DNA of 38,701 nucleotides, from assembly GCA_013140575.1 (NCBI GenBank), contig JABFSN010000199.1, forward strand, positions 1 through 38,701. Direction: 5' to 3'. The position numbers and the translations under genes were made by a program. The DNA comes from Phycisphaerales bacterium. GTDB taxonomy: Bacteria > Planctomycetota > Phycisphaerae > UBA1845. The notes under the pieces were generated by a model that did no database searches, had not been told where the DNA came from, and saw only the letters and a list, made by a program, of their open reading frames with translations. Positions 1 through 38,701 of this stretch are shown piece by piece. Position 1 is the first letter of the stretch. Each line of letters starts with the position of its first letter.

Positions 1-648
1 GTATTGCACGCGGGGGTGTATGTTGGGCGGGACGCGGTGATCGGGCGGGATTGCGTGCTGTGGCCGAACGTGGTGGTGCGCGAGGGGGTGACCATCGGCG
101 ACCGGGTGGTGATTCATCCGAACAGCACGATCGGCGCGGACGGGTTTGGGTATCTGTTCCGCGACGGGGCGCATCTCAAGATACCGCAGATCGGCACGGT
201 GTTGATCGAAGACGACGTGGAGATCGGGGCGAATTCGGCCATCGACCGGGCGCGGAGCGGTGTGACGCGGATCGGGCGGGGGACGAAGATCGATAACCTG
301 GTGCAGATCGGGCACAACGTTGAAATCGGCGAGCACTGCATCATCGTTTCGGGGACGGGGATTTCAGGGTCGTGCAAGCTGGGGCGGTACGTGGTGCTGG
401 CCGGTCAGGCGGGGGTGTCGGATCACGTGACCATCGGCGACGGAGCGGCGATCGCGGGGAATTCGTCGACGTTCAAGGATGTGCCGGCCGGGGCGAAGGT
501 TCGCGGGAATCCGGCGCAGGACGTGCACACGTTTCATCGGGAGCAGGCGGCGTTGCGGAAGTTGCCGGAGTTGCTGCGGCGGGTGAGGGAACTGGAAGAA
601 GGGAAGAAGGGACGGAGGGACGAAGGGACGAAGCAAGAAAGTCCGTGA
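1..648 (+). CDS. lpxD: UDP-3-O-acylglucosamine N-acyltransferase LpxD, 3' part (5' end outside window)
   Basis: LpxD adds the N-linked 3-hydroxyacyl chain to UDP-3-O-acylglucosamine, the third step of lipid A synthesis, in the cytoplasm. The visible 215 residues are almost wholly left-handed beta-helix hexapeptide repeats (for example IGDRVV, IGRGTK, IGEHCI). They include the family landmarks IGADGFGY and [14 protein letters not shown], whose first His matches the catalytic general base of LpxD. The frame is open at base 1, so the N-terminal uridine-binding domain and the start lie upstream. The last ~25 residues ([19 protein letters not shown]) come from a purine-rich AAGGGACG-like simple repeat at about 595-640 and are probably a recently grown tail, not part of the fold. 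No other lipid A gene follows; a tRNA comes next. It implies a Gram-negative type outer membrane. Confidence 0.93.
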
Positions 649-666
649 ACGTCGAACGGGGTGCGT

Positions 667-695
667 TTGCCGAAGCCGCCGGGGGGGTTTAGGAT
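667..695 (+). promoter_or_regulatory. Putative sigma70-type promoter for tRNA-His and hisS
   Basis: TTGCCG at 667-672 and TAGGAT at 690-695 are separated by 17 bp and would place the transcription start near 702, about 16 nt before the tRNA. This is read by eye only; it fits the position expected for a tRNA promoter. Confidence 0.4.
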
Positions 696-717
696 GGATG
701 GCGAGCGTTGAAACGCT

Positions 718-791
718 GCCGGCGTAGCTCAGTTGGCTAGAGCGTCTGACTGTGGATCAGAAGGTCTCGGGTTCGAGTCCCGGCGTCGGTA
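718..791 (+). tRNA. tRNA-His (anticodon GTG)
   Basis: A full cloverleaf folds here. The acceptor arm is GCCGGCG (718-724) with CGTCGGT (784-790). The D arm starts GCTC, the anticodon stem TCTGA/TCAGA holds the loop CTGTGGA (anticodon GTG, His), and the T arm has loop TTCGAGT (772-778). The base before the acceptor stem is T717, not G, and the discriminator is A791, not C. Ordinary bacterial tRNA-His encodes G-1 opposite C73, so this gene resembles the minority type seen in some Alphaproteobacteria. No CCA is encoded. It lies 42 bp upstream of the hisS start used here and is probably co-transcribed with it. Confidence 0.9.
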
Positions 792-833
792 TTGGGGATC
801 CCCCGCGGTCGTCGCGACCCGTGGAGCGCGGAT

Positions 834-2351
834 GTGGCGGAGCGGGTGGAAAGCAGGGTGTTTCGGGGCGTCCGCGATCTTCTGCCGCGGGAGATGGCCG
901 CGCGGCAGTGGTTGATTGAGCGCATTCGCGGGGTTTATGAGCGGTATGGTTTCCTGCCGCTGGAAACGCCGGCGCTGGAACATCTCGATGTCCTGACCGG
1001 GTCCGCGGGCGACGAGGCGTCGCAGTCCATTTTCCGCGTGCGAAATCCGGACGACCCGTCGGACGAGCAGCCTGTCGACCGGCTGGGGTTGCGGTTCGAC
1101 TTGACGGTGCCGCTGGCGCGGGTGGTGGCGCAGTACCGCGATCTGCCCCGGCCGTTTCGGCGGTATCAGGTTTCACCCGTGTGGCGGGCGGACAGGCCCG
1201 ACCGGGGGCGGTTTCGCGAGTTCATTCAATTCGACATCGATTCGGTGGGCGTGGAATCGAACGTGGCCGACGTGGAGATCATGGCGGCGATGTGCGACAC
1301 GTTGTCGGCGCTGGAGGTGGGGCCGTTCCGGGTGCGGTTTTCCAGCCGGCGGATTCTGAACCTGCTGCTGCGCTACGCCGAGATTCCGGACACGTTGATC
1401 GTTCGGCCGAGGCGGACGGCCGATTCGCCGCCGGGCGAGCCGGTGGAGCGGGCGGGCGCGGATGTTTTTCGCGTGCTGGACAAGTTGGAAAAAATCGGCC
1501 GGGACAATGTCCGGCTGGAATTGACCACGGGGTACGCGGACAAGTCGGGGGATTGGGTTCCGGGATTGGGGTTGTCGGGCGAGCAGGTGGATCGGATCGA
1601 CCGGTTCGTTTCGATACAGGGCGATCGTCGCGCCGAGGTTTTGAAGCAGTTGTCGGCGCTGTTCGCGGATGTGCCGGGCGCGGCCGATGAAATCGAGTCG
1701 TTGAGTGACATGTCGCGTCAGTTGGAGATGTTGGGATACGGCGACGACCGGGTGGCGCTGGATTTGAGCGTGGCGCGGGGACTGGCGTATTACACGGGTC
1801 CGGTGTTCGAGGCCATTCTGCTGGACGCGCCGCAGTTCGGGTCGGTGTTCGGCGGCGGTCGGTATGACGAACTGGTGATGCGGTTTTCGGGCGAGAAGCT
1901 GCCGGCCACCGGGGCGTCGATCGGCGTGGATCGGCTGCTGGCGGCGCTGGTGCATCTGGATCGGGCGCCGAAACGCACGGCCGCGGCGCAGGTGCTGGTG
2001 GCCGTGGTCGATCGGCCGATGATGGACGAGTATTTGGCCATGACGTTTGAGTTGCGGCGTGCGGGGATCGCGGCCGAGTTGTATCTGGGCGGCAAGGGGA
2101 TGGGGCGGCAGTTCAAGTATGCGGACCAGTTGGGGATACCGGTGGTGGTGGTGTACGGGGGGAATGAGAAGGCGCGCGGGATCGTCGTGTTGAAGGACAT
2201 GCAGGCGGGTCTGGCGCGATCGGCGGAGATTACGGATCATCAGGATTGGGTTCGCGAACGACCGGGTCAGACGGAGGTGCCGCATGGGGAGATGATCCCG
2301 GCGTTGAGGAAGTTGTTGGGGGAGATTGAGGGGGAAACGTCGAAAAGCTGA
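834..2351 (+). CDS. hisS: Histidyl-tRNA synthetase
   Basis: HisRS is a class II aminoacyl-tRNA synthetase that charges tRNA-His. Numbering from the chosen GTG at 834, motif 2 lies near residues 117-138 (VWRADRPDRGRFREF followed by IQFDIDSVG), and the histidine-binding signature GLAYYTG and motif 3 region (GGGRYDELV, TGASIGVDRL) follow, then an anticodon-binding domain. Length, about 505 residues, suits the longer HisRS branch. The RFREF-x-QFD-x-D-x-VG form of motif 2, and the inserted segment with DKSGDWVPGLGLSGEQ, resemble the alphaproteobacterial-type HisRS that pairs with tRNA-His lacking G-1, and the adjacent tRNA has that feature. Start: GTG834 has GGAG at 823-826; a TTG at 792 would abut the tRNA and has no ribosome site. 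Confidence 0.94.
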   Translation: MAERVESRVFRGVRDLLPREMAARQWLIERIRGVYERYGFLPLETPALEHLDVLTGSAGDEASQSIFRVRNPDDPSDEQPVDRLGLRFDLTVPLARVVAQYRDLPRPFRRYQVSPVWRADRPDRGRFREFIQFDIDSVGVESNVADVEIMAAMCDTLSALEVGPFRVRFSSRRILNLLLRYAEIPDTLIVRPRRTADSPPGEPVERAGADVFRVLDKLEKIGRDNVRLELTTGYADKSGDWVPGLGLSGEQVDRIDRFVSIQGDRRAEVLKQLSALFADVPGAADEIESLSDMSRQLEMLGYGDDRVALDLSVARGLAYYTGPVFEAILLDAPQFGSVFGGGRYDELVMRFSGEKLPATGASIGVDRLLAALVHLDRAPKRTAAAQVLVAVVDRPMMDEYLAMTFELRRAGIAAELYLGGKGMGRQFKYADQLGIPVVVVYGGNEKARGIVVLKDMQAGLARSAEITDHQDWVRERPGQTEVPHGEMIPALRKLLGEIEGETSKS

Positions 2352-2571
2352 CACGCGGAGACCGCGAAGCGTCGAAACCAAACCCGTCCGGCGAACAATA
2401 GCGCCGCATGGACACGTCATTGATTCCGGCCCGGCGAAAGTCGGATTCGCGCGACCGAGGCCTTCAACCTGAATGAACGACCGGGTGCGCCATCCATCGC
2501 GCAGCGATGGGTGGGGGCTCGATGACTCGACGCGGCTACGACGGTCGCCCGATCGGCGCGACCAACCCGGA
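2352..2571. other. Non-coding spacer after hisS with one hairpin
   Basis: No convincing gene. An 11-bp stem with loop GCA forms at 2490-2514 (CCATCCATCGC with GCGATGGGTGG, one G-U pair). It has no U-run after it, so it is not a clear intrinsic terminator; it looks like one of the dispersed palindromes of this genome. Confidence 0.5.
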
Positions 2572-2949
2572 CGATCCGGTGACCGGCACGGCCGATCCGG
2601 GGACCGGCACGACCAATTAGGGGGCTGGCACAGACGGTCAGGTGATTGCCCCGGTTCGTCCGGGGACCGGCACGGACCGGCCGGGCCATTCTACGGACCA
2701 GCCGGTGGCTTATCCAGACCAAACGGGGGCCTCCCCACGCCGTCCGGGGGCCTCCCCGCACCGTCCGGGGGATTCCCCAGCCTGTCCGGTGGCTTCAACG
2801 GCTCATCCGGTGGGGTCCCCGACCAATCCGGGGGCTTCCCCCTGCGATCAGGGGGCTTGCCCCGACGATCCGGGGGCCTCCCCAACCCGACCGGGAATCC
2901 CAACAAGCCACCCGTGGACCCCCACGGATGCTCCGGGAACGCCGCCAAG
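2572..2949. repeat. Degenerate 21-bp tandem array, about 18 units
   Basis: The block splits cleanly into 18 units of 21 bp, each with a core close to TCCGGGGG followed by a more variable 13-bp part, often CTTCCCC or ACCGGCAC. Left units (2572 onwards) carry GGACCGGCAC; units from about 2720 carry GGGCCTCCCC. Because 21 is a multiple of three, all three plus frames stay open and read as heptapeptide repeats (such as SGGLPTP), which explains the misleading open frames. 21 bp also equals two turns of B-DNA, so the cores all face one side of the helix. Confidence 0.85.
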
Positions 2950-2986
2950 CCCGTTCACGCCCGAGGCACGTTCCCCGCCAGGCCAA

Positions 2987-3071
2987 GTAGGTCGGGTCAT
3001 CGACCCGACAGTCGCTCAAGCCGGCAGGACGGGTCGTGGCGAGCAGGCGTCTGGTCGATGACCCGACCCAC
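2987..3071. repeat. Twin-hairpin element, family B, copy 1
   Basis: GTAG plus a 19-nt hairpin (GTCGGGTC-ATC-GACCCGAC, 2991-3009), a 39-bp linker, and the mirror hairpin (GTCTGGTC-GAT-GACCCGAC, 3049-3067) plus CCAC. The second copy lies at 5015-5100. The two copies share hairpins and spacing but not the linker sequence. Confidence 0.85.
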
Positions 3072-3244
3072 GATACTCCATGCAACCTGCATAGCCGAAC
3101 CACACGCGGGGATACATGCCGGGATCACAGCGGCCCGGGTCCGCTCAAGAACCCAAACTTGGACCCGAGCTGTCGGCGGTGGTCGCCCCTCGAAAACAGG
3201 CCTGTTTGAAAACAACGAGGGGGGGGGTAGCCTTGGGGGCGCTT

Positions 3245-3263
3245 CGCGGAACGCTGTTCCGCG
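3245..3263. repeat. Hairpin upstream of the beta-propeller gene
   Basis: CGCGGAAC (3245-3252), loop GCT, GTTCCGCG (3256-3263): a perfect 8-bp stem ending 14 nt before the ribosome binding site. It would lie in the 5' leader if transcription starts upstream, but may simply be another dispersed palindrome. Confidence 0.6.
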
Positions 3264-3277
3264 GTCACGTCCATACA

Positions 3278-3285
3278 AAGGAGGA
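3278..3285 (+). promoter_or_regulatory. Strong ribosome binding site fixing the start at 3292
   Basis: AAGGAGGA ends 6 nt before ATG 3292. It is the best Shine-Dalgarno sequence in the region and shows that the long in-frame extension back to 2473 through the 21-bp array is not the true N-terminus. Confidence 0.85.
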
Positions 3286-3291
3286 ACGATC

Positions 3292-4542
3292 ATGCTCCCG
3301 AACAAACGACAATGGCGCCGCGTCTACGTCATGGGGATGGTGTTGGGAATTGCATCGCGATTCGCGAACGATGCAGGCGCCGAACAACGCCTGCTGCTCT
3401 GCGGGCCGTATCATAGCGGAGGTACTCAATACAATGAGATTCATTCCCTCGATCCGGTCTCCTGCGGACAGCAGTCATTCGAAATCCTGAATTCGTTCGC
3501 GGCGCATCCCACGACCATGAATCTCGGGCCCGACGGACTTCTGTACGTTGCTGTTGACGCGGACGACACCATCTACCGGATCGATCCGGCCAACGGGTCG
3601 GTGGCGTCGAGCATTCCAGTCAACTTCGCGAATAATGAGGATTCGGTACCCGGCCTCGTGGTGCTGGCGAATGGGCACATTCTGGTCGGACGTGAAGTCG
3701 CCGGCAACGTACGCATCGTCGACTTCGAACCGGACGGCGCGGAAGTTGGAAACTGGCTGGCCCCGTCGACTCCAGGAATCGTTATGATTCGACATATGAC
3801 CATCACACCGGTCGGCACGATCGCGTTCGTCAACTGGCCTGCGGGCACGAGCAACCCCAATGAGATCCGCGAATACACTATGGACGGCGTCTTCCTTCGC
3901 GTCGTGATCCCGACCACGGCGGGGATGCGCATGTACGGGTTCGAGTTTTCGTCGGCCGATGAGATCCTCGTCAGTGACGCGCCGTCGAATTCGATCAAGA
4001 AATACGACTGGGTGACGGGAAGCTTCGTGGGAGATTTTGTGCCGGATGCGCCCGGGACGGGTAGCGAAGTGAACTGGATCGGGCGGGATCCGATCAGCGG
4101 TTCGCTGTACGCGGCCAACGGGACAACGCGATGCGTCTACGGATGGGCGTTCGACGCAACGCCGTTGTGCGGCGGCGCGGAGTTGTTCTGCTACAGCACT
4201 ACCGGTCCGCTCTATGTGGAGCGCATGCTGGTCGCGCCGGGTTGCGATGCGAACGACGATTGCGATGACCATGATACGTGCACGCACGACGCGTGCGTGG
4301 GCGGGTTTTGTTTTAACACGGACGTGATGTTCGGCGACGTGAACGGCATCGGCGAGGTGGACATCTTCGATATCTTGTGCGTGCTGGACGGGTTTGCGGG
4401 TGTGTATCAGGGGCCGTGCACGCTGTCGAATGATGATATTGCGCCGTGCGAGCCGGATGGAATCATCGACATCTTTTGCATTCTCGCGGTCCTGGATGCG
4501 TTCGCGGGGGTGAACGACTGCAATTGCCCGGCGGGTCCGTGA
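3292..4542 (+). CDS. Exported beta-propeller protein with dockerin/EF-hand-like C-terminus
   Basis: A 416-residue exported protein of unknown substrate. It starts with a signal peptide (RRVYVMGMVLGIASRF, likely cleavage after AGA near residue 30). Residues about 31-310 form SMP-30/NHL-like propeller blades (NLGPDGLLYVAVDADDTIYRID; VVLANGHILVGRE; GFEFSSADEILVSD). A Cys-rich piece follows (CDANDDCDDHDTCTHD), then two EF-hand/dockerin-like repeats: GDVNGIGEVDIFDILCVLDG and CEPDGIIDIFCILAVLDA. In the planctomycete proteins I know of, such tails cap many unrelated secreted proteins and may act as a calcium-dependent anchor or sorting tag; that role is inferred. The start is set by AAGGAGGA. It stands alone between repeat regions. 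Confidence 0.82.
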   Translation: MLPNKRQWRRVYVMGMVLGIASRFANDAGAEQRLLLCGPYHSGGTQYNEIHSLDPVSCGQQSFEILNSFAAHPTTMNLGPDGLLYVAVDADDTIYRIDPANGSVASSIPVNFANNEDSVPGLVVLANGHILVGREVAGNVRIVDFEPDGAEVGNWLAPSTPGIVMIRHMTITPVGTIAFVNWPAGTSNPNEIREYTMDGVFLRVVIPTTAGMRMYGFEFSSADEILVSDAPSNSIKKYDWVTGSFVGDFVPDAPGTGSEVNWIGRDPISGSLYAANGTTRCVYGWAFDATPLCGGAELFCYSTTGPLYVERMLVAPGCDANDDCDDHDTCTHDACVGGFCFNTDVMFGDVNGIGEVDIFDILCVLDGFAGVYQGPCTLSNDDIAPCEPDGIIDIFCILAVLDAFAGVNDCNCPAGP

Positions 4543-4616
4543 GGAACGGCGAAACGGCGAAAGGCGAAATCGGGAGACGCGGAAACGGCTTGCAAACGTG
4601 GTGGCCGGTCCTGCGA

Positions 4617-4980
4617 CTCTTCAGGCCGACGGCCTGTGCGTCCGTAGCCGGGGGTGGAGGTCGCGGGAGCGGCCGACACCCCCGGAACGTCGCCCACGGG
4701 GAATCCGACCCCGACGGGGTCGTCGTGGTGCGTTCGCGCCCGAAGTCGTGGTTGAAGTGAGATCCGGGCGGGGTCATGGTCGTTGTTCGTACTCGACCGG
4801 GAGCGTGGTCGTGCCCGGCGCGGGCGGGGGGCGTGGTTCGCCGGTCGTCCCGCGGTCGGGCGCATGACGACCACCCCGTCGGGGTGGGTTCCGTTTGGGC
4901 GATTTGTTTCCGGGGGTCGCGCTGCGCTTGACCCCCGGCTACGGACGATGAGGCCTTCGGCCTCCGTTGCGTGCATAGGC
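4617..4980. repeat. Fold-back element with ~130-bp inverted arms
   Basis: The left arm (about 4617-4745) and right arm (about 4855-4980) are diverged reverse complements. Both contain, in mirror order, a CAGGCCG..CGGCCTG-type palindrome, CGTCCGTAGCCGGGGGT, ACCCCCGGAA and a GACCCCGACGGGGTCGTC-type palindrome. About 110 bp of unrelated sequence separates them. No protein is supported inside. It could be a MITE-like fold-back or a nested pair of palindromic repeats. Confidence 0.65.
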
Positions 4981-5014
4981 TTCTTCGCCCTTCGTCGTAC
5001 CGAAGATCAGACGT

Positions 5015-5100
5015 GTAGGTCGGGGCATCGACCCGACATTTGTTTCGCCGGGCTGGACGTGTCATGCACCGGAAAACGTCGGGTCGATGACCCGACCTAC
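5015..5100. repeat. Twin-hairpin element, family B, copy 2
   Basis: An 86-bp copy: GTAG, hairpin 5019-5037 (one mismatch), 40-bp linker, hairpin 5078-5096 (GTCGGGTC-GAT-GACCCGAC), CTAC. The ends are perfect inverted repeats except one base. The linker is unrelated to that of the copy at 2987-3071. Confidence 0.88.
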
Positions 5101-5117
5101 GTTGATCCATCGTCGCG

Positions 5118-5319
5118 CGGGGTGCCCCACCCCATTCGTGGGGTGGGGGACGGTCGTGCCGGAGTGATCACGGCGATGCGGTTCACGGACCCGGGCGGGG
5201 GGGGTTGTATTCGTCGATGATGAAGCGATTCAGTTCCCCGATCGGCAGGACTGTGTATCGGTGTGACCCGGTCGCGCGGGAGATCAGTCCCCCACCCCTG
5301 GGACGGGGTGGGGCACCCG
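5118..5319. repeat. Inverted repeat pair of ~33 bp around a 136-bp core
   Basis: 5118-5150 (GGGGTGCCCCACCCC...GGGGTGGGGGAC) and 5287-5319 are reverse complements apart from the short loop bases. Each arm can itself fold (CCCCACCCC/GGGGTGGGG). The core has no plausible gene. Confidence 0.7.
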
Positions 5320-5566
5320 CCACGCAAGCGTGGGCCATGCCACCCCGGGGCGCGGATTGCGATGGGATGACCGCGGGTGATCGGCATGGCCACGCAAGCG
5401 TGGACCATGCCACGCGAGGCGTGGGCCATGCCACCCCGGGGCGTGGGCCATGCCACCCCGGGGCGCGGATTGCGATGGGGTGACCGCGGGTATTCGGCAT
5501 GGCCACGCAAGCGTGGACCATGCCACCCGACGTGTGAGCCATGCCACCCGAGCCGTGGACCATGCC
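5320..5566. repeat. Cluster of CCACGCAAGCGTGG palindromes and a ~125-bp direct duplication
   Basis: Units built of CCACGCAAGCGTGG, GCCATGCCACCCCGGGGCG and GCGGATTGCGATGGGGTGAC recur. The stretch from GCGGATTGCGATGGG through CGGCATGGCCACGCAAGCG occurs twice (starting near 5352 and 5464). Variants CCACGCGAGGCGTGG and CCACCCGACGTGTG continue the run. The spacing is irregular, so this is not a CRISPR array. Confidence 0.75.
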
Positions 5567-5689
5567 GCCCAGCCATTGAGTCGGGCGAGCCCGATGAGAT
5601 TCATAGGCAAGATGCCCATGGCGCCGGAAGCATGGGCAGGATGCCCAGGCTACGAACCGGCAGGTTGCGGCAGTCGCCGCCGGCGCGAA

Positions 5690-7399
5690 TCAGGGTTCCG
5701 GCGGGCGCGAACCCTCGACGTTGAGGACGGCCCGGAATTCTGTGAGGTTGCGGGCGCGTTCGGCGGCGGCGCGGCTGACCCGATCGGTGCGGAAGCTGCG
5801 GGCGATGTCGGCCAGCACGGCGAGGTGAACGGCGGCGGCGTCCACCGGCGTGAGGATGAGGATGACCACGGAGACGGGAATGCCGTCGGGGGGATCGAAG
5901 TCGATGCCCTCGGCCGAGATGCCCACGGCGAGGGAGGGCTGTTTGAGGCCGGGCAGGCGGGCGTGCGGAATGGCCACCCCCCGTCCGATGGCGCTGCTGA
6001 CAATGTCCTCGCGACGGCAGACGGCGTTGACGGCGGCGTCGGGGTTGATGCCGGCGGCCTCGGCGGCGAGGCGGGCGAGGCGGGCGAGGGCGTCGAGGCG
6101 GCCGTTGGCGCCGAGGTCGGGAACGAACGATTTGGGGTTCACGAAATCGACGAAGCGTACGGCGCGGGCCCGGGGAAATGCGCGCTGCAGGAAGACGGCG
6201 CTGGCGAGCGAGGTGATTAGGGCCATGATTACCAGGGCAACGAACAGGCGCTCGCCGATGATTCCCGCGTCCAACGCCAACAGACCGAGGATGATTTCCA
6301 TGGCCCCGCGGGCGTTCATGCCGAAGCCGATGGCCCGGGCTTCGTTGGTCGCGAAGCCGGCCCATCGAGCGGCGAGGAATCCGCCGCCGACCTTTCCGAC
6401 GGTCGCCAGCAGCAGGATGACCAACACCAGCGGGATGTCGAGGTGTTGGAGGAAATCAACTCGAAGTCCGATGCTCGCGAAGAACAGGGGGGCGAAAATG
6501 AAGGAGACGAAATGATCGATGGTGGTGCGCGTGCGGCGTCGAAGATGCGGTGAATCGCCCAACGCCACGCCGAACAGAAAGCTGCCGAAAATCCCGTGCA
6601 CGCCGATGAATTCGGTATAGGCGGCGCAGAGCAGCGTGAGGGTTAACGCGAACGCCAGGACGCCGCCGGGCCAGCCGGTGTGGGCCTGAACCCAGGGAAG
6701 GACGCGGTTCACCAGGGCGCGCCCGACGGTCAACATGAGGATGGCGAAGGTCAGGGTCAGTGCGGCGGTTTGACCCACGCCGTGACCGGTCCCGGCTCCG
6801 CCCATGAGGGCCAACACGAGGGCGAAGATGATCCAGCCGAAAAGATCGTTGAGGATGGCGGCGGCGATGATCGTGGTGCCCACGTCCGTTCGAAAGAGGT
6901 TGAGGTCGAGCAGAATGCGGGCGATCACGGGGAGGGCGGTGATGGCCATCGCGGTCGCCAGGAAGAGCCCGAAGACCAGGGGGTCCGAGCCCGGTTTCGC
7001 GCCCAGGGCGTCGGGGGCGAACCAGCCGGGAACGAAGCCGATGGCGAACGGCAGCACCATGCACACGACGGCGACGATGATGGCCGCCCGGCCCTGTTTC
7101 CAGACGGTGGACAGATCGACTTCCATTCCCGCGACCATGAGGAAGAGGACGATGGCGACGGTGGTGAGGGAGTGCATCCCGATCGCGACGGGGCCGGAAT
7201 GGGGGAAGATTGCGGCGTGGGCGTCGGGTGCAATCGCCCCGAGGACCGTGGGTCCGAGGAGGATTCCGGCCAGGATTTCACCGATGATGGCGGGCTGACG
7301 GAGTTTTTGAGCGGCCTCGCCGAGGAGCCGGGCTGTCGCCAGCAAGATGGCAAGGCTGAACAAAAGGACGGTAATGTCGTGGTGGGACAGCGCGTTCAT
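5690..7399 (-). CDS. CPA2-family cation/proton antiporter fused to a PTS EIIA-type domain
   Basis: A 569-residue inner-membrane protein. Residues 1 to about 410 are the Na+/H+ exchanger fold with many hydrophobic helices. The Asn184-Asp185 pair in AAAILNDLFGW is the CPA2 ion-binding motif, and GKVGGGF near 335-341 is also typical of the family. After a short linker, residues about 433-565 form a PTS EIIA type 2 domain with the phosphorylatable His479 in GRGVAIPHARLPGL. Such tails probably let the phosphotransfer state control transport; no EI or HPr gene is in the window. The exported ion (K+ or Na+) cannot be told from sequence. ATG start at 7399. The gene stands alone, with a 171-bp twin-hairpin element in its upstream region. 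Confidence 0.9.
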   Translation of the reverse strand: MNALSHHDITVLLFSLAILLATARLLGEAAQKLRQPAIIGEILAGILLGPTVLGAIAPDAHAAIFPHSGPVAIGMHSLTTVAIVLFLMVAGMEVDLSTVWKQGRAAIIVAVVCMVLPFAIGFVPGWFAPDALGAKPGSDPLVFGLFLATAMAITALPVIARILLDLNLFRTDVGTTIIAAAILNDLFGWIIFALVLALMGGAGTGHGVGQTAALTLTFAILMLTVGRALVNRVLPWVQAHTGWPGGVLAFALTLTLLCAAYTEFIGVHGIFGSFLFGVALGDSPHLRRRTRTTIDHFVSFIFAPLFFASIGLRVDFLQHLDIPLVLVILLLATVGKVGGGFLAARWAGFATNEARAIGFGMNARGAMEIILGLLALDAGIIGERLFVALVIMALITSLASAVFLQRAFPRARAVRFVDFVNPKSFVPDLGANGRLDALARLARLAAEAAGINPDAAVNAVCRREDIVSSAIGRGVAIPHARLPGLKQPSLAVGISAEGIDFDPPDGIPVSVVILILTPVDAAAVHLAVLADIARSFRTDRVSRAAAERARNLTEFRAVLNVEGSRPPEP

Positions 7400-7517
7400 G
7401 GTTCAGCCGGGTTTTGATCGCACTCCGCCTGTCGATCGACGACATGCCGCGCGGGCGTCGTACCCGAACACGTTGCACGCGGCAAGCCGACCAGACCGGG
7501 TGCATCACCCCGAGCTG

Positions 7518-7688
7518 GTGCTCCGTCGCAGCTAGAGTTTTGGGTCGTGTGGCACGGACAACGGTACTCCGTTGTCCGTGTAGGCTGTGCGTGCATCGAT
7601 GAAACCAGGGCGCCGCTCGGCGGGCCAGACCACGGGCAAGCGAGTACGCTTGCCCGTGCCACCCGAAAAATGAGCTGCGATGGAGCGC
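7518..7688. repeat. 171-bp twin-hairpin element, family A, subfamily I, copy 1
   Basis: Architecture 35-28-50-28-30. Hairpin 1 is 7553-7580 (stem CACGGACAACGG, loop TACT); hairpin 2 is 7631-7658 (stem CACGGGCAAGCG, loop AGTA); the linker is 50 bp. The ends GTGCTCCGTCGC and GCGATGGAGCGC are inverted repeats, and GTGGCACGG / CCGTGCCACCC form the inner inverted repeat. Flanks here are TG and CC, so the TA seen at other copies has decayed. Confidence 0.9.
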
Positions 7689-7855
7689 CCGGGGCTGGGC
7701 CGCGTTGGCGTGGATGAAAGCCGCTTGCGGATCGATGCCCGTTGAATGCAGAATCACGGCGGGAGCGTCGTCAAGTAGTGGTGGCGAAAATGCAAACAGT
7801 CGATAGTGTAGGAAATGAAGCCGTTTGCGGCCGGTTCGAATCGACGCCGGTCGCG

Positions 7856-7884
7856 TTGTGTTTTCAGCCTCAATTGCGTATGCT
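7856..7884 (+). promoter_or_regulatory. Putative promoter of the CBS-korAB cluster
   Basis: TTGTGT (7856-7861), 17-bp spacer, TATGCT (7879-7884). The transcript would start near 7891, which rules out the upstream TTG at 7825 as the start of the CBS gene and favours a start at or after 7936. Eye-read, not tested. Confidence 0.4.
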
Positions 7885-7935
7885 TTGCGGACCATCCGGA
7901 CCGGGACGGGGATCGAAACGGAAGCGGGTGCCTGG

Positions 7936-8400
7936 TTGATCCGACAGGGACTGGTTAACGATCGTGTTCGGGACTTGGAAATGGGCCCGGCGGTGACCGT
8001 CGCGCCCGGCGCGACGATCGGTGCGACGATCGGGTTGATGCAGAAGAACCGGGTGGGTTGCGTCGTCGTTCAGGAAGTGAAGAAGGCGGTCGGCATATTT
8101 ACCGAGCGCGACGTGTTGAGCCGAGTACTGGCGGGCGGCGCGGCGCTGGATGACCCGATCCGGACGGTGATGACGCCGAACCCCAGGACGTTGCGAGGCG
8201 AAGAGAACCTCGCGACGGTCGTGCGAACCATGCATGCGGGTGGACTACGGCATCTGCCGGTGGTCGACGAGAATGGGACGGCGGTCGGCATGGTTTCGAT
8301 CAAGCGGATCATCCAGCACTTGGTCGAGCATTTTCCGCAGGCGGTGTACAACCTGCCGCCCGATCCGGCGGTGGTGGCGACGGCGCGCGACGGAGGTTGA
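7936..8400 (+). CDS. Small CBS-pair protein upstream of korAB
   Basis: About 154 residues made almost wholly of two CBS motifs (a Bateman module): VRDLEMGPAVTVAPGATIGATIGLMQKNRVGCVVVQ...GIFTERDVLSRVL, then IRTVMTPNPRTLRGEENLATVV...GGLRHLPVVDENGTAVGMVSIKRII. Bateman modules usually bind AMP, ATP or SAM; the ligand here is unknown. It has no catalytic or DNA-binding domain. It precedes korA by 71 bp on the same strand, so a regulatory link to the oxidoreductase is likely but inferred. The start is uncertain: TTG7936 has GGAAGCGG upstream; ATG7981 would cut into the first CBS strand; the frame stays open to TTG7825, upstream of the proposed promoter. Confidence 0.8.
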   Translation: MIRQGLVNDRVRDLEMGPAVTVAPGATIGATIGLMQKNRVGCVVVQEVKKAVGIFTERDVLSRVLAGGAALDDPIRTVMTPNPRTLRGEENLATVVRTMHAGGLRHLPVVDENGTAVGMVSIKRIIQHLVEHFPQAVYNLPPDPAVVATARDGG

Positions 8401-8471
8401 CTCGAACGTTGAGCGATCCACTCCGTAGATCATTCCCGGGGGGCGGGTCTTTTACAGGAGCCAATTAGACG

Positions 8472-10367
8472 ATGGTGTCCGGCGCCACGACCGAAACGCA
8501 TCAAGGCGTTGCAAAGAACCGCGAAGTCCAGACCCTTTCGCTGGACCACGTGACAATTCGCTTGGCGGGCGACTCCGGCGACGGCATGCAGCTCGCCGGC
8601 ACGCAGTTGACCAACACATCGGCGCTGGTCGGCAACGACATCAGCACGCTGCCGGATTTCCCGGCGGAAATCCGGGCGCCGGCCGGTTCGCTGGCGGGGG
8701 TCAGCGGATTTCAACTCAATTTCAGCCGCGAGACCATTCATACGCCCGGCGACGGGTGCGACGTTCTGGTGGCCATGAACCCGGCGGCGCTGAAGGCCAA
8801 CATCGAAGACCTGGTGGACAAGGGGACGTTGATCGTCAACGACGATGCGTTCAACGCCGGCAACCTGCAGAAGGCCGGTTACGATCACAATCCGCTGGAA
8901 TCGGGCGAATTGGCGCGTTTCCGGGTGTTCCGCGTTCCCGTCGACAAGCTGACCATCGCGGCGGCGAAGGAATCCGGGCTGGGGACCAAGGCGGTGCTGC
9001 GCACGAAGAATTTTTTCGCGCTGGGGCTGGTGTACTGGATGTACGGCCGGCCGCTCGAGACCACGCTCGGCTGGATTGACGCGAAGTTTAAGAAGGTGCC
9101 GGCGGTGGTGGAGGCCAACGTCAAGGCGTTGAAGGCCGGCTACTACTACGGCGAGACGACCGAGGCGTTCACGGTCCGCTACGAAGTGGAGCGGGCCAAG
9201 ATCGCCCCGGGGACCTACCGCAAGATCACGGGCAACGAGGCCGTCGCCATCGGAATGATCGCGGCCGCCCGTCAGGCCGACAAGACGCTGTTCTACGGGA
9301 GCTATCCGATCACGCCGGCGAGCGACATTTTGCACGAACTGGCGATGTACCCGCATTTCCACGTCAAGACGTTTCAGGCCGAGGATGAAATCGCGGCGAT
9401 GACGTCGTGCATCGGTGCGGCGTATGGCGGGGCGTTGGCGGCGACGGGCACGAGCGGTCCGGGGCTGGCGTTGAAGGGGGAGGCGTTGGGTCTGGCGGTG
9501 ATGACCGAGCTGCCGATGGTGATCGTGGACGTGCAGCGCGGCGGACCGAGCACGGGGTTGCCGACCAAGACTGAGCAGGCCGACTTGTTCCAGGCGTTGT
9601 TTGGGCGGAACGGCGAGTGCCCGATTCCGGTGGTGGCGCCGTCGACGCCGGGCGATTGTTTCACGATGACGGTCGAGGCGTTTCGCATTGCGATGAAGTA
9701 CATGACGCCGGTGCTGGTGCTGTCGGACGGTTACCTGGCCAACGGGGCGGAGCCGTGGGCGATTCCGAACGTGAAGGACCTGCCCGATTTGCGGGTGCAG
9801 CATCCGACGGGGATTGGCAACGGCAACGGTGAGCATTTCCTGCCGTATCAGCGGAACGACCATTTGGGTCGGCCGTGGGCGCTTCCGGGGACGCGCGGGT
9901 TGCAGCACCGCATCGGCGGGCTGGAAAAACAGGACATCACCGGCAACGTGTCCTACGATCCGGAGAATCACGAGCACATGTGCCGCACGCGGGCGGCCAA
10001 GGTGGCGGGCATCGCGACGGACATTCCGCTGTTGCCGGTCGAGGGACCGGCGCGGGGCGACCTGCTGGTGCTGGGGTGGGGCGGGACGTATGGGGCGATC
10101 GTGTCGGCCGTCCAGCGAGCCCAGGCCCGCGGATTGAGCGTGGCGAGCGCCCATTTGCGGTATTTGAATCCGTTGCCGAGGAACGTCGGCGAGGTGTTGA
10201 AGGCGTACAAGAAGGTGCTGATTCCGGAATTAAACCTGGGTCAGCTGGCCATGGTGATTCGCGCCCGGTTCCTGGTGGACGCGGTCAGCTACACCAAGGT
10301 GCAGGGCAAGCCGTTCCGAATCACGGATATCGAAAACAAGATCGACGAAATGTTGAAAGGCGCCTGA
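8472..10367 (+). CDS. korA: 2-oxoacid:ferredoxin oxidoreductase, fused gamma/alpha subunit (KorA-type)
   Basis: With KorB this enzyme oxidises a 2-oxoacid (most likely 2-oxoglutarate) with CoA and reduces ferredoxin; it can also run in reverse to fix CO2. The 631 residues hold an N-terminal gamma domain (LAGDSGDGMQ near 31-40, DISTLPDFPAEIRAPAGS) and, after about residue 240, the alpha/pyrimidine-binding domain (FYGSYPITPASDILHEL, FQAEDEIAAM near 303, GTSGPGLALKGE, QRGGPSTGLPTKTEQADLF). A C-terminal transketolase-like domain follows. The Glu of QAEDE is the expected TPP-activating residue. ATG 8472 has AGGAG at 8456-8460. It is followed after 2 bp by korB. Substrate choice (2-oxoglutarate rather than pyruvate or an aromatic oxoacid) rests on overall resemblance. 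Confidence 0.93.
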   Translation: MVSGATTETHQGVAKNREVQTLSLDHVTIRLAGDSGDGMQLAGTQLTNTSALVGNDISTLPDFPAEIRAPAGSLAGVSGFQLNFSRETIHTPGDGCDVLVAMNPAALKANIEDLVDKGTLIVNDDAFNAGNLQKAGYDHNPLESGELARFRVFRVPVDKLTIAAAKESGLGTKAVLRTKNFFALGLVYWMYGRPLETTLGWIDAKFKKVPAVVEANVKALKAGYYYGETTEAFTVRYEVERAKIAPGTYRKITGNEAVAIGMIAAARQADKTLFYGSYPITPASDILHELAMYPHFHVKTFQAEDEIAAMTSCIGAAYGGALAATGTSGPGLALKGEALGLAVMTELPMVIVDVQRGGPSTGLPTKTEQADLFQALFGRNGECPIPVVAPSTPGDCFTMTVEAFRIAMKYMTPVLVLSDGYLANGAEPWAIPNVKDLPDLRVQHPTGIGNGNGEHFLPYQRNDHLGRPWALPGTRGLQHRIGGLEKQDITGNVSYDPENHEHMCRTRAAKVAGIATDIPLLPVEGPARGDLLVLGWGGTYGAIVSAVQRAQARGLSVASAHLRYLNPLPRNVGEVLKAYKKVLIPELNLGQLAMVIRARFLVDAVSYTKVQGKPFRITDIENKIDEMLKGA

Positions 10368-10369
10368 AC

Positions 10370-11392
10370 ATGCCGGTGGAACTGGAAGTTCAATCGTTAA
10401 GCCCCAAGGATTACGCCAGCGATCAGGACATTCGCTGGTGTCCGGGCTGCGGCGACTACGCCATCCTCGCGCAGGCGAAGAAGGTGCTGGCCGATCTGAA
10501 GTTCAGCAAGGAGAACATGGTGTGCGTGTCGGGGATCGGCTGTTCGAGCCGGTTTCCCTATTATCTGGACACGTACGGCATTCACAGCATTCACGGGCGG
10601 GCAACGGCCGTCGCCACGGGTCTGAAAATCGCCCGGCCCGATCTGCACGTGTGGGTGGTTACGGGCGACGGCGACGGGTTGAGCATCGGCGGAAACCATC
10701 TGCTGCACGTCATTCGCCGCAACGTGGGCGTGACCATTCTGCTGTTCAACAACCGCATTTACGGGTTGACCAAGGGTCAGTATTCGCCGACGTCGGAAAA
10801 GGGCAAGAAGACCAAGTCCACGCCGGGCGGATCGATCGATTATCCGTTGCAGCCGCTGTCGGTCGCGATAGGGGCGGAGGCCACGTTCGTCGCCCGGTCG
10901 CACGATGTGAATTTGAAACATTTGGGACAGGTTCTGGATCGCGCGGCGCGGCACAAGGGCACGTCGTTCGTGGAGATTTATCAGAACTGCAACATCTTCA
11001 ACGATGGGGCGTTCGAATACACCACCAGCAAGGAGACGCGGGACGACACGGCGCTGATTCTGGAGCACGGCCGGCCGATGGTGTTCGGCAAGAACCGCGA
11101 CAAGGGCATTCGTCTGAACGGGCTGCACCCGGAAATCGTGACGCTGGGCAACGGCATCAAGGAGGACGATTTGTTGTTTCATGATGAACGGGCGCCGGAG
11201 CCGACGCTGGCGTACATGTTGAGCCGCATGTACCACCCGCAGTTCCCCGAGCCTATCGGCGTGTTCCGCGCGGTCGAGCGCCCGACGTACGAAGAGATGG
11301 TCGACGATTCGGTGCGGTCGGCGATTCAGACCCGGGGCGAAGGCCGGCTGGAAGACCTGTTCCGAAGCGACGACACGTGGACGGTGACGTGA
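10370..11392 (+). CDS. korB: 2-oxoacid:ferredoxin oxidoreductase beta subunit (KorB-type)
   Basis: The 340-residue TPP- and FeS-binding subunit. Cys24 and Cys27 (RWCPGCGDY), Cys58 (GIGCSSRFPYY) and Cys207 (QNCNIFND) are the expected [4Fe-4S] ligands. The TPP/Mg motif runs from GDGD at 99-102 to NN at 127-128 (VVTGDGDGLSIGGNH ... LLFNNRIYGLTKGQYSPTS). ATG 10370 sits 2 bp after the korA stop (TGAACATG), so the two are surely translated from one message. No separate ferredoxin-like delta subunit gene is present, as in other two-gene Kor systems. Confidence 0.95.
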   Translation: MPVELEVQSLSPKDYASDQDIRWCPGCGDYAILAQAKKVLADLKFSKENMVCVSGIGCSSRFPYYLDTYGIHSIHGRATAVATGLKIARPDLHVWVVTGDGDGLSIGGNHLLHVIRRNVGVTILLFNNRIYGLTKGQYSPTSEKGKKTKSTPGGSIDYPLQPLSVAIGAEATFVARSHDVNLKHLGQVLDRAARHKGTSFVEIYQNCNIFNDGAFEYTTSKETRDDTALILEHGRPMVFGKNRDKGIRLNGLHPEIVTLGNGIKEDDLLFHDERAPEPTLAYMLSRMYHPQFPEPIGVFRAVERPTYEEMVDDSVRSAIQTRGEGRLEDLFRSDDTWTVT

Positions 11393-11518
11393 TCGGGACG
11401 TGTGGTCGTTCGATCGGATTGCGGCGCCCGCGATTATCGCGGTTCAGGACGACCGATTACCCGTCGACGCGGAAGAACCGACTTTCCCACCGCTGAAGCG
11501 GTGATCCGGTCGAATTTC

Positions 11519-11602
11519 GTGCGCCCTCCGGGCGGAAGAGAGACAGAGGTCGTCACCCAGGGACTGAAGTCCCTGGCTAGGATCGGGCGCCCTCCGGGCG
11601 GA
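11519..11602. repeat. Palindromic element, family C, copy 1
   Basis: Outer palindromes CGCCCTCCGGGCGG at about 11522 and 11589 flank a central hairpin CCAGGGACT-GA-AGTCCCTGG (11557-11576). Further CCGGGCGG fragments follow to 11632. An inverted copy lies at 38486-38581. The central stem, downstream of korB, might slow transcription but has no U-run. Confidence 0.8.
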
Positions 11603-11675
11603 GTGTCAACCGGGCGGAGAGTCAACCGGGCGGGGTGTTCATCGGGCAGGCTTCCCCTAAAAGAGGATCCCAGTT

Positions 11676-12203
11676 ATGGAATGCCCCTATTGCGGTTGGG
11701 ACAACATCGCCGGCAGCGACGAATGCGGCCAGTGCCGGTCGGAATTGCGCCACCTCGACCTGCCCCGGGGACGCAGCCCCATCGAAAAGTCCATCATGGG
11801 CGATGACATCGTCCGCCTGATGCGCGGCGACGCCATCAGCGTGTCGCCGGATACGCCGCTGCGCGACGTCGTCCGGCGGCTGGTCGATGAAAAACGCCAC
11901 TGCGCCCTGGTCATCAAAAACGACGCGATTGCCGGGATATTCACCGAACGCGACGCGCTGATGAAAACCGCCCACCGGTTTGGCGAGGCGGCCGACCGCC
12001 CGGTCGAGCAGTTCATGACCCGCGACCCGGAATGCCTGCGTCCCAACGACACGCTCAACTACGGATTGAACAAGATGGTGGTGGGGAATTACCGGCATCT
12101 GCCCATCGAGGACCATGGCCGGGCGATCGGCGTGGTCAGCGTCCGCGACGTGCTGGCGTATGTCGTGGAGCGGTACGGTGATGTCATGGGAGCCGCGGTC
12201 TGA
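11676..12203 (+). CDS. Zinc-ribbon plus CBS-pair protein downstream of korAB
   Basis: A 175-residue protein. An N-terminal zinc ribbon has Cys3, Cys6, Cys17 and Cys20 (MECPYCGWDN..CGQC). Two CBS motifs follow: VRLMRGDAISVSPDTPLRDVVRRLVDEKRH...GIFTERDALMKTA and VEQFMTRDPECLRPNDTLNYGLNKM...YRHLPIEDHGRAIGVVSVRDVL. It is a paralogue of the CBS protein upstream of korA (both have GIFTERD and RHLP). The ATG is set by AGAGGA at 11659-11664. It lies 283 bp after korB with a repeat element between, so it may have its own promoter. A nucleotide-sensing role is family knowledge; the target is unknown. Confidence 0.9.
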   Translation: MECPYCGWDNIAGSDECGQCRSELRHLDLPRGRSPIEKSIMGDDIVRLMRGDAISVSPDTPLRDVVRRLVDEKRHCALVIKNDAIAGIFTERDALMKTAHRFGEAADRPVEQFMTRDPECLRPNDTLNYGLNKMVVGNYRHLPIEDHGRAIGVVSVRDVLAYVVERYGDVMGAAV

Positions 12204-12343
12204 CGGCGCGGAGTCGAGACGGCGACGCAGGACATATCGGATCAGGAAAGTCCCCGCTTCCCCGCCGTAAAACGAAGCTACTGGCGCTGAGCACACGGGC
12301 GGGCGAGTACGCTTGCCGGCGTTCTGTGATTTCCGCGGCGCGT

Positions 12344-12451
12344 CCTCCGCCCCTGCCGGGGCGGGAATTCCCCGAGCACGGAATCCACGGGTTGCGCAAT
12401 GCTACGCATCGCTCCACCCGTGGCTACAGTCCGCCGCCCCGTTGGGGCGGA
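12344..12451. repeat. Family D palindromic element, copy 1
   Basis: Three palindromes in a row: CCGCCCC-TGCC-GGGGCGG, an outer CCACGGGT/ACCCGTGG pair enclosing GCAATGCTACGCATCGC, and CCGCCCCGTTGGGGCGG. The same order and near-identical sequence recur in direct orientation at 18079-18187. Confidence 0.85.
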
Positions 12452-12526
12452 AACACCGGCGCGGCGCGAATCTCCGCCAAACACGTACTGCGCCCGCGGC
12501 TCTGATTCAGGGATCTCGACGCTAAA

Positions 12527-12554
12527 CACGGGCAAGCGGGTACGCTTGCCCGTG
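12527..12554. repeat. Solitary family A hairpin
   Basis: Stem CACGGGCAAGCG, loop GGTA, CGCTTGCCCGTG, followed by CCACCCGAAAA as in the right end of the 171-bp elements. Hairpin 1 and the linker are missing, so this is an element remnant. Confidence 0.8.
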
Positions 12555-12601
12555 CCACCCGAAAACGAGGTTATGTCGCGCTACGCGCCTGTGCCGCGCG
12601 G

Positions 12602-15600
12602 CTACGGTTCATGCGAAGCCCCGGCGTCGGGGCTCATCGGGCACAGGTGCACGACGAAGCCGTAGTCGCCGCTGTTGCCGACCGGGGCCGAGACGGTGAT
12701 GACGTACGTTCCGTTCACCGGCAGGGCAAATCGTCCGGCGTCGAATCCCAAGCTGAATGGACCGAACATCCGGAACCCCTGGGGATCGTCCAACTGCCAG
12801 CGCAGACCGAAATTGGCCTGCAGCACATCGAAATAGACGACGTCGCCGGCCATTCCGTTAAACGTGTAGACGTCGGTTTCGCCGACGGCGGTGATGTTGC
12901 CGGCGCCGGCCGCCGGCACGTTCGGACCGACCGCCTGTTCGTAGCCGATGGCGAATTGCTGCGCCGCGGGCACGTCCACCACGGTGAACGCGTAATTGCC
13001 GCCGATGCCGCCGTTGTTGCTTTCAACGACGATGGTGTATTCCGCGCCCGGCACGAGCGTGCGTGGACCGGGGTCGAAGTTCATGGAGAACTGCTGGAAG
13101 ACGAACGGCCCGTTGGTCTCGCGCACCGACCAACGGGTGTTGAAGTTCAGGATCGAGACGTCGAAAACGACCTGCCCGTCCGGGACGGGGGCGTTGAAGG
13201 TCATGATGTCGCGGTCGGTGGCCGAGTTGATGTGACCGACGCCGGCACAAGGCGTGTTCAGGGTCACGAATTGATCAAGCCCGATGGCGCACATCGTGGG
13301 CGGGGCCGGCGTGGTGATCTGGAACGAGTAGACCCCCGTGCCGCCGAAGCGGCTGAACACCTCGATGGTGTAGGGGCCCGCCTGACTCAACGTCAGCACG
13401 CCGGGATCGAAGTTCATGGTGAACGTGTCGAACACCGGTCCGCCGGCCGGACTACGCAACGTCCAGGCCAGATTGCCGTTCAGCCCGACGACGTCGAAAT
13501 AGAGCATGGTATCGGCCATTGAGGTCGAGAACGTGTAGACGTCGCGGTCGAACGCCGGGCTGATCTGCCCGGACTGCCCCTGGCAGGGCACGTCCAGCGA
13601 AACCAGTGTGTCCACGGTGATGGGGCAGGACACCGGCTGGGGCACGTTCAGCACCTCGAAGCCGTAGTTGTCGACGTTACCGTTGAAATTGAACACGGTG
13701 ATGAAGTAGTCGCCGGGCGGCACGGTGAACGGTCCCAGGCCGCTCCCCGTGAAGAGGAACTCGGTATCGAAGAACGTGCTGAAGCCGTCGTCCATGGTCC
13801 AGTAGCTGTCGTTGGCGCCGAACGTCACGTTCAGGAAGAAAGTTTCCCCGCTCGCGACGGTGAGCGTGTAAATGTCCATTGCCCCCGGCGCCTCGAGCGT
13901 GCCGGCCCCCAGCAGGCTGTCGGGGATCGTCGTGCCGACGGTGATCGGAAAGACTTCCGGCTGGGGCGGCGTCACCAGTTCGAACAAGTAATCGCCGGCG
14001 AAGAAATCGGACCGGAGGTGCAGCGAGTAGATTCCAGTCTCGGGGAGCGTGATCGTCCCCGGATCGAATGACTCGTCCATGCAGTCGTTAAACAGCGTGC
14101 CGCCGGACGGTGTTTCGAGCCGCCAGTTGATGCTGCAACCGCCCCCGTCGATCGTGTTGAAGTAGACATCCTGATCCGCGTCCGCGTTGAACTGGTAGAT
14201 GAAGGAATCGACCGGCGACTGGAAGTTGCCCGACACCGGGTCGTCGTCGATGTTGATGGCCACCACGGACGGCGGCGGGACGGTGCGTACGATGAACGAG
14301 TAGCCGTTGCTCGCGAAGCCGCTGGAGGTGTACATCTCGATTTCGTACGTGCCGGGTATTTCCAGGTCGATGAGGCCGGGGTCGTTGAACGAGTCCAGGA
14401 ACTGCGGACCGAAGAGGGTATCTCCGTTGGGGTCGCGCAGTTCCCACAAGATGCCGCCGCCGCCGGGCAGGGCGTCGAAATAGACGGTCTGCGGCGAGCC
14501 GACGGTGATCCGATAGAAATCGGTTTCCGCGTTCTGCGGGAACCGGCCGTCGCCGGGCATGGGCACGTCCGGTGCGATCAATTCGTCGATGGCGATATCC
14601 CTCGGCGCGGTGGGGTTGGACAATGCCGTGAACAGGTACGTGCCCCCAACGCCGCCCTGGGGGAAGACGGTGACGGTGTAGACGCCGCCGAGGTCCAGCG
14701 TGCGCAGCCCGGCGTTGGCGAGGAATTGCGGACCAAACACGAACCCGTTGTTCGCGTCACGGCACTGCCACAGGAGGCTTCCGCCGCTGACGATGGAGCC
14801 GTTGAACATCACCCGCTGGCCGGGGGCGGCGTTGAACGTGAAAACATCCTGCGACGCCAGCGACTCGATATTCCCCGCACCGGGGCCCGGCAGATCGACG
14901 CCGACCGGCTGGTTAATGTTGACCGCGAAGTTTTGAGTCAGACCGTCGCCGTCCAGAACTTCGAAAGCGTAGGCGCCGGTGGTGTTGAATCCCCCGGTCA
15001 CGTTGATGGTGTAGAATCCCGTTTCGGGCATGATGAAAAAGCCCGGATCGCCGCCCTCGTCAGAAAAGGACCTGTCCCCGAAAAGAAAAGCACCCGACGG
15101 GCGCCGGCATTCGATGAAGACATTGCCGTCGGAACAGAAATCGCTGGAGCCGACCTCGGCGCCGTTCAGGCCGATGAACACCCGACGCCCGGCGTCGGCG
15201 AAAAAGTTGTAGCAATCCAGTTCGTCGGGCAGCTCCAGGAGGCCCGCGCCCGGCGCCGGCGAGCCGGGGGCCACCAGGGTGTTCAGCGGGATTTCGAAAC
15301 AGCCCTGCGGCGCGGGGGGCGCCGGCGGCGCGGGGGGTTGCCCGGTCGGCGGCGGGGGTTCTTCCTCTTCGGTGGTGTCGTCCTCGACGTCTTCCGGCGG
15401 TGTATCTTCCGACGGATCGACGATTTCGTCGTCCGGGGGAGGAGGCGGAGGAGGCGCCGGGGCGGGAATAATGTACTCCAGCACCGTGTTCGGATCGGTG
15501 AACTCGGCTTCGAAAAAGGACCGTTGATTGGGCGCCGACGACCCGTCGGCAAGCATGGCCGACGCCGCGATTGAGGTGGACAATTCGGGGCCGATCACAA

Positions 15601-15988
15601 TCGGCGGCGTGTTGGAACGCATCTTCAGAAAGGACTGGTGGGCGATTCGATCGCCGATGAAAAACTCGACCGTCACGTCGGCCGCCTGCCCGCTGCGGTT
15701 GTCGATGCGCAAGCTAACCTCGGCCGCCGGAATCGTTCGTCCGTCCGAATCGACGCCGCCTTCCACTTCCAGCTCGGGAACGGTCTGCGGAAACACCGGG
15801 TTTAGAAACGACCCATCGTTTGCCGCGCCGGCCGAGTCACCGCCCGAACCGCCGGTCAGGATATCGATGACCGCGTCCGCGTCGACGGCGTCGTCGCCCT
15901 CGACGGGTTGGCGGTCGGGACCTTGCGTCAGACAGGCGGCGGGCAACAGCAGTAATAACGACCAGACGGTTCGCTTGTAGAATTGCAT
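12602..15988 (-). CDS. Large lipoprotein with eight PPC-type beta-sandwich repeats
   Basis: 1128 residues. A lipoprotein signal peptide has lipobox LPAAC with Cys19. Residues about 20-165 are a unique region, then comes an acidic, proline-rich linker (PAPPPPPPPDDE ... TTEEEEPPPPTGQPPAPPAP). Eight repeats of about 110 residues follow, each opening with a phrase such as FAVNINQPVGVDLPGPGAG and a D-(V/I)-(Y/F)-TF strand, and holding YxFDV and a W-x-(L/V)-(R/D) strand. They match bacterial pre-peptidase C-terminal (PPC) domains, here without any peptidase domain. Likely role: surface adhesion or scaffolding, inferred. ATG 15988 has GGGAG 10 nt upstream. It is divergent from the phosphatase gene. 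Confidence 0.85.
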   Translation of the reverse strand: MQFYKRTVWSLLLLLPAACLTQGPDRQPVEGDDAVDADAVIDILTGGSGGDSAGAANDGSFLNPVFPQTVPELEVEGGVDSDGRTIPAAEVSLRIDNRSGQAADVTVEFFIGDRIAHQSFLKMRSNTPPIVIGPELSTSIAASAMLADGSSAPNQRSFFEAEFTDPNTVLEYIIPAPAPPPPPPPDDEIVDPSEDTPPEDVEDDTTEEEEPPPPTGQPPAPPAPPAPQGCFEIPLNTLVAPGSPAPGAGLLELPDELDCYNFFADAGRRVFIGLNGAEVGSSDFCSDGNVFIECRRPSGAFLFGDRSFSDEGGDPGFFIMPETGFYTINVTGGFNTTGAYAFEVLDGDGLTQNFAVNINQPVGVDLPGPGAGNIESLASQDVFTFNAAPGQRVMFNGSIVSGGSLLWQCRDANNGFVFGPQFLANAGLRTLDLGGVYTVTVFPQGGVGGTYLFTALSNPTAPRDIAIDELIAPDVPMPGDGRFPQNAETDFYRITVGSPQTVYFDALPGGGGILWELRDPNGDTLFGPQFLDSFNDPGLIDLEIPGTYEIEMYTSSGFASNGYSFIVRTVPPPSVVAINIDDDPVSGNFQSPVDSFIYQFNADADQDVYFNTIDGGGCSINWRLETPSGGTLFNDCMDESFDPGTITLPETGIYSLHLRSDFFAGDYLFELVTPPQPEVFPITVGTTIPDSLLGAGTLEAPGAMDIYTLTVASGETFFLNVTFGANDSYWTMDDGFSTFFDTEFLFTGSGLGPFTVPPGDYFITVFNFNGNVDNYGFEVLNVPQPVSCPITVDTLVSLDVPCQGQSGQISPAFDRDVYTFSTSMADTMLYFDVVGLNGNLAWTLRSPAGGPVFDTFTMNFDPGVLTLSQAGPYTIEVFSRFGGTGVYSFQITTPAPPTMCAIGLDQFVTLNTPCAGVGHINSATDRDIMTFNAPVPDGQVVFDVSILNFNTRWSVRETNGPFVFQQFSMNFDPGPRTLVPGAEYTIVVESNNGGIGGNYAFTVVDVPAAQQFAIGYEQAVGPNVPAAGAGNITAVGETDVYTFNGMAGDVVYFDVLQANFGLRWQLDDPQGFRMFGPFSLGFDAGRFALPVNGTYVITVSAPVGNSGDYGFVVHLCPMSPDAGASHEP

Positions 15989-16047
15989 AGTAGGGTATCT
16001 CCCATACCACCCCAGGAGACGGTGGGTACACCTAGACCCATCAATCG

Positions 16048-16076
16048 AGCCTATATACGCAAAATGGGAATGTCAA
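16048..16076 (-). promoter_or_regulatory. Putative promoter of the PPC lipoprotein gene
   Basis: On the minus strand, TTGACA (16076-16071), a 17-bp spacer and TAGGCT (16053-16048), giving a 5' leader of about 52 nt. A perfect -35 in GC-rich sequence is notable. Confidence 0.5.
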
Positions 16077-16316
16077 TTCAACGCGGCGTGTGGCACGGAA
16101 ATTGCCCGGTTTATCGCCCTCGTCCAGGCCTGCCCCTGCGGAATCCACGCCGATTCGATGGGTGGGCGTCACCCCCCGATTCCGTTTCCCGTCCAGTCGA
16201 ATCGTGGTCGTGTTGCGTACTCGCCATCGGTGGGTGAGCCGTTACAATCGCCGTCCTCGCTGGCCTTCGCGTGCAAGAGCGATCACGAACAGTTTCCGAC
16301 AGGAGATGACCATCCG

Positions 16317-17996
16317 ATGAAACACCGTTTTTCACATACCACCATGGGGCGGGCGACGTGCATCCTGACGCTGGTCGGCGGCCTAATGAACGCGGGCTGC
16401 GCGCCCAAACCGCCGAGGCTGGCCGTTCTGATTGTGGTCGATTCGTTCGGGACGGAATACCTGACGCGCGGGGCGCCCTATTTCGGCGAGGACGGTTTCA
16501 ACCGGCTGACGCGCGACGGGGCGGTGTTTCCGAATGCCCGATTCGGCTACGCGAACACGGTCACGGGTCCGGGCCACGCCACCATCGTCACCGGCGCGAA
16601 TCCGGCGGTGCACGGCATTCCCGACAACCAGTGGTACCGCCCGGGCAGCGACGAGCCGGTCACGTGCGTGGACGATATCAAGCAGTCCACGATCGGGATG
16701 CTGACGACGTACGATTCGTTCGGCTGCTCGCCGCGATCGCTGCTCGTCCCCACGGTGGGCGACAGTCTGAAGGAGCGATACGGCGCGGCGGCCAAGGTGT
16801 GGTCGATGTCGCTGAAGGCGCGGGCGGCCATTCTCACCGGTGGACAACACGCCGACGGGGCCATCTGGTTTCTGCCGAAAACGGGCGATTACGTGACCAG
16901 CGATTTTTACGGCGGCGTCGCGCCCGCGTGGTGCAAGGAGCTGAATCGCGATCGCTACGCGGACCGCTTCCTGCATACCAAGTGGGATCGCGTGCTGCCC
17001 GACGCGGCCTACGAGACCTGCGCCGAGGACAACGCCGCGTTCGAGCAGGGCCATCTGGTGTTGTTCATCAACACCCTGCCCAAGGAACTGGGCGAGCGGA
17101 TGGACATCGCCAATCGCATTTATTACGAACAGGTGCAATGCTCGCCGTGGGGGAATGAACTGGTGCTGGAGGCCGCCCGCCGCGCCGTGGTGCAGGAACA
17201 CCTGGGCCAGGACGAAACGCCCGATCTGCTGATCGTGGCGCTGTCCAGTCCCGACATCGTCGGGCACACCTTCGGACCGGAAAGCCACGAAATGCTCGAC
17301 ACGCTCGTGCGCACCGATCGCCAGATCGGCGAGTGGCTCGCCTTCCTCGACCAAAACGTCGGCCGCGAGAATTACAACGTCGTGCTGACCGCCGACCACG
17401 GCATGGGCCCCACGCCCGAACGGGCCATCGAAGCGGGAGAGGGCGGCGGGAGAATAGACCAGGCCGAGTTGCTGCTGGAGCTGCACCGGGGTCTGGAGGA
17501 GCGGTTCGAGCCGGCCGGCGAAGGGTTCTACTATCTGACCGCGGTGGACATGCCCTGGGTGTTCCTGAACGAGACGGTCCTGGGATTCCACAAGATCGAC
17601 ATCAACGAAGCCGCCGACGCCGTGGCCGCGACGCTGCGCCTGAAGAGCGGGTTCTCGACCGTGGCGGCCGCCCACGCCCTTTTGGATCGTCCGGAATCCG
17701 AGCTGTCGTCCGTCGAGCGGCTGATGCGGGAGTCGATTCGTCCCGGCCGGTGCGGGCACGTGTACGCCCATCTGGATCGCAACTGGGGGGTGGTGGGTTC
17801 GTGCGCCGGGCACGGGACGTCGCACGATTACGACGCCGTCGTTCCGGTGATTCTGACCGGCCCGGCCTTCCGCGCTGCGCGGTTCGACGACTCGATCGAG
17901 ATGAACGACGTGGCCCCCACGCTAAGCCGATTGCTGGGCGTGCAGCCCCCGCTCGCGTCGCGGGGACGCGTGTTGGGCGAAGCCTTCGCCAAATGA
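16317..17996 (+). CDS. PafA-type alkaline phosphatase lipoprotein
   Basis: 559 residues, alkaline phosphatase superfamily, closest in motif pattern to PafA-type phosphatases, which release phosphate from organic monoesters outside the cytoplasm. The lipobox MNAGC places Cys28 at the lipid anchor. Candidate catalytic parts are Asp42 (VVDSFGTEYL), Thr81 as nucleophile (YANTVTGPGHATIVTG), the SSPDIVGHTFGPES metal-ligand segment, TADHGMG and a C-terminal GHGTSHDYDAVVP. ATG 16317 has AGGAG at 16300-16304; the frame is open further upstream without start signals. It is divergent from the PPC gene. No Pho box was identified. A nucleotide pyrophosphatase/phosphodiesterase is the main alternative. Confidence 0.86.
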   Translation: MKHRFSHTTMGRATCILTLVGGLMNAGCAPKPPRLAVLIVVDSFGTEYLTRGAPYFGEDGFNRLTRDGAVFPNARFGYANTVTGPGHATIVTGANPAVHGIPDNQWYRPGSDEPVTCVDDIKQSTIGMLTTYDSFGCSPRSLLVPTVGDSLKERYGAAAKVWSMSLKARAAILTGGQHADGAIWFLPKTGDYVTSDFYGGVAPAWCKELNRDRYADRFLHTKWDRVLPDAAYETCAEDNAAFEQGHLVLFINTLPKELGERMDIANRIYYEQVQCSPWGNELVLEAARRAVVQEHLGQDETPDLLIVALSSPDIVGHTFGPESHEMLDTLVRTDRQIGEWLAFLDQNVGRENYNVVLTADHGMGPTPERAIEAGEGGGRIDQAELLLELHRGLEERFEPAGEGFYYLTAVDMPWVFLNETVLGFHKIDINEAADAVAATLRLKSGFSTVAAAHALLDRPESELSSVERLMRESIRPGRCGHVYAHLDRNWGVVGSCAGHGTSHDYDAVVPVILTGPAFRAARFDDSIEMNDVAPTLSRLLGVQPPLASRGRVLGEAFAK

Positions 17997-18078
17997 CATG
18001 TTGTGGCACTTGTCCCGCCACGAATCTCCCCGCCGCCGAATGTGCGAACGGTACGTGCTTGGCGGAGCCTGCGACGGT

Positions 18079-18187
18079 TCCTCCGCCCCTGCCGGGGCGG
18101 GAATCCCTGCGGAACGGAATCCACGGGTTACGCGATGCTGCGCATCGCTCCACCCGTGGCTACAATCCACCGCCCCGCCGGGGCGGA
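18079..18187. repeat. Family D palindromic element, copy 2
   Basis: Direct copy of 12344-12451 with the same three palindromes (CCGCCCC-TGCC-GGGGCGG; CCACGGGT...ACCCGTGG; CCGCCCCGCCGGGGCGG). It lies between the convergent phosphatase and CNNM/CorC-type genes. Confidence 0.85.
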
Positions 18188-18247
18188 ATGCATGGCGGAA
18201 GATGATCCGACGCGAAGGACAGTCCCGAATCGTGTTCAATGGCGCCG

Positions 18248-19621
18248 TTATCCGCGGCGGGCGGGTTCTTCCATGGCCGGGGCGGGGCGTTCGTGGGCGT
18301 CGGACGCCGGTGGAGCCGCGGCGACCAGCGCTTCGACCAGCTTGTGACGGCGGACTTTTCGGGCCAGGAGCCGGACGCCCTCGATCTGGTAGGCCATGCC
18401 CGTCCGCGGCTGCACGCCGTGATGCACTTGAAGCCACTCGCAGAGCGACGCCGATCCGGGCTGATTCGGCGCCAGGTCGGAACGGTTCAACACTTCCCGC
18501 ACGCGCGACAGCGGCGCGCCTCCGCCCACGATCCACTGCCGGCCCGAGGCGGTGATGTGCCGCGGCAGCCGATCGAATTCGTCCTGAATGTCCCCCACGA
18601 CTTCTTCGAGTATGTCCTCCAGCGACAGAATGCCCGCCACCGTGCCATCGCCGTGCCGCACCAGCGCCAAGTGGACGTGTTCCGACATCATCCGCGTGAA
18701 TGCCTCGCCCACAAGGCTCTCCGCCGCCAGCGGCAGCAACGGCCGCAGAATCTCGCGCACGCTGGGATTCTCCGGATGGGTCTTGGCCAGAAAGAACAGT
18801 TCCTTCACGTTGGCATACCCGATGATCGCCTGGGGATCGTTGCGCCGTTCGGTCACCGGGAACCGCGTATGAACGTCGATGTGCACGGTCACCAACTGCT
18901 CGGTCAGCGGGCCGTCGGCGAAGAGCATCACGATATCCTCGTCGGGCACCATAATGTCGGACACCTTGATGCTCGACAGCCGGCTGGCGCCGAGAATCAT
19001 CTGCTCCTGGCGAGCCCCGATGATCCGCGACGTGCGCAGCATCGACGCCTGGGCACGCAGTTCGTTCAAACCCGGCTCGCCGTCACCCCAGTCGTTCGAC
19101 GCCATCACGTTTCGCGACAGCAACCCCACCAGCCGTCGCGTGATCCACTCGAAACAGACCACGGCCGGAAAAACGGGAAACGAAAAGGCGCGCATCAGCA
19201 GGCTAAGGTTCAGGCACACCCATTCGCTATGCCGCAGCGCGAATGTTTTGGGAACCAGTTCTCCGAAAACGATGGTCACGGCCGACAGCGGCAGCACGAC
19301 CAGGGCGATCGCCAGCACGTCGGCCAACCCCGGGGACAGTTCCAACGACCGCTCCAGCCACGGCGAAAACCGGCCCTCGGCCCCCGCGCCGCCCGTGGCC
19401 GCCGCGATCGCGCCCACCAGCGTGATCCCGATCTGCACCACGGCCAGGCTGGCCTCCATGCGATTCTTCATGCGCAGCGCGGACGCGGCCCCGCGCGCGT
19501 GCTTTTCGGCCAGCAGTTTCAGCCGGCCGGCGCTGATGGACGCCAGGGCGAGCTCGTAGGCCGCGAAGGCGCTGTTCAGCACCAGCATGGCCACGATGAT
19601 AAGGCACTGGGCAACGCCCAC
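18248..19621 (-). CDS. CNNM/CorC (hemolysin C)-type membrane protein with CBS pair
   Basis: 457 residues. The N-terminal DUF21/CNNM transmembrane domain (residues 1 to about 190) has about four hydrophobic stretches and the family phrase VFGELVPKTFALRHSEWV. Next is a CBS pair (VSDIMVPDEDIVMLF; RFPVTERRNDPQAIIGYANVKELFF; VREILRPLLPL ... VHLALVRHGDGTVAGILSLEDILEEVVGDIQDEFD). The C-terminal CorC/HlyC domain is GRQWIVGGGAPLSRV onwards. Relatives are linked to Mg2+/Co2+ efflux; the old haemolysin name is misleading. The start is GTG 19621 with TAGGA upstream; ATG at 19585 is possible but would trim the first helix. A 171-bp repeat element begins 13 bp upstream. Confidence 0.9.
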   Translation of the reverse strand: MGVAQCLIIVAMLVLNSAFAAYELALASISAGRLKLLAEKHARGAASALRMKNRMEASLAVVQIGITLVGAIAAATGGAGAEGRFSPWLERSLELSPGLADVLAIALVVLPLSAVTIVFGELVPKTFALRHSEWVCLNLSLLMRAFSFPVFPAVVCFEWITRRLVGLLSRNVMASNDWGDGEPGLNELRAQASMLRTSRIIGARQEQMILGASRLSSIKVSDIMVPDEDIVMLFADGPLTEQLVTVHIDVHTRFPVTERRNDPQAIIGYANVKELFFLAKTHPENPSVREILRPLLPLAAESLVGEAFTRMMSEHVHLALVRHGDGTVAGILSLEDILEEVVGDIQDEFDRLPRHITASGRQWIVGGGAPLSRVREVLNRSDLAPNQPGSASLCEWLQVHHGVQPRTGMAYQIEGVRLLARKVRRHKLVEALVAAAPPASDAHERPAPAMEEPARRG

Positions 19622-19633
19622 GCGGTGTTCCTA

Positions 19634-19804
19634 GTGGACCGATCCAACCGATTCTGTGGGTGGCACGGGCAAGCGTACTCGCTTGCCCGTGGTCTCCGAC
19701 TTTCGGCGTCGACTGCGCTTTCAACGTGCTGGCCGGTCGCACACGGACAACGGAGTACCGTTGTCCGTGCCACCCGACCCGCATTTTCGCGTGGATAGCC
19801 CCAC
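19634..19804. repeat. 171-bp twin-hairpin element, family A, subfamily II, inverted copy
   Basis: Reverse orientation of the copy at 25368-25538. Hairpins are at 19664-19691 and 19742-19769, with flanks of 30 and 35 bp. The left flank is TA (19632-19633); the right flank is CA. The linker matches the 25368 copy, not subfamily I. It forms the upstream region of the CNNM gene. Confidence 0.9.
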
Positions 19805-19937
19805 CAGGGTGGTTCGCGGCGGGTCGGACCGCCCGGCCACCGCATCGAGTTGATTCCCACGCATCGCCGACATTGGGCGATCGGATTCACGCGGACACTC
19901 TATGCGGACCCTGCGCGCTTCGCCAGCGGAATCAATT

Positions 19938-20300
19938 CGAGCCGCGGGCGCAGTACGTGATTAGCGTCCCGTGTACGTGTTTGGCGCTTCCCTGGGCAGC
20001 CTGCCGCACGCAGGCCTGAATGTAGCCCCGCGTTTCAACGCGGGGTACGCGGGAGACCCAATAGCAACGAGTCCCGAAGGGACGGCTGAAATCCTTCACG
20101 GCGCTTCAGCCGTTCCTCCGGGACTATGGGTCTGTGGTGGCGGCGTCATCCCAGCACTGAAGTGCTGGGCTACATTCACAGCGTCCCCATGGGACGCTAA
20201 ACACATGCCGGGCGCAAGCCCGGTGATGGAACGGCGATGGGTTTGGCACCGCGAAGTCGTCCGTGGGCTTGCGCCCACGGCTCTGATCGCGGGTTTCGCA
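19938..20300. repeat. Cluster of short palindromes
   Basis: In order: GAGCCGCGGGCGCAGTACGTG (shared in reverse with 12479-12504), CCCCGCGTTTCAACGCGGGG near 20024, GTCCCGAAGGGAC and its partner GTTCCTCCGGGAC, CCCAGCACTGAAGTGCTGGG near 20151, GCGTCCCCATGGGACGC near 20181, CCGGGCGCAAGCCCGG near 20209, and CGTGGGCTTGCGCCCACG near 20264. Each is a separate hairpin of 6-9 bp. No gene fits. Confidence 0.75.
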
Positions 20301-20406
20301 CGTTAATCATGTAGTGCGCCCGGTGCCCTGAAACGAGTGGCGCACACTAGACACACTCGTGGGGTGACCAGAATCCGTTACCGCTGCACTCCGGGATACG
20401 CGACGG

Positions 20407-21711
20407 TCAGGTTGTTTCGCTCGCTGCTTCTTCGTTCTTGCAGATTTCGCGCAACAGGGACGTCGCGTAGCCCCCGGCCGGCAATTCGAAGGTCAGCCGG
20501 ACGAAATCACCGGCGTCGTCATGCCCGTGTTCGAGACCGATGTCGCCGACGGGCACGCGCAGCGGACGCCGGGCGCCGTTCATGTCGGCCGCGTTCCTGT
20601 CTGAAAGATGCACGGCCATGATGCCCGCGTCGGCCAACACGCGGGCCTCGCGCTCGCCCGGATCGCCGAGCGCCGCGGTCATGCGTTTGCCGAACAACGG
20701 ACCCGTTGGGGAGATTTCGATTGCAGCGCAACGCGGCTGCTCGACCACGGCGTCGGCGACGTGAAAACAGGCGCCATTGGCGTGCTTCCAGGCCAGATCG
20801 CCGATTTCCAGCAGGTCAATTCGTTGAATGCGGTCGGCCAACACGCGGTTGAACAACTCGGCCTGGAATGCGTTCAGGTAGAATAACCGCATGTTGTGAT
20901 CGACGGTGTTCCACGCCCGCCGGGGATTTCCCCGGGTCCGCGCCATCGCGCCGGCCACCCGGCGTTGGACGGCGCTGCCCCGCGGCCAGGCGCGGGCGGC
21001 TTCGTCGAATTGTCCGCGATCGAAAAACCGTCGGGCCTCCAGCACGGGTCCGGTGTCCGTTGCATCGGGTCGGCCCAGCAGTTGGGCGACGGCTTCCGCG
21101 TGATCGCCGAGCAGCGCCGCCCGGCCGATCAAACCGTTGTCGCCGCGGGCGCCGAACCGCTGCGGTCCGAAATAGTTGGCCATGCCGCGCCGGGCCAAAT
21201 CGTCAATCGTCGATCGTGCGGACGTCATCGCATGGGGCGGCACGTCGCGCACCTTGACGATGAACCGATTGCCCCGCAGATGGCCGACGCGCAGTTTGTT
21301 GCCGTGGCGATCGACGCGAACGACGCGCACCCCCTGAATCGACATCCGCAGCACGTCGTCGGGATCGACATGCTCGACGCTGATCGTCTGCCGGGTGACG
21401 GCGTGCGCGTCCTTGCGACCGGCGACGCCAATGTCGCGATCGCGCTTGCCCAGCGCATTCGCGATCCAGTGCACGGCGTCCTGCGTGGTGATTCCGGTTT
21501 TTTCGATCTGGACGTAGACGTGGGTGCCCTCGCCGGACGGCTCGTACAGCGGCAACTCCTCGACGAAAAAATCTTCGGGGCGGGACTTGATCGTTCCGCC
21601 GATGCCGGGAATGTCGGCCGTCAGATAGGGCAGGTCGTGCGACCCCAACGCGGCGAATCCTGCACCGCCGTTAATGCCCCCCACCGATTCAGCCGTTTGC
21701 GCGACGATCAT
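20407..21711 (-). CDS. truD: tRNA pseudouridine(13) synthase TruD
   Basis: TruD converts U13 of tRNA-Glu and others to pseudouridine. From ATG 21711 the protein has 434 residues, longer than the ~350 of E. coli. It carries IKSRPEDFFVEELPLY near 41-56, the catalytic motif AGRKDAHAVTRQ with Asp101, and the TRUD signature MANYFGPQRFG. The central insert has an ALLGDHAEAVAQLLG stretch, as in other long TruDs. C-terminal residues include NGARRPLRVPVGDIG and FELPAGGYATSLLREIC, both typical. The frame stays open to 21879, but the extra 56 residues (basic, low similarity) overlap the likely promoter region of the divergent radical SAM gene, so the ATG before IVAQTAESVGG is preferred. Stand-alone gene. 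Confidence 0.93.
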   Translation of the reverse strand: MIVAQTAESVGGINGGAGFAALGSHDLPYLTADIPGIGGTIKSRPEDFFVEELPLYEPSGEGTHVYVQIEKTGITTQDAVHWIANALGKRDRDIGVAGRKDAHAVTRQTISVEHVDPDDVLRMSIQGVRVVRVDRHGNKLRVGHLRGNRFIVKVRDVPPHAMTSARSTIDDLARRGMANYFGPQRFGARGDNGLIGRAALLGDHAEAVAQLLGRPDATDTGPVLEARRFFDRGQFDEAARAWPRGSAVQRRVAGAMARTRGNPRRAWNTVDHNMRLFYLNAFQAELFNRVLADRIQRIDLLEIGDLAWKHANGACFHVADAVVEQPRCAAIEISPTGPLFGKRMTAALGDPGEREARVLADAGIMAVHLSDRNAADMNGARRPLRVPVGDIGLEHGHDDAGDFVRLTFELPAGGYATSLLREICKNEEAASETT

Positions 21712-21958
21712 GCGTCGAGTGTAGCCCCCCGCTCGCCGCCCGCAATTGTTGCGCGGACCGACCCACCGTTGGTTCCGATAACCGTTGGAGTCCAACCCCG
21801 GACCGGATTGTGCGGCGACGTTAGTGGTCGGACGCCTCCTCGATTGCTCGCCGAGGAGGGCGCCGATTCCGATATTCACGTTATGCGCGGCCGCGGCGTC
21901 GTTGTTGCACCGCTACGAAACGTGTGATCGGGTCCGACAATCGTCAAATGGACACGAC

Positions 21959-23503
21959 ATGGCTTTGGTAACGTTGATTCGCCCTCCCTTGTTGGTGCCC
22001 AAATGGTCGGATTCGGGACCGATCACTCCGCCGATCGGGCCCGCCTATCTGGCCGCCGGTTTGCAGCGGGCCGGTCACGCCGTGCGAATCATCGACGCCG
22101 TCGGCGAGGCCCCGTTCCAGGTCACCCGGCTGTTCAACGACCGCATGCTCGGCGTGGGACTGACCAACGAGCAAATCGCCGAGCGGGTCGATCCCACTTC
22201 CGACATGGTCGGCGTGTCGTGCATGTTCTCGCAGGACTGGCCCGAACTGCGACGGATCATTGAGCGCGTCCGGCAACGCCTGCCCCGCGTGCCCATCGTC
22301 GCCGGCGGCGAGCACATCACGGCCGTCCGCGAATTCACTCTGCAATCCTGCCCGGAAGTGGACTACTGCGTGCTCGGCGAAGGCGAGGAAACCATCGTCG
22401 AACTGGTCCGCGCTGTGGCGAGCGGCGGCGACGTTTCAAAAGTCGCGGGCGTCCTGTATCGCTCGCCCGACGGCGCGGTCCGGCAAACGGCGCCCCGCGG
22501 CCGAATTCAATCGATTGACGAAATCCCACCGCCGGCGTGGGACCTGGTCGACTTGAACCCCTATCTCGACAACGGGCTGGGGTTCGGCGTCAACCGCGGC
22601 CGCAGCATGCCCATTCTGGCCACGCGCGGGTGCCCCTATCAATGCACGTTCTGCTCGAGCCCACACATGTGGACCACGCGCTGGTCGGCACGCGACCCCG
22701 GCAACGTGCTTGACGAAATCGAGTCGTACATGGACCGCTACCGCGCGACCAATTTCGATTTCTACGACCTGACCGCCATCATCAAGCGCGAATGGATCGT
22801 GGCATTCTGCGAATTGATTCTGGCCCGCGGTCGGCAGTTCACCTGGCAACTGCCCAGCGGCACGCGCACCGAGGCCATCGACGAACAAGTGACCCGTCTG
22901 TTGTACGCGTCGGGCTGCCGGAACATCAGCTATGCCCCGGAAAGCGGCTCGGTCGACGTCCTCAACCGAATCAAGAAGCGCATGCACCTGGACCGCATGG
23001 CCGGATCGATCCGGTCGGCCGTGCGCAACGGGCTGAATCTCAAGCTGAACATCATCATGGGCTTTCCGGATGAAACGCGCGCGGAAATCATGAAAACGAT
23101 CGGCCTGCTGGCCCGGCTGGGCGGCATGGGCGTTCACGACGCCAGCGTGTCGCTGTTTTCGCCGTACCCCGGGTCGGAATTATTCAACACGTTGCGGGCG
23201 AATGGCGCGATTCCCGAACTGTCGGACGAGTATTTTCTTTCGTTGGGCACCTACAAGGATTTTTCCCAAACCACGTGTTATTCCAACGGAATCGGCGCCC
23301 GCGAACTGAATGCCTACCGCCTGATCGGCATGTCCGCGTTTTACGGCGTGCAGTACCTTTCCCGCCCGTGGCGGTTATGGCGGACCGTGGCCAATTTCCT
23401 TTCGCATCGCGAGGAATCGCGCCTCGACAAATCCCTGCGCGACCTGGTTCACCGCCTGCTGCCCGGATTCAAACGACGCCGCCGGGCCATCCCCGCCGCG
23501 TAG
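21959..23503 (+). CDS. B12-binding-domain radical SAM protein
   Basis: 514 residues. The N-terminal cobalamin-binding-like Rossmann domain (about 1-190) includes PPIGPAYLAAGLQRAGHAVRIID, PIVAGGEHIT and YCVLGEGEETIVELV; the classical DxHxxG cobalt-ligand motif is not seen. The radical SAM domain has Cys225, Cys229 and Cys232 (RGCPYQCTFC) and the GFPDETRAEIMKT strand. Family members methylate, cyclise or cleave diverse substrates; none can be chosen here. The C-terminus ends in a basic tail. ATG 21959 is preferred; the frame is open upstream to 21785 without support. The TAG stop (23501-23503) coincides with the TA|G boundary of a 171-bp repeat element, so the original C-terminus may have been longer. 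Confidence 0.88.
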   Translation: MALVTLIRPPLLVPKWSDSGPITPPIGPAYLAAGLQRAGHAVRIIDAVGEAPFQVTRLFNDRMLGVGLTNEQIAERVDPTSDMVGVSCMFSQDWPELRRIIERVRQRLPRVPIVAGGEHITAVREFTLQSCPEVDYCVLGEGEETIVELVRAVASGGDVSKVAGVLYRSPDGAVRQTAPRGRIQSIDEIPPPAWDLVDLNPYLDNGLGFGVNRGRSMPILATRGCPYQCTFCSSPHMWTTRWSARDPGNVLDEIESYMDRYRATNFDFYDLTAIIKREWIVAFCELILARGRQFTWQLPSGTRTEAIDEQVTRLLYASGCRNISYAPESGSVDVLNRIKKRMHLDRMAGSIRSAVRNGLNLKLNIIMGFPDETRAEIMKTIGLLARLGGMGVHDASVSLFSPYPGSELFNTLRANGAIPELSDEYFLSLGTYKDFSQTTCYSNGIGARELNAYRLIGMSAFYGVQYLSRPWRLWRTVANFLSHREESRLDKSLRDLVHRLLPGFKRRRRAIPAA

Positions 23504-23673
23504 TGCTCCGTCGCCCGTAAAGTTTTGGTTCGGGTGGCACGGACAACGGTACTCCGTTGTCCGTGTAAGCTGTGCGTGCATCGATGAATCTAAGGCGCCG
23601 CTCGGCGGGCGAGACCACGGGCAAGCGAGTACGCTTGCCCGTGCCACCCGAAAAATAAGCTGCGATGGAGCAC
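23503..23673. repeat. 171-bp twin-hairpin element, family A, subfamily I, copy 2
   Basis: The cleanest copy: TA (23501-23502), GTGCTCCGTCGC..., hairpin 1 at 23538-23565, 50-bp linker, hairpin 2 at 23616-23643, ...GCGATGGAGCAC, TA (23674-23675). The termini are inverted repeats with one mismatch over 12 bp, and the flanking TA looks like a target-site duplication. Confidence 0.92.
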
Positions 23674-23710
23674 TAGCGCCTTCTGCCGGGAACCCGCCGC
23701 GATCGCCGCG

Positions 23711-23738
23711 TTGACAGTTTGGCGGGTTCGGTTAGACT
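23711..23738 (+). promoter_or_regulatory. Promoter of tRNA-Arg
   Basis: TTGACA (23711-23716), 16-bp spacer, TAGACT (23733-23738). The start would fall near 23745, 5 nt before the tRNA. Perfect -35 box. Confidence 0.6.
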
Positions 23739-23749
23739 TTGGGCACGCC

Positions 23750-23823
23750 GTCCCCGTAGCACAATTGGATAGCGCGTCGGCCTCCGAAGCCGAAGGTTGC
23801 AGGTTCGAATCCTGCCGGGGACG
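23750..23823 (+). tRNA. tRNA-Arg (anticodon CCG)
   Basis: Acceptor arm GTCCCCG / CGGGGAC, discriminator G23823, D arm GC...GC with loop ACAATTGGAT, anticodon stem TCGGC/GCCGA with loop CTCCGAA (anticodon CCG, reads CGG), T arm GCAGG-TTCGAAT-CCTGC. All stems pair. CCA is not encoded. Confidence 0.93.
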
Positions 23824-23958
23824 TAAACCCCAGCGCCGTAATCGAGACCTGTTTTCCGCCCGCGGGGTGATCGCTCCCGGCGGGGAATCTCCCGCAACCA
23901 GGGGATTTACGCCGCATCCGGCACGATCCGGTCGCGGTCATTGAGATCGGAATAACGG

Positions 23959-25368
23959 ATGGGTCTTCCCGTCGTCGCCATCGTCGGCCGACCGAACGTC
24001 GGCAAGAGCAGCCTGTTCAACGTCATCACCGGACGGCGGACCTCCATCGTCGATCCGACGGCCGGGGTCACGCGCGACCGCGTGTCGGCCGTCTGCGACA
24101 TCGACGATGTGTTTTTCGAACTGGTCGACACCGGCGGGTTCGGCATTCAGGACGTGGACGATTTGACCGAGCACGTCGAACGCCAGATCGGATACGCCAT
24201 CGAGCAGGCCGCCCTGATTCTGTTCGTCGTCGACGTGCAGGACGGCGTGGTCCCGCTGGATCAGACCGTGGCCGAGTTGTTGCGGAAGCACCACCGCCGC
24301 GTCGTTCTGCTGGCCAACAAAACCGATTCGCCGGTGCAGGAGCCGCAGGCGTCGGAATTCGGCCGGCTGGGATATGGTGCGCCGCTGTGCGTCTCCGCGG
24401 TTCACGCCGTGGGCAAGCGCGAACTGCTCGAACGGGTCGCCGTCCGCCTTCGCGACGCCGGGGGAACCGAACCGACCGAACCGGAAATGTGCGTCGCCCT
24501 CATCGGCCGGCGCAACACGGGTAAAAGCACGTTCATCAACGCGCTGGCCGGCGCGGAGCGCGTCATCACCAGTGAAGTGCCCGGCACCACTCGCGACGCC
24601 ATCGACGTGCGCTTCGAATTCGACGGGCGTTCGTTCATCGCCATTGACACGGCCGGCGTGCGAAAAAAACGCAAGATGGACGACGCCATCGAGTTCTACG
24701 CGTTCACCCGCATGCAGCAGTCCATCGATCGGGCAGACGTGGTGCTGTTTCTCATCGACGCGGCCGAACCGACAAGTCGCGTGGACAAGACGCTGGCCAC
24801 CTATCTGGTCGACCAGCACAAGCCCGTGGTTCTCGTGGTCAACAAATGGGACCTGGCCAAGGGGCAGGCCGGGACCGACGAATACGGGCAGTACCTGGCC
24901 CGCACGCTCGGCGGCTTGGGTTTCGCACCCATGGTCTTCACTACCGCGATCACCGGCAAAAACGTCACCGCGGCGGTCGACACGGCCTCGTCGCTGTTCA
25001 AGCAGGCGCGGGTCCGGGTGGGCACCGGCGTTTTGAATCGCGCGTTCGACGAGATCAAGGAACTGCGCGGGCCTTCGGCCAAACGCGGCACTCGCCGGCC
25101 GAAACTTTTCTACGCGACGCAGGTGGCCGTCGCTCCCCCGACCATCGTCTTGTTCGTGAACGACGACCGCAGCGTGGACGAACGCTTCGTGCGGTTTCTC
25201 GCGAGTCAATTCCGCGAACGGCTGCCCTATCCCGAAGTGCCGATTCGCCTGATCCTGCGCCCCCGCCACGAGGAATCGCGCACGCCCGACCGACCCCGTC
25301 CCGCGATTCGCACCGATCGCCGGCGCGTCCACGACGTCCGCGGCCGCAGCACACGTCGAACGCAGTAG
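23959..25368 (+). CDS. der: Ribosome-associated double GTPase Der (EngA)
   Basis: Der has two G domains in tandem and a KH-like C-terminal domain and acts in 50S subunit maturation. The 469 residues show domain 1 P-loop GRPNVGKSS (10-18), DTGGFG and NKTD; domain 2 P-loop GRRNTGKST near 182 (the usual Pro-Asn-Val is changed to Arg-Asn-Thr), DTAGVRKKRKMDD and NKWD; and the KH-like end RRPKLFYATQVAVAPPTIVLFVN...RLPYPEVPIRLILRPR. A basic tail follows. ATG 23959 has GAGATCGGAA upstream. The TAG stop (25366-25368) coincides with the TA|G boundary of a 171-bp repeat element. Confidence 0.96.
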   Translation: MGLPVVAIVGRPNVGKSSLFNVITGRRTSIVDPTAGVTRDRVSAVCDIDDVFFELVDTGGFGIQDVDDLTEHVERQIGYAIEQAALILFVVDVQDGVVPLDQTVAELLRKHHRRVVLLANKTDSPVQEPQASEFGRLGYGAPLCVSAVHAVGKRELLERVAVRLRDAGGTEPTEPEMCVALIGRRNTGKSTFINALAGAERVITSEVPGTTRDAIDVRFEFDGRSFIAIDTAGVRKKRKMDDAIEFYAFTRMQQSIDRADVVLFLIDAAEPTSRVDKTLATYLVDQHKPVVLVVNKWDLAKGQAGTDEYGQYLARTLGGLGFAPMVFTTAITGKNVTAAVDTASSLFKQARVRVGTGVLNRAFDEIKELRGPSAKRGTRRPKLFYATQVAVAPPTIVLFVNDDRSVDERFVRFLASQFRERLPYPEVPIRLILRPRHEESRTPDRPRPAIRTDRRRVHDVRGRSTRRTQ

Positions 25369-25538
25369 TCGGACCATCCACGCGAAGATGCGGGTCGGGT
25401 GGCACGGACAACGGTACTCCGTTGTCCGTGTGCGACCGGCCGGCGCGTTGCAATCGCAGTCGACGCCGAAAGTCGGAGACCACGGGCAAGCGAGTACGCT
25501 TGCCCGTGCCACCCGCAGAATCGGTTGGATCGGTCCAG
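25368..25538. repeat. 171-bp twin-hairpin element, family A, subfamily II, copy 1
   Basis: TA (25366-25367), GTCGGACCATCC..., hairpin 1 at 25403-25430, 50-bp linker (unrelated to subfamily I), hairpin 2 at 25481-25508, ...GGATCGGTCCAG, TA (25539-25540). Same 35-28-50-28-30 layout as the other copies. It lies between the convergent der and S15-hydrolase genes. Confidence 0.92.
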
Positions 25539-25614
25539 TAGTTCCGCATTGCCGCGAGTTTAACGAGGCGGTCGCGTCCAGCGCAGTCGCGTTCGCGCAG
25601 CCGCCGGTCGGGCA

Positions 25615-27558
25615 TCATTTTGGCGCTGCCGCGGCGCCGTTCAACCGGCCCAATTCAATCCGTGACGGATGCGTTCCCGATCGATGCACCCGCTGCGTGG
25701 CCTTCACGAAATCCTCCTCGTTCGCCAGATAGATATTGTCGACGAATGTCTGCGGATTGCGATCCACCAATGGAAACCATGTGCTCTGAATCTGCACCAT
25801 GATGCGATGCCCCTTGCGAAACGTGTGCAACACGTCCTGCAACGGCACGCGCACCGCGGTCGGCTCGTCCGGCACAAACGGCTCGGGTCGTTCATAGCTG
25901 TTGCGGAACCGCCCGCGCATCACCTCACTGCGGACCATCATCTGATAGCCGCCCATGTGTTGGCCCGCTTCCAGTTCGTCATGGTCGGGCGCATCGGACG
26001 GAAAGACATCGATCAGTTTGACGATCCAGTCCGAATCGGTCCCGCTGGTCGAACACCATAGATCGGCCATAACGGGACCGGCGATGGTCACGTCCGCGTC
26101 GAGTGCATCGGTCTGATACGCGAGCACGTCCGGGCGTCGCGCCGCGAACCGCTGATCGTCGGTCATGTATTCCTTGGTCATTCCAATGGCGATGGCCTCC
26201 GTATACGGGACCGGCTTGTCCGGATCGCTCGTGTATTCGTCATGGGCGTCGTCTCCGTCGTTCGGGGCGTCAGGCGCCAGACGTCCATTTCCGTGACAAT
26301 AGAATCGGATCGCCTCCGTCTCCGGCGGCCAACGATCAAATCGCCGCCATCGATTGGCGCCCGTTTCAAATACGTATGCTTCGGGCAGATCGATCTCGCT
26401 CGTCCCCTTCAAGAAATGCCTGAAAAACGGCAATTCAATGTGATTACGATAAAACAAGGACGTCTTGTCGCCAAATGAAATGTTGCCCAGACGATCACCG
26501 TCCATCCGTCCCCAGCCGCCGTGTTGCCAGGGGCCCATCACCAGAATGTTAAACACCCCCGGGTTATTGGTCTCGGTCTCGCGGTAGACGCTCAATGCGC
26601 CGTACAAATCCTCGGCGTCAAACCAGCCGCCGACCGTCATGACCGCCGGCGCTACGCCCTTCAGATGCGGCAGAATATTCCGCGCCCGCCAAAAAGCGTC
26701 GTAGTTGGGGTGTTCGAGGAATTCGTCCCAAAATGGGATTTCATGATGAAAGTGCCGTTCATTGGCATTCTTGATCGGGCCGATGTCCAGAAAAAACTGA
26801 TATCCGTCCGGCGTCCCGTGTTTGAATCGCTCCGGCCATTCCGTCGTCGGTTCCTTCCGCTCCTGACCGAACGAGGCAATGAAATTGAACAGATGCGGAA
26901 AAAAGAATGCCCCGTGATGGTGAAAATCGTCAAACCACCAGTCGGCGACGGGCGCTTGCGGCGAAACGGCCGCCAACGCGGGATGGGCGTCAATCATCCC
27001 CGCGGCCGCATAGAATCCCGGATAGGATATCCCCCACATGCCCACGCGCCCGTTATGATTGGGCACGTTGTGGATCAACCACTCGATCGTGTCGTAGGTG
27101 TCGGACGACTCGTCCACTTCGGTGGGCTTGCTCTTGTCTGCGATATGCGGGGTCATGTTGACGTATTCGCCCTCGGACATGAACCGGCCGCGTACGTCCT
27201 GATAGACGAAAATGAACCGCTCTTCGGCCATCGCATCTCCTGAACCCAGCTTGTTGCGGTACGCATCGGCGCCATAGGGATCGACGGCGTAGGGAGTTCT
27301 CAACAGGAGCATCGGATGCGTCCGCGACTGATCTTTGGGCGCGTAGACCTGCGTGAACAAACGCACACCGTCGCGCATCGGAATCATGTGTTCCGATTTG
27401 GCATAGTTCCGCTCGATCCGGGATGCCGGGCCCGGTTCAGCGGCCTGTGCGATCGCGTCGCTCCGCTCGATCCGATGACACCCCGTCGCGAACAGACAGA
27501 TCGCCGCACAGACGCGCCACGCGCATCGGACCGCTCGTTTCTTCATCAATCGCAACAT
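25615..27558 (-). CDS. CocE/NonD-type (peptidase S15 family) alpha/beta hydrolase, lipoprotein
   Basis: 647 residues from ATG 27558. The lipobox FATGC puts the lipid anchor at Cys27. The S15 fold shows MIPMRDGVRLFTQVYAPKD, RTPYAVDPYG, VYQDVRGRFMSEGEY, the nucleophile elbow GMWGISYPGF (Ser), a GPWQHGGWG segment with the likely catalytic His, and the C-terminal jelly-roll domain (VTIAGPVMADLWCSTSGTDSDWIVKLIDV, HRIMVQIQSTWFPLVDRNPQ). Family members hydrolyse acyl esters or X-Pro peptides (cocaine esterase, glutaryl-7-ACA acylase, X-prolyl dipeptidyl-peptidase); the substrate here is unknown. GGAACC precedes the ATG; the frame runs open to 27717 but that would bury the signal peptide. Confidence 0.88.
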   Translation of the reverse strand: MLRLMKKRAVRCAWRVCAAICLFATGCHRIERSDAIAQAAEPGPASRIERNYAKSEHMIPMRDGVRLFTQVYAPKDQSRTHPMLLLRTPYAVDPYGADAYRNKLGSGDAMAEERFIFVYQDVRGRFMSEGEYVNMTPHIADKSKPTEVDESSDTYDTIEWLIHNVPNHNGRVGMWGISYPGFYAAAGMIDAHPALAAVSPQAPVADWWFDDFHHHGAFFFPHLFNFIASFGQERKEPTTEWPERFKHGTPDGYQFFLDIGPIKNANERHFHHEIPFWDEFLEHPNYDAFWRARNILPHLKGVAPAVMTVGGWFDAEDLYGALSVYRETETNNPGVFNILVMGPWQHGGWGRMDGDRLGNISFGDKTSLFYRNHIELPFFRHFLKGTSEIDLPEAYVFETGANRWRRFDRWPPETEAIRFYCHGNGRLAPDAPNDGDDAHDEYTSDPDKPVPYTEAIAIGMTKEYMTDDQRFAARRPDVLAYQTDALDADVTIAGPVMADLWCSTSGTDSDWIVKLIDVFPSDAPDHDELEAGQHMGGYQMMVRSEVMRGRFRNSYERPEPFVPDEPTAVRVPLQDVLHTFRKGHRIMVQIQSTWFPLVDRNPQTFVDNIYLANEEDFVKATQRVHRSGTHPSRIELGRLNGAAAAPK

Positions 27559-27754
27559 GATGGTTCCAAACAGTTGCCTGTTCCGCCGCACACACCGCCG
27601 GGGCGCAGTATCATTCAAAACAGTCGGTATGGCAATGACTACGCCCCGGCCAAACGCGAGCGGATCGCTTGCGAAGGCAGGGGCGGTCGGATGGGCGTTG
27701 ATGCGTCCCGCGCGCATGACTCGCGGCGCCAGGCGTCCACAATCGACGCTCCGG

Positions 27755-30700
27755 TCAGTCCGATTCCACGGCGCCCATGTCGGGATCCGCGCCCAGGAAT
27801 CCGTCGGTCACGCCGGAAATCACCGCGCCCGCGTCGATCAACGGGCTCGCCGGCTTCAGGGCGAACTTCTGCAGCACCTGATCGCGGATGAACGCGACCT
27901 TCTGCGGGATGGTCAGGCCCGCGGTGAAGTTGGTGTTGACCACCAGCGTCTCGTTGTTGAAGAGCGGATTCGTCGAAACGAGTCCATTCGCCCCGGGACC
28001 TTCCCCCCAGTTGTGGCCGTTGTCGTCGAACACGCAGTTGTAATCGAATTGAATGACGTTGGTGTTCCCGAGAACGCCGATGTCGCCCTGGGTGCCCGTT
28101 TGGGCATTGTCCTTGCCGACGTTATTCAGAAAGCGCGCGCCTCCCACCGTGGCCCGACTCCCCTCCAGCCAGATGCCGAACCATTCATTGTCATACACGG
28201 TATTGTTGTAAAAAATGGGCCGTTCGGTGTCGGCGCCGTCGATACCGGCGCGGTTGTTATTGAACGAGATGTTATAGGCGAACAGGTTGTCCAGACCGCC
28301 GCGCACGCCGATCTTGATTCCGTTCCCGTCTCCGTCGCCGTTCGGCGCCGTCAGCGGCGTATTCTGATTAAACGCGATGTTGCGCCGGTAGATGCAGCGC
28401 GTCGCACCCACGCCGTCGATGCCGTCGTCGGAATTGCCGAACGCGATATTGTCTTCAAATGTGTTTTCGACGCCATACCGGTTCTTGAATCCGTCGCTGT
28501 GCTCCGCAATCGTGCGGTTATCGTAGGCGATGCAACGCCGCACCGTGCAATAGCGCGACGCATATTGCGTCCAGCCCTGCCACGCGTTCCACTGCGACTC
28601 CGGAAGATCGGCCGCGAAGCCGTCGTTCCCCGCGATCGGTGGAACGTGGGCCTCGCCGCTGGTGCGCGTCGGCACTTCGCGGAATTCGTATCCCGCTACG
28701 TTGTGATGCGCCACGCAGTCCTCAATGATGATGTTGCGAACCGTGCCGTCGCCTTTAATCGCGCCGCCGATAAACGTGTTGTCGCGGTCGTTGTGGTGCG
28801 CCTCGATCAATCGAATGGTCACGAACGACGCCGGCGCGACGGCCACCACGGCGGCGCGACGCGCATTGCGGATCTCGAAATTCTCGAAAACGACGTACGA
28901 CGCCTCGATAATAACGGCCTCGCGCGTGTCGGATCCGCGGGCCGTGCCATCGATAATCGGCGTCTCACCGGTCTGACCCCTGACCGTTACAGCCCGTACG
29001 GCCGTCCCGCTACGGGTGGTCGGCATATACAATGCGGCCGTGCTCTGGCTGGCCGACTCCGACGCATAGATGCCGTTGCGAACGATGACCGTGTCGCCCG
29101 GATACGTACTATCGGCCGCCGATTGAATGGTGGCCCGCGGAGCGGCCGCCGTTCCATTGCCGCCGTTACTGCCGATGGCGCCGCCCACGCCGTCGCGGTC
29201 GACGTAATACGTATAGGCCGCCGTGAAATTCTGGTTGGCCGCGTCGGTAATCACGTTGAGATACGCCCGTGACGCCGGAGCAAACGCGGCGTTGTCGCCG
29301 CGCGGAGCAATGGTGCCTGTGAATCCGGGGGGCACCATTAACATGTAGGCGCCATTCGTCGGAATCGCCGTCGCAATGACCGTACCGGGCGCCGCGGCCG
29401 CGAACGCCTCCACGACGATGGGCCGTCCGCCCGCCGGCGTAGTCCCGTCTCCGCGGAATATCACTCCCAATAGGGTATGTGCGCCGATACAGGCATCCGT
29501 CGGTTCGTCACAGAACTGACTCGCGCCGCAGGGGCTCGTGCCGGCCGCGCACAGACCCGACTGGCACGACTCCTGACCGTTGCAGAACAACACATCCGGG
29601 CACGCGGTTCCGTCGAGTTCGTTGTTCGATTCACAGTTTCCCGCGCCGTCGCAACTGTCCGGGTTGTCGCAGGTCGTGTTGGACGTGTCGCCGCATCCCG
29701 TGCCCGCGGGCAGGGCAGGATGACTGCATACGTTCGCGATGCACAGGTTGTTGGTGCAGGCATTGCCGTCATCGCAATCGGAATTCAGCGCACAGCCGCA
29801 GACATCGGTGAATTCGTTGCACGCGGCGGGACCAACGCACGGTGGCGCACCGGCCGCACAGACGCCGTTCTGGCATCGCTCGACGCCGTTACAAAACTGG
29901 CTGTCCGAACAGGGAAAACCATTCAGTGTCCAGTTGGCCCGGCACGTCCCGTTGCCGTCGCAGCTGTCGGCGGCGTTGCAAGCCGCGACCGTCGCGTCGC
30001 CACACGCCGTACCGGTTGCGCGAGGTGGATTCGAGCACGCCCCGCCGCTGCAGACGTCGCTCGTGCATGAATTGCCGTCATTGCAGTTTGCGTTTGTCAG
30101 GCATCCGGCGCAGCTGTCGGTGGCCTCGACGCATATCTTCCCCAGACAAGGCACCGCTCCGTTCACGCATTGCCCGCTGTCGCATTCTTCCAATCCATTA
30201 CAGAACAATCCGTCGTTGCAGTCATTGTCGGTCTGACATTCCGGCCCCGGAGGAGGAGGAGGAGGCGGGGGAGGTGGGGGCGTCGTTCCGCCGCCACCGC
30301 CGCCGCCGCTCGGCGGCGCCGCGTCCGGCGGACCCGAAATCAAAACACGAATCAGGTCTTCACCGGTCTCGCCTTCCGTGCACGTAAATGTTTGCGTGTT
30401 TTCGGGCTGCCGAACGCGCAGCTCAATGGTGTGCGTGCCGCTGTTGTTGAACACGTGAGCGCGTTCGAAATGCGTCGCCAGCGGGCCTTCGTCGGCAACG
30501 CCGTCAAACACCCACATCATCACCAGGTTTGTCGGCACGTCCGCGAAGTCACCGATGACCGACGCCGTTACACGCAGACCCGGCGCCCCGGTCAAACTGC
30601 GCGAACCAGCCGAATTCTCGCGTACGGCCGTGAATTGAAACGGGCACTCCGTCAGCGCATTGGATTCGATGGAATCCGAATCGCCGACTCCGGCGGGATC

Positions 30701-30952
30701 AAGCGGCTCACCGTCGAACGATGCCGGGTCCAATAGATCGTCGTCATCCAGCGCGACCGTCACTCCATCGTCGTTCAAGTCGCCCGTATCACCGGTCGAT
30801 TCATCTCCGACAATGATCGTGTCACTGTCGTCGCCCTCCGGCGGCGACGCGAACGTGCTTTGCGGCCCCTGACACCCGGCGAGGCAGCCAAGACCGCCGA
30901 TAACGACGATCGACGCGACCAATAAACGTGACAGGCATTGTACGGACTTCAA
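27755..30952 (-). CDS. Lipoprotein with Cys-rich repeats and a right-handed parallel beta-helix
   Basis: 1065 residues with TTG start (GGGAG six bases upstream). Signal peptide with lipobox CLAGC (Cys27). Residues about 95-205 look like a PKD-type Ig fold (GLRVTASVIGDF ... HTIELRVRQPEN). A Pro/Gly linker (PPPPPPPPPPGP, SGGGGGGGTTPP) follows, then a Cys-rich stretch of about 250 residues, with motifs like CNDGLFCNGLEECDSGQC and CDDGNACTNNLC, at least three near-identical cycles. The C-terminal half starts YYVDRDGVGGAIGSNGGNGTAAAPRATIQSA and holds parallel beta-helix turns (FENFEIRNARRAAV, NIIIEDCVAHHN, ENTFEDNIAFGNSDDGIDGVGATRC, AYNISFNNN, FYNNTVYDNEWFGIWLEGS). Such folds often bind or cleave acidic polysaccharide; no lyase residues can be assigned. 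Confidence 0.85.
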   Translation of the reverse strand: MKSVQCLSRLLVASIVVIGGLGCLAGCQGPQSTFASPPEGDDSDTIIVGDESTGDTGDLNDDGVTVALDDDDLLDPASFDGEPLDPAGVGDSDSIESNALTECPFQFTAVRENSAGSRSLTGAPGLRVTASVIGDFADVPTNLVMMWVFDGVADEGPLATHFERAHVFNNSGTHTIELRVRQPENTQTFTCTEGETGEDLIRVLISGPPDAAPPSGGGGGGGTTPPPPPPPPPPPGPECQTDNDCNDGLFCNGLEECDSGQCVNGAVPCLGKICVEATDSCAGCLTNANCNDGNSCTSDVCSGGACSNPPRATGTACGDATVAACNAADSCDGNGTCRANWTLNGFPCSDSQFCNGVERCQNGVCAAGAPPCVGPAACNEFTDVCGCALNSDCDDGNACTNNLCIANVCSHPALPAGTGCGDTSNTTCDNPDSCDGAGNCESNNELDGTACPDVLFCNGQESCQSGLCAAGTSPCGASQFCDEPTDACIGAHTLLGVIFRGDGTTPAGGRPIVVEAFAAAAPGTVIATAIPTNGAYMLMVPPGFTGTIAPRGDNAAFAPASRAYLNVITDAANQNFTAAYTYYVDRDGVGGAIGSNGGNGTAAAPRATIQSAADSTYPGDTVIVRNGIYASESASQSTAALYMPTTRSGTAVRAVTVRGQTGETPIIDGTARGSDTREAVIIEASYVVFENFEIRNARRAAVVAVAPASFVTIRLIEAHHNDRDNTFIGGAIKGDGTVRNIIIEDCVAHHNVAGYEFREVPTRTSGEAHVPPIAGNDGFAADLPESQWNAWQGWTQYASRYCTVRRCIAYDNRTIAEHSDGFKNRYGVENTFEDNIAFGNSDDGIDGVGATRCIYRRNIAFNQNTPLTAPNGDGDGNGIKIGVRGGLDNLFAYNISFNNNRAGIDGADTERPIFYNNTVYDNEWFGIWLEGSRATVGGARFLNNVGKDNAQTGTQGDIGVLGNTNVIQFDYNCVFDDNGHNWGEGPGANGLVSTNPLFNNETLVVNTNFTAGLTIPQKVAFIRDQVLQKFALKPASPLIDAGAVISGVTDGFLGADPDMGAVESD

Positions 30953-31171
30953 CGCTTCTCCCGCCTTTCCCCCCGAACCTCGAACGCAGTGCTTCCGCGT
31001 GTACCAATAGACCTATTCGATATCGGGGACTAGGCGGCAAGAACGGGGCAGCGCCGGGGCACCCCGTGTCCAGGGCAACCTCTTGCCGCGCATGATGTTG
31101 CACAACCCGCCTTTTTCAGATTCGCGACGTCTGGCGGTGAATGTGGGTGTGGACTCCCCGATTTGTCATCG

Positions 31172-31195
31172 CCCACGCAATTTGAATTGCGCGGG
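31172..31195. repeat. Hairpin after the CRTAC1 gene
   Basis: CCCACGCAATT / AATTGCGCGGG with one mismatch and loop TG, 39 bp after the stop of the minus-strand CRTAC1 gene. It could be a Rho-assisted 3' end for the operon, but no U-run follows. Confidence 0.45.
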
Positions 31196-31233
31196 ACGAC
31201 GCCGGCGGCGGCGCACTCGGTTTCAAACGACGA

Positions 31234-33168
31234 TTATGGGAACCCGGGAATCGCCGCATCGTCGGCAATCAACCCGTGCCCCTGCCAGATGGTGTGCATT
31301 CGATTCATGGCCGGACCCGTCACCACGTCTTCCCCGCCGCCCGGCCACAAGACACGCAGCGCGGTGACGCGATCGGCCATTCCCAGCCCGAACGTCACCG
31401 GCAGCTCGCATTGCGACTGATAACTTCTGGTCGGCATGACCTGCCGCCGTTGCGTGATCCCCCCGGCATCGACCTCGATCCTTGCACCGATTCCATCGCG
31501 GTTGACCGTCGCACCCCGCAACCGCACTCGAATCCAGCGATGACCGGTCTGCTGGTCGTTCCGCAGCAGACTCGGCCGGCGCCCGACTTGGGTTATCAGC
31601 ACGTCCGGGTCCCCGTCCCCGTCAATGTCCGCGTACGCGGCCCCACGCCCGACGATCGGCAGGCCCAGGTCGCCGGTTTGATCGGATTCGACGGGCACGA
31701 ACGTCGACCCCGAATCCGATCCGCGGTTCCAGAACAACTGGGCCGGTTGCTCATAATGCTGGCTCGGCTGAACCACGTTGATTTCCTGCTCCAAATGCCC
31801 GTTCGCCTGCAACAGATCCAGCCGACCGTCCAGATCGTAGTCGAACAGAAACAACCCGAACGTCAGCATCAGCCGGCTCGCCGAACCGATGCCCTCGCCG
31901 ATGGCCTCGTCGGCGAACAGCATCGGATCGTTCTGCGATACGTACAGCGAGGTCATCTCGTTGGCGAAGTTGCCGATGAAAAACCCCAGCGCCGCGTCGT
32001 TTCGGAAATGACCCGCGTCGATCCCCATCGCCCCGGTGGCCATGCCTTCCCGATCGTACGCCAATCCGGTCTCGGCCCCGCGTTCGATGAACTTCCCGTT
32101 TTTTTGATTGTGATGAAAAAACTTGCGGACGGTGTCGTTGGCCACGACCAGATCGATCCACCCGTCGCCGTCCACGTCCATCGGCGACACGCCCAGCGCC
32201 TTGCCGACCGGAACGCCGGTCGCGTCGTTCACCACGTGCAGTCCGGCCGATTCGGCCGCTTCATCGAATGTGCCGTCTCCATTGTTGCGGTACAGGCGCG
32301 GCTGCGTTCCTTCGAAATTCATCGGCGGCCCATACGCCCGGCCCACCCCCACCAACCGATAGTCCACCTCGAAATCAATCTCCCGCGACCATCGCACGTA
32401 TTGGCATACGAACAGGTCCAGATCGCCGTCGTTGTCGTAGTCGATAAACCCGCAACTGGTCCCCCAATCGCCCGCCTCGCCGCCCACGCCCGCCGCGGCC
32501 GTCACATCGTTAAACCGCCCGCCGACATTGCGAAATAAATGGCCGCCACCGACCGCCGCAATGTAGACATCCAGATTTCCATCCGCGTCGTAATCGCCGA
32601 CCCCGACGCCCGTGCCGTAGGACGAAACGTCCAGCCCCGAACCGCGCGTCACATTGACGAACCGACCGGTTCCGTCATTTTGATACAGACCCGCGGTCGA
32701 TGGGCGCTCGTCCGCGGCCACGTCGTTCCAACGCCTGCCGTTGACCAGCAGAATGTCCTGATCCCCGTCGTTGTCGTAATCGAGGAACGCCGCCCCGCTG
32801 CCCATCGTTTCCGGCAACAGCTTGTCGCCCGTGGCCCCGTTTTCGTGTACGAAGTCGATTCCCGCCTCGACGGTGATATCCGTGAATCGGACGTCCGGCG
32901 GCTGATCATTCGATTCCACGGCCTGCGCCGCCACCGCGATCGGCGCCGTCGGCGGAAGCGGTGGCTCGTCGCGCCGCATCACCACGAACACACCCACGAC
33001 CATCCCGACCAACACGATTCCGGCCGCCGACCAGCGCAACGCACGACCGATGACCGCGTCGTCCGCCGCAACCAGTTCATCGGGGTGAACATCCGCCTCC
33101 GCGGGTTGACCGGGATTGGGCAGATGCGTTCCAGTCGATTGTCGAGTTTCGGTGGATGCGTCAGTCAC
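31234..33168 (-). CDS. CRTAC1-type VCBS/FG-GAP propeller protein with ASPIC/UnbV domain
   Basis: 644 residues. One transmembrane helix (about 48-65, SAAGIVLVGMVVGVFVVM) after a 45-residue cytoplasmic N-terminus anchors a large exported part. A phrase like VRFTDITVEAGIDFVHENGATGDKLLPETMG opens the CRTAC1 fold. Six Ca-binding blades contain D-x-D-x-D-G type loops (DYDNDGDQD, DYDADGNLD, DYDNDGDLD, DVDGDGWID, DYDLDGRLD, DIDGDGDPD). The C-terminal ASPIC/UnbV domain is RWIRVRLRGATVNRDGIGARIEV ... VTALRVLWPGGGEDVV. The GTG start overlaps the cytochrome stop in GTGACTGA, so translation is coupled to the upstream gene. Function is not established; its pairing suggests a role with the cytochrome at the outer face of the membrane. 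Confidence 0.88.
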   Translation of the reverse strand: MTDASTETRQSTGTHLPNPGQPAEADVHPDELVAADDAVIGRALRWSAAGIVLVGMVVGVFVVMRRDEPPLPPTAPIAVAAQAVESNDQPPDVRFTDITVEAGIDFVHENGATGDKLLPETMGSGAAFLDYDNDGDQDILLVNGRRWNDVAADERPSTAGLYQNDGTGRFVNVTRGSGLDVSSYGTGVGVGDYDADGNLDVYIAAVGGGHLFRNVGGRFNDVTAAAGVGGEAGDWGTSCGFIDYDNDGDLDLFVCQYVRWSREIDFEVDYRLVGVGRAYGPPMNFEGTQPRLYRNNGDGTFDEAAESAGLHVVNDATGVPVGKALGVSPMDVDGDGWIDLVVANDTVRKFFHHNQKNGKFIERGAETGLAYDREGMATGAMGIDAGHFRNDAALGFFIGNFANEMTSLYVSQNDPMLFADEAIGEGIGSASRLMLTFGLFLFDYDLDGRLDLLQANGHLEQEINVVQPSQHYEQPAQLFWNRGSDSGSTFVPVESDQTGDLGLPIVGRGAAYADIDGDGDPDVLITQVGRRPSLLRNDQQTGHRWIRVRLRGATVNRDGIGARIEVDAGGITQRRQVMPTRSYQSQCELPVTFGLGMADRVTALRVLWPGGGEDVVTGPAMNRMHTIWQGHGLIADDAAIPGFP

Positions 33169-36028
33169 GGAATGCCACCCGACGCGACGCGCCGTTCAAA
33201 CCGTAAGCGCCGTCACGCTGCAAGTCGTAAATCACCACGGCCTCGGCCGCATGATTGGCGGCGGCGGATTTCCGCCGCGCCGCGGCCACCGCGTGACCCC
33301 GGGCGTTGTCATCCGGTTTGTATTCGGCGTGCCGTTCGCGATGCCGCGCCGCCGCGCCCTCGTCCCCCAGCTGCCCGTACACCAGCGACAGATTGTAGTG
33401 CGCCGTCACGTTCTCCGGATCGATATCGAGCGCCTGCCGAAACCGATCGGCCGCCATTTGCAACCATCGCTCCCGTTCCGCCCGGCGCCCGTCCCCGCGC
33501 TCCTGTTTGGCCCGTTCGAACAACGCCTCTCCCAGCTCGTTGATCAGCCGATAGTCCTTCGAAAAATCGAATCCGCGGGAGCGCGTTTCTTCCGTGTCCA
33601 TTTCCATCAAACCGGTAAACCCGGCGATCGCGTCGTCCAAAAAACCATTCTGCTTGTTCACCAATCCGGTGAACCACGCCACCGACCACGGCGGCGCCGG
33701 CGGATCGAACGCCGCCGCCTGCGCCAACGCCCCCACCGCTTCCGTCAGGCGACCTTCCTTGATATACACCCGCGCCCGATTCAACGGCCCATCCGGTCGT
33801 TTCAGCTTCTCCACCTCCGCGAACGCGGCCTCCGCCTGCCGCAATTCACCCTTGTTCGACCCCTCCTCGCCCTTCAACAACAGCCCGATGCCGTAATCGT
33901 TCCACCGCTGCCAGACGACGGCCGGCGCTTCCTTCGTTTCCGATTCCGTCGCCGCCGCGCCCCCCACGATCGAAAACGTCACCCGATCGTGGGCCAACGT
34001 CGTGACCGGCAAGTCATTCCCGTCGAACGCCGCGCCCTGAAACAGCTTCACGTATTGCGTGTCGAATTTGCGGTACTTCAATTTCACGTCCACCGTCACC
34101 GGCTCGGTGACATCCTGCGGCACCCGAAATCCATAATGCACCACGTCCGCCGCTCCCGGACCGATCTGATGATTGTACAACGGAATGAAAATGTCTTCCG
34201 CGTTCCGCCGGTCGATGCGGTTCCCCTCGCGGTCAATCACGTACGCGTTCACGAAATGCGACCACGGGTCCACCTCGCCGTCGTCGGCCATCCCCCCGCT
34301 GCGCCCGATCACCCGATCCCCGCTGGTCACCGTCACGTCCATCCACACCTCGTTGGAATCGGACGTCCCCTGCGTGAACAGGTGCCCCATCTTCACCGTG
34401 CGGATCACCGTCTCCAGCAGATACGATTCGCCGGCCGTCAACGCCGGCACTTCCGGCCGGATCGGAGCGATCAACTCCCCGTCGATCGTGCCCCCGCGCT
34501 TGATCCCAAAAATGTCCACCCGCATCACACCATCCAGGAACTTCTGATGCGCTTCCCCCACCCAGGCGGGCAATCCCATCAAATGCGGAATGGCCGTGTT
34601 CGCCGACGGAAACTGATGATCGTGAACCTTCAATTCCCCCGAATCGTCATAAAACTTCGCCCCGAAATCGTCCGACGCCATCAACGGCATGTGGCACTTG
34701 TTGCACCCCGTTTCCGCCTTCGGCGGGTAATAAAAACTCGTCACCCCGTGCCCCGACACGCCACTCAACAAAAACGCATCGTAATGATTCTGCCCCCGCA
34801 GAAACTTGTACGCATTCAGCTCTTCCGGCAGGTGTACCTTGTGGCACGACCCGCAGAACTCGGCCGACTTGTGCAGCGGTTTCAGGAACGTCTTCTTATG
34901 AAACGCCGGCTTGGCCTTCACCAGTTGCAAATTGATCCACTTCAACAGCCGGTTGTCACTGTACGCAAACGGATAATGCGTCGACTCCTCGATCGTATAA
35001 TCCCCGTTCCCCCGCACCGTATTGATGTGCGTGATCGCGTGGCACACCGTGCACGTTACGCCCGCCTGCGCCAAACGATCGCTCGCCAAGTCGTAGTTCG
35101 GATCGTCGAATTTCGGATCGTCAAACGCACCGCTGAAAAACGGCACCGGATCGTGGCAGCCCGCGCAGAACCGCGACCCGTTCACCTTTCCGTCCCGCTC
35201 GAACATCTTCGCCCGCGTGTTCCGCACCGAAAACAGATAGGCCGGGTTATTGAACGATGCGAACCGGTGGACGCTGTGCGACCACTTTTCGTGCACGTCG
35301 GCATGGCAATTCAAACAATAACGATCGTTCATCATCGCCCGCTCGGGAATGAAATTCCCCGTCGCTGTCCGCGCCAACGATGGGAAAAAATACTTCTCCC
35401 CCGATTTCGGACCGGCCACGTTCCACACCCGCGGGTCCTGCGAGTGCAAACCGGCCATCGCCGCCGCGAACGCGCACGCCACCGCCGCCCACGCTCCGCC
35501 CACCCGCCACTTGATCCGCTTGCCCGCCAGCCGGTGCAGCACGAACAGCCACATTGCCGCCAGCGGCGCGACCACGTGCCCCCAATACGCCCACGTCCGC
35601 GCCGTCGGGTTCTTGATCTCCAGCTTGACCCCGAACGCTTCCAACCGCATCAGCGCGAACCCCGTGCCCAGCAGGACCAACGCCGTCGTGAACAGCGCGT
35701 ACCCCACCCGCACCGCCCGCCGGTTGGATCGCTTCCGCGCGTTCAACATGTGCGCGAACCCAAACACCACCACCGGCACGACGATCAGCGCCCCCAGCGC
35801 TAGGTGCATCAAGAACATGTACTGATAAAAATAATTCTGGTAGGTCAGCCCCCGCCACCACTCCATCGCCGTCACGCTGACCAGATACGCCGAATTGACC
35901 GCCAGCAACGCGAACAGCGCGAACGCCACGAACAGCAGCTTCTTCAACCGCGGCCCCACCGCCGGCACGTAACGCACCCGCTGCGGCGCCGCCGTCGTCC
36001 GCGGTTCAACGGTCTGTAGCATCGTCAT
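33161..36028 (-). CDS. Membrane-anchored pentahaem cytochrome c with TPR tail
   Basis: 955 residues. Five hydrophobic helices lie in residues 31-193. Helix 2 has His75 and His93 and helix 4 His151 and His165, a pattern like paired haem b ligands of quinol-oxidising diheme cytochromes b (inferred). The exported domain has five CxxCH sites: CLNCH 238-242, CAGCH 288-292, CTVCH 326-330, CGSCH 392-396 and CNKCH 442-446, with many distal His, of the cytochrome c554/multihaem type. A beta-rich segment (about 480-650) follows, then TPR-like repeats (about 690-900: AEAAFAEVEKLKRPDGPLNRARVYIKEG; AADRFRQALDIDPENVTAHYNLSLVYGQLGD). The start ATG 36028 gives MTMLQT. It is the first gene of the two-gene unit with the CRTAC1 protein. 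Confidence 0.9.
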   Translation of the reverse strand: MTMLQTVEPRTTAAPQRVRYVPAVGPRLKKLLFVAFALFALLAVNSAYLVSVTAMEWWRGLTYQNYFYQYMFLMHLALGALIVVPVVVFGFAHMLNARKRSNRRAVRVGYALFTTALVLLGTGFALMRLEAFGVKLEIKNPTARTWAYWGHVVAPLAAMWLFVLHRLAGKRIKWRVGGAWAAVACAFAAAMAGLHSQDPRVWNVAGPKSGEKYFFPSLARTATGNFIPERAMMNDRYCLNCHADVHEKWSHSVHRFASFNNPAYLFSVRNTRAKMFERDGKVNGSRFCAGCHDPVPFFSGAFDDPKFDDPNYDLASDRLAQAGVTCTVCHAITHINTVRGNGDYTIEESTHYPFAYSDNRLLKWINLQLVKAKPAFHKKTFLKPLHKSAEFCGSCHKVHLPEELNAYKFLRGQNHYDAFLLSGVSGHGVTSFYYPPKAETGCNKCHMPLMASDDFGAKFYDDSGELKVHDHQFPSANTAIPHLMGLPAWVGEAHQKFLDGVMRVDIFGIKRGGTIDGELIAPIRPEVPALTAGESYLLETVIRTVKMGHLFTQGTSDSNEVWMDVTVTSGDRVIGRSGGMADDGEVDPWSHFVNAYVIDREGNRIDRRNAEDIFIPLYNHQIGPGAADVVHYGFRVPQDVTEPVTVDVKLKYRKFDTQYVKLFQGAAFDGNDLPVTTLAHDRVTFSIVGGAAATESETKEAPAVVWQRWNDYGIGLLLKGEEGSNKGELRQAEAAFAEVEKLKRPDGPLNRARVYIKEGRLTEAVGALAQAAAFDPPAPPWSVAWFTGLVNKQNGFLDDAIAGFTGLMEMDTEETRSRGFDFSKDYRLINELGEALFERAKQERGDGRRAERERWLQMAADRFRQALDIDPENVTAHYNLSLVYGQLGDEGAAARHRERHAEYKPDDNARGHAVAAARRKSAAANHAAEAVVIYDLQRDGAYGLNGASRRVAFRD

Positions 36029-36415
36029 GGTGAAAACCGCTCCCCAAACAAGACGCGAATTTCCCCCTCAGTCCGGCTCAATCCCCGGATCACAGCGTCA
36101 TGCCCCCCACCAACCGGCCCTGATCTCATTCTACCCATTCCTCCCGGCCGCGCGAAGCAGACTGGACGAACCCCGGACCGCCGGTTCGCCGACGCATGGT
36201 CCGAATTCAAGACGCGCCATCCGACGAAATTTGAAGCACGCCCCGGCTCCAAAACGCTGTCACGATTCCGCGCGCGACCGGCGGAATGACGACCGTGTCC
36301 GTTCGCGATGCGTCCCAGCCCCAGCGGGGCGACAGTAGGTTTGACAGGCGACGCACCCGTGGCGATGTGGTACCAACCCCGCCGCGCGACCGCGGCGACG
36401 ACCAGCCGCACAATC
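36029..36415. other. Intergenic region upstream of the cytochrome gene
   Basis: No convincing gene. It contains CCCCAGCGGGGCGACAGTAGG (36319 on), a block I recall from intergenic repeats of planctomycete-like genomes, and a TGTCACGATT/GGCGGAA stretch without clear promoter boxes. Confidence 0.4.
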
Positions 36416-37000
36416 CTACCACGAAATCGCCAGCCCCGTGTAAACGAATTGGTCGTTCTGCGCCGGATTCTCGTCGTCGAAAAAATCGCCGTCCGACAGG
36501 TGCTTGACGCGATACCCGCTGATCCAACTGACGTTCTCGCCGATCCGCCATTCAAACCCCACGCCCGTGTCCTGCGTGAAATTGAACGTGTGCCCCGTCT
36601 CCGGCACGCTTCGCCGCCCCTGCATGATCCCGCCCAACGCCTCCGCGTAGAACGCCATCGGCCTATCGAACACATCGAAATCGCAGATGTAATACCGCAG
36701 CCCGATCTGAAACTCCCCGGCGTACACGTCACCGTCCGACTGGTTGTAAATGCGATACGGCGTCCCGTTGACCATCAGCGCCAGCCGGTCCTTCACGAAG
36801 TAGTCGTAACCCACCGTCAACGCCGCGTTCTGCCCCGTGCCCTTGCCCGCTTTCCAGGCGACGCCGTCCGAAACAGGCTCGCCGTACGAGCCCATGAACG
36901 TCAGACGTTGCTCGCCCTCGTGATGCAGACCGCCTTGGCAGCCCATCACCACCGGCAGAACAACCGCCGCCGCGAGACGATTCAGACCCCGTTGGTTCAT
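36416..37000 (-). CDS. Putative acyloxyacyl hydrolase (PagL-like lipid A 3-O-deacylase)
   Basis: 194 residues from ATG 37000 (GTG 37006 is two codons further out). A signal peptide with lipobox-like VVMGC (Cys21) is followed by short amphipathic strands (GQNAALTVGYDYFVKDRLALMVNG, EFQIGLRYYICDFD, MAFYAEALGGIM, DTGVGFEWRIGENVSWISGYRVKH), typical of a small outer-membrane barrel. The end YRVKHLSDGDFFDDENPAQNDQ then FVYTGLAISW resembles the PagL His-x-Ser box (H-L-S-D here, against H-x-S-N usually) with a later acidic residue. If right, it removes the 3-O-acyl chain of lipid A. The Asn-to-Asp change at the oxyanion position and the low overall similarity leave room for a general outer-membrane protein. 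Confidence 0.6.
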   Translation of the reverse strand: MNQRGLNRLAAAVVLPVVMGCQGGLHHEGEQRLTFMGSYGEPVSDGVAWKAGKGTGQNAALTVGYDYFVKDRLALMVNGTPYRIYNQSDGDVYAGEFQIGLRYYICDFDVFDRPMAFYAEALGGIMQGRRSVPETGHTFNFTQDTGVGFEWRIGENVSWISGYRVKHLSDGDFFDDENPAQNDQFVYTGLAISW

Positions 37001-37189
37001 GTCCACTTGGATGCCGTTGGTTTCGTTCGCCCCGCCATCGCGCCGTTACGCCGGGCGCGCGCATTTTGCCACCCGCGCCAACGGCACGCAAGCGACCACT
37101 TCCTCGCTCGACGAACGCCACACGTTCGGCGACGATCGGCTCGCGCCCCGACGTAATTGAATGCTCCAGTCGCGGCACGTCCTTCAGAA

Positions 37190-37209
37190 CCCCGGACGCA
37201 AGTCCGGGG
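37190..37209. repeat. Perfect hairpin between divergent envelope genes
   Basis: CCCCGGAC (37190-37197), loop GCAA, GTCCGGGG (37202-37209). A GNRA-type tetraloop on an 8-bp GC stem; likely one of the dispersed palindromes. Confidence 0.7.
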
Positions 37210-37280
37210 CCGAATCGCGACCCTGTCTCGGCCGTTCAATGTTTCTGGGTTGGTCTTCTGCGGCCCGCCATGACCGTGCC

Positions 37281-37309
37281 TTGCCGCTGACCCTTCCCGA
37301 TGGTATTTA
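37281..37309 (+). promoter_or_regulatory. Putative promoter of the beta-barrel gene
   Basis: TTGCCG (37281-37286), 17-bp spacer, TATTTA (37304-37309), giving a start near 37316 and a leader of about 42 nt. Confidence 0.35.
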
Positions 37310-37357
37310 CTGGCGCAAGTCCGCGAATGACCGAAACGCCCAACGACGGCGCCCGCG

Positions 37358-38377
37358 ATGCCAATATTCCACCGTCACCTTCGATTTGTCCGACATTCGT
37401 CACTGCTGACCGCCTGCACGCTGGCTATCATCGTCTCGCAACACCCCGCGCTGGCCCAAAACGAATTCGCCGCCGCCTTTTCGCCGGACCGCGACGAGAC
37501 CACCCCAACAAGCTGGAATGTTTCGTCGGCGGATCAAACCTCCGTCCGCGACCAGGATTCCGACTGGCAGATGACCCGGTACGATTTCCGCCTGTCGACC
37601 CCGGTGTGGAGCAACGAGCGCACCGCCGTGGACCTCCACGGGCGATTCACGCTGCTGGACATGGAAACCCGCGCCCTCCTGCCCGAGTCGTTTTTCGAAA
37701 AACTCCCCGACTCGTTGTGGGACGTACGCCTCGGCGGCACGTTCCGCCACAAACTCGACAACGGCTGGACCGCGGGCGGAGGCCTGACGCTGGGCTCCGC
37801 AAGCGATCACCCGTTCGCCTCCGCCGACGAATCGGTCTTGCAGGCCAGCGCCTTCGTTCGCGTGCCGGTCGACGAACGCGATTCCTGGCTGTTCCTGTTG
37901 TACACCTCGAACACCTGGGATTTGGAACCCTTCGTTCCCCTGCCCGGCATCGGCTACTCATTCAAACGCGGCGACCTGTTCGAGGGCACCATCGGCGCCC
38001 CCTACACCAGCCTGCAATACCGCCCCATCGACCGGCTGACCCTCGAGGCGTCCTACCTGATGCCCCGAACCGTCCACGCCCGGGCCGGTTATCGGTTGTT
38101 CGAACCCCTCGAGCTGTTCGCCACCTTCGATTGGGATAACCAATCCTTCTTCCGCCACGACCGTTCCCATCGTGACCATCGCCTCGTCTACGACGAAAAA
38201 CGCGTCATGGGCGGCATCGACTGGCGTCTCGGCGAAAACGTCAACCTGACGCTCGCGGCCGGCTACGCCTTCGATCGCTTCTTCTTCGAAGGCGAGGACT
38301 ACGACGACCGCGGCCGCAACCGCATCAACTTCGCCGACGGCGCCCTCGCCACGGTCCGCCTTTCCGTATCATTCTGA
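37358..38377 (+). CDS. Outer-membrane beta-barrel protein, function unknown
   Basis: 339 residues with a signal peptide (likely cleavage after HPALA, residue 33). The mature protein alternates amphipathic strands (WQMTRYDFRLSTPVW, TAVDLHGRFTLLDME, LWDVRLGGTFRHKLDNGWTAGGGLTLGSAS, WLFLLYTSNTWDLE, FEGTIGAPYTSLQYRPIDRLTLEASYL, MGGIDWRLGENVNLTLAAGYAFDRFFF) and ends LATVRLSVSF, whose terminal Phe is the BAM recognition signature. I do not recognise a specific family; DUF6268-type barrels are one candidate. It is divergent from the PagL-like gene, suggesting a shared envelope role, not proven. Confidence 0.75.
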   Translation: MPIFHRHLRFVRHSSLLTACTLAIIVSQHPALAQNEFAAAFSPDRDETTPTSWNVSSADQTSVRDQDSDWQMTRYDFRLSTPVWSNERTAVDLHGRFTLLDMETRALLPESFFEKLPDSLWDVRLGGTFRHKLDNGWTAGGGLTLGSASDHPFASADESVLQASAFVRVPVDERDSWLFLLYTSNTWDLEPFVPLPGIGYSFKRGDLFEGTIGAPYTSLQYRPIDRLTLEASYLMPRTVHARAGYRLFEPLELFATFDWDNQSFFRHDRSHRDHRLVYDEKRVMGGIDWRLGENVNLTLAAGYAFDRFFFEGEDYDDRGRNRINFADGALATVRLSVSF

Positions 38378-38388
38378 CCGAAACGGGA

Positions 38389-38486
38389 CCAAGATCGCGG
38401 ATGACCGATTCCATCGTCGCGGATGACCCTTCGCCCGAAACGCGACCAAGATCGCGGAAAACCGAGTCCATCGTCGCGGGTGAACC
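38389..38486. repeat. 57-bp direct duplication
   Basis: CCAAGATCGCGG..CCGA.TCCATCGTCGCGG.TGA starts at 38389 and again at 38446, 57 bp apart, with few differences. Confidence 0.75.
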
Positions 38487-38581
38487 TCCGCCCGGAGGGC
38501 GCACGACCTTAGCCAGGGACTTCAGTCCCTGGATCACGACTCCGGCACCCTCCCCGCCCGGAGGGCGCACGACCCTAGCCC
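38486..38581. repeat. Palindromic element, family C, inverted copy 2
   Basis: CCGCCCGGAGGGCG (38488 and 38554) around CCAGGGACT-TC-AGTCCCTGG (38513-38532), in reverse order relative to 11519-11602. The remaining bases to 38701 show nothing I can identify. Confidence 0.82.
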
Positions 38582-38701
38582 GCATTTCTCACCAAATTGT
38601 TGGATTGACGTTTTTTGGCGGCGGTCTGGCGTTGGAATTGAATGCGGGCGTCGAAGCGGGGGCACAAGGGGTGCGAGGGGGCTTCGGCGCCGGGTGTTGA
38701 A

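Follow-up and report, generated by a model that had tools for sequence, protein, structure and literature searches.

How does a planctomycete come to carry a tRNA-His that departs from the bacterial identity rule for histidine directly upstream of a histidyl-tRNA synthetase (HisRS) gene, and was this rule changed in place or brought in from elsewhere? Identity rules of tRNAs are regarded as difficult to alter, since enzyme and tRNA have to change in step. In the canonical bacterial system, a Gln in motif 2 of HisRS interacts with the G-1:C73 pair of the tRNA, and the alphaproteobacteria that lost G-1 have a Gly at that place (PMC3937112). This bacterial exception has been described as limited to Alphaproteobacteria (PMC6471195, PMC3937112, PMC9976931), and its origin is debated between transfer from eukaryotes and convergence (PMC5370408). 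The window, by which we mean the whole 38,701-nt stretch of DNA analyzed here, contains the following elements of a histidine identity system:

718..791, + strand: tRNA-His(GTG) (ARAGORN 717-792; Rfam RF00005 718-791, 67.5 bits; sequence read directly)
717..717, + strand: T at position -1, where nearly all bacterial genes have G (sequence)
718 (G1) and 790 (T), + strand: G1-U72 wobble pair of the tRNA-His (sequence)
752-754, + strand: anticodon GTG of the tRNA-His (sequence)
784-790, + strand: acceptor positions 66-72 of the tRNA-His (sequence)
791, + strand: discriminator A73 of the tRNA-His (sequence)
834..2351, stop codon 2349-2351, + strand: hisS, histidyl-tRNA synthetase of the A73 type (TIGR00442, 348 bits; PF13393 and PF03129; trees)
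1200..1202, + strand: Asp codon in the motif 2 loop, at the place of the Gln that goes with G-1:C73 (alignment)

The tRNA-His folds completely over positions 718-791 according to both ARAGORN and Rfam RF00005 (RNA folding of the tRNA region alone gives z = -0.27, uninformative by itself), and its CCA is not encoded, the base at 792 being T. It is devoid of a genomically encoded G-1 (T717) and has both A73 and U72 (A791 and T790); a previous sequence-only reading had placed T717 at position -1 and A791 at the discriminator, and direct reading of the sequence together with the tRNA calls confirms this. The hisS gene follows on the same strand after a gap of about 42 nt, with GTG834 as its probable start codon. 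Its product scores 348 bits with TIGR00442, against a cut-off of 286.75, and has a C-terminal PF03129 anticodon-binding domain (residues 386-475), so that it can be identified as a HisRS and not as the paralogue HisZ. A scan for promoters and terminators around the tRNA-hisS pair gave no signal clearly above chance. Motif 2 of this enzyme reads RYQVSPVWRADRPDRGRFREFIQFDIDSVG, with the loop RADRPDRGRFREF, and in the alignment the second Asp of this loop occupies the position of the Gln of the canonical RPQ.GR motif. The canonical identity set, G-1:C73 together with the motif 2 Gln, is thus absent from the window pair, as judged from sequence and alignment. With Asp at the Gln/Gly position, the motif is akin to the alphaproteobacterial one without matching it exactly; the earlier attribution of an alphaproteobacterial-type motif 2 therefore stands as regards the related motif and the replaced Gln and fails as regards the residue itself, which is not the alphaproteobacterial Gly. 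The solved structures that best match the window HisRS are 3net, 6nhi, and human cytoplasmic HisRS, with E. coli-type enzymes behind, and the enzyme belongs to the eukaryote-like branch.

The host genome (5.05 Mb in 268 contigs, 96.5% complete, with 1.7% estimated contamination) was searched by family and by pattern, a procedure from which a tRNA-His with an unusual T-loop could escape. The search for a second tRNA-His/hisS pair, suggested by the sequence-only reading, returned one gene of each kind: a single hisS above the TIGR00442 cut-off, with the other HisRS-like matches far below it, and a single tRNA-His found by the pattern; neither a second nor a canonical hisS or tRNA-His was found in this 96.5%-complete genome. 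The search for a Thg1-like enzyme, proposed in the same place, gave no PF04446 match in the genome at E values up to 1. The genome also has a class A RNase P RNA. It is quite likely, as one part of the explanation that we favor below, that the window carries the only histidine identity system of its genome.

To place this pair among its relatives, hisS and tRNA-His were taken from related genomes, most of which are MAGs. All 22 tabulated C73 tRNA-His genes have G-1 and G1:C72, and 37 of the 39 tabulated A73 genes, some of them named ones from other phyla, have G1-U72, with T20, G8, C8, and A3 at position -1. Relatives with the canonical system, in the same family and order, invariably have G-1 and C73 (22/22) and the linkage of the two genes is skewed (p = 0.0055, see below), so that the deviation of the window tRNA-His is not due to chance. 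The family of the window contains 13 A73 and 9 C73 tRNA-His genes, with a matching HisRS wherever it could be read, and in no genome read do A73 and C73 tRNA-His occur together. Across the 56 genomes in which both parts are readable (three more are unscorable), Gln in motif 2 goes with C73 in 12/12, and Gly, Asp, Glu, or an insert goes with A73 in 44/44, divided into 42 genomes with Gly, Asp, or Glu and A73/U72 and 2 with a two-residue insert and A73/C72. This last combination constitutes a separate covariation in family f96, where the only two A73 tRNAs devoid of U72 belong to the only two insert enzymes:

L044:1441-2934 and L049:1360-2913 (G325, G332): HisRS with a two-residue motif 2 insert (CDNPYEKRGRFREF), with an A73 tRNA-His that has G1:C72

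Matches to a strict A73 tRNA-His pattern were obtained in at least 15 of 392 Planctomycetota genomes; in the acidobacterial phylum, at least 15 of 396 genomes match an A73/U72 pattern. Both values are lower bounds because the patterns miss variants. The tRNA-His is unreadable at the Vicinamibacteria locus L178 and the uncultured L180 (contig ends, no pattern match). Among the individual variants, L145 (G166) has an A73 tRNA-His with a differing acceptor stem (GGGCGGA/TCTGCCT) and an unusual D-loop, and in the alignment the HisRS at L172:430-2199 (- strand; G109) has a long insertion, of tens of residues, after the motif 2 region.

A HisRS tree of 79 rows unites all A73-type enzymes in a single clade (99/98) and sets them off from the canonical ones with the RPQxGR type of motif 2, which make up a separate branch (100/99). 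The window-type enzymes constitute a clade of their own (100/100) that mixes planctomycetes and Acidobacteriota, and a HisRS tree made for the window type likewise joins them with Acidobacteriota in one clade (100/99); Phycisphaerae bacterium MAG_25 and Planctomycetota CSMAG_2662 fall in the HisRS clade of the window's family, which puts the host in Planctomycetota, probably in Phycisphaerae. For clades that were named after inspection of the trees, and with a sampling steered by similarity to the window, topology tests disfavor the monophyly of the planctomycete window-type HisRS (p = 0.029), reject a single clade for the two A73-type HisRS clades found within the window's family (AU p = 0.00014), and disfavor a planctomycete clade that excludes the alphaproteobacterial enzymes (p = 0.022), which are nested among planctomycete and acidobacterial ones. 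The presence of two separate A73-type clades, and of both states, in one family implies that the pair has been replaced at least twice, and window-type HisRS may have been exchanged with Acidobacteriota more than once. The phylogeny thus bears out only half of an alphaproteobacterial affinity: the window HisRS shares the large clade of the alphaproteobacterial enzymes (99/98), but its nearest relatives are other planctomycetes and Acidobacteriota.

The arrangement of the two genes follows the same division. Of 31 planctomycete A73-type loci, 9 have a tRNA-His immediately 5' of hisS and in the same orientation, versus 0 of 21 canonical loci (Fisher p = 0.0055, for rows that are not independent). 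These nine loci belong to families f1, f96, f73, f67, f33, and f60, and the same linkage is found in a further planctomycete (L177), an acidobacterium (L179), a contig binned as Bacteroidetes (L181), a bacterium (L190), and an alphaproteobacterium (L243). Eight further acidobacterial genomes beyond L179 also have linked pairs, and a HisRS motif lies at most about 450 nt downstream in 9 of the 15 acidobacterial A73 loci. Linkage is common and not required, the two genes being apart in most A73 planctomycete genomes. A third gene is common 3' of window-type hisS, encoding an aromatic amino acid lyase for which the best models are histidine ammonia-lyase. It lies directly 3' of hisS in planctomycetes (G302, G304, G325, G332, and L177) and Acidobacteriota (L179, G845, G482, and G699), and at L179 it overlaps the hisS stop codon. 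The divergent histidine ammonia-lyase genes located after window-type hisS are:

L177:5405-7264
L179:5398-7131
L302:2577-4433, - strand
L304:2240-4225
L301:5478-7319
L288:1448-3205, - strand
L289:1767-3548

These lyases are 53-87% identical to one another across phyla and 33-46% identical to the remaining lyases in the comparison, among them the only one of the window genome. A lyase gene was considered as a part of the window unit and discarded, as no lyase follows hisS in the window and the only copy in the genome lies elsewhere and belongs to another subfamily; the window unit is consequently smaller than that of many relatives, with two genes. Histidine ammonia-lyases of other subfamilies also adjoin the hisS of a second A73-type in two planctomycetes (L043:3050-4327, - strand, and L156:3031-4362).

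How the A73 tRNA came to accompany its enzyme can be approached through the tRNA body. The A73 tRNAs of the window's family have a mean identity of 73.5% with the C73 tRNAs of their own family, versus 83.2% with A73 tRNAs of other planctomycete families and 80.2% with those of other phyla. In trees of the tRNA body, built without the acceptor stem and discriminator and resting on 59 columns, A73 and C73 tRNAs separate with SH-aLRT values of 99 (C73 tRNAs of the order) and 86 (more of the phylum). As A73 bodies are closer to the A73 tRNAs of other phyla than to the C73 tRNAs of their own family, joint transfer is favored over adaptation in place. At the level of sequence comparison, and with few columns, this is support for co-transfer and not proof: the enzyme may contribute through selection, and the similarity of A73 tRNAs in the anticodon arm could in part reflect convergent selection by the same enzyme type. 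We consider it quite probable that a G-1-independent HisRS and its matching tRNA-His were transferred jointly among Planctomycetota and Acidobacteriota, taking the place of the resident pair. The sequence-only reading had proposed that, outside Alphaproteobacteria, the altered system was taken up or retained as one unit, and the results support it: enzyme and tRNA types switch together without exception, and several planctomycete families, Acidobacteriota, and one alphaproteobacterium all have linked pairs.

The mechanism can be outlined by analogy with Caulobacter, whose experimentally determined identity set, A73, U72, and the anticodon (PMC9976931), is exactly that of the window tRNA. The tRNA-His and hisS genes, side by side, are probably transcribed together; RNase P would cut the pre-tRNA at +1, and CCA would then be added. 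HisRS would charge this tRNA without G-1, reading A73, U72, and the anticodon with a motif 2 loop devoid of the Gln that goes with G-1:C73, and it would not serve a canonical tRNA-His. The Caulobacter pair has been shown experimentally to be orthogonal to the E. coli pair through the discriminator, position 72, and G-1 (PMC3875453). With no cross-reaction expected with a standard pair, either gene by itself would fail in a new host, and therefore tRNA-His and hisS, linked and sometimes accompanied by the histidine ammonia-lyase gene, most likely moved together among Planctomycetota and Acidobacteriota, displacing the resident pair. Orthogonality would explain both the linkage and the joint change of the two genes. 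A broader proposal, which we hold tentatively and somewhat short of an even chance, is that an orthogonal tRNA-His/hisS module, often with histidine ammonia-lyase, spreads horizontally between bacterial phyla (Planctomycetota, Acidobacteriota, and others) and displaces resident pairs, the alphaproteobacterial G-1-less system being one branch that received it from this bacterial pool.

Other explanations start from the same observations. HisRS alone may have been transferred, with the resident tRNA-His adapting afterwards in place by point mutation, a scenario that Ardell and Andersson are said to have proposed in 2006 for Alphaproteobacteria. A few changes (loss of G-1, C72U, and C73A) would be enough in principle, and the tRNA and hisS are unlinked in most A73 genomes; however, the differences between A73 and C73 tRNAs of one family extend over the anticodon arm and the acceptor stem (GCCGGCG versus GTGGGCG), the A73 bodies resemble those of other phyla more than the C73 bodies of their own family (80.2% versus 73.5%), and several phyla have linked pairs, which makes this course of events rather improbable. 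Somewhat less improbable, though still unlikely, is that the tRNA retains U-1, whose pairing with A73 would extend the acceptor stem to eight pairs, with U-1:A73 in place of G-1:C73. When Acidobacteriota are included, the 53 A73 genes have T33, G9, C8, and A3 at position -1, and this frequency of T exceeds that of other tRNAs at the same loci (10/40; p = 0.0004, for rows that are not independent), with T in 14 of the 15 acidobacterial A73 genes. By contrast, 20 of the 53 genes have G, C, or A there with the same HisRS types, and the Caulobacter enzyme reportedly charges a tRNA lacking any -1 base (attributed to Yuan et al. in 2011). RNase P, for its part, is generally described as preferring U-1, and the excess of T at -1 may reflect either this preference or a kept U-1:A73 pair.

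The affinity of the window HisRS with the eukaryote-like branch, seen in its best structural matches (3net, 6nhi, and human cytoplasmic HisRS), would also agree with a post-transcriptional addition of G-1 as in eukaryotes, and hence an identity of the eukaryotic G-1/A73 kind, but the genome has no Thg1 match at E values up to 1 and motif 2 has no Gln, so that we regard this as highly improbable. Least credible of all is an assembly or binning artefact, namely a foreign contig in a planctomycete bin: the bin does consist of 268 contigs with 1.7% estimated contamination, yet the contig is 38.7 kb long, the search of the bin yielded no canonical copy, and the same HisRS type and kind of tRNA are shared by further genera of the family and by a second family of the order (G302, G304, G310, G325, and G332).

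By analogy, the window pair would work like the alphaproteobacterial system (known from Rhodobacteraceae, Rhizobiales, Caulobacterales, and Hyphomonadaceae, and in vitro from Caulobacter crescentus), with differences in the motif 2 residue and in branch position and with probable linked transfer as the new element. Both systems share the absence of an encoded G-1, A73, U72, the GUG anticodon, the replaced motif 2 Gln, and a HisRS of the same large clade. The window pair differs in its planctomycete host, in having Asp and not Gly in motif 2, in a HisRS placed on a separate branch with Acidobacteriota and nearest to planctomycete and acidobacterial enzymes, and in the adjacency of tRNA-His and hisS, often followed in relatives by a histidine ammonia-lyase gene. 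With the canonical pair of G-1:C73 tRNA-His and RPQxGR HisRS it shares the decoding job and the class II enzyme family (TIGR00442); that pair, with its HisRS on a separate branch, is used by other members of the window's family and was not found in the window genome. Eukaryotic tRNA-His, with A73 and a Thg1-added G-1, has in common with the window A73 and the eukaryote-like HisRS branch, whereas the window genome has no Thg1 match and its tRNA has G1-U72. The HisRS of Trypanosoma brucei and Acanthamoeba castellanii works without G-1 (PMC6471195), a probable likeness to the window enzyme, although those hosts are eukaryotes. A literature search retrieved no description of such a system in Planctomycetota or Acidobacteriota, with Wang 2007 and Yuan 2011 known through citing papers, so that a mention there is possible. 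One family with both rules and with linked pairs suggests a simple way past the barrier to changing an identity rule, both parts moving at once, and pairs from planctomycetes and Acidobacteriota open the origin of the alphaproteobacterial-type switch to testing; they also provide many natural A73 pairs that would probably be orthogonal in E. coli.

The window has, in addition, several repeats. A dispersed family with a palindromic core (CACGGGCAAGCG..GTACGCTTGCCCGTGCCACCC) occurs in both orientations at 7503-7686, 12527-12572, 19631-19804, 23488-23671, and 25353-25541. A second, small repeat, GTAGGTCGGGTCATCGACCCGAC, is found at 2987-3009, 3049-3071, 5015-5041, and 5074-5100, forming two inverted pairs 39 and 32 nt apart, and a tandem duplication of 113 nt, with 87% identity, spans positions 5305-5530.
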